Shown: positions 1-64,000 of the stretch, one piece after another
Numbering within the stretch: position 1 is the stretch's first letter
Layout: each line of letters begins with the position of its first letter
From: Halorubrum trapanicum
GTDB taxonomy: Archaea; Halobacteriota; Halobacteria; Halobacteriales; Haloferacaceae
NCBI RefSeq assembly: GCF_002355655.1
Contig: NZ_AP017569.1
Coordinates: 1,178,001 to 1,242,000, forward strand
Length of the DNA stretch: 64,000 bases
Direction: 5' to 3'
Made by a program: the position numbers and the translations under genes
Notes under the pieces: generated by a model
Database searches by the model: none
What the model saw: only the letters and a program-made list of their open reading frames with translations
What the model was told of the DNA's origin: nothing

Positions 1-1360
1 TCCGCCACGAGACGGCGCCGAGGTGGATCCCGAGCGCGCCCGAGGCAATGAGCGCGGGGATCTCGAAGATCCCGTGCGGGACCACGAACGCGACGAGCGC
101 GAGGAGGTTCTCCTCCAAGGCGGCGGTGGCGCCGAGCGCGAGGCCGTTGAACGCGAGCGACGAGAGCGCGGGGAGGGCGAGGCCGACGCCGGAGAAGGCG
201 GTCGCGATCGCGACCCCCCAGTTGTTCCCGAAGTACGTCAGCGTCGCCACGGGCGGGATCTGTCCGGCGATCCGCCCCTCGATCGAGGTCGGGACCGTTT
301 CGGCGAACGGCGCGGCGGCGTACCACCCGACCGCGCCGAAGCCGACCGCGACCGCGAGCGCGAGGGCGTGACTGCCCGGCGTCGAGCGGACGAACCCGGC
401 CAGCTCGCGCCACCCGCGGCGGAGGCCGCCGACGAACTGGGCGCGGACGCCGGCCTCGGGCGGCGAGACCGGGTCGACCGTCCCGCGGTAGTCGCCGTAG
501 AGGACGGTCTTCAACAGGTCGAGCGCGGGCGCGACGACGACCGCGCTGGCGAGCGCGACGACGGGGCCGCCGCCGAGGAACGCGATCCCGGAGGCGACCG
601 ACGCGACGGCGACCAGCGCGCCGATCGCGACCACGAGGTAGGCCGCGGCGTCGACGGGGTTCGAGCGCACGAAGCCGCCCGCGCCCTCGATCCCACCGAC
701 CACGCCGGCGTCGTCGACGACGACGGCCACCGGCGCGAACGCGAAGAGGATCCGGACGAGCGCGAGGGCGACGAGACCGACGAGGAGGGCGGCGACCGCG
801 ACCGCGGCCCCGAGGAACGGGTTCGCGAGGAACGCCGCGCCGACCGCGAGCGACCCGAGCGCGACGACGCCGATCCAGAGGAGCAGCTCGGCGACGTACA
901 GCCCGAGGAACGTGAGCCACCTCGACCGGGCGCCCGCGATCCCGCCGACGAGCCCCCGTTCGTCGCGGAGGCTCGCGATGACGGCCGAGAGCTGGCCCGC
1001 AGAGACGACGGCGTACGCGACGACCGCGAGGACGACGGAGACGAGCACGCCGGCGGCGAACAGGATCCCGACGGTCGGCGTCAACAGGGGCTCGAACGCG
1101 GGCGTCAGCCCCTCGGCCCACGCCTGAAACGCCTCGGCGTCCTGCGTGTCCGGCGGCGGCTCGACCCCGGCGAGCGCCTCGCCGGCGGCCGCGAGTCGCC
1201 CGGTGAGTTCGAGGTGGAGGTAGATCCCCGCGAGCGCGGCGAACGTGCCGAGGCGGGCGATCACCGGTATCGCGGTGCCGAGGAGGTAGAAGGGGAGGAC
1301 GTCTGCGGGGCGTCGGCGGAGGGTCGCTGTCGTTGCCGTGACGGCGGCGGAGAGGTCCAT
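1..1360 (-). CDS. SpoIIM-like (DUF95) multi-pass membrane protein, partial
   Basis: The gene starts at ATG 1360 and runs off the left edge, so about 453 codons are visible and the C-terminus is missing. The product is a chain of hydrophobic helices separated by short polar loops. The distal part carries the stage II sporulation protein M (DUF95) signature: TYFGNNWGVAIATAFSG followed by a hydrophobic stretch ending in a VPHGIFEIPA motif. The N-terminal half is a separate multi-helix module. Haloarchaea do not sporulate; members of this family there are uncharacterised membrane proteins. A TATA-like tract on the minus strand at about 1383-1391 lies some 25 bases before the ATG, consistent with a leaderless transcript. 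The family call is firm, the function unknown. Confidence 0.8.
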   Translation of the reverse strand, partial: MDLSAAVTATTATLRRRPADVLPFYLLGTAIPVIARLGTFAALAGIYLHLELTGRLAAAGEALAGVEPPPDTQDAEAFQAWAEGLTPAFEPLLTPTVGILFAAGVLVSVVLAVVAYAVVSAGQLSAVIASLRDERGLVGGIAGARSRWLTFLGLYVAELLLWIGVVALGSLAVGAAFLANPFLGAAVAVAALLVGLVALALVRILFAFAPVAVVVDDAGVVGGIEGAGGFVRSNPVDAAAYLVVAIGALVAVASVASGIAFLGGGPVVALASAVVVAPALDLLKTVLYGDYRGTVDPVSPPEAGVRAQFVGGLRRGWRELAGFVRSTPGSHALALAVAVGFGAVGWYAAAPFAETVPTSIEGRIAGQIPPVATLTYFGNNWGVAIATAFSGVGLALPALSSLAFNGLALGATAALEENLLALVAFVVPHGIFEIPALIASGALGIHLGAVSWR

Positions 1361-1431
1361 GTCTCCCGATCGGCCGTCCGATACTTAAAAACGGGAGTCC
1401 GAGCCGCCGCCGGACAGCGGCGAGGGGGGAG

Positions 1432-4398
1432 CTAGTCCCAGAACGACTGGGTGCGCGCGTACTCGCGCTCCTGTCTGAGCACGTCGCGGTAGAACTCGTC
1501 TTCGTCCTCGCGGAGCTTGTTGATGATCCGCGCGGCGTTGTGGGGGCCGACGCCCCGCGCCGCGAGGGCTATTACCGCCCGCTTCCCGTGCGTCTGGACG
1601 AGGCTCGCGGCGCGGTGGGCGCGCTCGGTGCGGCGCTCCTGCTCGTCGTCCTTCTCGGGCGCGCGCACCGCGGCGACGGTCTCCTCGTCCCACGGGTTCA
1701 GCGCCGCGATCCGGGTGGACCCGCAGTCGGGGCACTCGGGCTGGTCGCGGACGCGCCGGACCTTCGTCGTGTGCTTCCAGTCCGTGCAGTGGAGACAGAA
1801 GAGGATCACCCGGTCGTCCCGAATCCGCTCTTTGACCGTCTCGATCACGTCGGCGTCGGCGTTGTCCGGGACGAGGAACTCCGTGCCGGCGGAGCGGCCC
1901 GCGGTGCCGAGCGGGGTGCGCTCGCGGGCGATCGCGAGGTCGAGCGAGCCGCCGCGGCCGCCGCTGCCGCCGCTGCCGCCGCTCTCCGCCTGGATCCCCG
2001 CGAGCAGGTCGGCCGTCTCCGGGACCGCGAGGTCGGCGTGGAACACCTCGCGGAGCGCCTCGTCGTAGACGGGGGTGTCTTCGAGGGCCGCGAGCAGGCG
2101 GTCGCCGCCGAACTTTCCGCGTCCCTCCTTGTACCGCTTGACGGCGCCGAACTTCGCGGCGACCTGCGCGAGCGTGAACTTCAGCGCGTCCGACTTCTTC
2201 ACCGCGAGTTCGAGGTACGCCGCCAGCCGGTCGGGGTCGGTCGTCTCCAGCACCTCGCGGAAGTCCCCGACGCCGGCGTCGTGGGGCACCTCGAACTCGA
2301 TCCGGTACGGATCGACGTCCATCCCCACCGACGAGCCGGCGCGCTGGCCGACCAAGGCCGCGAGCAGGCGCGCGAGCGTCTCGTTGACCTCGTGGCCGAA
2401 GGCGGCGTTGACCGCGACGGTGCGCGCGCTGCCCTCGATCACGATCCGCTCGTCCGTGGGGATCGGGTGACCGGCCTCGACGTGGTCGACGACCGGTTTC
2501 AGGGCCGCCGCGACGGTCTCTCGGTCGGTCGGGTACCGCTCCGCGAGGTCGATCGCGACGGCTTCCGGGGTGGAGCCGGCGTTCAGGGCAGCTGCGGCCT
2601 CGCCGCGTATTCGACCGACCTCCTCGGCGACCGGCTTCGGGACGGGGATCTCCTGGCCGACCCACGAGGGCACCTCGCCGGTCGGGTCGGGGATCGGCGT
2701 CACGTTCACGCGCTCCTCCTCCTCGTCGATCTCCGTGATCTTCCACATCTCGCCGCGCTGGACGAACGTCTCGCCCGGGCCGGCGAAGTTGACGACGAAC
2801 TGCTCGTCGAGGGTCCCGATGCCGCGTCTGGAGGACATGTCGTACACCTCGTAGGTGGCCTCGTCGGGGATCATCGAGAGGTTCGCGTAGAAGTACTGCC
2901 AGATGCCCCCCGACTTTTCGAGCGTGTCCGTCTCCTCGTCGAGCCACAGCAGGCGGTTCCCGTCCAGCTCGCGGACGACCTCTTGGAACTCCGGCTCCGA
3001 GAGGTCCCTGAACGGGTAGGCGTTCGTGACCGTCTCGTACGCCTCGCGCGCGTGAACGTCGCCCTCGTCCATCACCAGCCCGACGATCTGGTTCGCGACC
3101 GTGTCGAGGCTGCCGTGGTGGATGTTCGCGGGCTCGACGAGCTCCTCGCCCGCCCGCCGCGCGATGGCGAGCGCTTCGAGCGTGTCGTCGCCGCCCTGCG
3201 TCACGACGGTCCCCTCTGAGACGAGGTCGCGGCGGTGGCCCGCGCGCCCGACGCGCTGGAGCAGACGTGCGACCTCGCGGGGGCTCCCGTACTGGACCAC
3301 GTGGTCGACGCGGCCCACGTCGATGCCGAGCTCCATCGAGGAGGTGCAGACGAGCCCGTCGAGTTCGCCCGACTTGAACCGGTCCTCCACGTCGATCCGG
3401 ACCTCCTTCGACAGCGAGCCGTGGTGGAGCTCGATCTCGGTGGGATCCTCGGCTCCGTCGGTTCTATCCGCCGCCTCCCGCTCCTTCTCCGCGAGCGTCT
3501 TGAACCGCGAGCCGAGCGCCTCCGCGGTCTGTCGCGTATTGACGAAGATCAGCGTCGACTCGTGGTTCGCGACGATCTCGCGGATCGTCCGGACGTGGCT
3601 CGCGGTCGTCTCGTCGACGGCGAGCTCGCCCGCGAGTGTCGCGTCGCGGTCGGTGATCTCGGGGTCGCGGACGCGCACGTCCGTCCGCGTTCCGGCCGCG
3701 ACCTCGACCGTCTCGAACGCGCGGTCGCCCTCGCGGTCGGGGTCGCGTTTCCCTGTTCCGACGAGGAACTTCCCGACCTCCTCGGGGTCGCCGACCGTCG
3801 CGGAGAGGCCGACGCGCTGGAACGGGCCCGCCACGCGGCGGAGCCGCTCCATGCCGACCGTGAGCTGGGCGCCGCGCTTCGCCGAGGCGAGCTCGTGGAC
3901 CTCGTCGACCACGACGTGCGCGACGTCTTCGAGGGCGACGCGCATCTTCGAGCCCGTCAGAATGGCCTGGAGGCTCTCCGGCGTCGTGATGAGCACGTCG
4001 GGCGGGTCGTCGGCCTGCTTGCCCCGCTCGTACTGGGTGGTGTCGCCGTGGCGCACCGCGACCTCGACGCCGAGGGTCTCGCCCCACCACTCAAGCCGGT
4101 CCATCATGTCGCGGTTGAGCGCGCGCAGCGGGGTGATGTAGAGGGCGGAGATCCCCTCGCGAGGCTGGTCGCCGGGCGCGTCGCGGGCGTCGACGATCGC
4201 GTCGAAGACGGGGAGCATCGCGGTCTCCGTCTTCCCGGTGCCGGTCGGCGCGAGGACGAGGGCGTTCTTTCCCTCGGCGAGCGGTGGAATGGCTTCGCGC
4301 TGGGGCTCGGTGGGCGTGGTGAACCCCCGGTCGGAGAGCGCCTCGCGGATCTCGCTCCCGAGGTGCGCGAACGCGTCCATGCCCGACGGTTCCGCCAT
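1432..4398 (-). CDS. lhr: Lhr-like superfamily 2 DEAD/DEAH-box helicase
   Basis: This 988-residue ATP-dependent nucleic-acid helicase has Walker A LAPTGTGKTETA at residues 49-60, a DEVH box at 165-168, TTPESL (motif Ib) near 138, and the RecA-2 motifs ending in QRVGRAGHRRD. After the helicase core comes the long Lhr-type C-terminal region (winged helix plus Lhr core), a Gly/Ser linker, and a Cys4 zinc motif near residues 865-895 (CLHC ... CPDC). Lhr proteins act in DNA repair and replication restart and are near-universal in haloarchaea; archaea often have two paralogues, and this one has the extra C-terminal zinc and helix-hairpin region of the larger type. A TATA-like cttaatca on the minus strand lies about 35 bases upstream. 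Confidence 0.92.
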   Translation of the reverse strand: MAEPSGMDAFAHLGSEIREALSDRGFTTPTEPQREAIPPLAEGKNALVLAPTGTGKTETAMLPVFDAIVDARDAPGDQPREGISALYITPLRALNRDMMDRLEWWGETLGVEVAVRHGDTTQYERGKQADDPPDVLITTPESLQAILTGSKMRVALEDVAHVVVDEVHELASAKRGAQLTVGMERLRRVAGPFQRVGLSATVGDPEEVGKFLVGTGKRDPDREGDRAFETVEVAAGTRTDVRVRDPEITDRDATLAGELAVDETTASHVRTIREIVANHESTLIFVNTRQTAEALGSRFKTLAEKEREAADRTDGAEDPTEIELHHGSLSKEVRIDVEDRFKSGELDGLVCTSSMELGIDVGRVDHVVQYGSPREVARLLQRVGRAGHRRDLVSEGTVVTQGGDDTLEALAIARRAGEELVEPANIHHGSLDTVANQIVGLVMDEGDVHAREAYETVTNAYPFRDLSEPEFQEVVRELDGNRLLWLDEETDTLEKSGGIWQYFYANLSMIPDEATYEVYDMSSRRGIGTLDEQFVVNFAGPGETFVQRGEMWKITEIDEEEERVNVTPIPDPTGEVPSWVGQEIPVPKPVAEEVGRIRGEAAAALNAGSTPEAVAIDLAERYPTDRETVAAALKPVVDHVEAGHPIPTDERIVIEGSARTVAVNAAFGHEVNETLARLLAALVGQRAGSSVGMDVDPYRIEFEVPHDAGVGDFREVLETTDPDRLAAYLELAVKKSDALKFTLAQVAAKFGAVKRYKEGRGKFGGDRLLAALEDTPVYDEALREVFHADLAVPETADLLAGIQAESGGSGGSGGRGGSLDLAIARERTPLGTAGRSAGTEFLVPDNADADVIETVKERIRDDRVILFCLHCTDWKHTTKVRRVRDQPECPDCGSTRIAALNPWDEETVAAVRAPEKDDEQERRTERAHRAASLVQTHGKRAVIALAARGVGPHNAARIINKLREDEDEFYRDVLRQEREYARTQSFWD

Positions 4399-4510
4399 TA
4401 ACTGATCGTCGGACGTTGGGCGCTCGGGTGATTAAGCCCGTCGCTGTACGAGATTCAGACGGTTGACCGCGCGGCCGAGCGCTGCCGTCGCCGGAGGGGT
4501 CGCTCGCCGA

Positions 4511-7150
4511 TCACTCGGCGAGCGGCAGCTTGACGACGAACACGCTCCCCGTCGGCTCGTTGTCCTCGATCCACACGTCGCCGTCGTACCTGTTGACGAG
4601 CGTCTTGACGAGGTACAGGCCGATCCCGGTTCCGCCGCTCTCCAGTCCCTTCTCGCCCTCCTGAAAGATCTGCTCTTTGTGATCGTCCGGGATTCCGGGC
4701 CCGTTGTCGGCGACCGAGACGCACACCGCGTCCTCCGACAAACTGGTCGAAACCGTGATCTCGGCCACCTGCTTGTCGTTGTGGACGACCGCGTTCGTCA
4801 GCAGGTTCCGGAACACCGCCTCCAGCAGGCCGTCGGCCAACACCGTCACGTCCGGGATCGATCCGTTCACCGTGACCGTCGCGCGGTCTTTCTTGGATCG
4901 GATCCGTTCGATCTGCTGGTTGAGTTCGGTGCGGAGATCGACCGGCTCTTGGTCGGTTCCGACCTGTAGCAACACGTCGGTGACGTCCCTGGCGGTCTCC
5001 GTGATGTCGGCCGCCTGCTTCGCCGCCCCGATGACCGTCCGCGCGTACGTCCGGCTCTGGTCGTCCGGTAGCGAGTCCTCGAGCAGTTCGGTGTACGACG
5101 TGACGACCATCAGCTGATTCCGGATGTCGTGGCGCACGACTTGGTTGAGCAGCATGAGGGTGTCCCGCTGCTCTTCGAGCGTCTGCTCGTACCGCTTGAG
5201 GTCGGTGACGTCGCGGGCGTATCCCAGAACGGCGTCTTCACCCGTTTCCGGCACCCTGTAGGGGATCTTCACCGTCTGGAGGATGCGCGTTTCGCCGTCC
5301 GCCGTCGTCAACGTCTCCTCGCCGACGTTCTTCGGTTCCCCGGACTCGATCACCTCCAAGTCGTCCTGCCGGAACGCCGCGGAGTCGTCGGCGTCCGGGA
5401 TGATCTCGCCTTCGGACTTCCCCTCGACCTCGTCCGGCGTCAGTCCGTACGCCGCGGCCGTCGCCTCGTTCGCCAGGAGATACTCGCCATCGCGGTTCTT
5501 CACGAACACCAGGTCCGGCACGAGGTCGATGACTGTCCGTAGCTCCTCGCGCGTCGACTCAAGGGCCATCTCGTACCGCTTCCGCTCGGTGATGTCTTGA
5601 AACAGTCCGAGCGCGCCGACGACCTCCCCCGCGTCGTTGAACTGCGGATCGCCGACCGCCCTGACCCACCGGGTTCGTCCGGTCGCCGTGACGATCCGCA
5701 GTTCGAGGTCGTACGACTTGCCCTCCTCCGTCAGCCGCTCGAACGCCAGTTCGATCGCGTCCCGGTCGTCCGGGTGATAGAACTCTATTCCGTCTTCTAG
5801 TTCCACCGTCTCGTCGGCCGGCACCTCGTGGATCCGGTACACCTCGTCGCTCCACGTGAGCGACTCGTTGACCAGGTCGACCTCCCACCAACCGATCGAC
5901 GCGCTCTCTTGGGTGCGCTCGATGAGGGCTTGCGTGCGCTCCAGCTCCGCCTCTCGCCGCTTCTGGTCGTCAATGTCGAGGTGGATTCCGACGGCCCGGA
6001 CTGGCTCCCCGTCGTCGTCGCGCTCGACGACCCTTCCGACGTCGCGGATCCACTTCCACTCGTCCGCCGCGGTTCGCATCCGGTGTTTCGTGTCGTAGTA
6101 CTCCGTCTCGCCCGCCATGTGTTCAGACAGGGCGTCTTCGACCGCTGCGAGGTCGTCGGGATGGACGCGGCGTTCCCACGCGACGAGGTGCGGCTCGATC
6201 TCGTCGGACGAGTGACCCAGCATCTCCGCCCACTGATCGTTGAACTCGACCTCGTCGGTGGTCATGTCCCAGTCCCAGACGCCGATCTGCGCGCCCTCGA
6301 CCGCGAGTTCGAGTCGGTCTTTGATCTGCTGGAGGGTTCGCTCCCGCTCTCTCTGTTCGGTGATGTCGGTCGAAACCCCACACACTCCCCGGATCGATCC
6401 CTCCTCATCGTATACGGGAGACTTCCGCGTCAGTCGAACGCTCTCTCCGGCGGGCGTCGGAACCGTCTCCTCGATCTCGATCTGCTCACCGCCTTCGATC
6501 ACTCTGCGGTCGTCCGCTCGGGCCTGCGCCGCGACGGCCTCCGGAAAGAGGTCCTCGTCGGTCATTCCGACGGGGTCCTCGTCGATGTCGAACACGTCGC
6601 GGCACGCCTGGTTCATTAGGAGGTACCGCCCGTCGGTGTCTTTCAGGAACACCGCCGCGGACATCGTCTCCAACACCGTCTGGAACCGACGGTACGTCCG
6701 CCGGTGTTCCCGCTCGCGTTCCTTCTGCTCCGTGATGTCGCGAGCGACGCCGATGATCTGCGTCACCGTTCCGTCCTCCGTGACCGGCGTCAGCTTCGTC
6801 TGCCAGTCCGTTGTCCCGGCCGGGAAATCGAGCCGCTCTTCGTACTCGATCGTCGTCCCCTCCTCGACGCACCGGCGGTAGTTCGCTTCGACCGCGATCC
6901 CCTGTTCGTCCCCGAGGAGCTCCCGCGGCGTCTGCCCGAACATCGCGTCCTCGGTCAGCCCGGTCTGTTGCTGGTACGCGGTGTTGTTCTGCTTGAACGT
7001 GAACTCGTATTCGCCGTCCCTTCGCACCACGTCAAGGAGAAATATCGCGTCGTCCGCCGCTCGGAACATCGCCTCGTAGGCGTTGGTCACCCGGTCACCG
7101 TCCGTCCCGGACCGACCAGCTCCGTCGGCTGTGTGTGACTCTCCTCCCAT
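4511..7150 (-). CDS. PAS-repeat sensor histidine kinase
   Basis: This is an 879-residue soluble sensor kinase. I see five PAS/PAC units at roughly residues 25-140, 150-270, 277-400, 400-530 and 540-665, each closing with a DITEQ/DVTDLKR-type linker. Then comes a dimerisation helix with the phospho-acceptor in VVRHDIRNQLMVV, and a HATPase_c domain with N box (FRNLLTNAVVHND), DNGPGIP and GTGIGLYLVK motifs. No transmembrane segment is visible, so sensing is cytoplasmic. There is no response regulator beside it, so it is probably an orphan kinase. A TATA-like stretch (minus strand, about 7156-7165) lies unusually close to ATG 7150, so translation may begin at a downstream codon such as the GTG before TNAYEAMF; the N-terminal 20 residues are low-complexity. 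Confidence 0.9.
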   Translation of the reverse strand: MGGESHTADGAGRSGTDGDRVTNAYEAMFRAADDAIFLLDVVRRDGEYEFTFKQNNTAYQQQTGLTEDAMFGQTPRELLGDEQGIAVEANYRRCVEEGTTIEYEERLDFPAGTTDWQTKLTPVTEDGTVTQIIGVARDITEQKEREREHRRTYRRFQTVLETMSAAVFLKDTDGRYLLMNQACRDVFDIDEDPVGMTDEDLFPEAVAAQARADDRRVIEGGEQIEIEETVPTPAGESVRLTRKSPVYDEEGSIRGVCGVSTDITEQRERERTLQQIKDRLELAVEGAQIGVWDWDMTTDEVEFNDQWAEMLGHSSDEIEPHLVAWERRVHPDDLAAVEDALSEHMAGETEYYDTKHRMRTAADEWKWIRDVGRVVERDDDGEPVRAVGIHLDIDDQKRREAELERTQALIERTQESASIGWWEVDLVNESLTWSDEVYRIHEVPADETVELEDGIEFYHPDDRDAIELAFERLTEEGKSYDLELRIVTATGRTRWVRAVGDPQFNDAGEVVGALGLFQDITERKRYEMALESTREELRTVIDLVPDLVFVKNRDGEYLLANEATAAAYGLTPDEVEGKSEGEIIPDADDSAAFRQDDLEVIESGEPKNVGEETLTTADGETRILQTVKIPYRVPETGEDAVLGYARDVTDLKRYEQTLEEQRDTLMLLNQVVRHDIRNQLMVVTSYTELLEDSLPDDQSRTYARTVIGAAKQAADITETARDVTDVLLQVGTDQEPVDLRTELNQQIERIRSKKDRATVTVNGSIPDVTVLADGLLEAVFRNLLTNAVVHNDKQVAEITVSTSLSEDAVCVSVADNGPGIPDDHKEQIFQEGEKGLESGGTGIGLYLVKTLVNRYDGDVWIEDNEPTGSVFVVKLPLAE

Positions 7151-7259
7151 TGGCTCTCTTATACTATCTACGCCACCTCGACTGATAATACTGCGGATGT
7201 CAACGGCAGAACCCTCTCGTCAGTCGACCCCGGCCGCGGACTCCCACGTTCCGCGCCCG

Positions 7260-8699
7260 CTAGGTCACCCCGCCCTCGCTCGTCGCGTACGCCTCGTGCG
7301 CGCCCGAATCGAGGATCGACTCGATCTCGTCGACGACCTCCAGCACGTCGGCGAAGGAGGTGTAGGGGGCCGCGGGACAGACGCGAACCACGTTCGGCGG
7401 GCGGAAGTCGACGACCACGCCCCGGTCCTTGAGCGCCTCGCTCACCCGCTCGGCTTCGGGGTGTTCGAGGGCGACGTGGCCGCCGCGGGCGTCGCGTTCG
7501 CGGGGGGTTCCGACCGAGACCTCGGGGAGTCGGTCGTCGACGAGGGCGATGAGAAAGTCCGTGAGCGCGAGCGACTTCTCGCGCAGGCGCTCGATACCGG
7601 CCTCCCGGAGGAGTTCGACGGCGCCCTCCAGCGGCGCGGCCGAGAGCAGCGGCGGGGTGCCGATCTGCCACGCGCCCGCGGAGTCAGCCGGGGTGTACTC
7701 CATGTTCATCTCGAACTGCGTCGCCTTCTCGTGGCCCCACCACCCCGCCAGCGCGGGCGTGAGCCCGTGGTGGCGCTCCGCGACGAACAGCGCGCCGATC
7801 GAGCCCGGGCCGGCGTTGAGGTACTTGTACGTACACCACACCGCGAAGTCGACGCCCGCGTCGTCGAACTCGTGCGGGACGGCGCCCGCGGAGTGGGCCG
7901 CATCGAAGCCGGCGTACGCGCCCGCCTCGTGGGCCGCGGCGGCGATCCGCTCGACGTCGAACAGCTGGCCGGAGCGGTACAGCGCGGTCGGCATGAAGAC
8001 GATCCCCACGTCGTCGTGCGCTTCCAGCGCCGCCTCGATGTCTCTGTGGTCGATCGTCCGCCCGTCGCGGCTCGGCACGACCCGGAGCTTCTCGTCGGGA
8101 TCGATCCCCCGGTGGCGGAGCTGCGCCCGGATCGCGTAGTGGTCGGAGGGGAAGTCGAGCTCGTTGACGAGGACGGCGGGGTCGGTGCCGGGGTCGCCGT
8201 CGGGTGCCCACTCCCCGTCGGCCTCGGCGACCCCCTCGTGCTCCGGGCCGTTCCCGGCGAGCAGTTCGTCGAGGAAGGTGCCGATCAGGGTGTGAATGTT
8301 GACGGTGATCGAGTTGCTGACGACCACCTCGTCGGGGTCGGCGCCCACCAGCGGCGCGAGCGCGTCGCCCAGTCGCTCGCCGACCTCGAACCACGGCGGG
8401 TCGGCGTCGGTCCAGCCGGAGATGAGCTGGTCGCGCCACTCGTCGACGACGCGGTCGAGGCTCTCGAGTGCGGCGTCGCTCGCGGGCCCGAGCGAGTTGC
8501 CGTCCATGTACAGCAGGTCGTCGGGGATCCGGTACCGGTCCGCGAACTCGGAGAGCGGGTCGTTATCGTCGAGGCGCGCGGCGATCAGGGCGGGGTCGGC
8601 GTCGTTCGCCTCGTCGTCGCGGGCCGCTGTCCCGCCGTCTGCGCCGCCGAGCCCCTCGCCCGCGAGCGCGTCCCGGGCGGGGGCGTACGGGTCGTCCAT
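7260..8699 (-). CDS. kynU: Kynureninase
   Basis: This 479-residue PLP-dependent enzyme of aspartate-aminotransferase fold hydrolyses kynurenine (or 3-hydroxykynurenine) to anthranilate and alanine. Diagnostic segments are YMDGNSLGPAS near the start, FDAAHSAGAVPHEF with the PLP-pairing Asp, and the Schiff-base lysine in VWCTYKYLNAGPGSIGALF. Length is slightly above the usual 420-460 because of an acidic N-terminal extension. The rest of the kynurenine pathway is not adjacent, so its role (tryptophan breakdown or NAD precursor supply) cannot be read from context. It is transcribed alone, convergent with nothing, downstream of leuS on the same strand. Confidence 0.93.
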   Translation of the reverse strand: MDDPYAPARDALAGEGLGGADGGTAARDDEANDADPALIAARLDDNDPLSEFADRYRIPDDLLYMDGNSLGPASDAALESLDRVVDEWRDQLISGWTDADPPWFEVGERLGDALAPLVGADPDEVVVSNSITVNIHTLIGTFLDELLAGNGPEHEGVAEADGEWAPDGDPGTDPAVLVNELDFPSDHYAIRAQLRHRGIDPDEKLRVVPSRDGRTIDHRDIEAALEAHDDVGIVFMPTALYRSGQLFDVERIAAAAHEAGAYAGFDAAHSAGAVPHEFDDAGVDFAVWCTYKYLNAGPGSIGALFVAERHHGLTPALAGWWGHEKATQFEMNMEYTPADSAGAWQIGTPPLLSAAPLEGAVELLREAGIERLREKSLALTDFLIALVDDRLPEVSVGTPRERDARGGHVALEHPEAERVSEALKDRGVVVDFRPPNVVRVCPAAPYTSFADVLEVVDEIESILDSGAHEAYATSEGGVT

Positions 8700-8771
8700 A
8701 CACGAGGGCGCCGCGCCGGCGACTAAGCGTTTCCGGGGTCGGGCGGTAGTTTAAAAAAGAGCTGCCGAGCG

Positions 8772-11456
8772 CTACTCGACGATGTCGATGGCGGGCCGCC
8801 CCGGCTCCGCCTTGCTGACCACGCTCTCGTCGACGTTCTCGGCGCGCTCGACGCGGACCGGCGCGTCGAACTCGCGCTCGATCAGCCACGCGGCGGCGCG
8901 CAGGGCGTCGTACTCGGCGTCGCCGTCGAGGGTCTCGCGGAGCGCCTCGCGGTTCGCTTGGAGGTCTTGGCCGTACGAGGCGGCGGCGTCCCCCTGCTCG
9001 CGGATGTGGTCCTCGCCCATCAGCTCGGAGATGAGGTTGTCGGCGTCGCTGTCGATCGCGATCGAGAGTGCGTCGTACTTCCAGTCGGGCGCGACGACGA
9101 CGTCGATCCGCTCGGGGTCCTCGATCCCGGCGACCTCGACGATGTCGCGTACGTCCTCGCGGGTGTTCGCGACCAGCCGGCGGCGGCGCTCGACGGTGTC
9201 GCGGTCGACGCTCGCGGTCGGCCACTCCGCCTCGGCGACGAACCCGTCGCGGTCGAGCGTCTCCCACAGCTCCTCGGCGAGGTGGGGTGCGACCGGCGCG
9301 AGCAGTCGAACCGCGACGTCGAGCCCGCGCTCGAAGACGGCGGGGTGCGGGTCGGCGTACTCGCGGTAGCTCCGGAGCGTCCCCACGAGGTCCTGCGCCT
9401 CGCGGAGCGCGACGTTGAAGGTTAAGTCGTCGTACTCCGCGCCCGCGATGGCGACCGCGGCGTCCGTCTCGTCGGCGACGTAGTCGTCGATCTCGTCGCG
9501 GTCGGCGGCCGCGGCGTCGCCGTCGCCGGCGAGCGCGATCTCGCCCGCGGCGTACGCCTCGACGAGGTCGCTGAGGCGGGTCAGGAAGCGGTGGGTGGAC
9601 CTGACGCCCTCCTCGGACCAGTCGAAGTCGCGCTCGGGCTGGGCGGCCTCCATCATGAACAGCCGCGCGGTGTCGGCGCCGTACTCGTCGACGATCCGCT
9701 GGGGCGAGACGACGTTCCCCTTCGACTTGGACATCTTCTCGCCCTCCAGCTGGACCATCCCCTGCGCCAGCAGGTTCGTGAACGGCTCGCGGTGGTCGAG
9801 CCCCTCCTCGTCGGCCAGCACCTTGGTGAAAAAGCGCGAGTACAGCAGGTGCATCACGGCGTGCTCGATGCCGCCGACGTACTGGTCGACCGGCATCCAG
9901 TCGTTCGCGCGGTCGAGGTCGAACGGGGCGTCCTCCAGGTCCGGCGAGACGTACCGCAGGAAGTACCACGAGGAGTCGACGAACGTGTCCATCGTGTCGG
10001 TCTCGCGGGTCGCGGGCGCGCCGCAGTCCGGACACGTCGTCGCCTTCCACTCGTCGGCGGCGTCCAGCGGGTTCCCGGTCGTGTTGATGAACTCCGGCAG
10101 CTCGACGGGCAGGTCCTCGTCGGGCACCGGGACCGCCCCGCAGTCGTCGCAGTTCACGATCGGGATCGGCGTCCCCCAGTAGCGCTGCCGGGAGATGCCC
10201 CAGTCGCGCAGGCGGTACTGGGTCGCCTCGCTCGCCGCGTCGGTGTCGGCCGTAATCCGCTCCCGGGCGGTCTCGCTGTCGAGGCCGGTGTACTCGCCGG
10301 AGTCGATGACGACCCCGTCGTCGGTGAACGCCTCCGCCTCCACGTCGGGAGCGTCGGGGACCGTCTCCCCGTCCGGGTCGTCCGGCTCCGGCGCGATCAC
10401 GGGCCGGATCTCGACGCCCTTCTTCGTCGCGAACGCGTGGTCGCGCTCGTCGTGGGCGGGGACCGCCATCAGCGCGCCAGTCCCGACGTCGGAGAGGACG
10501 AAGTCGGCGACGTAGACGGGGATCTCCTCGCCCGTGACGGGGTTGGTGGCGGTGAGGCCGGTCGCGACGCCGTTCGGCTCGTCGCCGTCGGGGTCGGCCT
10601 CCTCCTCGATGAATCGTCGGATCTCGGCGTCCTCAGCGGCCAGCTCCTCGGCGATCGGGTGGTCGGGCGCGATCGCGAAGAACGTCGCGCCGTGGATCGT
10701 GTCGATCCGGGTCGTGAACGCCGTGACGGATCCGTGGCCCTCCACCTCGAAATCGACCTCGCTCCCGTGCTGCCGACCGATCCAGTTGCGCTGCATCTGG
10801 CGGACGGAGTCGGGCCACCCCTCCAGCTCGTCTATCGCCTCCAGCAGCTCGTCGGCGTACTCGGTTATCCTCAGGAACCACTGGTCGAGCTCGCGGGTCT
10901 CGACGGGGGTGTCACAGCGCCAGCACAGCTCGTCGTCGCCCTCGACCTGCTCGTCGGCGAGGACGGTCTCGCAGGAGGGACACCAGTTCACCTCGGCGTC
11001 GCGGCGCTCCACGAGGCCGGCCTCGTGGAAGCGGCGGAACAGCCACTGGTTCCACCGGTAGTACTCGGGGGTACAGGTGGTGACCTCGCGGTCCCAGTCG
11101 TAGCCGAACCCCATCGACTTCATCTGCCCGCGCATCGTGTCGATACAGTCGAACGTCCAGTCGCGGGGGTTGGTGTCGCGCTCCTTGGCGGCGTTCTCGG
11201 CGGGCAGCCCGAACGCGTCCCACCCCATCGGGTGGAGCACGTCGTCGCCGCGCATCCGCCGGTAGCGGGCGTACGCGTCCGTAATGGTGTAGTTGCGGAC
11301 GTGGCCCATGTGGAGCTTCCCGGACGGGTACGGGTACATCCCGAGGACGTACGTCGGGTCCGAGGCCTCGTCCGGGACGTGGTAGACGGCGGCGTCGTCC
11401 CACGCCTCCTGCCAGCGTTCCTCGACCGTCGCGTGGTCGTATCCCTCCTGAGACAT
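8772..11456 (-). CDS. leuS: Leucyl-tRNA synthetase
   Basis: This class Ia synthetase charges tRNA-Leu. It has the HIGH motif as HMGH in YPSGKLHMGHVRNY, the KMSKS motif in EKMSKSKGNVVSPQ, and a CP1 editing domain with FTTRIDTIHGATFF. Two CxxC pairs (CPSC..CWRC and CDDC..CPDC) suggest structural zinc. It resembles the bacterial-type LeuRS architecture common in haloarchaea. I chose ATG 11456 (product beginning MSQEGYDHATVEERW, 894 residues) over an in-frame ATG at 11501, because family similarity begins there and the extra 15 residues look non-coding. An AT-rich ttatatat lies at 11461-11468, too close for a standard promoter of this start. Confidence 0.95.
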   Translation of the reverse strand: MSQEGYDHATVEERWQEAWDDAAVYHVPDEASDPTYVLGMYPYPSGKLHMGHVRNYTITDAYARYRRMRGDDVLHPMGWDAFGLPAENAAKERDTNPRDWTFDCIDTMRGQMKSMGFGYDWDREVTTCTPEYYRWNQWLFRRFHEAGLVERRDAEVNWCPSCETVLADEQVEGDDELCWRCDTPVETRELDQWFLRITEYADELLEAIDELEGWPDSVRQMQRNWIGRQHGSEVDFEVEGHGSVTAFTTRIDTIHGATFFAIAPDHPIAEELAAEDAEIRRFIEEEADPDGDEPNGVATGLTATNPVTGEEIPVYVADFVLSDVGTGALMAVPAHDERDHAFATKKGVEIRPVIAPEPDDPDGETVPDAPDVEAEAFTDDGVVIDSGEYTGLDSETARERITADTDAASEATQYRLRDWGISRQRYWGTPIPIVNCDDCGAVPVPDEDLPVELPEFINTTGNPLDAADEWKATTCPDCGAPATRETDTMDTFVDSSWYFLRYVSPDLEDAPFDLDRANDWMPVDQYVGGIEHAVMHLLYSRFFTKVLADEEGLDHREPFTNLLAQGMVQLEGEKMSKSKGNVVSPQRIVDEYGADTARLFMMEAAQPERDFDWSEEGVRSTHRFLTRLSDLVEAYAAGEIALAGDGDAAAADRDEIDDYVADETDAAVAIAGAEYDDLTFNVALREAQDLVGTLRSYREYADPHPAVFERGLDVAVRLLAPVAPHLAEELWETLDRDGFVAEAEWPTASVDRDTVERRRRLVANTREDVRDIVEVAGIEDPERIDVVVAPDWKYDALSIAIDSDADNLISELMGEDHIREQGDAAASYGQDLQANREALRETLDGDAEYDALRAAAWLIEREFDAPVRVERAENVDESVVSKAEPGRPAIDIVE

Positions 11457-11575
11457 CTGCTTATATATCCGTGGTCGGCTCGGCGTCGTATAGCTTTCCA
11501 TCCAGTGGTGGGCCGTGACACGCGGCCTCGCGGGGTGAGAACGCGAGGTCCCCGGCGGCGGAGCCCGACCGAATC

Positions 11576-13840
11576 CTACAGCTTCTCCGCGTTCTGCGCC
11601 TGCTCGACGCGCTTGGTCGCCTCTTCGATCCGCTTCCCGGTTGCGTTCGCGAGCCCGGGCGGGAGCCCGTCGCGCGCGGCGGCGAGCCGCTCTTCGATCC
11701 GCGCGATCCGGTCGAGCACGTTCGCCAGCTGTCGCTTCGTGCCCTCGCCGTCCCCCTCGCGGGCGCGCTCCTCGGCCCGCTCGGCGGCCTCGACAGCGGC
11801 GGCCAGCGCCCGTTCCAGTCCATTGACCGCGTTCGACGGGCCGCCGCCGGAGCCGCCTCCGCCGGAGCCGCCTCCGCCGGAGCCGCCTCCGCCGGAGCCG
11901 TCGTCATCGTCGCCGTCGTCGCCCTCGGCCGCCGCGGCCGCGACCGCGGCGCGCGTCTCCTCGGCCACGTCGGCGACGTAGCCGGCGAGCGGGGCCGCTC
12001 CCGTCTCCGGGCGCTCGATCCGGATCGGTTCCTGGGTCTCGGTATCGTCCGCGGCGGGGTTGACCCGGTACGCGCCGACCTCGTCGTCGGCGTCGCGGAC
12101 CTCCGTCGTGTACGCGCCGCCGGCGTCGACGTACACCGCGTCGCTCCCGTCGATCGCGGAGTCGTAGATCCGCCCGGCGAAGTCGTCCTCGATCGCGGAC
12201 CGAGCAAGGTTCACGTCGCTTTCGGCGTCCGAGAACTCCACCTTCCGCGCGTCCTCGCGGGCGACGAGCGGAATCTCGCCGTCGACGCCGGCGGTCGTCA
12301 CCGACTCGTCCGCCGAGACGGTCAGCGTCTCGCTGTGGGGGGCCCGTCCGGCGCCGTTGACCGTGAAGCGGTGGTCACCCTCGGGGACGCCGTTCGCGAC
12401 CGCGACGCCGCTGGCGAACGTCGGGACCGCCTCGGGGTCGCTCTCGATTAGGACGAACGACTCGACGCTCGTCTCGGTCGTCGTCAGCCCCTCGCCCGCC
12501 GGCGCCTCGTCGCTCTGCGTCGTCTGCGTGACGCGGGCGACGACCGCGTCGAGCGCTCCGGCCGCGTCGTCGCCGAACGAGGGGTCGTCGGCGATCGCGT
12601 CGTACCGGGCCGCCAGCTCCGACCGGTGGTTCCCGGCGGTGACGTCGAGCTCGGGGTTCTCGTAGCGGGGCTGCTCCCACGGGGCGCCGGTGGTCGTGAT
12701 GTGGCTCGCGACGGCGTCCTCGACCACTTGGGGGACCGCGAACTCGAAGCTGAGCTGCGGCCCGGTGAACGCCGAGATGTCCTCCAGCTCGGCGCTCTCG
12801 ACGAGGTCGTACTCGACGACCGAGTCGGCGAACCCGTCGGCGAGCGCGGCGTCGTCGCCCCCCGACGACCGCCCGCCGTATCGGTAGGCGGTCCCCGTCT
12901 CCCGGAGCGGGAGGTCGGTCGGCGGCGACCGCAGCGCGTCGAGCGAGCGGATCGCGAGGGCGCCGTCGACCAGCGACTCCTCGGTGACCGAGGGGAGGTC
13001 GGGGTGGTCGTAGATCGGTTCGCCCTCGTACTCGGGAACGACGAACGGGAGCCGTATCTGCTCGTCGCGGGGGAGTCCGTACGCGATGGGGATCCCGAGG
13101 AGGTCCTCGACGGTGTCTATCGTCGTGTTGGTGATGTCCGCGAGCAGCCCCTCGTCGCCGACGCGCCGGAACTGGTCGGGGTTCTCGTTGACCGAGAGCG
13201 TGCTGGAGTGCGAGCCGAGCTCCGAGAGGATTCGGGGAACTACGTCGGGGTCCGGATCGAGGAACTCGTTGTTCGGCACGCTCCGGGAGTGCGAGCTGGC
13301 GACGTACAGCTGCGGGTCGCCCGTGTCGAGGTCGACGAAGACGTGGAGCACCTCCCAGTCGTGCCAGTGGAAGTTCGCGGTGAACTGGTCGAACGCGGAG
13401 TAGAACCAGAACTGGACGACCCCGAGCGGGGAGTCCTCGTACCGCATCCCGTTGTAGAACACCGTCGGGTCCGGCGGCTCGCCCGCCTCGTCGTACCGCT
13501 CGTGGTAGCCGTCGAACGCCGCGAACCCGTCGACGACCGTCTCGCCGTCCTCCTCGACCGCGTACGGGCGCGGGTCGGTCGGGAACCACGGCTCGGCGGC
13601 GTCGAAGAACAGCGTCGGCGCGAACCGCGTCGCGAGCTCGTCGAGCCGGTCCGCGTCGAGGTCGGTCGTCGCGGCGTCGTCCGGTTCCGAGCCGGAGCAG
13701 CCGGCGACCGCGGCGCTCCCGGCGCCCGCGAGCGCCCCGAGGACCGTCCGACGGTCGACGCCGTTCGGCGGATCCCCGCCGGACGCTTCGCCCCGGTCAG
13801 GTCCGATCGCGCCGTCGCCGGCGTCGGCGTCCCGATTCAT
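11576..13840 (-). CDS. Tat-exported lipoprotein, Vps62-like domain, (GGGGS)n linker
   Basis: Start is ATG 13840; a longer in-frame start at 13957 would bury the signal peptide. The product of about 754 residues begins with a twin-arginine lipoprotein signal (DRRTVLGALAGAGSAAVAGC), so it should be exported folded and lipid-anchored outside the cell. Residues after the lipobox (LATRFAPTLFFDAAEPWFP, then NFHWHDWEVLHVFVD) resemble Vps62/DUF946-type domains; this is a resemblance, not a firm assignment. Near the C-terminus is a run of GGGGS repeats encoded by a 15-base tandem repeat, followed by a highly charged coiled coil of about 85 residues. Function is unknown; the layout suggests a surface protein whose extracellular head is tethered to a helical stalk. 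Confidence 0.75.
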   Translation of the reverse strand: MNRDADAGDGAIGPDRGEASGGDPPNGVDRRTVLGALAGAGSAAVAGCSGSEPDDAATTDLDADRLDELATRFAPTLFFDAAEPWFPTDPRPYAVEEDGETVVDGFAAFDGYHERYDEAGEPPDPTVFYNGMRYEDSPLGVVQFWFYSAFDQFTANFHWHDWEVLHVFVDLDTGDPQLYVASSHSRSVPNNEFLDPDPDVVPRILSELGSHSSTLSVNENPDQFRRVGDEGLLADITNTTIDTVEDLLGIPIAYGLPRDEQIRLPFVVPEYEGEPIYDHPDLPSVTEESLVDGALAIRSLDALRSPPTDLPLRETGTAYRYGGRSSGGDDAALADGFADSVVEYDLVESAELEDISAFTGPQLSFEFAVPQVVEDAVASHITTTGAPWEQPRYENPELDVTAGNHRSELAARYDAIADDPSFGDDAAGALDAVVARVTQTTQSDEAPAGEGLTTTETSVESFVLIESDPEAVPTFASGVAVANGVPEGDHRFTVNGAGRAPHSETLTVSADESVTTAGVDGEIPLVAREDARKVEFSDAESDVNLARSAIEDDFAGRIYDSAIDGSDAVYVDAGGAYTTEVRDADDEVGAYRVNPAADDTETQEPIRIERPETGAAPLAGYVADVAEETRAAVAAAAAEGDDGDDDDGSGGGGSGGGGSGGGGSGGGPSNAVNGLERALAAAVEAAERAEERAREGDGEGTKRQLANVLDRIARIEERLAAARDGLPPGLANATGKRIEEATKRVEQAQNAEKL
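11841..11900 (-). repeat. 15-base tandem repeat encoding GGGGS linker
   Basis: Four near-perfect copies of a 15-base unit (plus-strand gagccgcctccgccg) encode consecutive Gly4-Ser segments in the lipoprotein gene. The unit is seen directly; such repeats change copy number easily by slippage. Confidence 0.9.
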
Positions 13841-14030
13841 TTTCTGTGGCGACGAGAGCCGCACGAATAACACTTCTGACGCCCCACTCCTCTCGATCCC
13901 GCAGTGAATGAGACCCCGGGCCCGGCTCCGGTCAGCACAGGCGCGGAGACGATCCACGGCGGGAGTGAGTATCGCAGATCGATGGCGACGAAAACGTATT
14001 TAAATAGCCACGAGCGACGGCGACGAGGGG

Positions 14031-14420
14031 CTATAAAAAGGGGTGCGGTGGCGCGCCTGCGAGCGGCCGGAGCGAAGCGGAGGCCGCGAGCCAGCCCGCG
14101 AGGGACGCCGCGAACGCCCGCAGGGCGTGAGCGGCGAGGTTGGGGAGGCGTGAGGTGCTGTGCGGTCGCGGTCGGGCGGGACTCAAAGGGGCAGTCGCGA
14201 GGGCGAAGCACGCCGCAGCAAGCAGCGTGGCGCTACGCGCCACGGGCAGCCGGCGGCGAAGCCGCCGGCGACACCGCAGCGAGGGAGCGACAGCGACCGA
14301 GCGAGGAGCGCAGCAAGGCGCGCGAGCCGTCGCGGCTGGGGCTTTGGAGGTCGTCAGCGCAACCCGATCGAATATTTATAAACAGCAGACAGCAACACCG
14401 CGCTCCGACTTATAAACGAC
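14031..14420 (+). repeat. Structured dispersed repeat, copy A
   Basis: This is one of five copies of an intergenic family in the window. It begins at a TATA-like ctataaaaag (14031-14040) and has a first hairpin, then a second hairpin whose arms CGCCGC/GCGGCG flank variable bases. Next come the conserved block GGGAGGCGTGAGGTGC and ACTCAAAGGGGCAG, a variable domain with two strong local hairpins (CGTGGCG/CGCCACG and GCCGGCGGC/GCCGCCGGC), and finally CGGCTGGGGCTTTGGAGGT. The closing stem pairs 14192-14200 with 14330-14338, including one G-U. TATA-like boxes follow at 14373-14382 and 14409-14417. It sits between divergent genes; the remaining spacer (13841-14030, 14421-14567) shows no gene, only another TATA-like box near 13998. 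Confidence 0.8.
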
Positions 14421-14567
14421 AACACTCACCACGTACTACACGTACTCCCGCAATCGTTCAAAACGGTCTCTGTAGCGACCGGCCGTTCCGACGACGACCG
14501 CTCCCGAGTCGGGTCGCCGCGGATCCGCGGGAGAAGGTATTTGCGGCCGGCAGCCCGACTCGGGGGC

Positions 14568-14966
14568 ATGGACGGGAAGAAGGCCCTCTACTACGCGGCG
14601 ATCGCGATCGCGGTGTTGATCGGCGTCAGCATCGTCGTGAGCGTGGTTTCGGCGATCTTGGGTCTCGTGTCGGCGATCGTCTCCGGGATCGTCTCCTTTG
14701 CGGTCCTCGCCGGAATCGTCTACGTCGCTTATAATGCCGGCTCGTGGCTCCTCGGTGACGACGGGGACTCGATCGGCGCCGATTCGCTCGACTCGATCGG
14801 GTCGTCGTCGACCTCGGCCGACGCCGGGACCAGCCGACAGGACCGGCTCCGCAAGCAGTACGTCGAGGGGCAGATCAGCGAGGCGGAGTTCGAGCGCCGC
14901 ATCGGCGAGGAGTTAGAGACCGAGGAGGTCGACGACATCGACCGCGAACTCGAACGGGAGCGGTGA
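14568..14966 (+). CDS. SHOCT-domain membrane protein
   Basis: This 132-residue protein has a long hydrophobic N-terminal segment (about residues 8-60, two helices), a Ser/Asp-rich spacer, and a C-terminal SHOCT domain (RLRKQYVEGQISEAEFERR). SHOCT domains are short oligomerisation modules found at protein termini in bacteria and archaea, and no enzymatic role is expected. ATG 14568 was chosen over an upstream in-frame ATG at 14541 because the upstream nine residues look non-coding. A ggtatttgc promoter-like box lies about 25 bases before it. It ends six bases before the converging hisE stop. Confidence 0.8.
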   Translation: MDGKKALYYAAIAIAVLIGVSIVVSVVSAILGLVSAIVSGIVSFAVLAGIVYVAYNAGSWLLGDDGDSIGADSLDSIGSSSTSADAGTSRQDRLRKQYVEGQISEAEFERRIGEELETEEVDDIDRELERER

Positions 14967-14972
14967 GGGAAT

Positions 14973-15359
14973 TTAAAAGCGGTCGCGAAGCTCCTCGCGG
15001 AGGTCGCCGACGTCGAGGTCCTTCATCGCGAACAGCACGAGCAGGTGGTAGACGAGGTCCGCGCTCTCGGCGGTGAGCTCCTCGCGGTCGTCGTCCTTCG
15101 CCGCGAGGATCGCCTCCGTCGTCTCCTCGCCGATCTTCTCTAAGACGGCGTTCTCGCCCTTCTCGTGGGTGAAGAGGGAGGCCGTGTACGACTCCTCGGG
15201 CAGCTCCGCCTGCCGCGATTCGATGGTGGCGAACAGCTCGTCGAGGACGACCTCGGACGGGACGTCCGGATCCTCGTCGGCTTGGGGGCCCTCGTCGCGC
15301 TCGGGGGTCGGACCGTCGCGCTCGGGGTCCGGACCGTCGCCCTCGGTCGGGTCGCTCAC
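14973..15359 (-). CDS. hisE: Phosphoribosyl-ATP pyrophosphatase
   Basis: HisE hydrolyses phosphoribosyl-ATP to phosphoribosyl-AMP in the second step of histidine synthesis. The 128-residue product has an acidic, low-complexity N-terminal extension of about 38 residues. It is followed by the all-alpha MazG-like fold with the metal-binding helix KIGEETTEAILAAK, then ADLVYHLLVLFAMKDL. Its start codon overlaps the pdxT stop by four bases (ATGA-type), so the two genes are translationally coupled. HisI, which catalyses the next step, is not adjacent; hisH lies separately 7 kb away. Confidence 0.94.
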   Translation of the reverse strand: MSDPTEGDGPDPERDGPTPERDEGPQADEDPDVPSEVVLDELFATIESRQAELPEESYTASLFTHEKGENAVLEKIGEETTEAILAAKDDDREELTAESADLVYHLLVLFAMKDLDVGDLREELRDRF

Positions 15360-15949
15360 GCGACCACCTCCCGCTCGGGGAAGAAGGCGAGGTCGTGGAT
15401 CCGCGGGTCGTCGGTGAGCTCCGGGTGGAACGCGGTGGCGACCACCGGACCGTCGCGCACCGCGACGGGGCGGCCGTCGACCGTCGCGAGCGTCTCGACG
15501 CCGTCGCCCACGTCGTCGATGGCGGGCGCGCGGATGAACACGGCGTGGAAGGGGTCGTCGAGTCCGGCGACCGGGACCCTCGCCTCGAAGGAGTCCTTCT
15601 GTCGCCCGAACGCGTTGCGGTCGACGGAGACGTCGACTACCCCCAGCGGCTCGACCCGGTCGTCCTTCGCGTCGGTCGAGCAGACGATGAGCCCGGCGCA
15701 GGTCGCGAGGACGGGCTTCCCGCTCTCGACGTGTTCCTCGATCTCGGCGGCGATCCCCTCGCGGTGGATCAGCCGCGAGATGGTCGTCGACTCCCCGCCC
15801 GGCATGAGGAGGACGTCGCAGTCGGGGACGATCCCCGCGTCCCGAACCTCGACGACCTCGGCCGTCTCGTCGTGGGCGGCCGCGGCGACCCGGACGGCGG
15901 CGGCGTGTTCGGCCACGTCGCCCTGAACGGCGATGACGCCTGCTTTCAT
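15356..15949 (-). CDS. pdxT: Pyridoxal 5'-phosphate synthase glutaminase subunit
   Basis: PdxT is a class I glutamine amidotransferase that supplies ammonia to PdxS for direct PLP synthesis. The catalytic cysteine lies in VLATCAGLIV, and the His-Glu pair in TAFHPELTDDPRIH. The N-terminus MKAGVIAVQGDVAEH and the segment LLMPGGESTTISRL are typical of PdxT. Length (197 residues) matches the family. It is first in a two-gene unit with hisE; pdxS is not in the window, which is normal in haloarchaea. Confidence 0.95.
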   Translation of the reverse strand: MKAGVIAVQGDVAEHAAAVRVAAAAHDETAEVVEVRDAGIVPDCDVLLMPGGESTTISRLIHREGIAAEIEEHVESGKPVLATCAGLIVCSTDAKDDRVEPLGVVDVSVDRNAFGRQKDSFEARVPVAGLDDPFHAVFIRAPAIDDVGDGVETLATVDGRPVAVRDGPVVATAFHPELTDDPRIHDLAFFPEREVVA

Positions 15950-16043
15950 ACGGATCGGTGGGGCGGGCGCGTGGAAAAAGGGCGCGCTACGCGGTCGGTC
16001 GATTCGGGGGCCAGTCCGTCCGCAAAACGAGGGCGGTTCGAGC

Positions 16044-16205
16044 CTACGCGACCGTCAGCGACAGGATCTGGACGAACACGCCGAAGAGGACGCAGAACGC
16101 GACGACCGTCTTGGGGTCGATCGCGATGGCGTTCCGGTCCTCGTTCTCGAAGTAGCGGACCAGTCCCGCGCTGGACATCAGCCCGCCGGAGTTGGAACCA
16201 CTCAT
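16044..16205 (-). CDS. Preprotein translocase Sec61-beta subunit
   Basis: This 53-residue tail-anchored protein starts at ATG 16205: Gly/Ser-rich N-terminus, [16 protein letters not shown] motif, then a single C-terminal transmembrane helix ([17 protein letters not shown]). This is the archaeal Sec61-beta (SecG-equivalent) pattern. The subunit sits beside SecY/SecE in the membrane and assists protein export. The short size and conserved GLVRYFE-type stretch make the call firm. Confidence 0.93.
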
Positions 16206-16395
16206 GCCCGGATCTGGGCGGCGCCGGGTTCTAAACGTTTCGTTCGCTGCGCGGGTCGCAGCGGTCGTCACCGCCGCGCGGTCCGCCGGGCGCGGGCCTC
16301 CCGTCGTTTCCGTCGGTCTCGGCGGGCCGCGATGACCGCGCGCACACACGAGTGGGAAACCCTTATGCGCGGGCCGGGGATAGTTGACGCCGACT

Positions 16396-16665
16396 ATGAC
16401 CGTTCGACTGCTGGATTTCCACGCCGAGTGGTGCGGCCCGTGTAAGACCCAAGACCCCATCCTGGAGGAGATTCAGGAGGACCTCGGCGACGCGTTCGAG
16501 CTCCAGAAGGTCGACGTCGACGAGGAGCAGGACGTCGCGAACCAGTACCAGGTCCGCTCGCTCCCGACGCTCATCGTCGAGAACGACGACGGCGTCGTCG
16601 ACCGCTTCGTCGGCGTCACGCAGCGCGAGGACATCGAGGCCGCGCTCAACGAAGCCGGCGCCTAA
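16396..16665 (+). CDS. Thioredoxin-like disulfide reductase
   Basis: This 89-residue thioredoxin-fold protein has the redox motif WCGPC at residues 13-17 ([14 protein letters not shown]) and the cis-proline loop [11 protein letters not shown] 16396 was preferred to an in-frame ATG at 16384 because the promoter-like ccttatgc lies just upstream and the family begins at TVRLLDFHA. Thioredoxins reduce disulfides of partner proteins using thioredoxin reductase; a candidate reductase is encoded at 31541-32611. It is monocistronic. Confidence 0.93.
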
Positions 16666-16762
16666 AGCGGACACCTGACGCCGGTCCTCGCTCGCACCCG
16701 TTCTTCCCGCGGCCGCCGCGGCGTCTCGCAACCTTTTACAGCACCGCCCGTCCAGTAGCTGT

Positions 16763-16912
16763 ATGGCCAGTTTCGACGCCGCCGAACGTCGCATGCTCGA
16801 CCGACAGATCTGTATGCGCTGTAACGCCCGCAACGCCTCCGAGGCCGAGCGCTGCCGCAAGTGCGGCTACACCAAGCTCCGCCCGAAGGCGACCGAGCGC
16901 CGCGCCGCGTAA
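16763..16912 (+). CDS. rpl40e: 50S ribosomal protein L40e
   Basis: This 49-residue basic zinc-ribbon protein has the fully conserved pattern CMRC ... [13 protein letters not shown]40e is a large-subunit ribosomal protein of archaea and eukaryotes. A TATA-like cttttac at about 16733-16739 lies 25 bases before the ATG, fitting leaderless transcription. Confidence 0.96.
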
Positions 16913-17010
16913 TCCGGTCGACCCCGGGCCGATTTCGGCCCTTCTCTCGAGTTCACTCTTTGCCGGCCAGCCGTGCGTGGGCCCCGCTTCGACCGCCGGC
17001 CGCGCGTGTG

Positions 17011-17147
17011 CCTCGCGCCTCCCCAGCCTCGTCGCTGGCGCCATCGGCGCCAGCGACTCCCTCGCGCGTGCGACTCGCGCCCTGCGGGCGCTCGTCGGCA
17101 CGCGCCGAAGTCGGCGGTCGGTCCCGGCGCTCGCTCGCATTTAAATA
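17011..17147 (-). repeat. Structured dispersed repeat, truncated copy E
   Basis: On the minus strand this matches only the 5' half of the repeat family: TATA-like atttaaat (17139-17146), a first hairpin GAGCGCCCGCAGGGCGC, then CACGCGCGAGGGAGTC, a perfect 12-base-pair hairpin (17031-17042 with 17046-17057), and GAGGCTGGGGAGGCGCGAGG. The ACTCAAAGGGGCAGC block and the 3' half are absent. It lies between the converging L40e and metallo-beta-lactamase genes. Confidence 0.75.
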
Positions 17148-17157
17148 CGGCTCCCGC

Positions 17158-17799
17158 TCACTCCTCGGGGTACTTCGGCTCGCGGCGCTCGGCGCGCTCC
17201 GTCGCGCGCTCGATCACCTCGCGGACGGTGTCCGGGCCGTCGGCCGCGCGGTAGACGTCGCCGTGGCCGGGGAACATGGCTTCGGTGGTGTCGGGCATGC
17301 GGTCGAGGATCTCGTGGAGGCTCTCGATCAGGCGCTCGCGCGACTGGCCGGTCATGTCGGTGCGGCCGAACGAGCCGTCGTCGAAGGCGCCGTCGTTGTA
17401 GACGACCACGTCGCCGGAGTAGCACCGCTCCTCGCCGACGAGCGAGACGTGGTCGTCGGCGTGGCCCGGCGTGTGGACGACCTCGCAGGCCTCGCTGCCG
17501 ACGAGTATCTCGTCGCCGTCCGCGAGCGCGACGTCGCGGCGCGGGTGGTCGGCGTACGCGAACACCCGCGGGTCGAACCGGTCGACGACGGCGTCGAGCT
17601 CCCCCACGTGGTCGTGGTGCTGGTGGGTCACGACGAGGCGGTTGAGGCCGTCGACGCCCGCGTCGTCGAGCGCGTCGGCGATCACCTCGTCCACCCCGGG
17701 CATCGTTCCGGCGTCGACGAGCGTCGTCGCGTCCCCGGCGACGAGGTACGCGTTACAGGTGAACTCCTCAGCGTCCGCGGTGACGGTGATCGGCTCCAT
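17158..17799 (-). CDS. Metallo-beta-lactamase-fold hydrolase
   Basis: This 213-residue protein has the metal-binding signature VVTHQHHDHVGELD near residue 60, plus HTPGHADDHVSL and FPGHGDVY supplying the remaining ligands (glyoxalase II-like subgroup). The likely reaction is hydrolysis of a thioester or phosphodiester, but the substrate cannot be read from sequence. ATG 17799 is preferred to a far upstream in-frame start because the extension is low-quality and crosses the next gene's promoter. It is divergent from the small protein at 17931. Confidence 0.88.
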   Translation of the reverse strand: MEPITVTADAEEFTCNAYLVAGDATTLVDAGTMPGVDEVIADALDDAGVDGLNRLVVTHQHHDHVGELDAVVDRFDPRVFAYADHPRRDVALADGDEILVGSEACEVVHTPGHADDHVSLVGEERCYSGDVVVYNDGAFDDGSFGRTDMTGQSRERLIESLHEILDRMPDTTEAMFPGHGDVYRAADGPDTVREVIERATERAERREPKYPEE

Positions 17800-17930
17800 G
17801 CCCGTACTCGCTCGCGCAGCGACAAAAGGGTACAGCCGCGGCGCGCGCGGCGTTCGGGCCCCGGGGCGGCGTTTCGGAGGCACCACCGGCCGTGGATTTA
17901 TTTGACACCCGCTGTTAGTCTCACGCACAG

Positions 17931-18113
17931 ATGGGTTTCGGCAGCTACGACGAGTCCGAACAGGAGAATCAGGACCTGGACGCGGACTTCGACGACGACG
18001 ACGGTGTCCGGGCTGCCCAGGAGACCCACCAGGGGTCCGTCGACTACGAGCCCGGCGCCTCGAACGACGAGCTTCTCGACCGACTCCAGGAGATCAAGTC
18101 CGAGGACGCGTGA
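17931..18113 (+). CDS. Small acidic conserved haloarchaeal protein (DUF5786-like)
   Basis: This 60-residue very acidic protein begins MGFGSYDESEQE and ends with a short helix NDELLDRLQEIKSED. I recognise it as a widely conserved haloarchaeal small protein (DUF5786 by recollection), with no known function. A TATA-like tttatttg (about 17896-17903) lies 28 bases upstream. Its TGA is followed immediately by the GTG start of the next gene, so the two are likely co-transcribed. Confidence 0.8.
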   Translation: MGFGSYDESEQENQDLDADFDDDDGVRAAQETHQGSVDYEPGASNDELLDRLQEIKSEDA

Positions 18114-18701
18114 GTGACGCCGCCGAGCCGCACGCTCGGCATCGCCTTCTCTGACGCCCGCGACGCGAGCCACGCGGCCGGCGTCGTCGTCCGCGCCGAC
18201 GGGACGCCGGACGGCTTCGCGTTCGCGACCTGTACCGTCGGCGGGACCGACGCGACCGACGCCGTTCTCGACTGTTGGAGCGCGCTCGACCGCGAGGACG
18301 TCCGCCACGTCGCCTGCGCGGGCGTCGCGCCCGCGTGGTTCAACCTCCTCGACCTCCGGCGCCTCCACGAGACCCTCGACCGTCCCGTCTACGCCGTGAG
18401 CTACGAGCGGAGCCCCGGGCTCGAACCCGCCCTGCGCGACGCGTTCGACGGCGACGCGCTCGCCGACCGCCTCGCGACGTACCGGTCGCTGCCGCCGCGG
18501 GTTCCGGTCGACTCCGCGGACGCGGACGAGGACGTGTCGGACTCCGACGACCCCCGCTTCGTCCGCGCGGTCGGCCTCGACTCCGACGAGGCCGCCGCGG
18601 CGGTCAGGGGGCTCACCCGCGACGGGTTCCGGCGCTGCGAGCCGCTCCGGATGGCGGCGCTCGCCGCGAGCGCGCACCGCGAGGCCGTGACGGGCGAGTG
18701 A
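18114..18701 (+). CDS. DUF99 family protein
   Basis: This 195-residue protein of the archaeal DUF99 (UPF0215) family has LGIAFSDAR at the N-terminus, a central VACAGVAPAWFNLLDLRRLHETLDRPVYAVSY stretch, and a C-terminal helix-rich tail. The family is thought to share the endonuclease V-like RNase H fold, but activity is unproven. The start is GTG 18114, directly abutting the TGA of the upstream small gene, which argues for translational coupling. Confidence 0.85.
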   Translation: MTPPSRTLGIAFSDARDASHAAGVVVRADGTPDGFAFATCTVGGTDATDAVLDCWSALDREDVRHVACAGVAPAWFNLLDLRRLHETLDRPVYAVSYERSPGLEPALRDAFDGDALADRLATYRSLPPRVPVDSADADEDVSDSDDPRFVRAVGLDSDEAAAAVRGLTRDGFRRCEPLRMAALAASAHREAVTGE

Positions 18702-18752
18702 ACGCTCCGGACCGACCGACGCTACTTAGACGACCGCGCCCGCAGCGCCTGT

Positions 18753-19385
18753 ATGAGCGAACACGGCGGCGACGGCGCCGGCCTCGACGAGGACCTGTGC
18801 GTGCCGTCCTGCGAGCGGTGCCCCGAGCTCGTCGCGTCGCGGAGCCGGATCGTCGACGGGGTCGGCCCGACCGACGCGGACCTGCTGTTCGTCGGCGAGG
18901 GGCCGGGCGCGACCGAGGACGAGGAGGGCGAGCCGTTCGTCGGGCGGTCGGGCGACGTGCTCGACGAGGCGCTCCGGGACGCGGGACTCGCCCGCGCGGA
19001 CGTGCGGATCACGAACTGCGTGCGGTGCCGGCCGCCCGACAACCGAGACCCGACGACCGAGGAGCTGGCGAACTGCCGCGGCTACCTCGAAACGGAGATC
19101 GACCGGCTCGACCCGGAGCTGATCGTGACCCTCGGGAAGGTGCCGAGCGAACACCTCCTCGACCGCTCGGTAGCGATCACGTCGGAGTCGGGCGACGTGG
19201 TCGACGCGCGCCTCGCGGGCGAGTCGCGGCGCGTCCTCCTCTCCGTCCACCCGGCGGCGACGCTGTACGACCGGAGCCAGCGCGACGGGTTCTTCGAGAC
19301 GGTCGCGCGGGCGGCGGAGCTGAGCGGCGTCGGAGAACGGGGAGAAGAAGGCGGGGACGGCCAGTCGCGGCTCGGCGAGTTCTGA
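18753..19385 (+). CDS. Family 4 uracil-DNA glycosylase
   Basis: This 210-residue enzyme removes uracil from DNA. Motif 1 is VGEGPGATEDEEGEPFVGRSG and motif 2 ends in LLSVHPAATLY. Cysteines in CERC, TNCVRC and ELANC fit the four ligands of the [4Fe-4S] cluster of thermophile- and halophile-type family 4 UDGs. Length is normal; the C-terminal 20 residues are low-complexity. It lies downstream of the DUF99 gene on the same strand with a 51-base gap and may be co-transcribed. Confidence 0.93.
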   Translation: MSEHGGDGAGLDEDLCVPSCERCPELVASRSRIVDGVGPTDADLLFVGEGPGATEDEEGEPFVGRSGDVLDEALRDAGLARADVRITNCVRCRPPDNRDPTTEELANCRGYLETEIDRLDPELIVTLGKVPSEHLLDRSVAITSESGDVVDARLAGESRRVLLSVHPAATLYDRSQRDGFFETVARAAELSGVGERGEEGGDGQSRLGEF

Positions 19386-19392
19386 CGCCGGA

Positions 19393-20409
19393 TCAGTCCC
19401 GGTCGGACCGGTCGCCGACGCCGAGCCACTTCTTCGCGTCGAACAGGCCGCGGATCGCCTCGACGAGCCCCTTCCCCTCGTGCTCGCCGGGCCGGAGCCG
19501 GGCGCGGATGCGCGAGGAGATCAGCTCGATGCCGAGGACGACGATGAACACCATGATCAGCCCGGCCGCGGTCTGCTGGAACTCGAAGAGGTCCTGGCTG
19601 TTCCGGATCATCAGCCCGAGGCCGCCGGCGCCGACGACGCCGAGCGAGATGGCGATCCGGGTGTTGATCTCGAGGATGTACAGCGTCCACGCGATGAAGG
19701 ACCGAGACACCTGACTCAGCATGCCGAAGCTCACGGTCTGGGTGCCCGACGCGCCCGTCGACCGGATCGCCTCGATCGGCCCTTCGTCGATCTCCTCTAA
19801 GTCGTCGGTGAACAGGCGGCCGAGGTTCCCGATGCTGTCGGTCGCGATCGCGAGCACCGCCGTGACCTGCCCCGGCGGGCCGATGGGGATGTACAGGAAG
19901 ATCCAGACGATGGCGGGGATGGCGCGGATGCCGCTGAGGGTGCCCCGGAAGATGAAGTTGAACGGGAACGGCGTGACGCGCTCGCTCCCGAGGACGCCGA
20001 GGACGAGCGCGAGCGGGAAGGCGAACACGGTGCCCATGAAGCCGAGGAGGAGCGTCACCAGGCTCGCCTTCACCAGCGACTGCCGCTGCGACTGGAAGCT
20101 CTCGATGATGTGCGCGCCGCCGTCGCCGAAGCTCGCGGGGATCGCCCGCAGCCCGGTGATCCCCTGGTCTTTGGTGTAGATAGTGAAGTTCTGGAAGTCC
20201 GGCGGGAAGAAGCCGGTCGCGATGAACTCGTACATCCCGGGGAGCCGCCCCGCGACGACGTTCGGCTGGAAGCCGATGAAGCCGAGCCCCCAGTAGGTGA
20301 CGCCGAGGACAGCGGCGAGCAGCACGCCCCACAGCACGTACTTGAGCCGGCGGAGCCGTTCGAGCGCGCGGAACTGGTCGTCGATCGCCGAGTCGGGCGG
20401 CGAGCTCAC
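19393..20409 (-). CDS. phnE: Phosphonate ABC transporter permease
   Basis: This 338-residue integral membrane permease has about six transmembrane helices. The EAA-type cytoplasmic loop is seen as the stretch around DEGPIEAIRSTGASGTQ. Similarity to PhnE (phosphonate or phosphite permease) rests on the AIPAIVWIFLYIP and GAGGLGLMIRNSQDLF segments. Its ATG overlaps the phnC stop by four bases. It completes the phnD-phnC-phnE operon. Confidence 0.92.
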   Translation of the reverse strand: MSSPPDSAIDDQFRALERLRRLKYVLWGVLLAAVLGVTYWGLGFIGFQPNVVAGRLPGMYEFIATGFFPPDFQNFTIYTKDQGITGLRAIPASFGDGGAHIIESFQSQRQSLVKASLVTLLLGFMGTVFAFPLALVLGVLGSERVTPFPFNFIFRGTLSGIRAIPAIVWIFLYIPIGPPGQVTAVLAIATDSIGNLGRLFTDDLEEIDEGPIEAIRSTGASGTQTVSFGMLSQVSRSFIAWTLYILEINTRIAISLGVVGAGGLGLMIRNSQDLFEFQQTAAGLIMVFIVVLGIELISSRIRARLRPGEHEGKGLVEAIRGLFDAKKWLGVGDRSDRD

Positions 20410-21212
20410 GCCCGCTCACCTCCGTCGGCGGCGGCGTCGGCCTCGCCGAGCTCGTCGCCGCTCGTGCCGGTCGGAACCGTCTTGCCGCCCTGGGCCTCGC
20501 CGTAGTAGATCCGGTCCATCTCGTCCATGGTGAGGTCGTCGGCGTCGCCGTCGAAGATCACCTCGCCGTCGCGGATGCCGAGGAACCGGTCCCCGAACTC
20601 GCGCGCGATGTTCACCTGGTGGAGGCTGGTGATCGTGGTGAGGTCCTGCTCGGTCGCCGCCTTCTTGAGGTAGCGCATCACGTCGCGGGCGGCCTTCGGG
20701 TCGAGGCTGGCGACCGGCTCGTCGGCGAGGACGATCTCGGGGTTCTGGACCAAGGCGCGAGCGATCCCGACGCGCTGTTTCTGGCCCCCGCTCATCGACT
20801 CGGCGCGCTGGCCGGCCTCGTCGAGGAGGCCGACCGTCTGGAGGGCCTCCAGGGCGGTCCGCTTGTCCGCGTCGTCGTGTATCCCGAGGGCGCTCCGGAG
20901 GAGTCCGTTCCGGGAGAGCGCTCCCGACAGCGCGTTGCCGAACGCCGTCTTGCTCTCGATGAGGTAGTGTTCCTGGAACACCATCCCGACCCCGCTGCGG
21001 TTCCCCTGAAGCTCCTCGCCGCCGATGCGGACGGAGCCCTCGGTGGGTTGGGTGAGCCCGTTCAACACCCGCAGCATCGTCGACTTGCCGGCACCGGAGG
21101 GACCGAGGAGGATGACGAACTCCCCCTCGTCGATGGTGAACGACACGTCGTCGAGGGCGACGGTGTCCTCGTCGTATATCTTGCTGACGTTTTCGAATTC
21201 GATCGTTGGCAT
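20406..21212 (-). CDS. phnC: Phosphonate ABC transporter ATP-binding protein
   Basis: This 268-residue ABC ATPase has Walker A LLGPSGAGKSTML, signature MSGGQKQRVGIARAL, Walker B IVLADEPVASLD and an H-loop in SLHQVNIA. The ADEPVASLDPK and QVNIAREFGDR stretches are typical of PhnC. ATG 21212 was chosen over an in-frame upstream ATG at 21242, because PTIEFENVSKIY is the family N-terminus. It sits between phnD and phnE and overlaps phnE by four bases. Confidence 0.94.
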   Translation of the reverse strand: MPTIEFENVSKIYDEDTVALDDVSFTIDEGEFVILLGPSGAGKSTMLRVLNGLTQPTEGSVRIGGEELQGNRSGVGMVFQEHYLIESKTAFGNALSGALSRNGLLRSALGIHDDADKRTALEALQTVGLLDEAGQRAESMSGGQKQRVGIARALVQNPEIVLADEPVASLDPKAARDVMRYLKKAATEQDLTTITSLHQVNIAREFGDRFLGIRDGEVIFDGDADDLTMDEMDRIYYGEAQGGKTVPTGTSGDELGEADAAADGGERA

Positions 21213-21284
21213 GAGGTGTGGCTTTGTCCGAAAACGGACCAATCGTGTGAAAAGTGATCCGAAGTTAGGGTGGAGAGCGGTGCC

Positions 21285-22322
21285 CTACTCGCCGAAGATG
21301 TCGGTTCCGACGCCGAGCTCGTCGGCGACGTCGATGACGGACTGGTAGTCGTCCTGGGTCGCCTCGCGGACGCGACTGAACCAGAGGTCGTCTTCGGTGC
21401 CGTCCTCGCCGTCGGCACCGTAGTAGATGCTGTCCGGCCCCTCCAGGAACGACTCCTGGAGCGCGGACTTCACGTCGTCGCTCAGCTCGGGCGAGACCAC
21501 GACCGGGGCGCGCGGCAGGCCCTCGTCCTCGTGGAGGGTCGTCGCGACCTCCTGCCACGCCTCCGGCGACGGGCCGGTGCCCGTGTCGCGGACGAACCCG
21601 CCCATCGCGGCCGCGTCGACCCGGCCCTGTTCGAGCAGGGTGTACGAGCCGACGTGGCCGCCGGCGAAGCGGGCGTCGAACTCGGCCTGCGAGCCGTTGC
21701 CCTCGGGGAGCTCGCCGACGTCGAGGCCCCCTTGGTTCGACATGCTGTACAGCGGGTACAGCGCGCCGCTCGTCGAGAGCCGGTCGGAGAACGCGACCGT
21801 CTTCCCGGAGAGGTCGGACAGCTCGGTGATGTCGCTGTCGTTCGGCGTCGCGATGATACTCTTGTAGGTCCAACCGCCGTAGCCGTACCGCTGGAGGATG
21901 ATCTCCGCGTTCCCGGTCTTCACGCCGAGGGCGGCCGCGAACGGGCCGGTCTCGGCGATGTCCAGCGTTCCCTGGCCGAGAGACTGGATGATGGCGCTGT
22001 AGTTGCTTCCGATGGTCCCCTCAACGCTGAGGTCGCTGGGGACGTCGTAGTTCTCCCGGAGGTAGCTCCCGATGTGGTCTTCGAGCGGGGAGTACTGTAC
22101 GTTGAGGTCTTCCTGCGGCACGGACGGCGAGATGCCGAAGTCGACCGTGCCGTCGCCGCCGAAGGTCATCTCCGGTTCGCTGTCCGACCCGTCGGAGCCG
22201 TCGGAGCCGTCCGACCCGTCGGAGCCGTCCGACCCGTCGCCGCCGTCGCCGCCGCTACAGCCGGCCAGTCCAACGATGCTTGCTGCGCCCGCGACCTTGA
22301 GGAATTGGCGTCGTCGCTCCAT
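21285..22322 (-). CDS. phnD: Phosphonate ABC transporter substrate-binding lipoprotein
   Basis: The product is 345 residues. A lipoprotein signal RRQFLKVAGAASIVGLAGC is followed by a Ser-Asp-Gly repeat tether, then a periplasmic-binding-protein fold of the PhnD/phosphite-binding type (VDFGISPSVPQEDLNVQYSP near the N-terminus; LSGKTVAFSDRLSTSGALYP). It should capture phosphonate, phosphite or a similar anion outside the cell for PhnC/PhnE. ATG 22322 is set by the signal peptide; a much longer open frame upstream crosses the divergent hisH gene and is spurious. The substrate is not determined by sequence alone. Confidence 0.92.
   Translation of the reverse strand: MERRRQFLKVAGAASIVGLAGCSGGDGGDGSDGSDGSDGSDGSDGSDSEPEMTFGGDGTVDFGISPSVPQEDLNVQYSPLEDHIGSYLRENYDVPSDLSVEGTIGSNYSAIIQSLGQGTLDIAETGPFAAALGVKTGNAEIILQRYGYGGWTYKSIIATPNDSDITELSDLSGKTVAFSDRLSTSGALYPLYSMSNQGGLDVGELPEGNGSQAEFDARFAGGHVGSYTLLEQGRVDAAAMGGFVRDTGTGPSPEAWQEVATTLHEDEGLPRAPVVVSPELSDDVKSALQESFLEGPDSIYYGADGEDGTEDDLWFSRVREATQDDYQSVIDVADELGVGTDIFGE
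22185..22246 (-). repeat. Tandem repeat encoding (SDG)n tether
   Basis: A 9-base-period repeat (alternating ccgtcggag/ccgtccgac on the plus strand) encodes six consecutive Gly-Ser-Asp units just after the lipobox of PhnD. It acts as a flexible acidic tether and is prone to copy-number change. Confidence 0.85.
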
Positions 22323-22373
22323 GAGGAGTACATATTGGCGTTCTACTGATCTATCAAAAGTGTTGCTGTTCAA

Positions 22374-22391
22374 ATATACGTACAGGTATAT
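22374..22391. promoter_or_regulatory. Inverted repeat in phnD-hisH intergenic region
   Basis: ATATAC and GTATAT flank a 6-base spacer in the AT-rich region between the divergent phnD and hisH genes. The position about 50-70 bases upstream of phnD suits an activator or repressor site or a TATA element. The inverted repeat is seen directly; regulation is inference. Confidence 0.4.
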
Positions 22392-22451
22392 ACTGCTCTG
22401 TAACCGATCCCGGATAGAAACTGACTTCCACGCAGATGATATATCGGTAAC

Positions 22452-23105
22452 ATGGACGAATCTCCAACGGATCGAGAGGTGTCCGTCGCCCTCGTGGACT
22501 ACGGTCTCGGGAACCTCCGGTCGGCGACCCGCGGGCTGGAACGCGCGGGCGCCTCCGTCGAGATAACGGACGACCCCGATGCGTTCGCGGCCGCGGACGG
22601 CGTCGTCCTCCCCGGAGTCGGCGCGTTCCGCGAGGGGATGGAGAACGCCGGCCCCCTGCGCGAGGCGCTGACCGACCACGCCGCGGCGGGCCGCCCCCTC
22701 TTCGGGATATGCCTCGGGATGCAGATGCTCCTCACCACGAGCGAGGAGGCGGACCACGAGGGCGAAGGCGAGGTGACGGGCCTCGATTTAGTCCCCGGCA
22801 CCAACGTCCGGTTCGACGTGGACCGGAAGGTCCCCCACATGGGGTGGAACGAGCTGGAGGTCGCGCGCGACCACCCGATCGTCGACGGGGTTAACGGCGA
22901 GTACGCCTACTTCGTCCACTCCTACTACGCCGCGCCGGACGACGCCGACGCGGTCGTCGCCACCGCGGACTACGGCGTCGACTTCCCAGCCGTCGTCGCC
23001 AACGAGGCCGGCAACGTGTTCGGCACGCAGTTCCACCCCGAGAAGAGCGGCGAGACGGGGCTGAAGATCCTGCGGAACTTCGTCGACTACTGCGCGGAGC
23101 AGTAG
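22452..23105 (+). CDS. hisH: Imidazole glycerol phosphate synthase glutaminase subunit
   Basis: HisH is a 217-residue class I amidotransferase that delivers ammonia to HisF in histidine synthesis. Seen motifs: VDYGLGNLRSATRGLERAG at the N-terminus, oxyanion segment LPGVGAFREGM, nucleophile GICLGMQM, and catalytic HPEKSG. The ATG follows a gatatatcgg box (22437-22446). hisF is not adjacent, so the two subunits are made from separate loci, as is usual in haloarchaea. Confidence 0.95.
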   Translation: MDESPTDREVSVALVDYGLGNLRSATRGLERAGASVEITDDPDAFAAADGVVLPGVGAFREGMENAGPLREALTDHAAAGRPLFGICLGMQMLLTTSEEADHEGEGEVTGLDLVPGTNVRFDVDRKVPHMGWNELEVARDHPIVDGVNGEYAYFVHSYYAAPDDADAVVATADYGVDFPAVVANEAGNVFGTQFHPEKSGETGLKILRNFVDYCAEQ

Positions 23106-23127
23106 TCGGCGACCGCGTTCGCTTTTC

Positions 23128-24141
23128 TCAGAGTTCGTCGTACGGGCCCGGCTTGGCGGCCGTCAGGCGGTCGACCTGGTCGTCGGAGAGCTCGATCGTC
23201 GCGGCCGCGAGGTTCTCGCGCAGCTGGTCGACCGTCCGGGCGCCGACGATCGGCGCGGTGACGCCGTCGCGGTGCGTGAGCCACGCGAGCGCGGTCTGAG
23301 CGGGCGAGGCGTCCACCTCGTCGGCGACGGCGTCGAGTTCGTCGTGGACGTCGAAGTTCTCCTCGGTGAGGTACGCCTCCTGGAACCGGCTCGACTCGGC
23401 GGCCTTCGAGTCGTCGGGGAGGTCGGCGTCGCGGTCGTACTTCCCGGTCAAAAAGCCCTGCCCGAGCGGGCTCCACGGGGAGACCGCGAGGTCGCGCTGG
23501 CGCGCGAACTCCAGGTAGTCCCCCTCGACCTCGCGGTCGACGAGGTTGTACCGCGGCTGGAGTACTTTGAACGGCTCCCACCCCTCGCTCCGGGCGATCT
23601 CGTTGGCGCGGGCGACCTTCCACGCGTTCGGACGGAGCGTGGAGGCGCCGAGGTAGTGGACCTTGCCGGACTCGACGAGCCCGTTCAGCGTCTTCATCAG
23701 CTCGCGGGCGGGCGTCTCGTCGTCCCAGCGGTGGATGTAGAGGACGTCGATGTAGTCGGTGTCGAGCCGGTCGAGCAGGGCGTCGACGCGGTGCCGGACG
23801 TTCTTGCGGTTCGTGCCGCGGCTGTTCGGGTCGCCGTCGCGGATCTGCCAGTACACCTTCGAGGCGACCGTGTACCGCTCGCGGTCGCGCTCGGCGAGCC
23901 AGTCGCCGATCCAGCGCTCGCAGTCGCCGCCGCCGTACACGTCGGCGGTGTCGATGTACCGCCCGCCGGCGGCCTCGTAGGCGTCGAGCAGCTCGTGGGC
24001 GCGGTCCTCGTCGATCTCCACGTTCCCTTCCTCGGTCACGCGGCCGAACCGCCACGTGCCGAACTGGAGCTCGCTCGTCCGCAGGCCGGTCCGGCCGAGC
24101 GGCACGGTTCCCAGGTCGATCTCGTCGAGTTCGGGCGTCAT
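23128..24141 (-). CDS. Aldo/keto reductase
   Basis: This 337-residue NAD(P)H-dependent (beta/alpha)8 oxidoreductase retains the catalytic tetrad: Asp and Tyr in YIDTADVYGGGDCE, Lys in VASKVYWQIR, and His in VLYIHRWDDE. It resembles the YajO/potassium-channel-beta-like AKR subgroup. The carbonyl substrate is not predictable. It converges with hisH. Confidence 0.9.
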   Translation of the reverse strand: MTPELDEIDLGTVPLGRTGLRTSELQFGTWRFGRVTEEGNVEIDEDRAHELLDAYEAAGGRYIDTADVYGGGDCERWIGDWLAERDRERYTVASKVYWQIRDGDPNSRGTNRKNVRHRVDALLDRLDTDYIDVLYIHRWDDETPARELMKTLNGLVESGKVHYLGASTLRPNAWKVARANEIARSEGWEPFKVLQPRYNLVDREVEGDYLEFARQRDLAVSPWSPLGQGFLTGKYDRDADLPDDSKAAESSRFQEAYLTEENFDVHDELDAVADEVDASPAQTALAWLTHRDGVTAPIVGARTVDQLRENLAAATIELSDDQVDRLTAAKPGPYDEL

Positions 24142-24235
24142 CGCCGAACGGTTGTCGCGGTCGACGCAAAAAGCCTCAGCAACCGGATGCGGTGTGCGAA
24201 CGCGTCTCTATCGCCGAGGACGGGCGCGGGGGCGA

Positions 24236-24421
24236 TTACTCGCAGGTCACGGCGAAGTCCGCCTCCGTCGCGGCCGCGGTACACACCGGACAGCCGGCGT
24301 CGAGTATCGTCTCCCGCATCGCGTCGTTGACCTCGATGGTCTGCGCGCAGTCCGGACAGGTGAAGTGAACGGTGGTCAACGGCTTTTCCTCTCGTTCCCC
24401 TCGGACGCGGGCTGCGAACAT
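24236..24421 (-). CDS. Small zinc-ribbon protein
   Basis: This 61-residue protein has two CPxC knuckles (TCPDCAQ and GCPVCTA) that form a zinc ribbon. Similar short zinc-finger proteins are abundant in haloarchaea and mostly unstudied. The ATG at 24421 is the only good start; the first 16 residues are basic and could be untranslated if a weaker start is used. Confidence that it is a gene is good, function unknown. Confidence 0.7.
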   Translation of the reverse strand: MFAARVRGEREEKPLTTVHFTCPDCAQTIEVNDAMRETILDAGCPVCTAAATEADFAVTCE

Positions 24422-24480
24422 AAATGGACGGTTCCGGGGCGACGCGGGGCGCCGCCCGCCCCGCGCTCGCCGGCGTCCGC

Positions 24481-25236
24481 TCACTCGGTCCGCGGGACCG
24501 CGTACGCGCCGACCGCGAGGAAGGCGGCCGCGAGCGCGGTCAACACGAGCAGGTCGCCCGCCCACGCGCCGCCCTCGAAGGTTATCGCCCGGGTCCCGCG
24601 CGCGAAGTACGTCAGCGGCGAGGCGGCGACCGCCGGCAGGAACCACTCCGGCAGCAGCGACGGGGTGACGAACGTCTCGGAGAGGAACAGCAGGGGGAGC
24701 GCGACCGTGTTGCTCGCGGCGATCACGCCGTCCTGCGAGTCCGCGAGCGCGCCGAGGACGGCGCCGAGGCCGCAGAAGAGCGCGACCGCGACCGCGACGA
24801 AGAGGGGGAGCGCGGCGAGCGCGGGCGAGACGATCAGCGTCGCGTCCGTCACCGCCAGCACGAGCCCGAGGATGAGCAGGCTCGCGGCGCCGATTATCCC
24901 CACGTTGACCAGCGTGTGCGCGAGCAGCCACTCGGCGCGGGAGAGGGGCGTCGTCGCCAGCTTCTCGAACCGCCCCCCGTCGCGGTGGCGCGCGATCTCG
25001 GAGCCGACCCGCGACAGCGGCGTGAACAGGACGACGACCGCGAGGTAGCCCGGGATGTAGTAGCCCGCGGGCTCGGCGAAGAGCCCGCCCCCGGTCGGCT
25101 GGGTCCGGACCAGCGCGCCGAAGATGACGACGAGGATGACCGGGAAGAAGAACGTGAAGAACACCGCCGTCCGCCGCCGGAGGAACGAGCGCCCCGCCGC
25201 GACCGCCTCCGTCCGGATCCGCCCGAGGCGGGTCAT
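24481..25236 (-). CDS. ABC-2 type exporter permease
   Basis: This 251-residue membrane protein has six hydrophobic segments and the ABC-2 layout (RTAVFFTFFFPVILVVIFGAL at the first helix; later ALADSQDGVIAASNTVALP). It pairs with the ATPase whose stop overlaps its start by four bases. Together they form a DrrAB/Nod-like exporter; the cargo is unknown. Confidence 0.88.
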   Translation of the reverse strand: MTRLGRIRTEAVAAGRSFLRRRTAVFFTFFFPVILVVIFGALVRTQPTGGGLFAEPAGYYIPGYLAVVVLFTPLSRVGSEIARHRDGGRFEKLATTPLSRAEWLLAHTLVNVGIIGAASLLILGLVLAVTDATLIVSPALAALPLFVAVAVALFCGLGAVLGALADSQDGVIAASNTVALPLLFLSETFVTPSLLPEWFLPAVAASPLTYFARGTRAITFEGGAWAGDLLVLTALAAAFLAVGAYAVPRTE

Positions 25237-26330
25237 CGGTCGCCTCCGTCCGGCGCCGCGTCGTCGGGTGCGCGCCGCCCGTCCGCCGCTGCGGCCGGCG
25301 TCGCGTCGGCGACGCCCTCAGGGGCGTCCCCGCCGCGTCTGGTGTACTCCTCGCCGGTGAGCCGCAGGTACACGTCCTCCAGCGACGGCTCCGACCACGA
25401 GAGCGAGTCGAACGCGACCCCGGCGCCGTCGAGCGCGTCGACCGCGGCGCCGATGGACTCTGGCCGCACGCCGCGCACTCGGAGCCCCTCGTCGGTCGCC
25501 TCCACGGTCGGGTCGGCCCCGAGTCGCTCCCGGACGCCGGCCGCGACGGCCTCGACGACCTCGTTGGTCGCCGGTTCCGCCGTCGCCGCGTCGAGCCGGG
25601 GCGCGCCGCCGTGCTCGGCGACCAGCCGGTCGGGCGCCCCGGTGGCGACGACGCGCCCGTCGCGGAGCATGGCAACGCGGTCGGCGAGCCGCTCGACCTC
25701 GTCCATCGCGTGGCTCGTGAGGAAGACCGTCGTCCCGCCGGCCGCGAGCCGCTCGATCAGCCGGTGGATCGCCCGTCGGCCGGCGGGGTCGATCCCGGTC
25801 GTCGGCTCGTCGAGGAAGAGGAGGTCCGGGTCGTTGACGACGGCGGTCGCGACGCAGGTGCGCCGCTTCTGGCCGCCGGAGAGCGTCTCGTACCAGGCGT
25901 CGGCGTCGCCGGCCATCCCCACGTCGTCGAGGACCGCCTCGGTGTCGCGCGCCGCGTCGTAGAGCCCGCCGTAGTAGTCGACCAGTTCGCGGGCCGTGAG
26001 CCGCGCGGGCGGGTCGAACGACTGCGGGAGCAGCCCGATCCGGGCGGGATCGACCTCTCTCGGCGGCGCGCCGAACACGCGCAGGTCGCCCTCCGCCTCG
26101 GTCGTCCCCGTGAGCGCGCGGACCAGCGTCGTCTTCCCGGCGCCGTTGGGGCCGATGAGCCCGAACACCTCGCCGGCCGCCACGTCGAGGTCGACCCCGT
26201 CGAGCGCGTCGACGTCGCCGTACGACTTCCGGACCCCCTCGCCGACGACGACCGGGTCGGCCGCGGGGCCGCCCGGAGTCGCCCCGTCGGCGGGGGCGTC
26301 GACCGCCGCGTCGGTCGCTGTCTCGTCCAT
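25233..26330 (-). CDS. ABC-2 type exporter ATP-binding protein
   Basis: This 365-residue ABC ATPase has Walker A LIGPNGAGKTTLVRAL, signature LSGGQKRRTCVA, Walker B LLFLDEPTTGID and H-loop FLTSHAMDE. The C-terminal 110 residues form the extra domain typical of drug-exporter ATPases. ATG 26330 was chosen over in-frame upstream starts, because the preceding residues look like intergenic sequence. It is first in a two-gene operon. Confidence 0.92.
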   Translation of the reverse strand: MDETATDAAVDAPADGATPGGPAADPVVVGEGVRKSYGDVDALDGVDLDVAAGEVFGLIGPNGAGKTTLVRALTGTTEAEGDLRVFGAPPREVDPARIGLLPQSFDPPARLTARELVDYYGGLYDAARDTEAVLDDVGMAGDADAWYETLSGGQKRRTCVATAVVNDPDLLFLDEPTTGIDPAGRRAIHRLIERLAAGGTTVFLTSHAMDEVERLADRVAMLRDGRVVATGAPDRLVAEHGGAPRLDAATAEPATNEVVEAVAAGVRERLGADPTVEATDEGLRVRGVRPESIGAAVDALDGAGVAFDSLSWSEPSLEDVYLRLTGEEYTRRGGDAPEGVADATPAAAADGRRAPDDAAPDGGDR

Positions 26331-26426
26331 GCGATCGGATGCGGCCGCGGCGCGCGTAAGGGTTGCTTTTCGGTCGGCCCGGCCCGCTCCGTTACGCATA
26401 AGCGACGCGCCGCCGACCCACGGCGT

Positions 26427-29009
26427 ATGCACTACCACGAGGCGGCGGCGTTCCTCTTCGACCTCCGCCGCTTCTCGGTCAAGCCCGGCACGGAGCGGGT
26501 CGAGGCGCTGTTAGCGCACCTCGGGGACCCGCAGGACGACGTGCCGTTCGTCCAGATCGCCGGCTCGAACGGGAAGGGGAGCGCGGCGCGGCTGACGGAG
26601 TCGGTCCTGCGGGAGGCGGGGCTGTCGGTGGGGCTGTACACCTCGCCGCACCTCTCGGCGCTCGCCGAGCGGGTCCGCGTCGACGGCCGAGAGATGACGG
26701 AGGCCGCGGTCGCCGACTTCGTCGCAAAGGTGCGCCCCTGGCTGATCGAGCGCGCGGCCGCCGGCGAGCCGCTCACCTTCTTCGAGGTCGTGACGGCGAT
26801 GGGGATCCGGGAGTTCGCGCGCCGCGAGGTCGACGTCGCGGTCCTGGAGGTCGGCCTCGGCGGCGAGTACGACGCGACGAGCGCGGTCGACCCCGTCGCG
26901 ACCGCCGTGACGAACGTCTCATTGGAACACACCGCGGTCCTCGGCGACACGATCGAGGAGATCGCCCGCACCAAGTCTCGGATCGCCCGTCCGGACGCCC
27001 CGTTCGTCACCGCCTGCGAGGGCGAGGCGCTCGACGTGGTCCGCGAGGTCGCCGGCGAAGCCGGCGCGCCGGTGACGCGCGTGACCGGCGACGGGGGCGC
27101 CGGGCGCTCCGAATCCGATGAGACCGAGGACCCGCCCGCGCTCGCGGCGACCTACGAGGGTCGGGTCAGCGCCACCGACGCCGAGGTCTCGCTCAGCGGC
27201 GAGCGCGAGGGGACCTACCGGCTCCCCCTCGTCGGCCGGCATCAGGCCGCGAACGCGGCGGTCGCCGTCGCGCTCGCGGACCGGACCGCGGCGGCGCTGG
27301 GGACCGACCTCGGCGAGCGCGCCGTGCGCGACGGCCTCGCGCGGGCGACGTGGCCGGGGCGGTTCGAGGTGGTCGAGACGGCGCCGCTGACCGTCCTCGA
27401 CGGCGCGCACAACCCCGCGGCCGCCCGCACGCTCGCCGCGACCCTCGACGAGTACGACTACGACGACCTCCACCTCGTGTACGCCGCGATGCACGACAAG
27501 GACCACGCGGAGACGGCCGCGGCGCTCCCCGAGGCGGCGACCGCGGTCACCTGTCGGCCCGCCATCGACCGGGCGGAGGACCCCACGGTGCTCGCGGCCG
27601 CGCTCCGGTCGGCGGGCGTCGGCGAGGTGACGGCCGGCGACGACGTGACCGACGCGCTCGCGACGGCGGTCGACCGCGCCGACGAGGGGGACTGCGTGCT
27701 GCTCGTCGGCTCGCTGTTCGCGGTCGCGGAGGCCCGGGCGGCTCAGATGCGCACGGTCCGGGAGCGGGCCGTTCGGGACGCCGAGGACGCCGAACACGCG
27801 CTCGACACGGCCGGGGTCCCGCCCGAGGGCGTCGCGGCCCACCGGGACGGCGTCGACCACCGGGTCCTCACCCTCCGACTGCGCGGCGACCGCGCCGAGC
27901 GCGTCGCGAGCGAGGCCCGGGCGGTCGGCGGCGACGCGGCGCTCGGCGGCCTCGGCGCGGGCGAGGACCGCGGGGCGAGCGGCGAGCAGGTCCCGGTCAC
28001 CGTCGCGGGGACGGTCGCGGAGATCCGGGCGCTCGTCGACCGCCTCGACGCGGCCGACGGCGGCGGGCTCGGGGGGGTGGCGGCCGACCTCGCCGCGGCG
28101 GTCGGAATCGAGACCGACGGGATCGGCGGAACGGAAGAGAAGAGCGACGCCGACGAGGCCACCCCCGACTTCCCGTGGAGCGACCGCACCGCGGTGATGG
28201 GCGTGCTCAACGTCACGCCGGACTCCTTCCACGACGGCGGGCGCCACGCCGACCTCGACGACGCGGTCGCGGGCGTCGAGCGGATGGTCGACGCGGGGGT
28301 CGACGTCGTCGACGTGGGCGGGGAGTCGACCCGACCGGGCGCGGAGCCGGTCCCGGTCGAGGCGGAGATCGAGCGCGTCGTGCCGACGGTCGAGGCGATC
28401 CAGTCGGTGCCCGCGGTCGAGTCGGGTGACGTGCTGGTCTCGGTGGACACCCGGAAGCCGGCGGTCGCCGAGGCGGCGCTCGACGCGGGCGCGGACGTCA
28501 TTAACGACGTGACCGGGCTGGAGGACCCGGAGATGCGGTCGGTCGTCGCCGACGCCGACTGCCCGGTGATCGTGATGCACAGCCTCGACGCGCCGGTCGA
28601 CCCGGACGCCGACCCCGAGTACGACGACGTGGTGAGCGAGGCGGTGGACGCCCTCCGCGAGCGGCTCGCGCTGGCGGACACGGCCGGCATCGACCGCGAC
28701 CGCGTCATCGTCGACCCCGGGCTCGGCTTCGGGAAGTCGCCGGCCGAGGACTTCGAGCTGCTCGCTCGCTGCGGGGAGTTCGCGGCGCTCGGCTGCCCGG
28801 TCCTCGTCGGCCACTCGCACAAGTCGCTGTACGGCGCGGTCGGGCGCGACGCCGACGACCGCGAGCACGCGACGGTCGCGGGCACCGCGCTCGCGGCCGA
28901 CCGCGGCGCCGACATCGTTCGGGTCCACGACGTCGGCGAGAACCGGGCCGCGGTCGACGTCGCCGCCGCGGTGAACGGGGCGCTGCGCGACGGAGACGGC
29001 GCGGAATGA
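26427..29009 (+). CDS. folCP: Bifunctional dihydrofolate synthase/dihydropteroate synthase (FolC-FolP fusion)
   Basis: This is an 860-residue fusion. Residues 1 to about 430 are FolC (Mur-ligase fold: FVQIAGSNGKGSAARL P-loop, TFFEVVTAMG, LDGAHNPAAAR), which adds glutamate to dihydropteroate. A linker of about 140 residues shows no clear enzyme motif but reads EHALDTAGVPPEGVAAHRDG. Residues from about 590 are FolP (VMGVLNVTPDSFHDGG, DVGGESTRPGAE, VDPGLGFGKSPAED), which joins PABA to the pterin. FolC-FolP fusions are known in haloarchaea such as Haloferax volcanii. Start ATG 26427 is the family start; a longer upstream frame is spurious. Confidence 0.95.
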   Translation: MHYHEAAAFLFDLRRFSVKPGTERVEALLAHLGDPQDDVPFVQIAGSNGKGSAARLTESVLREAGLSVGLYTSPHLSALAERVRVDGREMTEAAVADFVAKVRPWLIERAAAGEPLTFFEVVTAMGIREFARREVDVAVLEVGLGGEYDATSAVDPVATAVTNVSLEHTAVLGDTIEEIARTKSRIARPDAPFVTACEGEALDVVREVAGEAGAPVTRVTGDGGAGRSESDETEDPPALAATYEGRVSATDAEVSLSGEREGTYRLPLVGRHQAANAAVAVALADRTAAALGTDLGERAVRDGLARATWPGRFEVVETAPLTVLDGAHNPAAARTLAATLDEYDYDDLHLVYAAMHDKDHAETAAALPEAATAVTCRPAIDRAEDPTVLAAALRSAGVGEVTAGDDVTDALATAVDRADEGDCVLLVGSLFAVAEARAAQMRTVRERAVRDAEDAEHALDTAGVPPEGVAAHRDGVDHRVLTLRLRGDRAERVASEARAVGGDAALGGLGAGEDRGASGEQVPVTVAGTVAEIRALVDRLDAADGGGLGGVAADLAAAVGIETDGIGGTEEKSDADEATPDFPWSDRTAVMGVLNVTPDSFHDGGRHADLDDAVAGVERMVDAGVDVVDVGGESTRPGAEPVPVEAEIERVVPTVEAIQSVPAVESGDVLVSVDTRKPAVAEAALDAGADVINDVTGLEDPEMRSVVADADCPVIVMHSLDAPVDPDADPEYDDVVSEAVDALRERLALADTAGIDRDRVIVDPGLGFGKSPAEDFELLARCGEFAALGCPVLVGHSHKSLYGAVGRDADDREHATVAGTALAADRGADIVRVHDVGENRAAVDVAAAVNGALRDGDGAE

Positions 29010-29085
29010 CTCGGACCCGGCCTCCGGTCCCGGTCTCGCGCCGCGCCGACGGCAGCGTTTTGCCTCGCGACCCCCTCGCGCCCGT

Positions 29086-30576
29086 ATGACCCGGCGCCTG
29101 CTGCTCGGCTGTAGCGCGGTCGGGAGCGCGCTCGTCGAACACGCCCGCGACGAGCGCGGCGGGCGCGACGACCTGGTGGCGATCACCGACGACACCGGCT
29201 GGGTGTCGACGCTGCGCGACCGCAACGTCGCCACCGTCGAGGCCGACCCGACCGACCCCGGGACCTACCCCGACAGCGCAGCCGTCGTGCTGATCGCGAG
29301 CGACGACGCCGAGCGAAACGTCGCCGCCGCGCGGGCGGCCCGGGAGCGGTACCCTGAGGCGTTGATCGTCGCGCACCTCGGGACGGCGCCGACCGACGAG
29401 CAGCGGGCGGCGGTCGAGGCGGCCGCCGACCGCGTGGTCGACCCGGTCGAGGCGGTCGCCGACCGCGTCTTCGAGGCGGTCGGCCTCGACGACGGCCGCG
29501 GCGCCGCCGACGCGGAGTTCGCCCCCGCGGACGACGGCGGCGAGAAGCCCGCCCGACTGCTCGGGACGCTCCGTCGCCTCTCCGGGCCGCTGCTGGTCGT
29601 CGCGCACGACAACCCGGACCCGGACGCCATCGCGAGCGCGATCGGGCTGGCGCGGATCGCGGCGTCGATCGGCGTCGACGCGGACGCCTGCTACGGCGGC
29701 GAGATCGCCCATCAGGAGAACCGCGCGCTGGTGAACCTCCTCGACATCGGGCTGCGGTCGTTCGACGAGGTCGACCTCGACGCGTACGGCGGCGTCGCCC
29801 TGGTCGACCACTCTCGCGCGGGGATCAACGACAGCCTCCCGGAGGGCCATCCCGTCGACGTCGTGGTCGACCACCACCCGCCGCGGGGGCCGGTCGCGGG
29901 GTCGTTCGTCGACATCCGCCCCGAGATCGGCGCGACGAGCACGCTCATCTCCGAGTACCTCTCGCGGTACGGGATCGCGCCGGAGCGGGACCTCGCCACG
30001 GCGCTTCTGTACGGCATCCGGATCGACACGAAGGACTTCACGCGCGCGACCGCCACCGACGACTTCGAGGCGGCCGCCGCGCTGCTCGCGCACGCCGACG
30101 AGTCGACGCTCGAACGCGTCGAGAGCCCGAGCGTGAGCCCGGAGACGCTGCGCGTCCTCGCGGCCGCCATCGAGAACCGCGACGTCCGCGGGTCGGTGGC
30201 CGCCTCCTGCGTCGGCGAGATCTCCGACCGCGACGCGCTCTCGCAGGCGGCCGAGCGCCTCTTGGATCTGGAGGACGTGACGGTGACGTTCGTCTACGGC
30301 TACATGGACGGCGTGATCTACGGCTCCGCCCGCGCCCGCGGCGCCGACCTCGACGCCGGCGAACTCTTACGCGACGCGCTCGACCCCGTGGGCTCGGCCG
30401 GGGGGCACGCCTCGATGGCCGGCGCGCAGGTCCCGCTCGGCATCCTCTCGGAGGTCTCCGAGTCGGAGTCGCTGTCGGACGTCGTCGAGGCGTTCGTCGC
30501 CGGGCGGTTCTTCGAGGCGCTCGACGACGCGCCCGCCCAGCCGACCGGGCTCCCGCCGGAGTTCCCGACGGACTGA
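29086..30576 (+). CDS. DHH-family phosphoesterase with N-terminal TrkA-N-like domain
   Basis: This 496-residue protein has residues 1 to about 130 as a Rossmann-like TrkA-N/RCK-type fold (LLLGCSAVGSALVEHARDE, then VLIASDDAERNVAAARAA). It is followed by a DHH domain (VVAHDNPDPDAIASAIGLA, VALVDHSRAG, VVVDHHPPRG) and a DHHA1 domain closing GGHASMAGAQVPLG. This pairing occurs in archaeal phosphoesterases related to RecJ and NrnA or cyclic-dinucleotide phosphodiesterases. The substrate (short oligonucleotides or cyclic dinucleotides) is inference. It stands alone downstream of folCP. Confidence 0.88.
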   Translation: MTRRLLLGCSAVGSALVEHARDERGGRDDLVAITDDTGWVSTLRDRNVATVEADPTDPGTYPDSAAVVLIASDDAERNVAAARAARERYPEALIVAHLGTAPTDEQRAAVEAAADRVVDPVEAVADRVFEAVGLDDGRGAADAEFAPADDGGEKPARLLGTLRRLSGPLLVVAHDNPDPDAIASAIGLARIAASIGVDADACYGGEIAHQENRALVNLLDIGLRSFDEVDLDAYGGVALVDHSRAGINDSLPEGHPVDVVVDHHPPRGPVAGSFVDIRPEIGATSTLISEYLSRYGIAPERDLATALLYGIRIDTKDFTRATATDDFEAAAALLAHADESTLERVESPSVSPETLRVLAAAIENRDVRGSVAASCVGEISDRDALSQAAERLLDLEDVTVTFVYGYMDGVIYGSARARGADLDAGELLRDALDPVGSAGGHASMAGAQVPLGILSEVSESESLSDVVEAFVAGRFFEALDDAPAQPTGLPPEFPTD

Positions 30577-30653
30577 GGCCGGGGCGTGCGAACCGGTCAC
30601 GCGGCGGCGTAAGACACTCCTCGCCGGCCGCCGATCCCCTCGCCGTCGCCGCC

Positions 30654-31439
30654 ATGTCCGACGGCCTCTACGTCGAGCGCCCCCGGCTGTACGACGCGAT
30701 CCAGTCCGAGTGGGACTACGACCGCGACGTCGCTTTCGTCCGCGACACGCTCGCCGACCGCGGGGTCGACCTCGGCGGCGTCGCCCCCAAGCGCCTGCTG
30801 GAGGTCGGCTGCGGCACCGGCGAGCACACCCGCCGGTTCGCGGCCCGCGGGCTCGACGTGACCGCGATAGACGTCCACGAGGGAATGCTGGACGTCGCAC
30901 GCGAGAAGTGCGCCGGCGTGGACGCCGGCGTCGGCGACGACGACTTCGGTGACGGCGACGCCCCGGGATCGGTCGAGTTCTGCCTGACTGGCCTTCCGGA
31001 CCCGGACCTGGCGGACTCGGCACCGTTCGACGCGGCCGTCGCGATCCGCGGCGTCGTGAACCACCTCGCGCCGAGGGATCTCGATCCCGCGCTGGCCGCG
31101 CTCCGCGACCGTCTGCGGCCGGGCGGCGTCCTCGTCTTCGACAACTCCCCGCTGCCGCCCGACGGGAATCGACCCGGACTGGACGTGGGCCGCGACGCCG
31201 AGGGCGCGATCGAGTACGTCCGCGTCGCGCACCACGTTGCGACCGGCGAGGGACGGCTCGACTGGCGGGCGGTGACGTTCACCCGCGACGGTGACGCGTT
31301 CACGGATCGACGGCGGATGACGCCGTTCGCCGACGACCGGATCGCCGACGCGCTCGCCGCGGCCGGGTTCGGCGACGTCGACGTCGCGGACGGGTACGGC
31401 CCCGGCGACGACCGGAGCGTGTTCGTCGCGGTGCGGTAG
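30654..31439 (+). CDS. Class I SAM-dependent methyltransferase
   Basis: This 261-residue protein has the SAM-binding motif LLEVGCGTGEHTRRFAARG at about residue 47, the acidic motif AIDVHEGMLDVARE, and LRPGGVLVFDNSP. It belongs to the broad class I fold. The substrate is not predictable. It lies between the DHH gene and trxB with short gaps. Confidence 0.88.
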   Translation: MSDGLYVERPRLYDAIQSEWDYDRDVAFVRDTLADRGVDLGGVAPKRLLEVGCGTGEHTRRFAARGLDVTAIDVHEGMLDVAREKCAGVDAGVGDDDFGDGDAPGSVEFCLTGLPDPDLADSAPFDAAVAIRGVVNHLAPRDLDPALAALRDRLRPGGVLVFDNSPLPPDGNRPGLDVGRDAEGAIEYVRVAHHVATGEGRLDWRAVTFTRDGDAFTDRRRMTPFADDRIADALAAAGFGDVDVADGYGPGDDRSVFVAVR

Positions 31440-31540
31440 GGGTCCCGGCGTCGCGCGACGCGCCCTCGCTCTCCCGGCGGTCGTGCGGAAACCGCGCAAC
31501 GGTCGCAACGTACATACGGCGCGCCGGCGAACCCACTCTC

Positions 31541-32611
31541 ATGACCGACGACATCGTCGAACACCGTCGACTGATCATCGCCGGCACCGGTATCTCGGGG
31601 CTCTCGGCGGCGATCTACGCCGCGCGGTCGAACAACGAGCCGCTGCTCATCGAGGGCGACGAGCCGGGCGGCCAGCTCACGCTGACGACCGACGTGGAGA
31701 ACTACCCCGGCTTCCCCGAGGGGGTCTCCGGGCCGGGCCTGATCAACGACATGAAAGAGCAGGCCGAGAAGTTCGGCGCCGAGGCCCGCAACGGCGTCAT
31801 CGAGGACGTCTCGAAGGAGCCCGCGGGCCACTTCCGCGTCGCGCTCTCCGACGGCGACGTGTACACCGCCGACGCCGTCATCGCCGCCTCGGGCGCCAGC
31901 GCCCGGACGCTCGGCGTCCCGGGCGAAGAGGAGCTGATGGGGTACGGCCTCTCGACCTGTGCGACCTGCGACGGCGCGTTCTTCCGCGACGAGGACATGC
32001 TCGTCGTCGGCGGCGGCGACGCCGCGATGGAGGAGGCGAACTTCCTGACGAAGTTCGCGGACACCGTCTACGTCGCCCACCGCCGCGAGGAGTTCCGCGC
32101 CGAGGACGTGTGGATCGAGCGCACGATGGACGCCGTCGAGGACGGCGACATCGAGCTGCTCCTCAACACCGAGCTCACCGAGATCCACGGCACGCCAGAG
32201 GACGGGATCGATCACGTGACCCTCGTCGAGCACCCCGACGGTCACCCGAAGGAGAAGCTCGACGACCCCGCGACCGCCGACGAGGTCGACGAGTACGACT
32301 TCGACGTGGGCGCCGTCTTCTACGCCATCGGCCACACGCCGAACACCGACTTCCTGGAGGGGACCGGCATCGAGACCGACGACGACGGCTACCTGATAAC
32401 CGAGGGCGGCCGCGGCGGCGGACAGACGCGTACGGGCGTCGAGGGCCTCTTCGGCGCGGGCGACGTGGTCGACTTCCACTACCAGCAGGCGGCCACCGCC
32501 AGCGGGATGGGCGTGAAGGCCGCGCTCGACGCCGACGAGTACCTCTCCGAGCGCGAGCGCGCCGGCGAGCTGTACGAGGCCGAGGTCGACGCCGCGGCCG
32601 CGGACGACTGA
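31541..32611 (+). CDS. trxB: Thioredoxin reductase-like flavoprotein
   Basis: This 356-residue FAD-dependent oxidoreductase has FAD-binding IAGTGISGLSAAIYAARS at the N-terminus, redox motif STCATCDGAFF (CATC, about residue 143), a second nucleotide motif VVGGGDAAMEEANFL, and the FAD-closing LFGAGDVVD. It reduces thioredoxin, plausibly the one at 16396-16665. C-terminal 25 residues are acidic. NADPH preference is assumed from the family and not seen. Confidence 0.93.
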   Translation: MTDDIVEHRRLIIAGTGISGLSAAIYAARSNNEPLLIEGDEPGGQLTLTTDVENYPGFPEGVSGPGLINDMKEQAEKFGAEARNGVIEDVSKEPAGHFRVALSDGDVYTADAVIAASGASARTLGVPGEEELMGYGLSTCATCDGAFFRDEDMLVVGGGDAAMEEANFLTKFADTVYVAHRREEFRAEDVWIERTMDAVEDGDIELLLNTELTEIHGTPEDGIDHVTLVEHPDGHPKEKLDDPATADEVDEYDFDVGAVFYAIGHTPNTDFLEGTGIETDDDGYLITEGGRGGGQTRTGVEGLFGAGDVVDFHYQQAATASGMGVKAALDADEYLSERERAGELYEAEVDAAAADD

Positions 32612-32686
32612 GCGGCGGTTCGTCGTTTCGGGCGCGTCCGGTTCGCCGCCCCGACGGCCCCGTCCGCACCCGTGAGGCGATCGGTG

Positions 32687-32706
32687 ACGCAAACCTCTCT
32701 TTGCGT
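32687..32706. promoter_or_regulatory. 7-bp inverted repeat upstream of exported protein
   Basis: ACGCAAA, spacer CCTCTC, TTTGCGT form a perfect inverted repeat 44 bases before ATG 32750 and 76 bases after the trxB stop. It could be an operator of the downstream gene or part of trxB termination. Confidence 0.4.
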
Positions 32707-32749
32707 TATGCGTGGTACTATCCGCGGTGCCTCCGTCGTTCGAGACGAG

Positions 32750-33313
32750 ATGAACAGACGCGGTCTGGCCGTCGTCGCCGCTGCGCTCGCGTTGTTCGTA
32801 ACTGGTAGCGCCGTCGCCCTCGCCGGCCCCGTGTCGGGCGGGCCCGGCGGCCTCCTCGGCGGGGCGAGCGAGCCGCCGGCGCTGCTTCAGTTCGACACCG
32901 ACGACGTCCGCTGTCCCGACGAGTTCGCGGCCAACGGTTCGACATCGGTGGCCGCCGGCCCAAGAAACACGGAAATAACGTACGCTCGAAACGTCTCGCT
33001 GCCGAGTTCCTCACACGCCGTCGGCGGCCCGACGTTCGAACGACTGAACGAGTCGGCCTACGTCCTCGACGTTCCGATCGAGGAGGTCGGGAACGCGTCG
33101 CGGTCGTGTTCGGGCGTCGTCCGCTACAACGGTACGATGCGGATCCCCGCGGGCGACGACCCCTGGACCCTGATCGTGAAACAGGACGGCGAGACGGTCA
33201 CGACGCTGCGCGGCGACTCGGACTCCTCGCTCCTCGGCGGCTCGACGAGCGTGAGCGGAAGCGTTTCGGCCCCGGAACAGACGGACGAATCCGCGAACTC
33301 GTCCGGAGATTGA
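32750..33313 (+). CDS. Exported conserved hypothetical protein
   Basis: This 187-residue protein has a clear N-terminal export segment (RRGLAVVAAALALFVTGSAVALAG) and an otherwise hydrophilic, Ser/Asn-rich body with potential N-glycosylation sites (NGS, NVS, NAS, NGT). Two cysteines (DDVRCPD and RSCSG) may form a disulfide. No family is recognised. ATG 32750 puts the signal at the very start; ATG 32708 in frame upstream would add a non-signal tail. Confidence 0.7.
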   Translation: MNRRGLAVVAAALALFVTGSAVALAGPVSGGPGGLLGGASEPPALLQFDTDDVRCPDEFAANGSTSVAAGPRNTEITYARNVSLPSSSHAVGGPTFERLNESAYVLDVPIEEVGNASRSCSGVVRYNGTMRIPAGDDPWTLIVKQDGETVTTLRGDSDSSLLGGSTSVSGSVSAPEQTDESANSSGD

Positions 33314-33324
33314 TGTTCCACCGG

Positions 33325-33720
33325 CGTTGAACGAGTTCAAAGCCCAGCCGTTCGTTTATAAATAGCTGACCGTAGATCGACGGTGAACGACTTCAAGGCC
33401 CCAGCCGGGAGGCGGGCGCACGCTCGCTGTCGTTCGAAAGGCGCGGAGCGCCTTTCGTGATGACGAGAGAGCTTCGCTCTCTCGAACCACGCTCCTCGTC
33501 GCCCGTTTCACTCGCTCCTGCGGTGCTTGCATCGCCTGCGCCCGCCTCCCGGCTGCCCCTTTGAGTCCCACCCCGCACGGCACCGCAGCCTCACGCCTCC
33601 CCAGCCTCGTCGGCCGCCCTCCGCGTTGCTCCGGGCGGCCGACTCCCTCGCGCGTGCTCCTCGCGGCCGCCGGGGGCGGCCGCTCGCAGGCGCGCGCCAC
33701 CGCGGTTCTATTTATAAATG
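33325..33720 (-). repeat. Structured dispersed repeat, copy B
   Basis: Read on the minus strand: TATA-like tttataaat (33711-33719), a first hairpin, CACGCGCGAGGGAGTC, a second hairpin with arms GTCGGCCGCC/GGCGGCCGAC, GAGGCTGGGGAGGCGTGAGG, GGGACTCAAAGGGGCAGCCG, a variable domain, CGGCTGGGGC, and two tandem 3' modules with a tttataaa box at 33356-33366. The main stem is 19 perfect base pairs (33537-33555 with 33402-33420), with a sequence different from copies C and D. Two further hairpins lie inside. It occupies the spacer between converging genes. Confidence 0.8.
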
Positions 33721-33739
33721 GTCGTCGTGATCGCTCGCC

Positions 33740-34951
33740 TCACGACAGAATCTCCACCTCGTACCCCTCGGCTTCGAGCGCGTCGACGATGTCGGCGGCG
33801 TGTTCGGCGTCGTCGGTCTCCAGTTCGAGTTCGAGTTCGGCGGCGTTGACGGCCACGTCCCGCGAGGTGCGGTCGTGGTGGACCGCGTACACGTTCGCGC
33901 CGGTGCGCGCGACGATGCTGGAGACGCGCTCCAGTTCGCCGGGGCGGTCTTTTAAATCGATCGTGATCTTGAGGTACCGGCCCATCTGGACCAGCCCGCG
34001 GCGGATCACGGTGCCGAGGCGGTTGAGGTCGATGTTGCCGCCGCAGAGCGCGGCGACGACCGTCTCGCCGTCGTCGTACTCGAAGGCGTCGGAGAGGACG
34101 GCGGCGAGCGCGACCGCGCCCGCGCCCTCCACGAGCGTCTTCGCGCGTTCCAAGAGGAGCGTGAGCGCCAAGGCGATCTCGCGGTCGTCGACGGTGACGA
34201 CCTCGTCGACGTACTCTTCCATCACTTCGAGGGTCTCCTCGCCGACCGACCGCGTCGCGATCCCGTCGGCGATCGTGTCGACGCTGTCGATCTCCGTGAC
34301 TTCGCCGGCCTCCAGCGACTTCGCGGCCGAGGCGGCGCCCTCCGCCTGAACGCCGACGACGCGGACGTCGGGGAGCTGCTCTTTGATCGCGACCGCGACC
34401 CCCGATATCAGCCCGCCGCCGCCGATCGGGACGACGACGGTGTCGAGGTCGGGGCAGTCGTCGACGATCTCCAAGCCGAGCGTCCCCTGCCCCGCCATCA
34501 CGACGGGATCGTCGAACGCGTGGACGTAGGTGCGACCCTCCTCGCGCTCCAGCCGGTGCGCGTACGCCTGCGCCTCGTCGTAGTCGACGCCCTCTAAGCG
34601 GACGCTCGCGCCGTACCCGCGGGTGGCCTTCACCTTCGAGACGGGCGCGAACTTCGGCATCACGACGGTGGCGTCGACGCCGGCGCGGCTCGCCGCCAGC
34701 GCCACGCCCTGCGCGTGGTTGCCGGCGCTCGCGGTGACGACGCCCGCCTCCCGCTCCGCCTCGGAGAGCGTCTCGATCCGGTTCATCGCGCCGCGGATCT
34801 TGAACGCGCCGGTGCGCTGGAAGTTCTCTAACTTGAGGTGGAGGTCGGCGCCGCTCATCTCGGAGAACGAGCGCGACCGCTCCAAGGGCGTGTGCCGGGC
34901 GACGCCCGAGACCCGCTCGCGCGCCTCGCGGATGTCGGCGAGTGTGAGCAT
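33740..34951 (-). CDS. ilvA: Threonine ammonia-lyase with ACT domain
   Basis: This 403-residue fold-type II PLP enzyme has the Schiff-base lysine in FQRTGAFKIRGAMNR and glycine-rich PLP loop VVVPIGGGGLISGVA. It has one C-terminal ACT domain (about residues 325-403, ITIDLKDRPGELERVSSI). It deaminates threonine to 2-oxobutanoate. The ACT domain suggests allosteric control, and length matches the short catabolic/archaeal form. It could feed isoleucine synthesis alongside the LeuA/CimA-type enzyme at 37650-39224. Confidence 0.93.
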   Translation of the reverse strand: MLTLADIREARERVSGVARHTPLERSRSFSEMSGADLHLKLENFQRTGAFKIRGAMNRIETLSEAEREAGVVTASAGNHAQGVALAASRAGVDATVVMPKFAPVSKVKATRGYGASVRLEGVDYDEAQAYAHRLEREEGRTYVHAFDDPVVMAGQGTLGLEIVDDCPDLDTVVVPIGGGGLISGVAVAIKEQLPDVRVVGVQAEGAASAAKSLEAGEVTEIDSVDTIADGIATRSVGEETLEVMEEYVDEVVTVDDREIALALTLLLERAKTLVEGAGAVALAAVLSDAFEYDDGETVVAALCGGNIDLNRLGTVIRRGLVQMGRYLKITIDLKDRPGELERVSSIVARTGANVYAVHHDRTSRDVAVNAAELELELETDDAEHAADIVDALEAEGYEVEILS

Positions 34952-35233
34952 GGAACCTCGTCGCCGCGCCGACCGCTAATCGGTTCCGGTCGGACCCGAC
35001 CGGGGAGCGACGGCGAGCGGCCGCGGTCGTCGCGTCGCGGCCGCCGTGTCAGTCGGCGCGCCGATCCAAGTCGACGTCGCGCCGATCCGGGTCGACGGCC
35101 CGGCGGCTCGCGGTTGATAAGGGGGGAATGCACGCGTGTGACGTGCGAGTGAAACGAGGCGACGGGAATACAAAAAGGTGAGGCTACCAGAGCGAAAGTG
35201 AAAACGCACGACTGCGGCGCCGTCATCGCTCCG

Positions 35234-35641
35234 TCAGACGGGGTCTCGGGGGGTCAGCCGCACCCGCACGTCCCGCTCGGCGAGGACCGATCGCACCCGG
35301 TCGGCGAACGGGCCGGATCCGGGCCACGTCGCGTCCGCGTCGAGGCGGTCGGGGTCGCCGACGTACACCGCGGCGGTCTCGGGGTACTCGCTCGGGGCGT
35401 CGAGCGGGACGGGCTCGCGGACGTACAGCCCGCCGTCGACGTCCTCGTACGCGTCGAGCGCGTCGACCGCCTCCGTCCGGAGGAGCCGTCCCGCCGTCTC
35501 GCCGCCCGGCGCGAGCGTCGGGTACCGCCCCTCGACGAGGCGGAGGCCGTCGAGCGTCGCGGGGCCGACGAAGACGTACGAGTCGACGACCTCGGCGACC
35601 CGCTCCGGCTCGGTCAGCGTCCCGTACACGAAGACGTCCAT
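35234..35641 (-). CDS. Gamma-glutamylcyclotransferase-like (AIG2) protein
   Basis: This 135-residue protein has the N-terminal DVFVYGTLTEPERV signature of the GGCT/AIG2 fold and acidic ALDAYEDVDGGLYVRE with the expected catalytic Glu. Members cyclise gamma-glutamyl amines or act as related lyases. The exact substrate is unknown. The 282-base spacer to the upstream ilvA gene shows no gene, only a short direct duplication of GCGCCGATCC. Confidence 0.85.
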   Translation of the reverse strand: MDVFVYGTLTEPERVAEVVDSYVFVGPATLDGLRLVEGRYPTLAPGGETAGRLLRTEAVDALDAYEDVDGGLYVREPVPLDAPSEYPETAAVYVGDPDRLDADATWPGSGPFADRVRSVLAERDVRVRLTPRDPV

Positions 35642-35722
35642 GGGGGCCGTGGGTCGCTCGCGGGCTTCAACGTTCGGGCGCTCCCGGTCCGACGCGGTCG
35701 GCTGGAGGTGCGATCGCCCCTC

Positions 35723-35780
35723 GCGACGCCGAGTGCCGGCGACGCCGAGTGCCGGCGACGCCGAGTGCCGGCGACGCCGA
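35723..35780. repeat. 16-base tandem repeat, 3.6 copies
   Basis: The unit GCGACGCCGAGTGCCG is repeated exactly three times (35723-35738, 35739-35754, 35755-35770) plus ten bases, immediately upstream of the MATE promoter. It has no spacers, so it is not a CRISPR array. It could be a slippage repeat or an iterated protein-binding site. Confidence 0.9.
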
Positions 35781-35787
35781 CCGGCTC

Positions 35788-35803
35788 CGGTATATCAATA
35801 CCG
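35788..35803 (+). promoter_or_regulatory. Promoter with embedded inverted repeat for MATE gene
   Basis: CGGTAT, spacer ATCA, ATACCG is a 6-bp inverted repeat overlapping the TATA-like tatatcaa, 24-39 bases before ATG 35827. A repressor bound here would block the TATA box. The site is seen directly; repression is inference. Confidence 0.5.
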
Positions 35804-35826
35804 CGGGCGACCGTCGGGAAGGTCAC

Positions 35827-37257
35827 ATGGACTTCCCGCGGCTGCGGCGCGTCTGGAAGCGCGTGTTCGCGCTCGCGTGGCCCGTCATGGCCGAGCAGAC
35901 GTTCCGCACCGCGATGCGGACGACGGACATCCTCGTCACCGCGCTGTTCTCGCCGGCCGCGGTCGTCGCCATCGGCCTCGCGGACCTGTACGCCCGGTTC
36001 CCGCTGCGGATCGGGCTCGGCCTCGGCGGCGGCGCCATCGCGCTCTCCTCGCAGGACACCGGCGCCGGCGCCGCGGAGAACCGCGACGAGGCGGTGACGC
36101 AGGCGATCCTGCTCGGCGCGCTCGCGGGGGTCCCGTTCGTCCTCTTCGGGTTCCTCTTCGGCGAGCTCGCGATCGACGTGTTCGGCCGCATCGTCGGCGA
36201 GGAGACCGCGCCCGCGGTCGTCGACCTCGGCTCGACGTACCTCGCGGTCGTGTTCGCGACCGCCCCGGCCCGCCACGTCGCCTTGGTCGGCGCCCGCGCG
36301 CTCCAGGGGACCGGCGACACCCGGACGCCGATGTACGTCAACATCGCCGCCAACTCCGTCAACATCGCCGGCTCGGTCGTCCTCGGGCTCGGCCTGTTCG
36401 GCCTCCCGCGGCTGGAGGTCCTCGGCGTCGGCCTCGCGACCGCGGGCGCCAACGTGCTCACGGCCGGCCTGCTCTGCGTCGCCATCTGGGGGTCGTGGAC
36501 CGACGCGGAGTTCGCGTGGCCGCGCGACCTCACGATCGCCAAACAGCTCCTCGTCGTGAGCGCCCCCCGCGTGCTGGAGGGGTTCGGCTCCGAGATCGCG
36601 GAGTTCCCCTTCAACGCGCTCCTCCTCGGCTTCGGCGAGACGGTCAACGCCGGCTTCCAGATCGGCCGCCGCGTCTACCAGCAGGTGACCGGGCCGCTCT
36701 CGCGCGGCTACAACGTCGCGGCGTCGATCCTCGTCGGGCAGGCGCTCGGCGAGGGCGACCCGGAGGCCGCGCGGTTCAACGGCTGGGCCGTTGCGAGCCT
36801 CGGCGTGCTCACGGTCGGCGCGATCGGGCTCGGACTCGTCGTCGCCGCGCCGCGGATCGTCCCGGTGTTCACCGACGACGCCCCGACGATCGCGTCCGCG
36901 GTCGATTTCGCGCGGGTGTACGGCGTCGCGGGCGCCGCGCTCGCCTGCTTCTCCGCGCTCTCCGGGTCGCTCCAGGGCGCCAGCGAGACGCGGATCCCCC
37001 TCGTCGCGCGCGTCTCGGGCATGTTCGGGCTCTTCTTAGGCCTCTCGTGGCTGCTCGGTCGCACCGCGGGGTTCGGTCCCGAAGGCGCGTACGTCGGTGT
37101 GTCCGCGGCGTACGCGTGGATGGCGCTCCTCGTCGCCGCCGGTTTCCGCTACACGGACTGGGCGAGCCGCGCCGCGGACATGATGGACGCGCGCGGGTCC
37201 GGGCCGGGCGCCGAGCCCGACGCCGCGTCCGGCGACGGCCCGCCCGCGGACGAGTAG
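35827..37257 (+). CDS. MATE family efflux transporter
   Basis: This 476-residue protein has twelve predicted membrane helices in two repeats (N-terminal WPVMAEQTFRTAMRTTDILV; second half APRVLEGFGSEIAEFPFNAL). MATE proteins export drugs or metabolites by Na+ or H+ antiport. ATG 35827 was chosen over an in-frame ATG at 35749, because the latter lies inside the tandem repeat. A TATA box lies about 30 bases upstream, so the message is probably leaderless. The C-terminus is an acidic hydrophilic tail. Confidence 0.92.
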   Translation: MDFPRLRRVWKRVFALAWPVMAEQTFRTAMRTTDILVTALFSPAAVVAIGLADLYARFPLRIGLGLGGGAIALSSQDTGAGAAENRDEAVTQAILLGALAGVPFVLFGFLFGELAIDVFGRIVGEETAPAVVDLGSTYLAVVFATAPARHVALVGARALQGTGDTRTPMYVNIAANSVNIAGSVVLGLGLFGLPRLEVLGVGLATAGANVLTAGLLCVAIWGSWTDAEFAWPRDLTIAKQLLVVSAPRVLEGFGSEIAEFPFNALLLGFGETVNAGFQIGRRVYQQVTGPLSRGYNVAASILVGQALGEGDPEAARFNGWAVASLGVLTVGAIGLGLVVAAPRIVPVFTDDAPTIASAVDFARVYGVAGAALACFSALSGSLQGASETRIPLVARVSGMFGLFLGLSWLLGRTAGFGPEGAYVGVSAAYAWMALLVAAGFRYTDWASRAADMMDARGSGPGAEPDAASGDGPPADE

Positions 37258-37287
37258 CGGCAACTCGCCGCCGCCGGGGCCGTTCGG

Positions 37288-37599
37288 TCAGGGCTCGCCG
37301 CCGAGCGACTCCTGCTCGGAGCCCGGGTCGCCCCTGAGCCGTCGGCGGCGCTTGTCGTAGGCGGCCTCCAGCTTCGCGTTCGTCGCCCGCGAGACGAGGT
37401 AACAGTCGGCGTCGCCGTCGTCGCGGGGGTGCGCGCTCGCGACCCAGACGTGGCCGTCGCCGGCCGAGAGGTCGTCCGCCCAGCGCTCGGCGGCCGCGCG
37501 GCTCTCGAACGCGTGGCGAGACCCGTCCTCGAAGACGAGCCGTCCCACCTTCGCGTTCCGCTTGCGCGCGGACGGTTTGATCGCGACGACGACGCTCAC
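37288..37599 (-). CDS. Hypothetical conserved haloarchaeal protein
   Basis: This 103-residue protein starts at GTG 37599, with no in-frame ATG. Visible: KPSARKRNAKVGRLVFEDGS, a short SRAAAERWADDLSAGDGHVW stretch, and a basic C-terminus (KRRRRLRGD). No known family is recognised. A beta-strand-rich small domain seems likely. Base composition is like its neighbours. It lies downstream of the LeuA/CimA gene on the same strand and may share its transcript. Confidence 0.65.
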   Translation of the reverse strand: MSVVVAIKPSARKRNAKVGRLVFEDGSRHAFESRAAAERWADDLSAGDGHVWVASAHPRDDGDADCYLVSRATNAKLEAAYDKRRRRLRGDPGSEQESLGGEP

Positions 37600-37649
37600 A
37601 CCCCGAGGTCGGACGCCATCAGGTAAAAACCTCGTCAGACGCCGCGGGC

Positions 37650-39224
37650 TCAGTCGTCGGCGACGGCGCCCGGCTCGGCGTCCGCGGCGCCCGCCTCCGC
37701 CGCGAGCAGGCGGTCGAGCCCGTCGACCATCCCGACGACGCTCGCGCGGGTGATGTCCGCGTCCGACGCGGAGACGCTCACGGAGCGGTCGCCCCGCGAG
37801 AGGTCGACCTCGACCGTGACGACCGCGTCGGTTCCCCCCGTGATCGCGTCGACGTGGTAGGAGTCGAGGTCGAACGCGACGCCGTCGTGATCGGCCGCTC
37901 CCTCCGCTCCGGAGTCGGACTCGTCGCCCGCGAGCGCCGCGCGGACCGCCTCCAGCCCGGCGTCGACCGGGCCGGCGCCGGTGCCGGAGGCGACGCGCTC
38001 GTCGTCGCCGACGCGGAGCCGGACCGAGGCGGTCGGGAGGTTGCCCCCGGAGGTCGCCGAGAGGTCGACGAGCTCGACGTGGCGCTCGCGCTCGCGGCCC
38101 CGCACGTCGTCGGCGATCGCGAGCAGGTCGGCGTCCGTGACGCGCTTGCCGCGCTCGCCGAGCTCCTTCACGCGGGCGACGACCTCGCGCAGCTCGTCGT
38201 CGTCGACCGCCACGTCGTGCTCGGCGAGCGCGGCCTTCACGCCGGCCCGGCCCGCGTGTTTGCCCAAGACGAGCCGGCGCTCCCGCCCGACCGTCTCCGG
38301 CGGGTACGGCTCGTACATCGTCCCGTCCTTGAGGGTCCCGTCGGTGTGGATGCCGGACTCGTGGGCGAAGGCGTTGGCGCCGCAGACGGCCTTGTTCGGC
38401 GGGAGCGCGACGCCGGTCGCCTCCGAGACGGTCCGGCAGAGCCGGTAGAGTCGCTCCAGCTCCACGGTATCGACGCCGTACGACTCGCCGAGCGCGATCG
38501 CGACCTCTTCGAGCGCGACGTTGCCCGCGCGCTCGCCGACGCCGAGGACGGTGCCGTGGACGGTGTCGGCGCCCGCCTTCAGCCCGGCGTGGACGTTCGC
38601 CAGGCCGAACCCGAGGTCGTCGTGGGTGTGGAGGCTCGTCGGGCCGAGGGCGGCGAGCCGGGAGACCACCTCGGCGGTGCGCTCGGGGTCGGCCGCACCG
38701 ACGGTGTCGCAGTAGCAGATCCGGTCCGCGCCCGCGTCGAGGCCGGCGCCGAGCAGGCGGTCGAGGTAGTCGAGATCGGCGCGCGAGCCGTCCTCGCCGA
38801 GCACCTCTACCCACAGCCCGTGGTCTTTCGCGTACTCGACGAGTTCGACCGTCGTCTCGACGACCTCGTCGCGGGTCGACCCCACCTTCGTCTCGACGTG
38901 CTTGTCGGAGGCGGGGACGACGAGGTTCACGCCGTCGACGCCGCAGTCGAGCGCGTGGTCCACGTCCCGCTTAACCCCGCGGGCGAAGCTCGTCACGGTC
39001 GCGTCCAGTCCCTCGTCGGCGACGCGGCGGATCGCCTCGCGCTCGCCTTCCGAGGTGCACGCCGAGCCGGCCTCGATCAGGTGGACGCCGGCGGCGTCGA
39101 GCTCGCGGGCGACGTCGACCTTCTCGCCGGGCGTCAGGGAGACGCCGGGCATCTGTTCGCCGTCGCGCAGCGTGGTGTCTAACAGCTGTACCTCGTCGAG
39201 GTCGGTGAGTGTGGTTCGGGTCAA
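37650..39224 (-). CDS. 2-isopropylmalate synthase / (R)-citramalate synthase family protein
   Basis: This 524-residue enzyme condenses acetyl-CoA with a 2-oxo acid. Metal and substrate motifs are LLDTTLRDGEQMPGVSLTP, SLHTHDDLGFGLANVHAG and VLGVGERAGNVALEE; the C-terminal LeuA dimer domain (from about residue 385) is the allosteric region. Substrate choice (2-oxoisovalerate for leucine or pyruvate for isoleucine) cannot be settled from these motifs. The nearby threonine ammonia-lyase argues mildly for a role in branched-chain supply. The 295-base spacer to the cupin gene holds no gene I can see. Confidence 0.88.
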   Translation of the reverse strand: MTRTTLTDLDEVQLLDTTLRDGEQMPGVSLTPGEKVDVARELDAAGVHLIEAGSACTSEGEREAIRRVADEGLDATVTSFARGVKRDVDHALDCGVDGVNLVVPASDKHVETKVGSTRDEVVETTVELVEYAKDHGLWVEVLGEDGSRADLDYLDRLLGAGLDAGADRICYCDTVGAADPERTAEVVSRLAALGPTSLHTHDDLGFGLANVHAGLKAGADTVHGTVLGVGERAGNVALEEVAIALGESYGVDTVELERLYRLCRTVSEATGVALPPNKAVCGANAFAHESGIHTDGTLKDGTMYEPYPPETVGRERRLVLGKHAGRAGVKAALAEHDVAVDDDELREVVARVKELGERGKRVTDADLLAIADDVRGRERERHVELVDLSATSGGNLPTASVRLRVGDDERVASGTGAGPVDAGLEAVRAALAGDESDSGAEGAADHDGVAFDLDSYHVDAITGGTDAVVTVEVDLSRGDRSVSVSASDADITRASVVGMVDGLDRLLAAEAGAADAEPGAVADD

Positions 39225-39519
39225 AAGATGGTCCGTCGGCTCTGCGGTGGTCTCGGGGTCGGTGCCGCCGCGGGGCGGTCGTGCCCCGTCGTCCTTATCG
39301 CCGGAGAATTTCGCGGCCAGCCGCCGTGAGGCGACTTCCTCTATCCTCCGAACGAACGCGTTCGTCTCGCGTCATTCGTACCCGTGCGGACTGTGTACAC
39401 ACGGATAAACTGTCGGGTCGCGTCAGGTTTGGCCGAGCGATCTTCGGCGTCGGCCCGCTTCGGCCGACGATCTCTCGCCCCGCCGACAGCGTTAGGGGAC
39501 TCCCCTGCGACCGGCTCGC

Positions 39520-40008
39520 ATGGAGCGAGTCGCGATCGACGACGTCGACGTCGTCACGAACCCGATGGACGTCCACGACCTCCGAAAGCCTGTCTCGCGC
39601 GCACTCGGTACCGACCACGTCGCGATGAACTACTTCGAGCTCGCGCCCGGGGACGGCTTCTCCGGCGGGCTCCACACCCACGGCGACCAGGAGGAGATAT
39701 TCTACGTGCTCTCGGGTACCGCCACGTTCGAGGTCGGGCGCGACCGCGAGCGCGTCGAGGTCGGCCCCGACGAGGCGATCCGATTCGCGCCCGGCGAGTT
39801 CCAGTCCGGGTTCGTGGCCGAAGACGCCGACGAGGAGGTGGTCGCGTGGGCGATCGGCGCGCCGGGCGCGCACCACGACTGGGACCAGATCGAGTCGATC
39901 GTCGAGTGCCGCGACTGCGGCGGCGAGCGCGTCCACGACACGGAACTCACCGACGAGGGGCGATTCCGGTTCACCTGTACGGAGTGCGGCACGTCGTTCT
40001 CGCCGTGA
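39520..40008 (+). CDS. Cupin-domain protein with C-terminal zinc ribbon
   Basis: This 162-residue protein has a cupin fold with metal-ligand pattern GLHTHGDQEEIFYVLSGTATFE and a second strand set (VGPDEAIRFAPGEFQSGF). It is followed by a short CxxC...CxxC zinc ribbon (VECRDCGGE, FTCTECGTS). The substrate is unknown; binding of a small molecule or metal is likely. Divergent from the LeuA-type gene upstream. Confidence 0.85.
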   Translation: MERVAIDDVDVVTNPMDVHDLRKPVSRALGTDHVAMNYFELAPGDGFSGGLHTHGDQEEIFYVLSGTATFEVGRDRERVEVGPDEAIRFAPGEFQSGFVAEDADEEVVAWAIGAPGAHHDWDQIESIVECRDCGGERVHDTELTDEGRFRFTCTECGTSFSP

Positions 40009-40057
40009 GACTCGTTCGCGGCGTTCGAGACGACCACGCCGCGCCACCGCACCCGCC

Positions 40058-40777
40058 TCACCCCAGCAGCGACCGCAGCGACCGCCGCCGGGTGCCGCAC
40101 TCGGCCGCGTAGTCGCAGGCGTCACACCGGTCGTCGTCGACGCGCGGCGGCGGGCCGTCGATCGACCGGGCCGCGCGGAGCGCCTTTCGATACGCCGCCT
40201 TCTTCCGGAGCGTCAGTCGCACCTCGCGGACCACTCCGACCGCGGGGTACTCGACCAGGGCGCGCTCGATCTCGCGTTCGCGCTCCCACGCCAGCGCCTT
40301 CGCGAGCCCGACCGCGCGGACCGCCTGCGGCTCCCACACGCCGTTTGCCGGCGGCTCGCCCGAGGAGACGAGGGTCGGAATCGGCGGCGGTGACGGCCCG
40401 GCATCGTCCGGTTCCTCTGTGCCCGCGGCCGGCTCCAACACCTTGTGAACGGTTCCATGGCAGTCCTTGCCCGAGAGGAATCCGCGCTCGGTCGCGGGGT
40501 CGACGAGGTCGCCGTACTCGTCGCGCTCGCGCAGTCGGGTCAGATTTCGGCGATAGTCGGTCGGCGACCGGTGGAGCGGAAGTTGCCGAAGGACCCGATC
40601 CGGCGCGTCGACCAGCTCGTCGTACCGGAACGCGAGGTCGATGCGCTCGCGCGCCTTCGGCGGGACGCTCCGCTCGTCGTCGCGCCGCACGTAGTAGAGC
40701 TGTCGGGGGCAGTACGCCGCGCGGGCCAGGTCGCTGAACGGGACGAGGGTCACGCGGCGGGCTGGCCGCGGCTTCAT
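40058..40777 (-). CDS. Solitary Cas4-like (Dna2/Cas4 family) protein, active site not recognisable
   Basis: This 239-residue protein has the Cas4 N-terminal signature (SDLARAAYCPRQLYYVRR) and C-terminal iron-sulphur cysteines (DRCDACDYAAECG; with the early Cys, four in total). The central part, where Cas4 should have GxxD and ExK nuclease motifs, reads FLSGKDCHGTVHKVLEP and no clear ExK pair is seen. No cas1, cas2 or array is in the window. It may therefore be an inactive relative that keeps the cluster. ATG 40777 sits at the edge of repeat copy C, with a tttataaa box straddling the start. Confidence 0.72.
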   Translation of the reverse strand: MKPRPARRVTLVPFSDLARAAYCPRQLYYVRRDDERSVPPKARERIDLAFRYDELVDAPDRVLRQLPLHRSPTDYRRNLTRLRERDEYGDLVDPATERGFLSGKDCHGTVHKVLEPAAGTEEPDDAGPSPPPIPTLVSSGEPPANGVWEPQAVRAVGLAKALAWEREREIERALVEYPAVGVVREVRLTLRKKAAYRKALRAARSIDGPPPRVDDDRCDACDYAAECGTRRRSLRSLLG

Positions 40778-41192
40778 TTATAAACAAACGACGGCGGTGC
40801 GGCGGCGCGCGCCTCCGAGCGCCCAGCGGGCGCGAGGAGCGTCGCGCGAGGGAGTCGGCCGACCGCAGGGAGGCCGACGAGGCTGGGGAGGTGTGAGGTG
40901 CGGTCGCTGTGCGGTCGGGTGGGACTCAAAGGGGCAGCCGCGAGGACGACGGCGCGCGACGCAAGCACCGCAGGGAGCGAGTGAAACGAGCGACCGAGGA
41001 GCGCAGCGAGCGCACCGAGTCCTCGCGGCTGGGGCTTTGGAGGTGTTCGTCGCCGATCTGCTGTCAGCTGCTTATAGCCGAGCGGCTGGAGCTTTGGAGG
41101 TGTTCGTCGCCGATCAGCAAACAGCAGTTTATAAATGAGCCACCGGAGCTTCGGCGGCGTTCATCGGCGATCCACGATCAACTACTTATAAA
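40776..41192 (+). repeat. Structured dispersed repeat, copy C
   Basis: TATA-like tttataaac (40777-40785) is followed by the first hairpin (GCGCCCAGCGGGCGC), GCGCGAGGGAGTC, a hairpin with arms GTCGGCC/GGCCGAC, GAGGCTGGGGAGG, and ACTCAAAGGGGCAGCCGC. The 12-bp main stem pairs 40935-40946 with 41020-41031 and includes an A-U pair where copy D has G-C. Three tandem 3' modules start at 41027, 41084 and about 41143, with boxes at 41071-41077, 41128-41136 and 41185-41192. The last box overlaps the stop of the gene ending at 41186. Confidence 0.8.
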
Positions 41193-41869
41193 GACACGTC
41201 TGTTTCGATGTCCTCGGTCGCCTCGCGGAGGCCGTCCTCGCGGGCGTCGCTCGCGAGCGACCCCTCGATGTCGGCGTCGGTGAGCAGGTCGCGGAACGCG
41301 TCGCGGAAGCGGTCGTTCGCCCGCGTGGAGGCGATGTCCGTCCGCGCGACGGCGGCGTACTTGGCAACTTCGTCCGGCTCGGCGTCCAGCTCCTCGGCGC
41401 ACTCGACGATCGAGTTCCCGGCCGCGGTGAGCCGCTTCAGGTCGGCGTACTCGAAGGGCGGGTCGGCCTCGTCGCCTTCCCCGTCCGCCTTCACGTCCCG
41501 GTCCGACTCGCGGACGAGGTGGAGGTCGAGCCGCGCCTTGCGGACGGTCTCGGCGTCAATTTCGTCGCGATCGACGTCGCTGTCGCCGTCTGTGTCGGCC
41601 AGCCCGTCGCGGATCGCCGCCGCGATCGCCGCGTCGCCCTCGTCCGCGAACCGGCCGCGCGCCACTCGGACGTAGGCGTCGTCGCCGAGCGGCGTCGAGA
41701 AGCCGTCCCGCTCGCGCATCGCGGCGACGAGGTCGCGGACCGCGTCGTCGACCGCCTCGTCGTCGCGGTCGACGAGGGTCCCCCGCTCCGCCTCTTGGCG
41801 TTCGGTGACCGTCTCCGAGCCGGTGGCGTCGACGAACAGGTCGCGGAGGTCGGCGGTCTTCTCGTCCAT
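41186..41869 (-). CDS. Conserved haloarchaeal protein (conditioned medium-induced protein 4-like)
   Basis: This 227-residue acidic, helix-rich protein starts MDEKTADLRDLFVDATG. By recollection, similar sequences carry the name conditioned medium-induced protein 4 in halophile annotations. The C-terminal half (KRLTAAGNSIVECAEELDAE) resembles a helix-turn-helix-like segment, but I cannot assign DNA binding. Start ATG 41869 was chosen over 41926. Its last codons overlap the end of repeat copy C. Confidence 0.75.
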   Translation of the reverse strand: MDEKTADLRDLFVDATGSETVTERQEAERGTLVDRDDEAVDDAVRDLVAAMRERDGFSTPLGDDAYVRVARGRFADEGDAAIAAAIRDGLADTDGDSDVDRDEIDAETVRKARLDLHLVRESDRDVKADGEGDEADPPFEYADLKRLTAAGNSIVECAEELDAEPDEVAKYAAVARTDIASTRANDRFRDAFRDLLTDADIEGSLASDAREDGLREATEDIETDVSL

Positions 41870-41942
41870 GGGAGTCGATCTACGCGGGCGCGGTAGAAAA
41901 GGGTCGTGTCGACGCGGCGCCCCCACCGCCGGCGTTGCGACC

Positions 41943-43955
41943 TCACACCAGCCCGCCCACAGTAAACACTACGTAACAGCACGCCACCAGCGCGCCCGAG
42001 TGAAGCAAGGCCGCATATCGCCCCCGCGCGGCGGTGCCGGCGAACCACCCGGACGCCAGCACCGTCGCCTGCGTGACGACGTACAGCCGGAAGCGCTCTA
42101 ACTCCGGATACACGCCCTCCGGCTCGGTCACCGCCTCCGAGGCGGCGGCGATCTCGGCGAGCCGCGCGGCGTCGACCACCTGCGTGTTCACGACCGCGAC
42201 GACGCCGGCGACGAGGACCGCCGCGGCCCAGCCGACCGCGATGTACGGCTGCATCGACGAGCGGAGCGCGCGCTGCTCGCTGTACAGCCGGCCGACCTCG
42301 ATCCGGAGCGTCTCGAAGACCGCGTCGGCGTCGCCCCCGGCGTCGAGCGCGCCCGTGACGAGCCCGAGCGTCCGCGCGGCCAGCGGCGTGTCGACGCGGT
42401 CGACGAACCGCTCGATGGCGGCCGCGCGGACGTCGACCGCGCCCGACTCCCCGGCGGAGCCGGACCCATCCTCGACCGCCCCCTCGGGCGCCGTCGTCGA
42501 GCGCAGCGCGAACGCGAGGTCGGTCACGTCGTCGTCGAGGACGCCGAGGTCGGCGTCGCGCGCGACGGCCGCCACCGCGGCTTCGAGCGGGCGCCCCTGC
42601 GCGACGTGGCCCGAGACGGCGTGGACGAAGTCGGCCAGCTCGCGGTCCTTCGCGTCGTCGATCCGGGTGCGCCGCGCGGCGACCAGCCCGACCGGCACCG
42701 CGAAGGCGGCGTAGCCGACGAGCGCGACGTTGACGAGCGTGTACTCCGCGAGCGCGAGCCAGGCCACGAGCGCGACGGCCGGCGCCGCGGCGACGACCGC
42801 CGTGCTCGCGGGGTTGCGCCCGGCGGTCGCGAGGACCGCCCGCGGGCCCGTCGGAAGCTCGTAGCTCGCGCGCTGGCTCGGCGGGCGGAGCGTGCCGACC
42901 GCGACCGCGGCCGCGAGCCCGAAGGCGACGAGGAACGCGACGGCGCCGTACAGCACCACCGCCCGCGTCGGCACCACGCCGACCGGCGTTGCGACCGGCG
43001 GGAGCAGCTCCGGGATCACGACCGACAGCGCGGTCGCGCCGATGACGAGCAGCGCCGGCAACACCAGCACGGCGACGAACAGCTCCGTCAGCAGTTCGAG
43101 GAACCGACGCGCGCGCTTCCGGGCGCGGTCCTGCCGGTGCGAGAGCATGCGGCGCTCGGTCGCGAGGAACTCCGAGAGCGCCTCGTCGCCGGCCGCGGCG
43201 CGCTTCCGGAACTTCAGGAGGAAGGGGGCGAGCAGCTCCCGCGAGGGCGTGTCCCGCGCCACGCGCCGGAGCCCCTCGTCGAGGCTGCCCGCGAGCCGGG
43301 CGGCGTTGAGCGCCTTCCGCAGCGAGGTGGCGGTGGCGCCGTACGCGTCGCCGTCGGCCGCCTTGCGGAGCATCGCCCGCGGCCCGTCGCTCCCCGAGGA
43401 GAGCAGGTCGAGGTACCGCACCGCCCCGGGGAGGGTGCGCTCGATGTCCGTCCGCCGCGTCGCGACCACCCAGCGGAGGCCGAGGCCGGCGACCGCCACC
43501 GTCGCGCGCTTCGCGAGGAGCGCGACCGCGAGGGCGACGAGCAGCGCGGCGTGACCCGTGCGGAGCGGCCCCACGGAGTCCGGCGTCGGCGCGGGCGCCG
43601 CGGTCGACCCGGCCGAGAGCAGCGCCGCGCCGAACCGCGCCTCGACCGCGGCCGCGACCGCCGGCGCGGCGCCCGCGGCGACGACCAGCGCGGGGAAGAA
43701 GGCGGCGGCCGCGACGACCCACGAGAGGCCGTACGCCCGCGCGAGGTACGTCTCGAACCCGGTGTCGAGCGCGGTGCCGCGGTACCGCTTCCGGTCGGCG
43801 TCGTGCCGCCGGTCGCTCGCGTGGCGCGCGAACAGCGCGTAGCAGACGCGGTCGACGACCGCCAGCCGGCCGCCCGCCGCGAGCGCGTCGTCCGCGGATC
43901 CGTCCTCGGCGTCACGGCTCCCGGCGACCGCCCCGGTCGTCCCTCGCCGGCTCAC
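41943..43955 (-). CDS. TadC/GspF-type secretion or pilus membrane platform protein
   Basis: This 670-residue membrane protein has two type II secretion F domains (TRRTDIERTLPGAVRYLDLL ... RRVARDTPSRELLAPFLLKF and KDRELADFVHAVSGHVAQG ... RTLGLVTGALDAGGDADAVF), separated and flanked by transmembrane helices. The GTG start at 43955 overlaps the stop of the ATPase gene by four bases, proving coupling in one operon. It should anchor pilus assembly or secretion in the membrane. No pilin or prepilin peptidase lies nearby. Confidence 0.88.
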   Translation of the reverse strand: MSRRGTTGAVAGSRDAEDGSADDALAAGGRLAVVDRVCYALFARHASDRRHDADRKRYRGTALDTGFETYLARAYGLSWVVAAAAFFPALVVAAGAAPAVAAAVEARFGAALLSAGSTAAPAPTPDSVGPLRTGHAALLVALAVALLAKRATVAVAGLGLRWVVATRRTDIERTLPGAVRYLDLLSSGSDGPRAMLRKAADGDAYGATATSLRKALNAARLAGSLDEGLRRVARDTPSRELLAPFLLKFRKRAAAGDEALSEFLATERRMLSHRQDRARKRARRFLELLTELFVAVLVLPALLVIGATALSVVIPELLPPVATPVGVVPTRAVVLYGAVAFLVAFGLAAAVAVGTLRPPSQRASYELPTGPRAVLATAGRNPASTAVVAAAPAVALVAWLALAEYTLVNVALVGYAAFAVPVGLVAARRTRIDDAKDRELADFVHAVSGHVAQGRPLEAAVAAVARDADLGVLDDDVTDLAFALRSTTAPEGAVEDGSGSAGESGAVDVRAAAIERFVDRVDTPLAARTLGLVTGALDAGGDADAVFETLRIEVGRLYSEQRALRSSMQPYIAVGWAAAVLVAGVVAVVNTQVVDAARLAEIAAASEAVTEPEGVYPELERFRLYVVTQATVLASGWFAGTAARGRYAALLHSGALVACCYVVFTVGGLV

Positions 43956-46414
43956 GGCCGCCCCCGGTCCGCGGGTTCGTCCCGGTCCCCGTCGCCGTCG
44001 CGGTCCGCGGTCCCGCGGTCCATCGTCCGGGCGGCGCGCTCGACCGTCGCCGCCTCGTCGGTTCGGAGGTCGGCGAGGAACTCGAACAGCGCCTCGGGGT
44101 CGTCGACGCCGTCGCGCACGAGGTACTCCACGTACCGCCGCTTCGACTCGAACTCGGCGGCGACCGCCTCGCGGTCGCGGTCGGTCCGGTTGGCGATCCG
44201 GTCGAAGACCCGGAACCGCGGGCCGGCGCCGCGTCCGCCGCCCGGAGCGTCGCTCGTCCCGGCCGCGCCCGCCCTCGAAACCCCCTCGTCCGCGTCGCCG
44301 CCCGGCGCGCCGGGGAACCGGAACTCCCCGTCGCCGTCGCGCCAGGCGACCGTGTTGAAGCGGACCGACTCGCCGCCGGCCTCGACGACGCCCGCGCCGC
44401 CGCGCTTCGGGTCGCCGGTCGGGCTCCGCGTCGCCTCCGGGTCGAGGCCGTCGTACGCGGCCTCGGAGAGGGGTTCGATCGCCCGGGAGACGTAGCGCTC
44501 GCCGTCGACCTGTCGGGGGAAGACGACGAGGTCGACCTCGCGCAGCAGCCGGGCGGGCAGCTCCCGCTCGCGCAGGCGGTTGGCGAGCGCCTCGACGTCC
44601 TCCGCGTGCGTCGTGCCGATCACGCCGTGACCCGTGTTCAGGCTCTCGGCGAAGGTCTCGAAGCTCTCGGGCGTGTTGATCTCGGCGATGACCTCCACGT
44701 CGGGATTGAGATAATTCGCCTCGGTCATCAGCTCCGCCATCCCTACCGACTTGTAGGCGTCCTCGTGGTCGCGGGTGGTGAGCGAGACGCCCGTCTCGTG
44801 GGGTAAGCGGACCTCTCGGGACCCCTCGTCGACGGATACGGGGCGGGCGTCGAAGGGGATGAAGGGGGCGTGGGCGTTGAGCAGCGTCGTCTTCCCGACG
44901 CCGGTCGGGCCCGCGAAGAGGACGACGCCGCGGTGTTCGTACAGGAGCCACAGCAGCGTCACCAGCTCCACCGACAGGGTGCCGCGCTCGACCAGGTCCA
45001 CCGGGGTGAGCGCGTCCGCGCGCTGCTTCCGGATCGAGACGTGCGGGCCGCCCTCGGAGATGACGGGCAGCGCCACCGCACACCGGATGGTCTGGGGGAC
45101 GCCGTCGAGTTCGAGGTTCACCTTCGCGGAGGGCGTCGAGGCGTTGAGTTCCGTCCCGTCGCGAGCGGCGATCCCCGTGACGACGTCGACGAACGTCGTT
45201 TCCTCGTCGAACGCGAGGTTCGTCGGGACGCGGGTGCCGGCCTCGGGGGCGTCGTCGGCGTCGAAGCCGTGTCCCCCGTCGGCGTCGAAGCCGTGTTGCC
45301 CGTCGGCGTCGAAGCCGCGCTCCCCGTCCGCCGCCCCCGCGAGCACCGAGGCGCGGGGGACGACCTTCACGCGCTCGCCGACGCGGTTCGCCTCCACGTC
45401 CTCCAGGTGGGGGTCGCGGATCGGCACCGTGAGGATCCCCTCGCCGACGAAGTCGCGCAGGACGTAGTAGGCGAGGTCGTCGAGGCGGTCGCGGGCGAAC
45501 CGCGAGTCGACCGGCGGCGCGGCGAGCCCGCGGTCCGCGAGCGCGGCCCGCGCCCGGTGGAGCGCGGCGTCGAGCCACGCGCGGGTGTTGCGCGCCGTCA
45601 GCCGCCGCGAGAGGAACCGCCGGGCGCGGGCGGCGACGAACGACTCGCGGTCCTCGATCACGTCGCTCACTGTCGTCTCCCAGATCCGCGACTTGCACTC
45701 CTCGATGAGCTCCTCGTCGCCCGGGAGCAGGTCGGGCTCCAGCACGGCGTACTTCGTCTCGAACGCGTCGGAGCCGAGCAGCCGCTCGCGGTAGACGACC
45801 ACCTCGATCCCGATGCCGGCGAACTCGACGGCGTACTGCGCGAGCCGCTCGGCGGCCACCCGCTCGACGTAGTCGGCGTCGGCGTCGATGCCGGTCTCCA
45901 GCGGCGCGAACGTCTCGGTGTGGACGACCAGCTCGCGGTCGTCGCCCACGTCGGCGACCTCGATCCGGTCGTCCAAGGCGACCGGCGTGAGCTCGCCGAG
46001 CAGCCGGAACTCCCGCAGCGCGTGGTAGTCGACCCGGCGGCGCGCGGCCGCGCTCGCGTCGACCAGCCGGTCGATCGCCGTCGCGTACTTCGGATCGAAC
46101 CCCCGCTCGGCGCGCTCGACGACGCCGACCCGCGTGAGCGGGCGGCGGTGACGCACCGCGGAGAAGCGGTCGCGGACGCGGTCGAGCGCCGCCTCGTCGG
46201 CCGCCGACAGCGGCGGCTCGCGGACGTCGTAGCCGAACCGGCCGCCGTCGCGCTCGCGGACGGTCGCCACCACGCCGGGCGCCGCCTCGTACTGCGCCCG
46301 GACGTCCGGCGCGTACCACGCCTCCGGGTCGCCCGGCGGCACCGGTGCGGGGACCGCGCCGCCCGGATCGTCGTCGGGCTCGTCGACGATCCGGAGGGTC
46401 GCGCCGTCGCTCAC
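43952..46414 (-). CDS. TadA/GspE-type secretion ATPase
   Basis: This 820-residue ATPase has Walker A LFAGPTGVGKTTLLNAHAP (near residue 500), Asp box and Walker B region VIAEINTPESFETFAESL, and a His box GTTHAEDVEALANRL. It has long N- and C-terminal extensions, including three copies of GFDAD with a 24-base tandem repeat. It powers the membrane partner encoded downstream (four-base overlap). Start GTG 46414 is the first canonical start in this frame, though the frame stays open further upstream (see the 46415-46620 entry). Confidence 0.88.
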   Translation of the reverse strand: MSDGATLRIVDEPDDDPGGAVPAPVPPGDPEAWYAPDVRAQYEAAPGVVATVRERDGGRFGYDVREPPLSAADEAALDRVRDRFSAVRHRRPLTRVGVVERAERGFDPKYATAIDRLVDASAAARRRVDYHALREFRLLGELTPVALDDRIEVADVGDDRELVVHTETFAPLETGIDADADYVERVAAERLAQYAVEFAGIGIEVVVYRERLLGSDAFETKYAVLEPDLLPGDEELIEECKSRIWETTVSDVIEDRESFVAARARRFLSRRLTARNTRAWLDAALHRARAALADRGLAAPPVDSRFARDRLDDLAYYVLRDFVGEGILTVPIRDPHLEDVEANRVGERVKVVPRASVLAGAADGERGFDADGQHGFDADGGHGFDADDAPEAGTRVPTNLAFDEETTFVDVVTGIAARDGTELNASTPSAKVNLELDGVPQTIRCAVALPVISEGGPHVSIRKQRADALTPVDLVERGTLSVELVTLLWLLYEHRGVVLFAGPTGVGKTTLLNAHAPFIPFDARPVSVDEGSREVRLPHETGVSLTTRDHEDAYKSVGMAELMTEANYLNPDVEVIAEINTPESFETFAESLNTGHGVIGTTHAEDVEALANRLRERELPARLLREVDLVVFPRQVDGERYVSRAIEPLSEAAYDGLDPEATRSPTGDPKRGGAGVVEAGGESVRFNTVAWRDGDGEFRFPGAPGGDADEGVSRAGAAGTSDAPGGGRGAGPRFRVFDRIANRTDRDREAVAAEFESKRRYVEYLVRDGVDDPEALFEFLADLRTDEAATVERAARTMDRGTADRDGDGDRDEPADRGRP
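45254..45325 (-). repeat. 24-base tandem repeat encoding GFDADGxH
   Basis: Three copies of a 24-base unit (plus-strand gtcggcgtcgaagcc core) encode GFDADGQH, GFDADGGH and GFDADDAP in the ATPase. They lie in a hydrophilic loop and may be a flexible or Ca/acidic repeat of no catalytic role. Confidence 0.8.
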
Positions 46415-46620
46415 GACGCCGTCCCCCGTGTCCGCCGAGTCGCCGCCGTCGGCTCTCGTCGCCGCGCGCTCGGCGCGTCCGTCAGCCGGATCGCACCTCT
46501 CGCGTTCGTCCGGCGCGTCGTCGTTCCCGAGCCGCCGCGCGCTGCGGTTCCGAGTACCCGCGTCATCGTTCGATCCGCGGGTGACCGATGCCGCCGTTTA
46601 ACCGTTTCTTTCTATCATAG
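46415..46620 (-). other. Open reading region upstream of ATPase start without start codon
   Basis: The minus-strand frame of the ATPase stays open from a TAA at about 46600 to GTG 46414. It has high GC at third positions and acidic residues (for example GDSADTGDG), but no ATG, GTG or TTG. A different frame has ATG 46566 and runs to a TGA overlapping the GTG start. Either a start codon was lost, a frameshift separates ATG 46566 from the frame, or the region is a leader. Confidence 0.4.
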
Positions 46621-46650
46621 AACGTTCATTTCGGATCGCGAAAACGTTCT
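46619..46650. promoter_or_regulatory. 8-bp inverted repeat
   Basis: AGAACGTT and AACGTTCT, separated by 16 bases, lie in the divergent spacer between the ATPase and TauE/SafE genes. The spacer length suits a dimeric regulator with about two turns between half-site centres. Confidence 0.45.
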
Positions 46651-46706
46651 ACGGCCGCACGTATTTCGCCGCTATGACGGACTCTACGGCCGACCCTGTG
46701 ACGTTG

Positions 46707-46727
46707 ACGATCGTTCATAACGATCGT
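46707..46727 (+). promoter_or_regulatory. 9-bp perfect inverted repeat upstream of TauE/SafE promoter
   Basis: ACGATCGTT CAT AACGATCGT is a perfect 9-bp inverted repeat centred about 30 bases upstream of the TATA box at 46744. It is a strong candidate operator for the transporter gene starting at 46781. Confidence 0.65.
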
Positions 46728-46743
46728 GATGTGTGGAAACGCA

Positions 46744-46752
46744 TTTATAATA
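46744..46752 (+). promoter_or_regulatory. TATA box of TauE/SafE gene
   Basis: TTTATAATA lies 29-37 bases before ATG 46781, with the purine-rich gaaacgc as a BRE upstream. This fits a leaderless haloarchaeal promoter. Confidence 0.65.
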
Positions 46753-46780
46753 TCCCACGTAATTCGCGTTCCACGACTCA

Positions 46781-47866
46781 ATGAGTAGCTCACTGTCGAG
46801 CGGCGTCCAGCGTGCCTTCCTGCGCTATCAGCACGTCTTCGTGTTCCTCGCTCCCGTCCTGTTCGTGGCGGGGGTGTACGCCTTCGCACCGACGCCGGCC
46901 GACGCCGGCGTCGAGTACTGGACCGAGTACTGGTGGCTGTTCATCGCGTTCGCCATCGGCGCCACCATCGTCAACACCGTCGGGATCAGCGGGTCGGCGC
47001 TGTTCGTGCCGTTCCTCATCTTCGTCTTCCCGCTCGTCGCGTATCCCCTGGAGCCGACGACGCTGGTGAAGATCGGGCTCATCAGCGAGTCGTTCGGCCT
47101 GTCGAGCTCGTCGCTCGCCTTCATCCAGTACGGGCTCGTCGACCGGCGGCTCTCGCTGTCGCTCGTGTTGGGGGGTATCCCCTTCGTGGTCGGCGGGGCG
47201 CTCCTCTCCTTCGTCATCCCCGAACCCCTGTTCCACGCGCTGTTGGGGATCGCGCTGCTCTCGGCGTCGTACCTGCTGTTCAAGGCCAACCTCGGCCACG
47301 ACGAGCCGACCGGGGGCGGGGGCGGCGACGGGATCGCGACGGACGGCGGATCCTCACGGGGCCTCCCTGACGACGCGGACAAACTCGGGCCAGCGGGCGT
47401 CGAGACGGACGACTCCGGCACGGTGACTCGGGTCGACCGCGACGGCGACGACTACACGTACTCCCGGGGCGGCTACCTCGAACGGTTCCTCAACTACAGC
47501 GTCGGCGGGGTGTTCCAGGGGCTCGCCGGCTTCGGGATCGGCGAGCTCGGGATCATCTCGATGCTCCGCACGCAGGTCCCGGTCCGCGTCGCCATCGGCA
47601 CGAACCACATCGTCGTCGCGACCACCGCCGTGCTCGCCTCCGTCGTCCACGTGTTCGGCGGCGGCCTGGTCGGCGGCCACTCTATCGACCTGGCGACGAC
47701 GCCGTGGAACATGGTCGTCTGGACGGTCCCGGCGGCGACGCTCGGCGGCCAGATCGCGCCGTACGTCTCGACCGCGCTCGACACCGGGACGATCAAGGCG
47801 GGCGTGGGCGGGCTGTTCGCGGTCATCGCCGTCGCGCTGTTCGCGATGGCGGGCGGCGGGATCTGA
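46781..47866 (+). CDS. TauE/SafE family sulfite or sulfonate permease
   Basis: This 361-residue membrane protein has two hydrophobic halves with the family pattern (VGISGSALFVPFLIFVFPLV in the first half; GIGELGIISMLRTQVPVRVA in the second). They are joined by a charged hydrophilic loop at about residues 170-230, longer than usual. TauE/SafE proteins export or import sulfite, sulfoacetate or sulfonates. The substrate is not set. It is preceded by two inverted repeats and a good TATA box. Confidence 0.9.
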   Translation: MSSSLSSGVQRAFLRYQHVFVFLAPVLFVAGVYAFAPTPADAGVEYWTEYWWLFIAFAIGATIVNTVGISGSALFVPFLIFVFPLVAYPLEPTTLVKIGLISESFGLSSSSLAFIQYGLVDRRLSLSLVLGGIPFVVGGALLSFVIPEPLFHALLGIALLSASYLLFKANLGHDEPTGGGGGDGIATDGGSSRGLPDDADKLGPAGVETDDSGTVTRVDRDGDDYTYSRGGYLERFLNYSVGGVFQGLAGFGIGELGIISMLRTQVPVRVAIGTNHIVVATTAVLASVVHVFGGGLVGGHSIDLATTPWNMVVWTVPAATLGGQIAPYVSTALDTGTIKAGVGGLFAVIAVALFAMAGGGI

Positions 47867-47919
47867 GCCGCCGGGCTCGCTGACGCCGCGCTTTTGTGCG
47901 TTCGCGCCGCACCGACGGT

Positions 47920-48972
47920 ATGCGCGCAGCCGTTTTCAACGGTCCCGGCGAGATAGGCGTCGAAGAGCGGCCCCGCCCCGAGGTGGAGGCGCCGACGGAC
48001 GCGATCGTCCGCGTCACCCACACCGCGATCTGCGGCTCCGACCTCTGGTTCTACCGCGGCGACAGCGACCGCGACGCGGGCTCGCCGGTCGGCCACGAGC
48101 CGATGGGGATCGTCGAGGAAGTCGGCGACGACGTGACCTCCGTCAGCCCCGGCGACCGCGTGCTCGCCCCCTTCGCTATCTCCTGCGGCGAGTGTGAGTT
48201 CTGTCGGAAGGGGCTCCACACCTCCTGCGAGAACGGCGACTCGTGGGGCGGCGACAACGGCGGGGGGCAGGGCGAGTACGTCCGCTCGACGCACGCCGAC
48301 GGCACGCTCGTGCGCGTGCCCGACCGCCACGCGGACGACGAGGAGACGCTCCGCTCGCTGCTCCCGCTGACCGACGTGCTGGGCACCGGCCACCACGCCG
48401 CGGTCAGCGCGGGCGTGGAGGCGGGCTCGACGGTCGCGGTGATCGGCGACGGCGCGGTCGGGCTCTGCGGCGTCCTCGCGGCCCGGCGGCTCGGCGCCGA
48501 ACGGATCGTCGCGGTCGGCCACCACGAGGACCGCCTCGAACTCGCCGAGGAGTTCGGCGCCACGGAGACCGTCTCCGAGCGCGGGGAGGCCGCGGTCGAG
48601 CGCATCCGAGAGCTCACCTACGGCGGCCCGAACCACGTGATGGAGTGCGTCGGCGCCGCGAGCGCGATGAACACCGCGATCGACGCCGTCCGCCCCGGCG
48701 GCACGATCGGGTACGTCGGCGTCCCCTACGGCGTCGAGGAGGAGGGCCTCGACGTGTTCGGCATGTTCGGCAAGAACGTCACCCTCGCGGGCGGGGTCGC
48801 CCCCGTCCGCGCCTACGCCGAGGAGCTGATGGACGACGTGCTCCAGGGGACGCTCGACCCCGCGCCGGTCTTCACCGAGACGGTCGGCCTCGACGACGTC
48901 GCCGAGGGGTACCGGATGATGGACGAGCGCGAGGCGATCAAGGTGCTGGTGAAGCCGCACGGCGACGCGTAG
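47920..48972 (+). CDS. Zinc-dependent alcohol dehydrogenase family protein
   Basis: This 350-residue MDR-fold dehydrogenase has catalytic zinc ligands in TAICGSDLWFYRG and VGHEPMGIVEEVG, a structural zinc lobe (SCGECEFCRKGLHTSC) and NAD(P)-binding VAVIGDGAVGLCGVLA. It resembles sorbitol/threonine-type MDRs of unknown substrate. ATG 47920 is chosen over in-frame ATG 47896 because the extra eight residues are not conserved. A cgcttttgt box lies upstream. Confidence 0.92.
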   Translation: MRAAVFNGPGEIGVEERPRPEVEAPTDAIVRVTHTAICGSDLWFYRGDSDRDAGSPVGHEPMGIVEEVGDDVTSVSPGDRVLAPFAISCGECEFCRKGLHTSCENGDSWGGDNGGGQGEYVRSTHADGTLVRVPDRHADDEETLRSLLPLTDVLGTGHHAAVSAGVEAGSTVAVIGDGAVGLCGVLAARRLGAERIVAVGHHEDRLELAEEFGATETVSERGEAAVERIRELTYGGPNHVMECVGAASAMNTAIDAVRPGGTIGYVGVPYGVEEEGLDVFGMFGKNVTLAGGVAPVRAYAEELMDDVLQGTLDPAPVFTETVGLDDVAEGYRMMDEREAIKVLVKPHGDA

Positions 48973-49016
48973 GCGGCCGCGAAACCGGATCTTCGATCTA
49001 CGTCTGCTCGACTCGG

Positions 49017-49440
49017 TTTTTAAGCGGTGGCGCGTGCCTGCGAGCGACCGCCCTCGGCGGCCGCGAGGAGCACGCGCGAGGGACGCGGTGAGCGAGAGGC
49101 GACCGCAGGGAGCCCGAGCGAACCGCGAGGCTGGGGAGGCGTGAGGTGCGGGTGCCGTGCGGGGCGGGTCTCAAAGGGGCAGCCGCGAGGGCGAAGCCTG
49201 ACGACGCAAGCACCGCAGGGAGCGTAGCGACCGAGGAGCGCAGCGAGTCACGCGAGCCCTCGCGGCTGGGGCTTTGGAGGTCTCCGCCGTCGAGACACAG
49301 CCGCCCATTTATAAGTAAAGGACTGGGGCTTTGGCGGTGTTGGCCGTCGATCCACAAACGCCCATTTATAAGCGAACGGCTGGAGATTTGGCCGTGTTCG
49401 TCGCCGAGGTGTAGTCGCTCATTTATAAGGGGCGGTCGTG
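49017..49440 (+). repeat. Structured dispersed repeat, copy D
   Basis: It begins with TATA-like tttttaag, then the first hairpin (GACCGCC/GGCGGCC), CACGCGCGAGGGAC, a hairpin with arms CGCGGT/ACCGCG, GAGGCTGGGGAGGCGTGAGG, CTCAAAGGGGCAGCCGC and CAAGCACCGCAGGGAGCG. The 12-bp main stem pairs 49180-49191 with 49257-49268. Three tandem modules begin at 49264, 49320 and 49378, each ending in ATTTATAAG (49307, 49364, 49421). It fills most of the 600-base spacer between the alcohol dehydrogenase and the small gene at 49575; nothing else is seen there. Confidence 0.85.
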
Positions 49441-49574
49441 GATTCCGCAGCCGTCGCCGGGCCAGTAGCCGCCGATGGGCATTCGGACGCACCGCAGACA
49501 GATCCGCTCAAACGTTCGTTTCCGACGGTATCGGCGTAACCTTTAGTACTCCCAAGTCATTGTCATCCGTTGTC

Positions 49575-49748
49575 ATGTGCCACCATTACGACGAGGCGCG
49601 CACGTGGACGGAGGTCAAGGCGCGTCACCGGTCCGAGGAGGCGGACGAGCTCGACGAAGCGCCCGACGTCGACGCGGTCGACGAGCCGGCGGACGAGACG
49701 GAGGAGCCCGAGCCCCCGGCGGAGCCGCGCGCCCCGGCCGACGACTGA
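49575..49748 (+). CDS. Small acidic protein MCHHYD
   Basis: This 57-residue protein begins MCHHYDEARTWTEVKAR and continues as a Glu/Asp/Pro-rich tail. The CHH motif might bind metal. A TATA-like ctttagtac lies about 25-30 bases before the ATG, which supports a real leaderless gene. I cannot name a family. Confidence 0.6.
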   Translation: MCHHYDEARTWTEVKARHRSEEADELDEAPDVDAVDEPADETEEPEPPAEPRAPADD

Positions 49749-49806
49749 CGCGGTCGGGGACGACCCCGCCTCGAACCCCGACTTTCTATCGCGTGTCGCT
49801 GTTCCG

Positions 49807-50012
49807 TGAGCGGCCGCGCCGCCCGCCGTCGGCCCCATCGCACTCATTTTCGGGCCGCTGGCCGTGCTGTACGGATTCGCTGCCGGGGTCGTGCTGTTCA
49901 GGGCGGGCTACTGGTTCGCACGCCCTACCCCGAACGCGTATGCTCGGGCAGCCCGGGGTGTCGGATTCGTGATAGATCGCGGAGGTGACTCATCGATCGG
50001 GGTTCGGCTCAG
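49807..50012 (+). pseudogene. Possible membrane-protein remnant at IS edge
   Basis: An open frame with no normal start reads as a hydrophobic helix (IALIFGPLAVLYGFAAGVVL) and a basic stop-transfer stretch, then enters the left end of the IS element. It looks like the start-less remainder of a small membrane protein, possibly cut by the insertion. Low certainty; it may be spurious. Confidence 0.3.
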
Positions 50013-50030
50013 CATGATTCGAGGTGGAGC

Positions 50031-50073
50031 CTCCGACCTCAAGGAGCGAGAGCAGCGAGCGAGTAGGTCGGAG
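50031..50073 (+). repeat. Left-end hairpin of IS element
   Basis: A 9-bp stem (50031-50039 and 50065-50073) encloses a purine-rich loop of about 25 bases. Subterminal hairpins like this are what TnpA recognises in this family. Confidence 0.75.
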
Positions 50074-50160
50074 AGGAAACCGACAACGCACGACGCAACC
50101 GCACGACGGTAGCTACCTGACTCCCCAATAAATAAGTACCGTTAGATAGTAATCTGAAAC

Positions 50161-51405
50161 ATGGAGGTGCGTCGAACTGCGCCGGTCAAACTTGTTGTTC
50201 CCGACAAGCGGTACGACGACCTCCACGAATCCGCGCGACAGTTCCTTCACTGTGCGAATCGTGCCGCTGAATTCTGTTGGGACGACGACTCCTACGCCAA
50301 CTGCGTTACGGCGAACTCGACCGCACGGGACGCGCTCTACGAACAACTACGAGAGGAAACTGATCTTACTGCGAACCTCGTTCAAGCGGCTATCCGTCGT
50401 GCCGTCCAAGCGACGAAAGGATGCGTCGAACGGTGGAAACAGGGCAAGCGGGTGAGCCAGCCGGAGTTCACGTCGTGGAGCATGGTCTACGACAAGCGAA
50501 GCGCGACGTTCTACCGCGACCGTGTGTCTCTTTCGACCGTCAACGGGCGCGTCGAGTGCGACTTTGAACTTCCGGCGGATAGCCCGACTCCCTACGAACA
50601 GTACGTTCTCTCGGAGGACTACGAGTTCCGGGCGAGCACACTGCAATACGACAAGGCAACTGACGAGTTCTATTTCCACATCACGACGCGGAAGTACGAT
50701 ACCGACGAATCCGAGGTTTCGGAAGATACCGAGCACCAAACAGTCCTCGGTATCGACCTCGGCGTCAACAGCCTCGCAGTCGCTTCGACCGGCACGTTCT
50801 GGCAGGGCGACGAATACGATCACTGGTGCCGTGAATTCGAGAAGCGGCGTGGTGAGATGCAACAGCGCGGGACGCAACCCGCGCACAACGCCCTGCTTCG
50901 CCTCGGAAAGCGCGAAGAAGCGTGGCGGAAGCAGTACATCCACACGGTTGCCAATGAGCTCGTTTCGGAAGCCATCGAACACGACTGCGACGTAATCGTG
51001 TTCGAGGAGTTAACCGACATCCGCGAGCGGCTCCCGCAGGCGAAATGGCACCACGTGTGGGCGTTCCGACGCCTGTCCGAGTACGTCTCCTACAAGGCAC
51101 CAGAGCAGGGCGTCTCCGTGGAGCAAGTCGAGCCGAACCACACGTCCCAGCGCTGTTCTCGGACGGATTGTGGGTTCACGCACGAAGCGAACCGTGACGG
51201 CGAACACTTCGAGTGCCAGAAATGCGGCTATGAGGTCAACGCGGATTACAACGCGGCGAAGAATATCGGGGTACGGTATGCCCGAAAGCGGAAACACAGA
51301 CTCCGCTCCTCGCCCAAGTCGGGGAGCGGAGACGCACCAGTAGACGTGCGTGTAAATGGTGGGACGTTGAACGGCAAGAGTCACCAGTCCATTGCTGGCG
51401 ACTGA
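50161..51405 (+). CDS. tnpB: TnpB RNA-guided nuclease-family protein
   Basis: This 414-residue protein has an N-terminal helix-rich wedge, then a RuvC-like core with Asp in GIDLGVNSLAVAS, Glu in VIVFEELTDIRE and the last Asp in NADYNAAKNIGVRY. A four-Cys zinc finger (CSRTDCGF ... CQKCGY) lies between the last two. All catalytic residues are kept, so it could be an active omega-RNA-guided DNA endonuclease. In other haloarchaea the 3' end of tnpB is covered by a sense overlapping RNA. Codon use is less GC-biased than the neighbours, in keeping with transfer. Confidence 0.95.
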   Translation: MEVRRTAPVKLVVPDKRYDDLHESARQFLHCANRAAEFCWDDDSYANCVTANSTARDALYEQLREETDLTANLVQAAIRRAVQATKGCVERWKQGKRVSQPEFTSWSMVYDKRSATFYRDRVSLSTVNGRVECDFELPADSPTPYEQYVLSEDYEFRASTLQYDKATDEFYFHITTRKYDTDESEVSEDTEHQTVLGIDLGVNSLAVASTGTFWQGDEYDHWCREFEKRRGEMQQRGTQPAHNALLRLGKREEAWRKQYIHTVANELVSEAIEHDCDVIVFEELTDIRERLPQAKWHHVWAFRRLSEYVSYKAPEQGVSVEQVEPNHTSQRCSRTDCGFTHEANRDGEHFECQKCGYEVNADYNAAKNIGVRYARKRKHRLRSSPKSGSGDAPVDVRVNGGTLNGKSHQSIAGD

Positions 51406-51485
51406 GCGCTGGGAGTCCACATCAAAGCCCTACCCTCAACGAGCGAACCCCGTATGGGGCGAGCGAAGTAGGGTAGGGTAGTTTA
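51340..51485 (+). ncRNA. Candidate omega RNA/sense-overlapping RNA from tnpB 3' end
   Basis: By analogy with known TnpB systems, the guide RNA comes from the last part of tnpB and the right end. The strongest structure is the 51428-51478 hairpin with an inner CCCC/GGGG stem (51448-51451 with 51456-51459). Any guide would begin just past the right end, near 51485. The 5' boundary given is approximate. Confidence 0.5.
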
Positions 51486-52241
51486 CTCGCGGAGCAGGTA
51501 GCGGAACGCGCGCAGGTGGTTCGATCCGCTCTCGGTGACGGAAAGGTATTGGTACTTGGAGTGTTTCTCGACCTCGAGGAACCCGCGGCTCTCAAGCGGC
51601 TCGACGACGTGCGTGTTGAGCCGCCGGTAGTACCCGCGTTTCGGGTTCTGAACCCCATCGGTGTCGTAGCGCTCGACGAAAGGGAGGCCTTCCCGGCGGC
51701 CGTAGTCGATGAGCTCTCTCTTGGTGACGGGCTGGTTCCGTTCGACGTACGCGAGGACGGCGACGCGTTCGGCGTTCGGCTCCTCGATCGGGTACTTCGG
51801 GAGTGTCTCCGGTGGCTTCGCGCCCGAGGCCACCGGTCGCTCCTCGCCGCCCGCGTACTCCTCCGCGTGGACGTAGTACGGGATCGCGCCGGTGACCATA
51901 CAGGCGATCATCCCGCCGATCGCGGTCACCTTCGACCCCGACGCGAGGTTCACGTAGACGTTGTGGTCACGGAGACGGTTCGAGATCTCGGCGATCGTCC
52001 CGAGCGAACTGAAGAGATTGAAGATGTCGCACTCGACGGTCTCGGTCCGAATCCCTTCGTCTCGAACGCGTTGACGGGCCGTCTCGTGGTATGACGGTCG
52101 GTCGACGCCCTCTTTGTCGGCGTCGGGTTCGAGGAGGATCACCTCGTCGGCGTTCCCGTCGACGACCGGACGGACGATCCGGTCCAATTCGTATCCCAGC
52201 GGAACGATATGGACACGTTTCGGCACGTCGAGATCGTTCAT
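51483..52241 (-). CDS. HFX_2341 (DUF6293)-type CARF-like transcriptional regulator
   Basis: This 252-residue protein has a Rossmann-like N-terminal domain (RVHIVPLGYELDRIVRPV, then YVNLASGSKVTAIGGMIACM, a CARF-type ligand-loop signature) and a C-terminal winged helix (PVTKRELIDYGRR ... YRRLNTHVVEPLESRGF). It probably senses a nucleotide-type ligand and binds DNA. The TAA stop at 51483-51485 overlaps the TTTAC at the IS right end, so the insertion left the gene intact. No CRISPR genes are nearby. Confidence 0.82.
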   Translation of the reverse strand: MNDLDVPKRVHIVPLGYELDRIVRPVVDGNADEVILLEPDADKEGVDRPSYHETARQRVRDEGIRTETVECDIFNLFSSLGTIAEISNRLRDHNVYVNLASGSKVTAIGGMIACMVTGAIPYYVHAEEYAGGEERPVASGAKPPETLPKYPIEEPNAERVAVLAYVERNQPVTKRELIDYGRREGLPFVERYDTDGVQNPKRGYYRRLNTHVVEPLESRGFLEVEKHSKYQYLSVTESGSNHLRAFRYLLRE

Positions 52242-52851
52242 ATATCAGCTGATTATCGGGACGATATTGACGATTATGATCACATTGTCGTTTGTTTTGA
52301 CTGTGTCAGCGTAATTCATATCCGACCGAGGGCGTTGTATCCGATCGCCGACGAAGGTCCCCGCAGACGTGTGTTCTCCCCCTCTACCCGAACAACGCGG
52401 GTCGGCGTTCCGTCGGTCGCCCCGTTCGGCCCTCCCCCCCGTCTCGGTGACCGCCGGTTTCGTCGCCTGAGACCTCGTCGGCGAACGCAGTATTCTTTTC
52501 ACGGTCGTCCGGCCCACGTCCGACCTCGGCGACCCCGATCCGCCCTCCGGTTGCCACCGTGCCGAGTCCGCCAGATCGCGACGAGGACATGATGCGCTCG
52601 GCGGCCGACAGCGACGCCGCCGAGGTGTTCCTCGACTGAGGGACGCGGTGGCGCCGAACGGCAAGCCGGTCGCCCGCGAGCCGCTGGTCGCGGCCGCCCG
52701 TGAAGGGGACTGGGGCGGCACGGTGTTGAGCTTCCGGAAGAACGGCATCGACACGCGGTGGTGGTACGAGGACCCGATCTCCGTCGGCGGCGAGGCAGGC
52801 GCACAGTGTCGATCGCGTCCCGGACCTCATTTCCGAACCGGCCGCGACCGA
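52242..52851. other. 610-base gap with decayed coding traces
   Basis: The first 100 bases are AT-rich promoter DNA for the regulator gene. From about 52560 two frames on the plus strand read like coding sequence: DEDMMRSAADSDAAEVFLD ending at a TGA at 52636, and, in another frame, GKPVAREPLVAAAREGDWGG then KNGIDTRWWYEDPIS. They may be halves of one frameshifted gene whose family I cannot name. No intact gene is supported. Confidence 0.4.
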
Positions 52852-53214
52852 TCAGAGCGGCTCGATCAGCTCGACGACGTGGCCGTCGGGGTCCTTCACG
52901 AAGGCGACCCGCGCGCCGGCCTCCGGGTGGTCGGTCGGCGCCTCCCTGACGCCGTGGTGATCGATCTCCGCGAACGCCGCGTCCACGTCGTCGACGCCGA
53001 CGGCGACGTGGTCGTAGCGGTCGCCGTCCGCGCTCGGCGCCTCGCCCTCGGTGTCCGACAGCTGGAACTCGACGCCGTTCCCGTCGGCGACGTACACGTT
53101 GCGGGTGTCGTCGATGGTGAACTCCCACGACCGCTCGAAGCCGAGCTCGTCGACGTACCAGTCGGCGGCCCGGTCGGCGTCCGCCACGTTCAGACAGGTG
53201 TGGAGAATCTCCAT
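52852..53214 (-). CDS. VOC-family (glyoxalase/lactoylglutathione lyase-like) protein
   Basis: This 120-residue vicinal-oxygen-chelate protein has two beta-alpha-beta repeats: EILHTCLNVADADRAADWYV with the first metal His, EFQLSD, DHVAVGVDDVD, and the final DPDGHVVELIEP with the metal-binding Glu. It resembles glyoxalase I. Start ATG 53214 is well supported. It is divergent from the ABC ATPase gene at 53344. Confidence 0.88.
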   Translation of the reverse strand: MEILHTCLNVADADRAADWYVDELGFERSWEFTIDDTRNVYVADGNGVEFQLSDTEGEAPSADGDRYDHVAVGVDDVDAAFAEIDHHGVREAPTDHPEAGARVAFVKDPDGHVVELIEPL

Positions 53215-53343
53215 GCGTCGGCCTCGCGCGGTAGCGGCATAAATCCCGACCGCCGACTCCCGCGCGACCGCCCGGTCGAGTCGGTGCCCCGCGCGGTCGC
53301 CGGCGAGCGCGGATATATCCGCCGCCGGCCCGTACGGAGGGCG

Positions 53344-54429
53344 ATGGCACGGAGCGCGACGAGCGCGCGCGGCGGTCCCCGCGAGCGCGACGAGCCGGAC
53401 GCGGCACGCGGCGAGGAAGCGCCCGACGACGAGACCGGCCCGCCGGCCCTCGCGGTCGAGGGGCTCACGAAGCGGTTCGGCGAGGGCGACGACGCGGTGG
53501 TGGCCGTCGACGACGTGAGCCTCACCGTCGAGCGCGGGTCGGTCGTCGGCCTGCTCGGGCCGAACGGCGCGGGCAAGACGACGCTGATCAAGTGCGCGCT
53601 GGGCATCGTCATCCCCGACGCGGGGTCGGTCCGTGTGTTCGGGAACGACGTGCGCGACGGTCGGCGGGCCGCGTACGCCGACGTGGACGCGATGCTGGAG
53701 GGCGCGCGCAACGACTACTGGCGGCTCACGGTCCGGGAGAACCTCCGCTACTTCGCGACGATCAGCGGCGTCGACCCCGACTCCGTGGCGACGCGCCACG
53801 ACCGCCTGCTCGACCGGCTCGACCTGGCCGACAAGGCGGACACGCCCGTCCGCGACCTCTCCCGGGGGATGAAACAGAAGGTGTCGCTCGCGAGCGTACT
53901 CGCGGGCGGCGCCGAACTCGTCTTTCTCGACGAGCCGACGCTCGGGCTCGACGTCGAGAGCGCGCGGACGCTCCGGGCGGAGCTGCGGCGGCTCGCGGCC
54001 GAGGAGGGGCTCACCATCGTCGTCAGCAGCCACGACATGACGACGATCGAGGCGGTGTGCGACCGCGTCGTCATGCTGTCGAACGGTCGGATCGTCGCCG
54101 ACGACACCGTCGAGGCGCTGCTGGGGGCGGCCGCGAGCGACGCGGTCCGCGTGGCGAGCCCGGACCTCACCCCGGAGACGGTCGCCGACCTCCGCGAGCG
54201 GCTCGAGGTCGTCGGAGTCGACCGCGACGCGCGCCCGCCCGCGGTGACGGTCGCGGCCGGCGGCGACCGGCTGTACGAGCTGACCGACGCGCTCCGGGCG
54301 GCCGGCGTCACCGTCTCGGACATCCGCACGGTCCAGCCGGACCTCGAAGAGGTGTTCCTCGAACGCACCGGAACCGTCCCCGGTGCGGCCGGTCCAGCCG
54401 GTGCCGCGTCCGGGGGTGAATCCTCGTGA
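53344..54429 (+). CDS. ABC exporter ATP-binding protein
   Basis: This 361-residue ABC-2-type ATPase has Walker A LLGPNGAGKTTLIKCAL, signature LSRGMKQKVSLAS, Walker B LVFLDEPTLGLD and an H-loop SSHDMTTIEAV. The LSRGM form of the signature is usual for exporter ATPases. C-terminal domain and acidic N-terminal tail are typical of haloarchaeal members. Start ATG 53344 follows a purine/GC spacer. It overlaps its permease by four bases. Confidence 0.9.
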   Translation: MARSATSARGGPRERDEPDAARGEEAPDDETGPPALAVEGLTKRFGEGDDAVVAVDDVSLTVERGSVVGLLGPNGAGKTTLIKCALGIVIPDAGSVRVFGNDVRDGRRAAYADVDAMLEGARNDYWRLTVRENLRYFATISGVDPDSVATRHDRLLDRLDLADKADTPVRDLSRGMKQKVSLASVLAGGAELVFLDEPTLGLDVESARTLRAELRRLAAEEGLTIVVSSHDMTTIEAVCDRVVMLSNGRIVADDTVEALLGAAASDAVRVASPDLTPETVADLRERLEVVGVDRDARPPAVTVAAGGDRLYELTDALRAAGVTVSDIRTVQPDLEEVFLERTGTVPGAAGPAGAASGGESS

Positions 54430-55298
54430 GCGCGGACGCGCCGCCCGGGGACGCGACCGCGGCTGACTCGTCGCCCGCAGAGGCGTCCGCGGCCACCGAC
54501 GCGATCGCCGACGACGATCCCCGGCCGGCCACCTACTACCACCTCGCGCGGGCGGTGCTGTATCGCGAGTTCCTGATCTTCGTGCGGTACCCGGCCAACG
54601 CGATCGGGGGGATCGTGGTGTCGCTGTTCTTCTTCGCCGCGCTGTTCCTGGGCGGGCAGCTGCTCGCCGGGCAGGCGCTCGCGGACTCGATCGAGGGGAT
54701 CGTCGTCGGCTACTTCCTGTGGACGCTGTCGGTGGGCGCGTACTCGTCGGTGTCGAACGACATCGGCAGCGAGGTGCAGTGGGGGACCCTCGAACGCCAC
54801 ATCACCACGCCGTTCGGCTTCGCGCCCGTCGCGCTGTTGAAGGGCGTCGCGAAGGTGGTGCGGACGTTCCTCACGAGCGCCGTGATCCTCGCGGTGATGC
54901 TCCTCGCGACCGGGACGCGGCTGAGCCTCGCGCCCGTGACCGTGGTCGTCGTCGCCGGCCTGTCGATCGTCTCGGTGCTGGGGCTCGGCTTCGCTGCGGG
55001 CGGCGTGACGGTGCTGTACAAGCGGATCGGCAACTGGCTCAACCTGCTCCAGTTCGGCTTCGTCGCGCTGATCTCGGCGCCCGTCTTCGATCTCCCGTGG
55101 ACGCGCGTGCTCCCTCTGGCGCACGGCAGCGCCATGCTCCAGCGCGCGATGGTCGACGGGATCCGGCTGTGGGAGTTCCCGCTCGCGGACGTGGCGCTGC
55201 TCGTCGCGGTCGCGGGCGGCTACCTCGTCGGCGGCTACCTCGTCTTTCAGGGCGCGACCCGGCGGGCGCGGCGGCTCGGCGTGCTCGGCGACTACTGA
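54426..55298 (+). CDS. ABC exporter permease
   Basis: This 290-residue membrane protein has about six helices (REFLIFVRYPANAIGGIVVS at the first). The GTG start at 54426 overlaps the ATPase stop by four bases, as in the other ABC pair. It completes a two-gene exporter. The cargo is not predictable. Confidence 0.88.
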   Translation: MSADAPPGDATAADSSPAEASAATDAIADDDPRPATYYHLARAVLYREFLIFVRYPANAIGGIVVSLFFFAALFLGGQLLAGQALADSIEGIVVGYFLWTLSVGAYSSVSNDIGSEVQWGTLERHITTPFGFAPVALLKGVAKVVRTFLTSAVILAVMLLATGTRLSLAPVTVVVVAGLSIVSVLGLGFAAGGVTVLYKRIGNWLNLLQFGFVALISAPVFDLPWTRVLPLAHGSAMLQRAMVDGIRLWEFPLADVALLVAVAGGYLVGGYLVFQGATRRARRLGVLGDY

Positions 55299-55349
55299 GC
55301 GCGGCGCGTCGACACACTAAGCGGTCGTCACACGTCGTCGCCGCGGCGG

Positions 55350-55817
55350 TCACGCCGACGCCGTCGATTCCGACTCGTCGCCGCGTGGCAGTCCGAACTC
55401 GACCTCGATCCGCACCGTTTCGTAGGGGACGTACGGCCGCTTCGCGCGGCCGTCCGCTTCGAAGTGGACAATCTCGTAATCGGCCAACAGCGACAGGTCG
55501 TCGTGGACGACGTGGACGTCGCGGCCAAGCCGGTCCGCCAGCCCGCGGATGCTCTCGGGCGGCCGTTCCATGACGGCTTCTAAGAGCTCCATCCGGCGGT
55601 CCGTGAGCAACTGGCGGAGCCGCGCACGGTCCTCGAAGTTGACCACGTGCGGGACCGCCTCGCCGTCCTCCCAGCGCTCGGCGCGCTCGATCGCTGCCGC
55701 CTGTGCCTGTTCCGCCGGCAGCGACGTGATTCGGAGCGTCGAGGGGTACTCGGCATCGTTCGGGTCAGGTGTAAATTCGTCGTGGGTGGGGTGGGTGTCA
55801 GTTGGTTCGTCGGTCAT
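55350..55817 (-). CDS. HVO_A0114-type winged-helix regulator (antitoxin-like)
   Basis: This 155-residue protein has a winged-helix domain at about residues 65-135 (LTDRRMELLEAVMERPPESI, RGLADRLGRDVHVVHDDLSLL) like HVO_A0114-family DNA-binding proteins. It overlaps the upstream TumE-like gene by 20 bases on the same strand. This pair (HTH plus TumE) is a known toxin-antitoxin-like arrangement in haloarchaea. The regulator is likely the antitoxin, second in the operon. Confidence 0.8.
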   Translation of the reverse strand: MTDEPTDTHPTHDEFTPDPNDAEYPSTLRITSLPAEQAQAAAIERAERWEDGEAVPHVVNFEDRARLRQLLTDRRMELLEAVMERPPESIRGLADRLGRDVHVVHDDLSLLADYEIVHFEADGRAKRPYVPYETVRIEVEFGLPRGDESESTASA

Positions 55818-56046
55818 GGATGTCGTTCACCTCGGCTTGGAAGTCGGTGATCAGGTCGGCGAGACCGGTGAAGTCCAGTTTGGTGACCTCACCGGCCTGC
55901 GTGTGGCGATGGTGGCGCCCGACGTCTCGGTGATGCGGCGCGTTGTCGTACCGGAGGAGCGTGCCGCCGTCAGCGTCCATGTATTGGAAGCTGTACTTCA
56001 GCCCTTCCGGGTATTCCTCGCTTTCCGGGACCTGCCACGCGACCAT
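55798..56046 (-). CDS. TumE-family (DUF6516-like) toxin, N-terminus disrupted
   Basis: The visible part, 82 residues from ATG 56046, has the TumE pattern (PEGLKYSFQYMDADGGTLLR, RYDNAPHHRDVGRHHRHT). In the same frame, family-like residues continue upstream (ESEKPDGSRYE) to a stop at 56131, but no start codon exists there. ATG 56105 opens a different frame (PATVVYRE). A one-base indel near 56080 would join them. So the toxin is probably frameshifted, or is translated only from ATG 56046 as a shortened protein. Confidence 0.6.
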   Translation of the reverse strand: MVAWQVPESEEYPEGLKYSFQYMDADGGTLLRYDNAPHHRDVGRHHRHTQAGEVTKLDFTGLADLITDFQAEVNDIHDRRTN

Positions 56047-56239
56047 TTCATACCGACTGCCGTCCGGTTTCTCGGATTCTCCCGGTACACGACCGTGGCG
56101 GGCATCTGTTTCGTATGTTGTGGTACAAACTCAACAGTGTTAACGCTTTTCGTTGTTCTCTAACCACAACGACAATTGCGGACATCGCCGTCGCCGCAGG
56201 GTCGTCGTCGGAGTTTCCCGGTCGTGTTTGCCGCGCTTC

Positions 56240-56689
56240 CTACCGGTCCTCGTCCGGCTCCGCGGCGAGCGCCTCGTCGCGGAGCTCCCGGCAGCGCTCG
56301 CCCGTGATTTCGAGTTCGGGCACGGGGGTCGGGTTCCCGTCCGCGTCGACGGCGACGAACACGAAGTACGACTCCGTGGTGAGTTCGCGCTCGCCGGTGC
56401 GGGGCGACTCGCGGTACGCGCGGATCCGCGTCCGGAGGCTCGTGCGCCCGACCGCGTACACGTACGACTCGATGACGCAGGTGTCGCCCTGCGGCACCGG
56501 CCGCTTGAAGTCGAGCCCGTCGATCTTGGCCGTGACGCAGGTCTCGCCGGCGGCGCGCATCGCCGACATCGCGCCGATCTCGTCCATCCACTTGACGACG
56601 TTCCCCCCGTGGGCCGACTCGTAGTTGTTCGTGTGGGTCGGCTGGACGCGCTGGCGGTTCTCGATGTACGTGTCGCTGACGCTGGGCAT
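56240..56689 (-). CDS. Acyl-CoA thioesterase (hotdog fold)
   Basis: This 149-residue protein of the YciA-like hotdog family has NNYESAHGGNVVKWMDEIGA (active-site Asn/Asp helix region) and YVYAVGRTSLRTRIRAYRE. It hydrolyses acyl-CoA thioesters in the cytosol. ATG 56689 is the family start; a longer in-frame start at 56749 is unlikely. It precedes the TumE/HTH pair on the same strand. Confidence 0.9.
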   Translation of the reverse strand: MPSVSDTYIENRQRVQPTHTNNYESAHGGNVVKWMDEIGAMSAMRAAGETCVTAKIDGLDFKRPVPQGDTCVIESYVYAVGRTSLRTRIRAYRESPRTGERELTTESYFVFVAVDADGNPTPVPELEITGERCRELRDEALAAEPDEDR

Positions 56690-56817
56690 ACTCGCTGGTA
56701 GCGCGGCCGCGGGAAAAACACCGGCCCACCCGTCGCGTCGCCCGGGCACCGGGGCTCGTTCCTCACCGTCCTCGCCCGGCCGCTCGGTTAGTTATCAGAT
56801 CGTGTAATTTGGTCTTT

Positions 56818-56828
56818 ACTCCTAAATA
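56818..56828 (+). promoter_or_regulatory. TATA box of transducer-opsin operon
   Basis: The AT-rich tcctaaatagg at 56819-56829 lies about 28 bases before ATG 56856, fitting a leaderless promoter. No inverted repeat is seen beside it. Confidence 0.5.
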
Positions 56829-56855
56829 GGGCAGCTTTCTGCGGGCGAACAACAG

Positions 56856-58439
56856 ATGATGAACGCGATCACCGCGCGGTACGGTCGGCGGGTCGGCGCG
56901 GCCGTCCTCCTGACGCTCGCCGTGACGCTCGGCTTCGTCGCTCTCTTCGCGGGGCACGTGACGACGGTCGGGACCCCGGCGGCCGCGACGGCGGCGCTGG
57001 CGTCGGTCGGCGTCGTCGTCACGCTGAACCTCGGGCTGCTTGGCATCGTACTGGTCGGAAACGTCGCGGTCGAGCTCCGGCGGCTGACGGAGACGGCCGA
57101 GGCGGTCGGGCGCGGCGAGTTCGACGCTCGCGCCACGTCCGACCGCGGCGACGAGATCGGGCGGCTGTTCGACGCCTTCGACGAGACCCGGCGGTCGCTC
57201 CGGGACGCGGTCGCCGAGTCCGAGCGGGCGCAGTCCGAGGCGGAGGCGGCCCGCGAGGAGGCCGAGGCGCTGTCCGACACCCTCTTGGAGCGCGCCGAGG
57301 AGATCGGCGGCGCCATGGAGGACGCGGCCGAGGGCGACCTCACGCGCCGGCTCGACGCGGACGGTGAGGTCGACGCGATCGAGCGCATCACGGCGGCGTA
57401 CAACGAGATGACCGGTGGGCTCGCGACGACGATCGAGGACATCCAGGCGTTCGCGGGCGACGTGGAGGCGACGAGCGAGGAGATGGCCGCGGAGGCCGAC
57501 GAGGTCGCGGGGATGAACCGGGAGGTGGCCGACGAGATGCGCGAGCTGGCCGACGAGCTGGACGCGCAAACCGAGCGGTTACGGGAGACGGCCAACGACA
57601 CCGACGACTTCTCCGCGACCGTCGAGGAGATCGCTTCCACCACCGACGAGGTGGCCGGCGACGCGAGCGCCGCGGCCGACCTCGGCGCGGAGGGCGAAGA
57701 GCGGGCGACCGAGGCGGTCGAGGCGATCGCCGCGATCGGCGAGCTGCTGGCGGAGCTGGACGAGCTCGTCGCCGGGCTCGACGACCGAATGGACGGCGTC
57801 GCGGAGACGACCGACGTGATCGCCGACATCGCCGAGCAGACCAACATCCTCGCGCTGAACGCCTCGATCGAGGCGTCGCGGGCGGGCGGCGACGGCGACG
57901 GCTTCGCGGTCGTCGCCGACGAGGTGAAGGGGCTCGCCGAGGAGACGCGCGCCTCGACGACGGAGATCGAGGCGACGATCGGCGAGGTGACGGAGGACGT
58001 GTCCGCGGTCGCCGGCGAGATGGACCGGACGATGACGGAGCTCGACGAGACGACCGCGGCGGTCGAGGCCGCGGGCGAGGCGATCGAGGAGCTCACCGGT
58101 ACCGTCGAGGACGTCGACGTCGCGATGGCGGACATCGCGCGGGCGACCGACGAGGGCGCCGAGGGGATCGAGTCGGTCGCGGCGCGCGTCGAAGCGGTCC
58201 ACGGCTCCGCCACCGACGCCGCGGACCGCGCGCGGTCGCTCGCCGAGACCGCCGACGAGACGGCCGAGACCGTCGGCGATCTCGCGGCGACGGCGACGGC
58301 GCTGTCGGAGCGCACCGCGTCGCTCACCGAGCGGCTCGCGCAGTTCGAAACGCGTGCGGACGCGGCCGACGTCGGAGGCGGGGCCGCGGGCGCTCCCGCT
58401 CCGACCGCCGGCGACGCGGAGGTGCACGCCGATGATTGA
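56856..58439 (+). CDS. HtrII-like methyl-accepting transducer
   Basis: This 527-residue protein has two transmembrane helices (about residues 12-33 and 46-71) joined by only about 12 residues, so there is no extracellular sensor domain. HAMP 1 spans about 69-122 and HAMP 2 about 145-195, followed by a long coiled coil with the conserved MCP tip (DIAEQTNILALNASIEASRA, near 324-343). This is the layout of HtrI/HtrII sensory-rhodopsin transducers, which pass signals to CheA/CheW. It overlaps the opsin gene by 8 bases, an htr-sop order. Methylation-type Glu pairs are present (EEIAS, EETRAS). Confidence 0.9.
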   Translation: MMNAITARYGRRVGAAVLLTLAVTLGFVALFAGHVTTVGTPAAATAALASVGVVVTLNLGLLGIVLVGNVAVELRRLTETAEAVGRGEFDARATSDRGDEIGRLFDAFDETRRSLRDAVAESERAQSEAEAAREEAEALSDTLLERAEEIGGAMEDAAEGDLTRRLDADGEVDAIERITAAYNEMTGGLATTIEDIQAFAGDVEATSEEMAAEADEVAGMNREVADEMRELADELDAQTERLRETANDTDDFSATVEEIASTTDEVAGDASAAADLGAEGEERATEAVEAIAAIGELLAELDELVAGLDDRMDGVAETTDVIADIAEQTNILALNASIEASRAGGDGDGFAVVADEVKGLAEETRASTTEIEATIGEVTEDVSAVAGEMDRTMTELDETTAAVEAAGEAIEELTGTVEDVDVAMADIARATDEGAEGIESVAARVEAVHGSATDAADRARSLAETADETAETVGDLAATATALSERTASLTERLAQFETRADAADVGGGAAGAPAPTAGDAEVHADD

Positions 58440-59172
58440 GCCGTCGACGGTGCGGTTCGCTTCCGCAGGGATCTACGCCGTCTCCGCGGTCGTGCTGCTC
58501 GCCTTGGCGCGGCGCAAGCCCGCAGACCTGCGGCGGTACTGCTACCCGTTCGTCGCGGTCGTGGCGCTCGCGGGCGTCGGGATCGCGAGCTGGGGCGCCG
58601 GGATCGGGACGTTCGCTGTCGGGACCGGCACGCTGGAGGCCGGCCAGCTGCTCTCCGACTACGTGGCGTACCCGTTCCTGTTCGGGTTCGCGGCGTTCGT
58701 CGCGGGGGCGGGCCGGCGGTACGTCGGGGGGATCGTCGCGATCACCGTCGCGATGCGGCTCGGCTACGACTTCGCCGAGGTGTTCGCGGGGCCGCTCGCG
58801 ACGGCGGGCACCCTCGGGATCCTCGTCGGCTACGCGACGCTCGTCGGGCTGTTCTTCGGGCCAGTGGCGAGCGCGGCGGCGCGGCAGACGCCCGCACGCG
58901 AGCTGTTCTACAAGAAGACGCGGAACCTCGCGCTGTTCGCCTTCGGCGTGTTGATCGCGTGGGCGATGTTACAGATCGCCGGGCTGTTCGATACGTTCAC
59001 CGCGGCGGTGACCTTAGAGTATCTTGATCTCCTCTTGCGGGTCGGCTTCGCGGGCTTCGTCTTCGCGAATGTAGAGACGCTGGCGGCGGCGGAGGAATCC
59101 GAAGTCGGCGATGCTGGCGATGATGCGGGACGGGGTCCGGCCGCGACGGTGTCGACGTCGAGCGCGGACTGA
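58432..59172 (+). CDS. SRII-like microbial opsin lacking the retinal lysine
   Basis: This 246-residue protein has seven predicted helices (about 5-27, 37-58, 73-94, 97-118, 122-146, 163-186, 192-218). Helix G, EYLDLLLRVGFAGFVF, aligns with SRII YLDLVTKVGFGFIA: Tyr and Asp are kept, but the Schiff-base Lys is Arg203 and the preceding Thr is Leu202. In helix C the Arg/Asp/Trp of the counterion region are Gln72/Ser75/Asp76 by ungapped alignment, while the Pro is kept. In helix F the retinal-pocket Trp171, Tyr174, Pro175 and Trp178 are Phe, Leu, Ile and Ala. Covalent retinal binding is therefore not expected. It is coupled to the transducer by an 8-base overlap. Confidence 0.9.
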   Translation: MIEPSTVRFASAGIYAVSAVVLLALARRKPADLRRYCYPFVAVVALAGVGIASWGAGIGTFAVGTGTLEAGQLLSDYVAYPFLFGFAAFVAGAGRRYVGGIVAITVAMRLGYDFAEVFAGPLATAGTLGILVGYATLVGLFFGPVASAAARQTPARELFYKKTRNLALFAFGVLIAWAMLQIAGLFDTFTAAVTLEYLDLLLRVGFAGFVFANVETLAAAEESEVGDAGDDAGRGPAATVSTSSAD

Positions 59173-59279
59173 GTCGGCGCAGTCGGCTTCTCTGGGCTGT
59201 CTGTATTGTCACCGATCACCAATCCACTCACTGTCAATCCGGGAGGGTGCTTTTTGTCGGCGTTCACTGATACCCTTCC

Positions 59280-59807
59280 ATGGGCCTGTACGATGTCGTG
59301 CTGGCCGCGGATGGCGTCAGGCTGCCGAAGTTTCCGGCCGATGCCAGTCCGTCCGATATCGAGTGGCAGACGAAAGATATCGGTCGGCCGGCCATGAAAG
59401 CGTACAAGCTGACCGCAGACGGACGGCTCCTGCGACGCGAGCGGGAGTTCCGTGAGAAGACGCCCGAGGAAAAGCAGACGGCGGCCGCCGATCACGGCTT
59501 CGACTCGTGGGAGGCGTACGTCTCGTTTTGTGAGGACGCAGCCCCAGATGAGCGCATCCAACGTGGAATCGGTCTTGGAGCGCCGAACCCCCAGACCGTC
59601 GACGAGGAGCTCTGGCTCGACCACAATATGCACGGCAGCTTCGAATTCCATGGCCGGAGCGACGACATCGAAGACGGATTCCACTGGTCGTACGAAGCAC
59701 GGTTCACGCGCGGGGAGCTCGACGCGATCGTCTTTCTCGGCGAGCGAGGGGGTGGTTCCCTCGATGACTACCGGCCCGACGCGCCAGTGCGCGTCGAGTT
59801 TTCGTGA
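59280..59807 (+). CDS. Hypothetical protein
   Basis: This 175-residue soluble acidic protein begins MGLYDVVLAADGVRLPKFPA and has a central RREREFREKTPEEKQTAAAD helix and later LWLDHNMHGSFEFHGRSDDI. No family is recognised. It starts 107 bases after the opsin stop on the same strand; no signal peptide or membrane helix. It might be an accessory of the opsin locus or unrelated. Confidence 0.6.
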   Translation: MGLYDVVLAADGVRLPKFPADASPSDIEWQTKDIGRPAMKAYKLTADGRLLRREREFREKTPEEKQTAAADHGFDSWEAYVSFCEDAAPDERIQRGIGLGAPNPQTVDEELWLDHNMHGSFEFHGRSDDIEDGFHWSYEARFTRGELDAIVFLGERGGGSLDDYRPDAPVRVEFS

Positions 59808-59822
59808 CTAAACCAGAGGAAC

Positions 59823-60045
59823 GTGGATTCCGAGGTCGGACATCGCGTCGGGCACGTCGTCGTCACCGAACGCGAGACCGTGCCGACGGCAAACACCATC
59901 TCCGGAACGTTTCGCGGGGCTGGTCGAGGACCACCGGGACGTCGACGCCTATCGCGAACGGGTCGAGGCCGAGTACGAGGAGACCGCCACCGAGCGGGAG
60001 CGGGACCGCCGGGAGTTCGTCGATCGGCTCGCTCCTTTTCGACTA
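59823..60045 (+). pseudogene. Possible frameshifted remnant
   Basis: Two reading frames join near 59910: the first reads VGHVVVTERETVPTANTIS, the second RFAGLVEDHRDVDAYRERVE and on to RREFVDRLAPF. A single-base indel would make one small acidic-basic protein, possibly an antitoxin-like helix protein. Family not identified, so treat as doubtful. Confidence 0.3.
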
Positions 60046-60046
60046 C

Positions 60047-60074
60047 ATAATTCGGCGACGCCAGAATTATATAG
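60047..60074 (+). promoter_or_regulatory. TATA box overlapped by 7-bp inverted repeat
   Basis: ATAATTC (60047-60053) and GAATTAT (60064-60070), 10 bases apart, cover the TATA-like gaattatatag. ATG 60096 follows 22 bases later. The HTH protein just downstream may bind here for autoregulation. Confidence 0.55.
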
Positions 60075-60095
60075 TCTCTTCCGCTACTGACGAGT

Positions 60096-60629
60096 ATGCC
60101 TGCCGACGGGCCCGGCGAGGAGTTCGGACTCGCCGAGGGGTTCAGCGCGGACCTCGACGCCGAACCCGCCGACGAGCGGGTGTACCGGGTCGCGCTCCAG
60201 CTGTACGACCCGGCGGGCGTGTCGGAAATCGCGGAGCGCGCCTCGTGCGCGCCGGACACCGCGCGGCGACATCTCAAGCGACTGGCCGACATCGGCGTCG
60301 TCGAACGCGTCTCGGAGTCGCCGCTCACGTTCGCCCGTAACGAATCATACTTCGAGTGGCGACTTCGGAATCGGCTCGAAGCCCTGTCACGCGACGAGCT
60401 CCACGAGAGACTCACCGAACTCACCGAGCGCGAGTCCGCGTTTCGCGAGCGCTTCGACGCCGAGTCGCCGACCGACGTGGATGCGCTCCACCACGCGGAG
60501 TACGACGACATCGAGACGGTGTGGCTCGCGTTGAGCGAGTGGCACACCGTCAGGGAACGGATCGACCGGCTGGAGGCCGTCCGGCGCGGTCGCGGCTCCG
60601 ACTTGTCCGCCGAGGAGAACGCTGCGTGA
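60096..60629 (+). CDS. Winged-helix regulator (DUF7342/ArsR-like)
   Basis: This 177-residue protein has an N-terminal winged helix (YDPAGVSEIAERASCAPDTA, RRHLKRLADIGVVERV) and a C-terminal helical domain with coiled-coil character. It resembles haloarchaeal ArsR-like regulators (DUF7342 by recollection). Its stop overlaps the GTG start of the next gene. Together they look like an HTH-antitoxin plus partner pair. Confidence 0.78.
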   Translation: MPADGPGEEFGLAEGFSADLDAEPADERVYRVALQLYDPAGVSEIAERASCAPDTARRHLKRLADIGVVERVSESPLTFARNESYFEWRLRNRLEALSRDELHERLTELTERESAFRERFDAESPTDVDALHHAEYDDIETVWLALSEWHTVRERIDRLEAVRRGRGSDLSAEENAA

Positions 60630-61063
60630 CCGAGTCCGCCCCGTCGCGGTCCGTCGACGAGGCGACCCTCCGGTATCTCGGTCGCGCGTTCGGTCGACGG
60701 GACGAGGTGAGCCAGACGTCGCTGTTCCCCGCGAACAAGCCGGAGCGTCTCGCCGTGACGCTCGACGCCGAGTACTACCCCGAACTCGTCGGGGTCGTCT
60801 CGCTCGAACTCCGCGCGTACACGAACGGCGACTTTCACGTCTCGTACCACGAGACGCGCGCCGGCGACCGGCGGCAGTGTCGATGGGACCGCCACGACCA
60901 GCCGCACAACACGCGGGACCACTTCCATCCGCTCCCGGACGCAGACACAACAGCCGCGGTCGACCGGAGCTACGCGACGGACCTCACGCGTGTCATCGAG
61001 GGGACCGTGCTGCCGTGGGTCGACGAGCGGGTCGGCTCGCTGTGGGAGTCGGACGGGAGATAA
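60626..61063 (+). CDS. TumE-like/DUF7718-like small protein
   Basis: This 145-residue protein begins at GTG 60626, overlapping the upstream TGA by three bases. The core has ELRAYTNGDFHVSYHE and RQCRWDRHDQPHNTRDHFHP; the RWDRH...DHFHP pattern resembles the RYDN...HHRH signature of TumE-like proteins. This suggests a toxin-type partner of the HTH protein, but the family link is my inference. Confidence 0.65.
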   Translation: MTESAPSRSVDEATLRYLGRAFGRRDEVSQTSLFPANKPERLAVTLDAEYYPELVGVVSLELRAYTNGDFHVSYHETRAGDRRQCRWDRHDQPHNTRDHFHPLPDADTTAAVDRSYATDLTRVIEGTVLPWVDERVGSLWESDGR

Positions 61064-61090
61064 GTCGGCGGCGATATCGAGTGCGGCAGC

Positions 61091-61098
61091 ATATTTAT
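61091..61098 (+). promoter_or_regulatory. TATA box of UPF0175 gene
   Basis: ATATTTAT lies 26-33 bases before ATG 61124, a good leaderless haloarchaeal promoter. Confidence 0.55.
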
Positions 61099-61123
61099 CT
61101 GTAGTTCCGACATAGCGAGTCAT

Positions 61124-61420
61124 ATGTCCGGGCTCGAAGCGGACCTCGATGCCATCGCGGCCGCCGGCGGCTACGACGACACCGACGCCGTGGTCGAGGA
61201 GGCCGTCCGCGAGCTGTTGCGTCGGCGTCCGGAGCTTCGGCTCTCGCTCGCGGTCGAGAAGTACCGCACCGGAGCGGTGAGTCTCAACCGGGGGGCAGAA
61301 CTGGCCGGCGTCTCGACTGAGTCCTTCAAACGCGAACTCGCGGATCGGGGGATCGACCGGGAGGCCGGATTCCTGGACGAGTCCGCCCGCGAGGATCGGC
61401 TGGAAACGTTCCTCGAGTAA
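61124..61420 (+). CDS. UPF0175 family (antitoxin-like) protein
   Basis: This 98-residue protein is of UPF0175 type: VEEAVRELLRRRPELRLSLA followed by a helix-turn-helix (RGAELAGVSTESFKRELADR). UPF0175 proteins are small DNA-binding antitoxin candidates, usually paired with a DUF3368/PIN-like partner. Here the partner is only a stub just downstream. Confidence 0.88.
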   Translation: MSGLEADLDAIAAAGGYDDTDAVVEEAVRELLRRRPELRLSLAVEKYRTGAVSLNRGAELAGVSTESFKRELADRGIDREAGFLDESAREDRLETFLE

Positions 61421-61427
61421 TCGGCGG

Positions 61428-61520
61428 ATGGCGCTCGTCGATACCACCGTCTCAACTTCGCTCGGAGCGGTCGATCGGTTGGAACTGCTGTCTGGGATGT
61501 CCGTGACCGTCGTCGGGTAG
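61428..61520 (+). pseudogene. Truncated PIN/DUF3368-type toxin remnant
   Basis: ATG 61428 lies 8 bases after the UPF0175 stop, where the toxin gene normally begins. It reads MALVDTTVSTSLGAVDRLEL, matching the N-terminus of DUF3368 PIN-like proteins (the Asp of LVD and the RL-LL helix), and stops at TAG 61518 after 30 codons. No further PIN domain is seen. The toxin has therefore been deleted or replaced. Confidence 0.6.
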
Positions 61521-61535
61521 CGGTGAAATCGCTTG

Positions 61536-62918
61536 CTACTGTTCGGCGTCGAACAGCGACGTGAGTTCTCGGATTCCGTACAGCGACGCGTCGGATCGCT
61601 CGTCGACGGCAGTCCGTAACTCCTCGGTGAAGCCGGCTCGGGAAAAGACCGCGTACCGTACATCCCGGTCGCGTCCCCGCCATCGGACCTCCGGTTCGAG
61701 CGCCGTGAGATCGTCGAACACCGCTCGCCCGACGGGGTCTGTGGTCCACTTGCATTCGCCGAGCAACAGGGTCTCGGTCTCTTGATTGATCCCGACGACG
61801 TCTATCTCCTCGCCGCCGTACCACCACCGGCCGACCCGCGAGCAGGAGACGGGAAACGCCGACGTCCGAACCGCCTGCTGGCACACGGTCTCGAAGGTCC
61901 GACTCGTGTGCGTCGGTAGCGTCTCGGCGATCACCGACCGGACCGGTTCCGTGCGCCCCTGTTCGAGCGTTCCTCGATTGGGTGCCACGTACCGAAACCA
62001 GAATCGAAGGAAATCGTCCGTCAATCGATACAGTCCCCGGCCGTCAGGATCCGTTACCGGGTGTTCTCGCTCGAGGATCGCCAGCTGCGTGAGGTTCTGG
62101 AGGTACCGGGAGAGACTGCTCGCGTCGCGGCCGATCTCGTTGGCGATCTCGGTGACACGCGTGGCGCCACCGGCGATGGCCTCGAGGATCGCCATGTACG
62201 TCGCGGGCTCACGAAGCTCCTGCCGTAACAGGAACTCCGGCTCCTCGTACAGGAACTCGCCTTTCGAGAGGACGGCCCGCTCGACGTTCTCGAGGAGGCT
62301 CCGCTCCGGGTCGAACTGTTCGAGATACGCGGGGACGCCGCCGAGGACGCTGTACACTTGGATCTGCGTCTCCAAATCCTCGTCTGGGAAGAACCCGCGA
62401 ACGTCCGCGAACGAGAGCGGAGCGAGCTCCCACTGTCCGGTTCGGCGTCCGTACAACGGGCTCTCGTAGCTCAACACGCCCTCCTTCATCATCGAAATCG
62501 ACGAGCCCAACAACACGAGCGAGACGTCCGTCCCCGCGAGCACGTCGTCGACGACGGTCTGAAACACCGACGGGACGGTGTCGTCTTCGGCGACGAGATA
62601 CGAGAACTCGTCCAGCGCCACGACACACGGCCCGTCGACGCGGGCCGTGAGGTACCGGAACGCGTCGACGTACCCGTCGACGTCCGGCGTGACGTCGTCG
62701 AACGCCTCGGCGCACTGCGCCGCGAACCGCCGGGCGTTGTGCGCCGCGCCCCGCTCGTCACAGAGGTAGTAGACCGAGGCGTCGTCGAGCGTCTCGAGCG
62801 CTGTCGTCACCAGCGTTGTCTTCCCGACCCGCCGTCGGCCGTACACGACGAGTAGCTGTCGCTCCGCGCGCGTGAGATGCGACGTGAGCCACTCGAGCTC
62901 CGCCTCTCGGTTTATCAT
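61536..62918 (-). CDS. Archaeal ATPase with DUF234/PD-(D/E)XK-like C-terminus
   Basis: This 460-residue protein is an STAND/AAA-like archaeal ATPase: Walker A YGRRRVGKTTLVTTAL, Walker B CVVALDEFSYLV, sensor LVLLGSSISMMKEG, then a winged helix and a C-terminal DUF234 region with a PD-(D/E)XK-like motif (EEIDVVGINQETETLLLGEC ending in KW). Such proteins are widespread in archaeal mobile regions with unproven roles. Start ATG 62918 has a 16-base palindrome eight bases upstream. Convergent with the toxin remnant. Confidence 0.85.
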   Translation of the reverse strand: MINREAELEWLTSHLTRAERQLLVVYGRRRVGKTTLVTTALETLDDASVYYLCDERGAAHNARRFAAQCAEAFDDVTPDVDGYVDAFRYLTARVDGPCVVALDEFSYLVAEDDTVPSVFQTVVDDVLAGTDVSLVLLGSSISMMKEGVLSYESPLYGRRTGQWELAPLSFADVRGFFPDEDLETQIQVYSVLGGVPAYLEQFDPERSLLENVERAVLSKGEFLYEEPEFLLRQELREPATYMAILEAIAGGATRVTEIANEIGRDASSLSRYLQNLTQLAILEREHPVTDPDGRGLYRLTDDFLRFWFRYVAPNRGTLEQGRTEPVRSVIAETLPTHTSRTFETVCQQAVRTSAFPVSCSRVGRWWYGGEEIDVVGINQETETLLLGECKWTTDPVGRAVFDDLTALEPEVRWRGRDRDVRYAVFSRAGFTEELRTAVDERSDASLYGIRELTSLFDAEQ

Positions 62919-62925
62919 TATGCGG

Positions 62926-62941
62926 GCGATAATATTATCGC
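62926..62941 (-). promoter_or_regulatory. 16-base perfect palindrome at ATPase promoter
   Basis: GCGATAATATTATCGC is perfectly self-complementary and lies eight bases upstream of ATG 62918, so it covers any TATA box or start region. It is a candidate autoregulatory operator. Confidence 0.6.
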
Positions 62942-63123
62942 GTTCATAATAGTCGTTCGGGTCAGCGATGACGTTCGCACTCTCGTTTCCACCCGGGGAC
63001 ACCCTCCGAAGTGACGGCCGTCTGCCGTCCTTCCGAATGTCGCTCGTTCCGACGAGCGACGGTGGTGTCCGTTGACGACGATCTCCGAGGTCGGCACCGT
63101 CGAACTCGAGAAGCCCCGTCCGG

Positions 63124-63465
63124 TCACGTCTCGGTGGGACGCGGCGTGTATCGGTGGAGCGCGTCGACGGTCTTCCGAACCACTTCCGGAGCCAGTTCGC
63201 CCTGCTGGTCGTCGAAGTCGCGATACTTGATCGTGGTCGCGTACCACGGCGAGACGTACGCGGCCACGTCAGATCCGCCTCGCATCCAGTCCTCGTCGGT
63301 GACGGCGATACCGTCCGGGTGTTCGGTCGTGGTCATCCCCACGACGAGACACTCGACGGCCGAGAACGGGTGGGCGTCTCCGCTGACGATAAGCCACGGT
63401 CGGTACGCCGGGTCAGACTTGTGCGGCGCCGGTCCCCACCAGACCTCGCCCTGCCGGTCACTCAT
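63124..63465 (-). CDS. PemK/MazF-like toxin
   Basis: This 113-residue protein has the PemK/MazF fold signature (RQGEVWWGPAPHKSDPAYRP, WLIVSGDAHPFSAVECLVV). MazF-like proteins are RNA endonucleases. It overlaps the upstream MarR-like gene by 8 bases. The likely catalytic Arg and Ser/Thr region are present, but activity is untested. Confidence 0.85.
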   Translation of the reverse strand: MSDRQGEVWWGPAPHKSDPAYRPWLIVSGDAHPFSAVECLVVGMTTTEHPDGIAVTDEDWMRGGSDVAAYVSPWYATTIKYRDFDDQQGELAPEVVRKTVDALHRYTPRPTET

Positions 63466-63823
63466 CGGCTTGCTCGGCCTCGGACTCGACGCCGTGCCCC
63501 CATTCGTCGGGGTCTTCCGGACCGAGACGCTCCGACAGCGCGCGCGACCCGGCGAGCGCGGTGAGCGTCGTCTCGACGTCTTCGGCGTTGCCGACGGCCC
63601 AGTACTCGCCGCGGTGGCGGACGAGGCCCCGGTCCTCCAGTCGGGAAAGGACGACGCCGACGCTGCCGCGCGCGACGCCCGTTGCCTCGTGGATCTCCTT
63701 CGGCGTGTACGCCTTCTCGGGCGACCCGGCCAGGAAGGAGAGAATCGTCTCCGCGTTCGTCCGCCCGTCCGCCCGGAGGTCGCGACTCGACCCCTCTTCG
63801 AACCGGTCGATGTCGATGGGCAC
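63458..63823 (-). CDS. MarR-like winged-helix antitoxin
   Basis: This 121-residue protein starts at GTG 63823 (product MPIDIDRFEEGSSRDLRADG). It has a winged helix (YTPKEIHEATGVARGSVGVV, LSRLEDRGLVRHRGEYWAVG). It partners the MazF-like toxin downstream. An ATG further upstream in frame would add sequence that covers the operator repeats, so I prefer the GTG. Confidence 0.82.
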   Translation of the reverse strand: MPIDIDRFEEGSSRDLRADGRTNAETILSFLAGSPEKAYTPKEIHEATGVARGSVGVVLSRLEDRGLVRHRGEYWAVGNAEDVETTLTALAGSRALSERLGPEDPDEWGHGVESEAEQADE

Positions 63824-63841
63824 GCGCGTCGGTACGTTTGC

Positions 63842-63868
63842 AGCTGTAATAGCTGTAACGACTGTAAT
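63842..63868 (-). promoter_or_regulatory. Three 9-base direct repeats, candidate operator
   Basis: On the plus strand agctgtaat, agctgtaac and gactgtaat follow each other without gaps (minus strand: TTACAG at nine-base intervals). They start about 19 bases upstream of GTG 63823, in the promoter region. Iterated sites are typical of toxin-antitoxin autoregulation. Confidence 0.6.
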
Positions 63869-64000
63869 CAAGATCGCGGTATCTGACGATTCCTCGTCCC
63901 AGGCCATCACCGACTGCTCGTCGCCGCTCGAACGGAGAAATGGGTGAAGGGGTTGCCGGTCGACAGACTCGTACGCAGCTCGGCTATCGTCGTCAGTCCC

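Follow-up and report, generated by a model that had tools for sequence, protein, structure and literature searches.

Within a 64,000-nucleotide stretch of the Halorubrum trapanicum genome (hereafter the window), a repeat occurs in four full copies, each of which sets three guanines against three guanines between two short helices, and the question raised by this locus is what such a symmetric G-rich loop belongs to. In the reference copy, the GGG/GGG loop is flanked by the CAAAG/CTTTG and CAGCC/GGCTG helices (49172-49276), the latter being the start of an inner helix with an actual length of 13 bp (49180-49192 / 49256-49268). RNA folding and DNA folding of this copy give the same core hairpin, with folding z-scores of -3.95 and -2.56, respectively. 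The preliminary description assigned both pairings to all four copies; they are perfect in two of the four, while the 33.5-kb copy has a single A.C mismatch in its outer helix (CAAAG/CCTTG) and the 14.2-kb copy a single T.G pair in its inner helix (CAGTC/GGCTG). The hairpin, earlier described as one element, is indeed present, but is actually one module, termed here domain B, of a class-wide repeat family.

Table. Features of the repeat in the window (positions counted from the first nucleotide of the window)
Feature	Position	Strand	Evidence or remark
Domain B hairpin, reference copy	49158..49282	+	covariance model, 127.3 bits, E 1.5e-22, a score by construction, this copy being among the seed sequences of the model
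Outer helix 5' arm CAAAG	49172..49176	+	pairs with 49272-49276
Internal loop 5' side GGG	49177..49179	+	GGG in 222/224 copies; no change among 37 diverse copies
Inner helix 5' arm, 13 bp	49180..49192	+	pairs with 49256-49268; starts with CAGCC, 49180-49184
Variable upper stem and apex with conserved GACGCAAGCACCGCAG...GAGGAGCGCAGCGAG motif	49193..49255	+	alignment, pair counts
Inner helix 3' arm, terminal GGCTG 49264-49268	49256..49268	+	pair counts, RNA and DNA folds
Internal loop 3' side GGG	49269..49271	+	GGG in 207/222 copies, this side left unanchored
Outer helix 3' arm CTTTG	49272..49276	+	compensated variants in other copies
Second domain B copy	40913..41045	+	covariance model, 115.5 bits
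Third copy; nested hairpin pair inserted in apex, one outer-helix mismatch	33388..33577	-	67.8 bits
Fourth copy; subfamily with inverted-repeat ends	14170..14352	+	62.5 bits
Domain A, 5' module: stems P1 (GCGCGTGC/GCACGCGC) and P2, then GAGGCTGGGGAGG	49024..49150	+	aligned copies; 5' boundary GCGGTGGCGCG
Three tandem 57-bp units, each opening with the 3' block (GCTGGGGCTTTG or diverged forms), each with TTTATAA	49265..49435	+	motif matches 49265, 49322, 49379; unit consensus

Domain B measures 105-133 nt in most copies and constitutes, in Halorubrum, the 3' module of a ~250-bp unit, the 5' module of which, domain A, has a stem P2 with strong covariation in 128 copies. The Halorubrum unit is followed by 0-5 extra tandem 57-bp units that repeat its 3' half GGCTGGGGCTTTGG and carry TTTATAA; in the window, the 3' blocks of the units at 49322 and 49379 have no 5' partner of their own. 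TATA boxes were rejected as promoters of the element, their spacing not being fixed and none being found upstream of domain A in other genera. Outside the Halorubrum-type arrangement, the hairpin occurs alone, as 5'-to-5' inverted pairs, or with tandem 3' ends, and 51 of the 137 copies of the GAAAG type have a 5'-to-5' partner. In a Haloarcula-like genus (g29), two inverted copies joined by a linker of about 22 bp make up a unit of ~268 bp; its end points recur (query 650 and 918) and its termini are AGCCAGAAAG...CTTTCTGGCT. Its 45-bp tandem 3' ends vary in number among genomes at one orthologous site, and the orthologous site of the pair is empty in other genomes; an unrelated palindromic insert with ends GAGCCTGTCCGAAAAAC occupies this site in G404 (L426). 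Derivatives of the hairpin include collapsed copies in which GAAAGGGGCC abuts GGGGGCTTTC (L203) and a shortened copy in G176 from which the stretch separating two GGCTGGGG motifs is missing.

Longer units with inverted-repeat-like ends (GATAGCGGGAGTGAGTATCGCAG...TACTACACCTACTCCCG) define a Halorubrum subfamily, seen in the window (13960-13977 and 14434-14450) and in 8-10 other copies. A cassette of the form TGGTTCGA-hairpin-TCATCACGA-hairpin-TCGAACGACA is inserted at one apex spot in the window copy at 33388-33577 and in L005, L017, L019 and L024; similar nested hairpins are found in other families, and hairpins appear to have been inserted within hairpins.

Comparison of copies across genomes upholds the earlier proposal that the G-rich internal loop is conserved and that the helices on either side of it are required. 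Nearly every copy has GGG/GGG in the loop, with a second class, GGCGA/GAGGG, at plasmid loci, and the loop is the most conserved part of the hairpin; the base is fixed and the upper stem drifts, in line with the observation that the two sequence blocks are the most conserved and the stem beyond them varies. Uncompensated breaks of CAAAG/CTTTG had been sought as a refutation; the changes are compensated instead, near-universally, giving GAAAG/CTTTC outside Halorubrum or, as an additional form inside this genus, CGAAG/CTTCG. The outermost pair is Watson-Crick in 96% of 224 distinct copies (shuffled mean 50%, maximum 61%). The sequence of the inner helix is free to vary while its pairing is kept, with two-sided changes at 12 of its 13 pairs. 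In an alignment of 37 diverse copies, which is the fairer test because the alignment of 122 copies was fitted to the model, 96.0% of cells are paired and both sides have changed at 22 of 29 pairs. For the 122 copies these figures are 96.8% and 23 of 29; none of 500 shuffles reaches any of the covariation measures, the sliding controls give 30-43%, and the covariance expected of both flanking helices is thereby confirmed.

G.T pairs outnumber A.C pairs by 100 to 22 in the 122 copies, mostly at four pairs, which suggests that a single strand is the one that folds, be it RNA or single-stranded DNA. The second stem of domain A shows no such excess (7 G.T versus 6 A.C of 1280), as palindrome correction at the DNA level would give, so that RNA is not established. 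A search of Rfam at the gathering score and at a permissive threshold returned nothing relevant to the hairpin; the sole Rfam match in the window is a leuA-Halobacteria cis-regulatory RNA (RF03001) at 39303-39355 on the reverse strand.

The 3.08-Mb genome holds about 160 copies, judging from 164 core-pattern matches with at most 2 mismatches (76 forward, 88 reverse) versus 6 for the reversed pattern. Within Halorubrum, a similar pattern with at most 1 mismatch is matched 0 to 189 times per genome, counts that include a background of roughly 5-10 matches. An exact 15-mer was found in 191 of 391 genomes, representing 55 of 86 genera; the controls gave about a dozen matches in total. With the covariance model (E <= 0.01; matches counted up to 35 per genome), 83 of 97 genomes of the class and 37 of 44 genera have one or more matches; the low-GC genome G053, perhaps a Haloquadratum, has none. 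Abundant in Halorubrum, the motif is also present in Haloparvum, Halobaculum, Haloarcula, Halorussus, Haladaptatus, Halopiger, Halostagnicola and others. The repeat family spans almost the entire class Halobacteria, and compensatory mutations maintain its pairing in most genera. The 16-mer GGACTSAAAGGGGCMG also occurs as a chance match in bacteria and in 48 viral contigs; its 3' partner is absent from all of these contigs and from the bacterial chance matches, and accompanies most of the haloarchaeal ones. An origin of the repeat from viruses was rejected, as none of the 48 contigs carries the fold.

The copies are placed in a characteristic genomic setting, for which the figures are approximate, as gene calling relied on a home-made finder based on codon usage. 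Nearly all of 59 copies in 800 kb are intergenic, one overlapping a called gene by 54 bp; 27 of the 59 lie between converging genes, compared with 116 of 582 gaps in the background, and copies are often found a few tens of bases past a stop codon. Orientation is even in tandem gene contexts (13 and 10). Neighbouring copies tend to face each other across one gene or a small number of genes, and as these bracketed genes look ordinary, we rejected an autonomous unit between facing copies in Halorubrum. Single genes are bracketed by two facing copies near 1016181-1017894 and 1351327-1353654 of G000:C1, an arrangement kept in G152; the genes appear to be thiazole-synthase-like and cysteinyl-tRNA synthetase-like.

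Turnover of the copies appears to be slow, as 24 of 25 mapped copies are common to G000 and G152, which share about 92% identity. The orthologous site of the copy at 49158..49282 is filled in G152, G110 and G037, empty in G011, G306 and G357, and occupied by an opposite-strand copy in G206. No target duplication was seen, including at 14 unit flanks that have no direct duplication, nor was any excision event in the compared genomes. An ORF resembling the IS200/IS605 TnpB (OrfB) lies at 50161-51405 (+) of the window, 0.7 kb downstream of the same copy; other hairpin copies have no such neighbour.

We consider it rather probable that the family is a class-wide, non-coding, non-autonomous palindromic mobile repeat of Halobacteria that works as REP/REPIN or SMR elements do, with the G-loop motif as its recognition hairpin. 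This interpretation draws on the observed structure, compensatory constraint, copy number, distribution and unit ends; the mobility of the repeat and the existence of a protein that reads it are what we infer. Copy numbers that are high and differ among genomes, the inverted pairs, the nested as well as tandem derivatives, and sites that are filled, empty or occupied on the other strand speak for a mobile repeat, whereas the lack of target duplication, the slow turnover and the concentration of the G.T excess at four pairs speak against it. The family would spread, or would once have spread, as non-autonomous mobile DNA, and a protein would read the hairpin on one strand in its single-stranded state, either as DNA at replication or as RNA. 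Such a protein would use the SAAAG-GGG/GGG-CTTTS base, for which reason the base may be fixed while the upper stem, which need only stay paired, drifts; slippage at the palindromes could have produced the tandem 3' ends and the collapsed copies. No mobilising enzyme was identified, and Y1 transposases are missing in several copy-rich genomes. The result is an apparently uncatalogued, strongly covarying repeat family that extends over nearly the whole of a well-studied archaeal class, and with the fixed part (the G-loop base) and the free part (the upper stem) distinguished, the way in which haloarchaeal small repeats move becomes directly testable.

Several known systems resemble the family in part. 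The SMR-A small mobile repeats of Haloquadratum walsbyi (HqIRS42/43/55), the mobilisation of which was called enigmatic and the families of which reportedly have no sequence similarity to one another (PMC3119063), have about 110 bp, inverted ends, no target duplication, tens of copies and palindromes nested in palindromes. The length of domain B (105-133 nt) and the absence of duplication in the flanks listed agree with this description; compared by description only, our repeat differs in being class-wide and in having a fixed G-loop hairpin, domain A and inverted pairs. PATEs (palindrome-associated transposable elements) of haloarchaea are likewise non-coding and palindromic without target duplication, with ends derived from IS605-type transposons (PMC3119063), and a non-exhaustive search found no relation of the hairpin repeat to such ends. 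The likeness to MITEs consists in short non-coding repeats, some with inverted ends, as in the Halorubrum subfamily ending in GATAGCGGGAGT; of the terminal inverted repeats and target-site duplication of MITEs only inverted ends are found here, and no transposon with matching ends was identified. Integron attC sites also combine a fixed hairpin base, a symmetric unpaired spacer and a variable upper stem; our repeat has another base sequence and no integron layout, so the analogy is one of form only. Searches of the open-licence literature on haloarchaeal repeats, REP/RAYT, structured RNA and RPA-linked RNA turned up no description of the family, and an earlier one may exist elsewhere.

A parallel in arrangement exists with REP/BIME/REPIN elements and their RAYT (TnpA-REP) enzymes, which also comprise multi-copy intergenic imperfect hairpins in inverted pairs with one strand distinguished, and our repeat shares the intergenic location, multiple copies and inverted pairing. 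A REP-type element moved by a Y1 transposase (IS200/IS605 or RAYT), or a PATE-like derivative of IS605-type ends, would account for a hairpin with an internal loop, the inverted pairs, the intergenic placement and the lack of target duplication, and Y1 transposases are present in 41 of 52 genomes of the genus. We nevertheless hold this to be unlikely. RAYT-associated REP/REPINs have GTAG or GTGG 0-2 nt 5' of the stem (PMC6006769), whereas no GTRG foot adjoins the stem here: it is preceded by GGGYGGGACT, GTGG, where present, is 4 nt off, and many copies have GCGG. The stem is also much longer and variable. A Y1 transposase as a general requirement was rejected, since seven genomes with roughly 40 to 100 copies (G006, G009, G011, G015, G186, G193 and G291) have no PF01797 match, past presence being possible. 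The enrichment between converging genes, often shortly past a stop codon, is what would be expected of a cis-acting RNA element in 3' untranslated regions, a terminator or stabiliser selected at each site; this appears improbable in view of the even orientation in tandem contexts, the near absence in some congeners, and orthologous sites both filled and empty. A G-quadruplex, suggested in the preliminary description, is very improbable. Many copies do combine GGGYGGGACTSAAAGGGG with another G-run across the hairpin, and collapsed copies have four close G-runs (L203), but both flanking helices are under compensatory constraint, only two G-runs are near-universal, each flanked by conserved duplex, and the upstream GGGYGGG becomes GGGTGG in some genera and is absent from the plasmid-locus class, in which the loop itself is GGCGA/GAGGG. 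Protein binding at the G-loop hairpin, the other suggestion made there, is a plausible proposal.

A candidate reader or source of the hairpin is provided by a plasmid gene. In copy-poor genomes, a gene for a protein of ~290-300 aa (AHG05523 family) is often preceded by the hairpin, in divergent orientation and at a distance of 0.44-0.65 kb. The protein has an OB fold at its C terminus, weakly matched by PF01336, and its OB part matches NCBIfam replication factor A at E 5e-14. The hairpin is found at the same place and orientation in 18 of 30 loci of the closest homologues (E < 1e-5) and, by pattern, in about 25, many of them with the second class GAAAG-GGCGA...GAGGG-CTTTC; these loci are related by descent and are not 30 independent events. 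Plasmid records containing the gene number 194; no phage record contains it. Co-occurrence gives no support for it as an obligate partner of the repeat: several of its loci, that on pNRC200 among them, lack the hairpin, and several Halorubrum genomes rich in copies of the repeat do not have the gene.

These loci invite a structured RNA explanation, in which non-coding RNAs, perhaps ligands of the OB-fold/RPA-like protein, would have domain B as their 3' module, and the copies scattered over the genome would be RNA genes or derived from such genes. The asymmetry of G.T over A.C and the fixed place and orientation beside a conserved structured region argue for it, and we find it unlikely: a range of 0 to about 190 copies within one genus is odd for an RNA gene, and the gene and the hairpin occur without each other as described. 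It is conceivable, if doubtful, that Halobacteria possess a new hairpin-reading system, in which a factor, possibly the plasmid OB-fold/RPA-like protein, would read the strand-specific GGG/GGG (or GGCGA/GAGGG) hairpin as single-stranded DNA or RNA, the repeat having spread without a Y1 transposase. The linked OB-fold protein is open to purification and assay. The region about 400 bp upstream of its gene (L482-L511), which has no Rfam match, is long, strongly conserved, visibly structured and non-coding, with TTTTAGCCCGGAACGGGC...GGAATGGTCGGTCGCGAGCGACGC... and a long hairpin, and is a candidate for a large structured RNA or DNA element; it is common to plasmids of many genera, including pNRC200 of Halobacterium salinarum NRC-1 (L512).

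Follow-up and report, generated by a model that had tools for sequence, protein, structure and literature searches.

The array of tandem 57-bp modules analyzed here is the 3' end of an interspersed element of ~350-500 bp, present in about 170 copies in the genome of Halorubrum trapanicum, and this high-copy, non-coding element is probably non-autonomous and mobile. The window, a stretch of 64,000 nucleotides (C1:1178001-1242000 of the 3.08 Mb genome), contains several copies (Table 1), and 106 of the ~170 copies, taken from stretches holding them, were studied in detail. Demonstrated properties of the element are its copy number, the covariation of its helix, its intergenic and orientation-neutral placement, its presence or absence at sites in different species, the change of its module number and its class-wide relatives.

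Table 1. Element copies in the window, their parts and an adjoining gene
Feature	Position	Strand	Remarks
Copy D, body (P1-P4 hairpins) and three 57-bp modules	49018..49440	+	CM match 49129-49277, 144.9 bits
Copy D, core	49170..49190	+	CTCAAAGGGGCAGCCGCGAGG; 5' strand of helix P4
Copy D, module 1	49264..49320	+	Starts with GGCTGGGGCTTTGG; TTTATAA 49308-49314; initial ~20 nt form the 3' strand of helix P4
Copy D, module 2	49321..49377	+	Starts with GACTGGGGCTTTGG; TTTATAA 49365-49371
Copy D, module 3	49378..49434	+	Starts with GGCTGGAGATTTGG; TTTATAA 49422-49428
Copy C, three modules (41027, 41084, 41141)	40777..41192	+	CM match 166 bits
Copy B, one full and one partial module	33345..33717	-	Two extra inserted hairpins
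Element copy with one module	14000..14455	+	CM match
Truncated copy retaining the left half alone (P1-P3 and GAGGCTGGGGAGG), without P4 or modules	16990..17110	-	CM match 15 bits
IS1341-type TnpB (OrfB_IS605 / Cas12f1-like TNB), adjoins copy D	50161..51405	+

Tandem modules and the element that carries them

A preliminary description of this DNA had reported 57-base tandem modules with TTTATAA at the 3' end of the repeats, and this organization is confirmed in copy D, where exact boxes follow one another at a spacing of 57 throughout. The reported first and third module starts in copy D stand, while the second is displaced by one base from the reported 49320. The periods, given as 56-59, are exactly 57 in copy D and overwhelmingly 57 overall; TRF returned a period of 57 for both copy D and copy C, and a CTTCGG subfamily has module periods of 63, 66 and 69. 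Copy C has three modules, as described, the third being degenerate and starting slightly before the reported position of about 41143, and in copy B, credited with at least two modules, the second is incomplete. The statement that each box is a good TATA element holds for copy D and only partly for copy C, whose boxes are uneven (GCTTATAGC at 41071, TTTATAA at 41128 and CTTATAAA at 41185).

The last of these boxes overlaps the stop codon of the gene at 41186-41869 (-), and the gene at 40058-40753 (-) has its predicted GTG start 24-25 nt from the 5' TTTATAA of copy C (40777). The latter gene has a weak match to a Cas4-like nuclease domain, just under the Pfam cut-off, and the 5' end of copy C falls on its putative TATA box.

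In the whole genome, a 16-mer from the module start has 312 matches at no more than 2 mismatches, compared with 54 for the reversed pattern, and the body core upstream of the modules has 174 compared with 10, numbers well above what chance would give. Relative to the core, copies are similar from about -150/-240 on one side to about +160/+330 on the other. One unit is present in 40 of the 106 copies, two in 37, three in 22, and four to six in 7; arrays like that of copy D, whose absence elsewhere in the genome had been named as grounds for giving up the original observation, thus recur as two or more modules in 66 of the 106. Open frames cross some modules in copies D and C, but a coding reading of the modules, whose periods over all copies are 57, 63, 66 and 69, was rejected on account of interrupting TAA/TAG stops and 8-nt length differences between the core and module 1.

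Fold of the element and covariation of its helices

The element body consists of a chain of hairpins, P1-P3, and a long main helix, P4, in which CAAAG-GGG-CAGYCGNGAGG is paired with CCTCNCGRCTG-GGG-CTTTG, where the first module begins; the core CTCAAAGGGGCAGYCGNGAGG is thus paired with the first-unit start CCTCNCGRCTGGGGCTTTGG. A conserved GGG/GGG internal loop, visible in the sequences, breaks up this helix. The first module provides the 3' strand of P4, and the later modules repeat GRCTGGGGCTTTGG without the CCTCGCG foot. Because the later units repeat the P4 strand, the conserved heart of the module is this helix strand and not the TATA-like box: the GGGGCTTT positions carry 1.3-2.0 bits of information in first units and 1.1-1.8 bits in later ones, compared with roughly 0.5-1.2 bits around the box.

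Among the copies in this genome, the Y-R position of P4 is CG in 51, TA in 29, TG in 21 and CA in 1, and one CAAAG/CTTTG pair is AT in 88 and GC in 18, with no intermediates. The structure was tested on 38 sequences, drawn from Halorubrum and from two other families: 97% of cells are paired, both sides have changed in 24 of the 32 helix pairs, and the covariation score is 0.489, compared with 0.156 for shuffled and 0.05-0.07 for slid versions. G.U pairs exceed A.C pairs on the + strand, by 29 to 9 in the three-family alignment (A3) and by 35 to 8 in the 106 own copies, an excess that is carried mainly by a few pairs in related sequences. The inner motif GACGYAAGCACCGCAGGGAGC...GAGGAGCGCAGCGAG is conserved across families.

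Extra optional hairpins occur at the same points of the body in many copies (L033-L067, and copies A and B of the window), for example CGAGAGCGAAGCTCTCG... and GTTCCCGCGAGCG...GGAAGTCGCAGCCCGCGCAGCGA, and look as if they were cassettes exchanged between copies. The body region covering A3 columns 92-148 and the P3 loops has many 2-bp Watson-Crick steps with GA/GA between them (CGAG), and GCGAAGC and GGA/GGA motifs are abundant there as well. Motifs of the CGAG, GCGAAGC and GGA/GGA types are very stable in hairpins of single-stranded DNA.

The P2 and P3 hairpins differ as whole cassettes, both between copies and between orthologous copies, and G.U pairs are nearly absent from them: 5 of 656 pairs in 53 distinct P3 stems and, likewise, <2% in 44 distinct P2 stems. 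Maintenance by template switching gives near-perfect Watson-Crick arms that change together (PMC8794818), and the pattern in P2 and P3 points to such DNA-level palindrome maintenance, being what it would predict. The likeness lies in the near-perfect arms and their joint change, while the published hairpins were described for RNA genes generally and not for an archaeal repeat family (PMC8794818).

Placement, turnover of sites and the TTATAA box

None of the 94 testable copies overlaps a predicted gene, and the placement is intergenic. Copies are enriched between convergent genes, where 40 of 108 gaps hold one, compared with 46 of 301 tandem gaps and 8 of 84 divergent ones (chi-square p=3e-7); only the relative rates matter here, since genes were predicted by a codon-based caller in stretches chosen for holding copies. 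In tandem gaps, 22 copies have the same orientation as the genes and 24 the opposite one, i.e. orientation is neutral, and no replication-strand bias of copies was seen.

The element was found in all 22 other genomes of the genus that were searched. A covariance model of the P4 domain detected relatives in 87 of 116 genomes of the class, representing 36 of 46 genera, with one to at least 25 copies per matching genome; about 29 of the 116 gave no match to this model. Tandem GGGGCTTT modules occur in other families too, without TTATAA. In genus g44 the elements form inverted pairs with palindromic ends GAACAGCGTGAAAGCCCC/GGGGCTTTCACGCTGTTC; inverted pairs with perfect palindromic ends, REPIN/MITE-like in appearance, were seen at L151, L163, L169 and L170 (G114/G104).

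Site occupancy was set against that of G007, the closest relative (about 88% in this region), in which about 12 of 37 compared sites hold the element in the same orientation and roughly two thirds are unoccupied; a few sites hold remnants. Some of the empty sites keep both flanks intact, as at 1874492, where 360 bp here correspond to 12 bp there; loss in the relative, rather than lack of insertion, could be the cause of such absences. At site 455041 the G007 element has the opposite orientation. Copy C is common to both genomes, and in two further genomes (G008 and G013) this gap holds an element facing the other way. Three other apparent flips (258579, 2649967 and 1728070) were discounted, the G007 element being off the aligned site or the match weak. 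Neighboring module units are near identical, and module number, which the preliminary description had proposed to compare between strains, differs at 9 of 13 shared sites. Copy D lies inside a ~3.9 kb segment absent from G007 (~48975-52850), which also carries the adjoining tnpB gene and a gene for an HFX_2341/DUF6293-type regulator (51483-52241, -).

The box is largely Halorubrum-specific: of 102 own copies, 78 have TTTATAA, and it is missing from all 15 copies of other families, in which the modules retain GGGGCTTT. The position of TTATAA is fixed within the units (82 of 106 first units, 80 of 105 later ones), and about 40% of copies have it 9-20 nt upstream of the body; in 48 kb of intergenic DNA free of elements it occurs 8 times. 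Elements are often flanked by TTATAA/TTTATAA at both ends. A single TTTATAA is present at each of the empty G007 sites 442366 and 2788522, and a single TTATA at 1874492, the expected single box being seen at only 2-3 of about 9 empty sites, most of which have diverged flanks. Rather than forming a row of promoters, the boxes probably represent insertion sites or element ends. A target duplication of TTATAA is suggested by these data, and the flanking TTATAA could instead be part of the element.

Origin of the array and relation to known repeats

The preliminary description had offered, as one of two readings, repeated integration or duplication of the 3' end of the element. This proposal is largely supported, because the modules repeat the 3' strand, the units are near identical, their number varies and TTATAA is found at both ends. 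A non-autonomous hairpin element would insert at TTATAA as its target and would be actively transposed. The terminal unit would at first have been duplicated in tandem, and modules 2 to n, as its duplicates, may then multiply or shrink by recombination or slippage; new units may come from repeated insertion events or, following a single insertion, from unequal recombination. The element is too short for a transposase, high in copy number and interspersed, in the manner of MITEs. By behavior it is most likely MITE/PATE/REPIN-like, a likeness that does not extend to demonstrated descent. Strong class-wide conservation of the helix exceeds what a plain MITE needs and counts against this explanation.

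No mobilizing enzyme was found among the Y1 TnpA genes examined. The single Y1 transposase gene of this genome, at 683.9 kb and about 2.3 kb from the nearest element copy, has flanks without the repeat; core, module and inner motif are absent within ~1.5 kb of flank at five Y1 TnpA loci, and a genome with at least 31 covariance-model matches (G114) gave no Y1 match. An origin from IS200/IS605, as an IS605-derived PATE, was consequently rejected, and filing the element with the PATEs is not supported. TIR-like ends were found in one Halorubrum subfamily, with no matching transposon. The tnpB gene next to copy D showed no sequence link to the element.

That the element is instead a functional structured RNA, a class-wide ncRNA family in many copies with the modules as alternative P4 partners or RNA 3' ends and transcription driven by the 5' TTATAA, is possible but unlikely. 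The covarying secondary structure by which structured ncRNAs are recognized is present across three families, the excess of G.U over A.C favors an RNA of the + strand, and the inner motif is kept across families; however, most of this excess comes from few pairs and may be inherited, and the rarity of G.U in the local hairpins agrees with DNA-level palindrome maintenance, e.g. by template switching (PMC8794818). Moreover, a quarter of the class genomes have no match, over half of the sites compared with G007 are not conserved there, and TTATAA is at a fixed offset upstream of the body only in a minority of copies. Rfam has no family or relative of the element and gave no gathering-level match in it. 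A more specific model, in which a new RNA family extends across Halobacteria and the tandem 3' modules, as alternative P4 strands, would give each of the ~170 Halorubrum copies an RNA switch or processing site of variable length, is rather doubtful. The window also contains a leuA-Halobacteria cis-regulatory RNA (RF03001) at 39303-39355 (-), with 73.4 bits.

The other original reading, a row of promoters, is not supported, as the boxes are not at promoter distance from the flanking genes, and we consider it very unlikely. TTTATAA does resemble the haloarchaeal TATA element, the 5' box of copy C is suitably close to a predicted start, and intergenic repeats of 56-58 bp in halovirus HF2 have promoter activity (PMC8707807). 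Yet TTATAA lies about 22-32 nt upstream of only 1 of 32 predicted gene starts facing the 5' end of an element and 1 of 30 facing the 3' end, the divergent gaps, where promoters lie, are avoided, the box is missing from homologous elements outside the genus, and there is no orientation bias toward downstream genes. Such promoter avoidance also explains the gap skew that, together with stable hairpins, would speak for a BIME-like structural or terminator element kept between convergent genes for termination or chromosome organization. Many copies lie in tandem gaps without orientation preference, occupancy changes between sister species and a conserved T-rich tract is lacking, which makes this function highly improbable.

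Among the open-access papers searched, both for interspersed repeats in haloarchaea and for the core sequence, only the Haloquadratum MITE/PATE/SMR repeats and HF2 were returned, and no description of the present element. The PATEs and SMRs of Haloquadratum walsbyi are non-coding, transposase-free, high-copy mobile repeats with palindromes and strain-specific insertions, including "SwitchRepeats", in which one site holds the element in opposite orientation; the mobilization of SMRs is given there as unknown (PMC3119063). The present element resembles them in the orientation switch at one site, the lack of a transposase and the palindromes. PATEs carry the near-terminal palindromes of IS605-type transposons, while the element matches no examined Y1 TnpA flanks, and SMR-A, unlike the element, is ~110 bp long, has terminal inverted repeats and targets other mobile elements; the tandem 57-bp tails are a feature of the element that does not appear in the portion of the PATE/SMR description consulted (PMC3119063). 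With REPINs, the RAYT-associated REP doublets, the element shares interspersed intergenic hairpins and, in g44, inverted pairs, and tandem arrays of REP units are known (PMC3116915). Its body is far larger and structured, it is archaeal, no linked RAYT was found, and the Halorubrum elements are single and asymmetric, unlike the doublets in g44. The class I intergenic repeats of HF2, which are reporter-tested promoters in the viral genome, are similar, as compared by description, in length (56-58 bp) and in AT-rich boxes, and come from a virus of Halorubrum (PMC8707807); the modules of the element differ in repeating a helix strand of a longer element.

A single repeat family seems to take up much of the large intergenic space between convergent genes in Halorubrum. 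Its relatives occur in three quarters of the sampled haloarchaeal genomes, yet without an Rfam family or a located description. In annotation, the TTTATAA boxes should not be taken for promoters, nor the chance reading frames for genes. With hairpins that change as entire, near-perfect Watson-Crick cassettes, the element provides a case in which maintenance of palindromes at the DNA level can be tested against selection on RNA.
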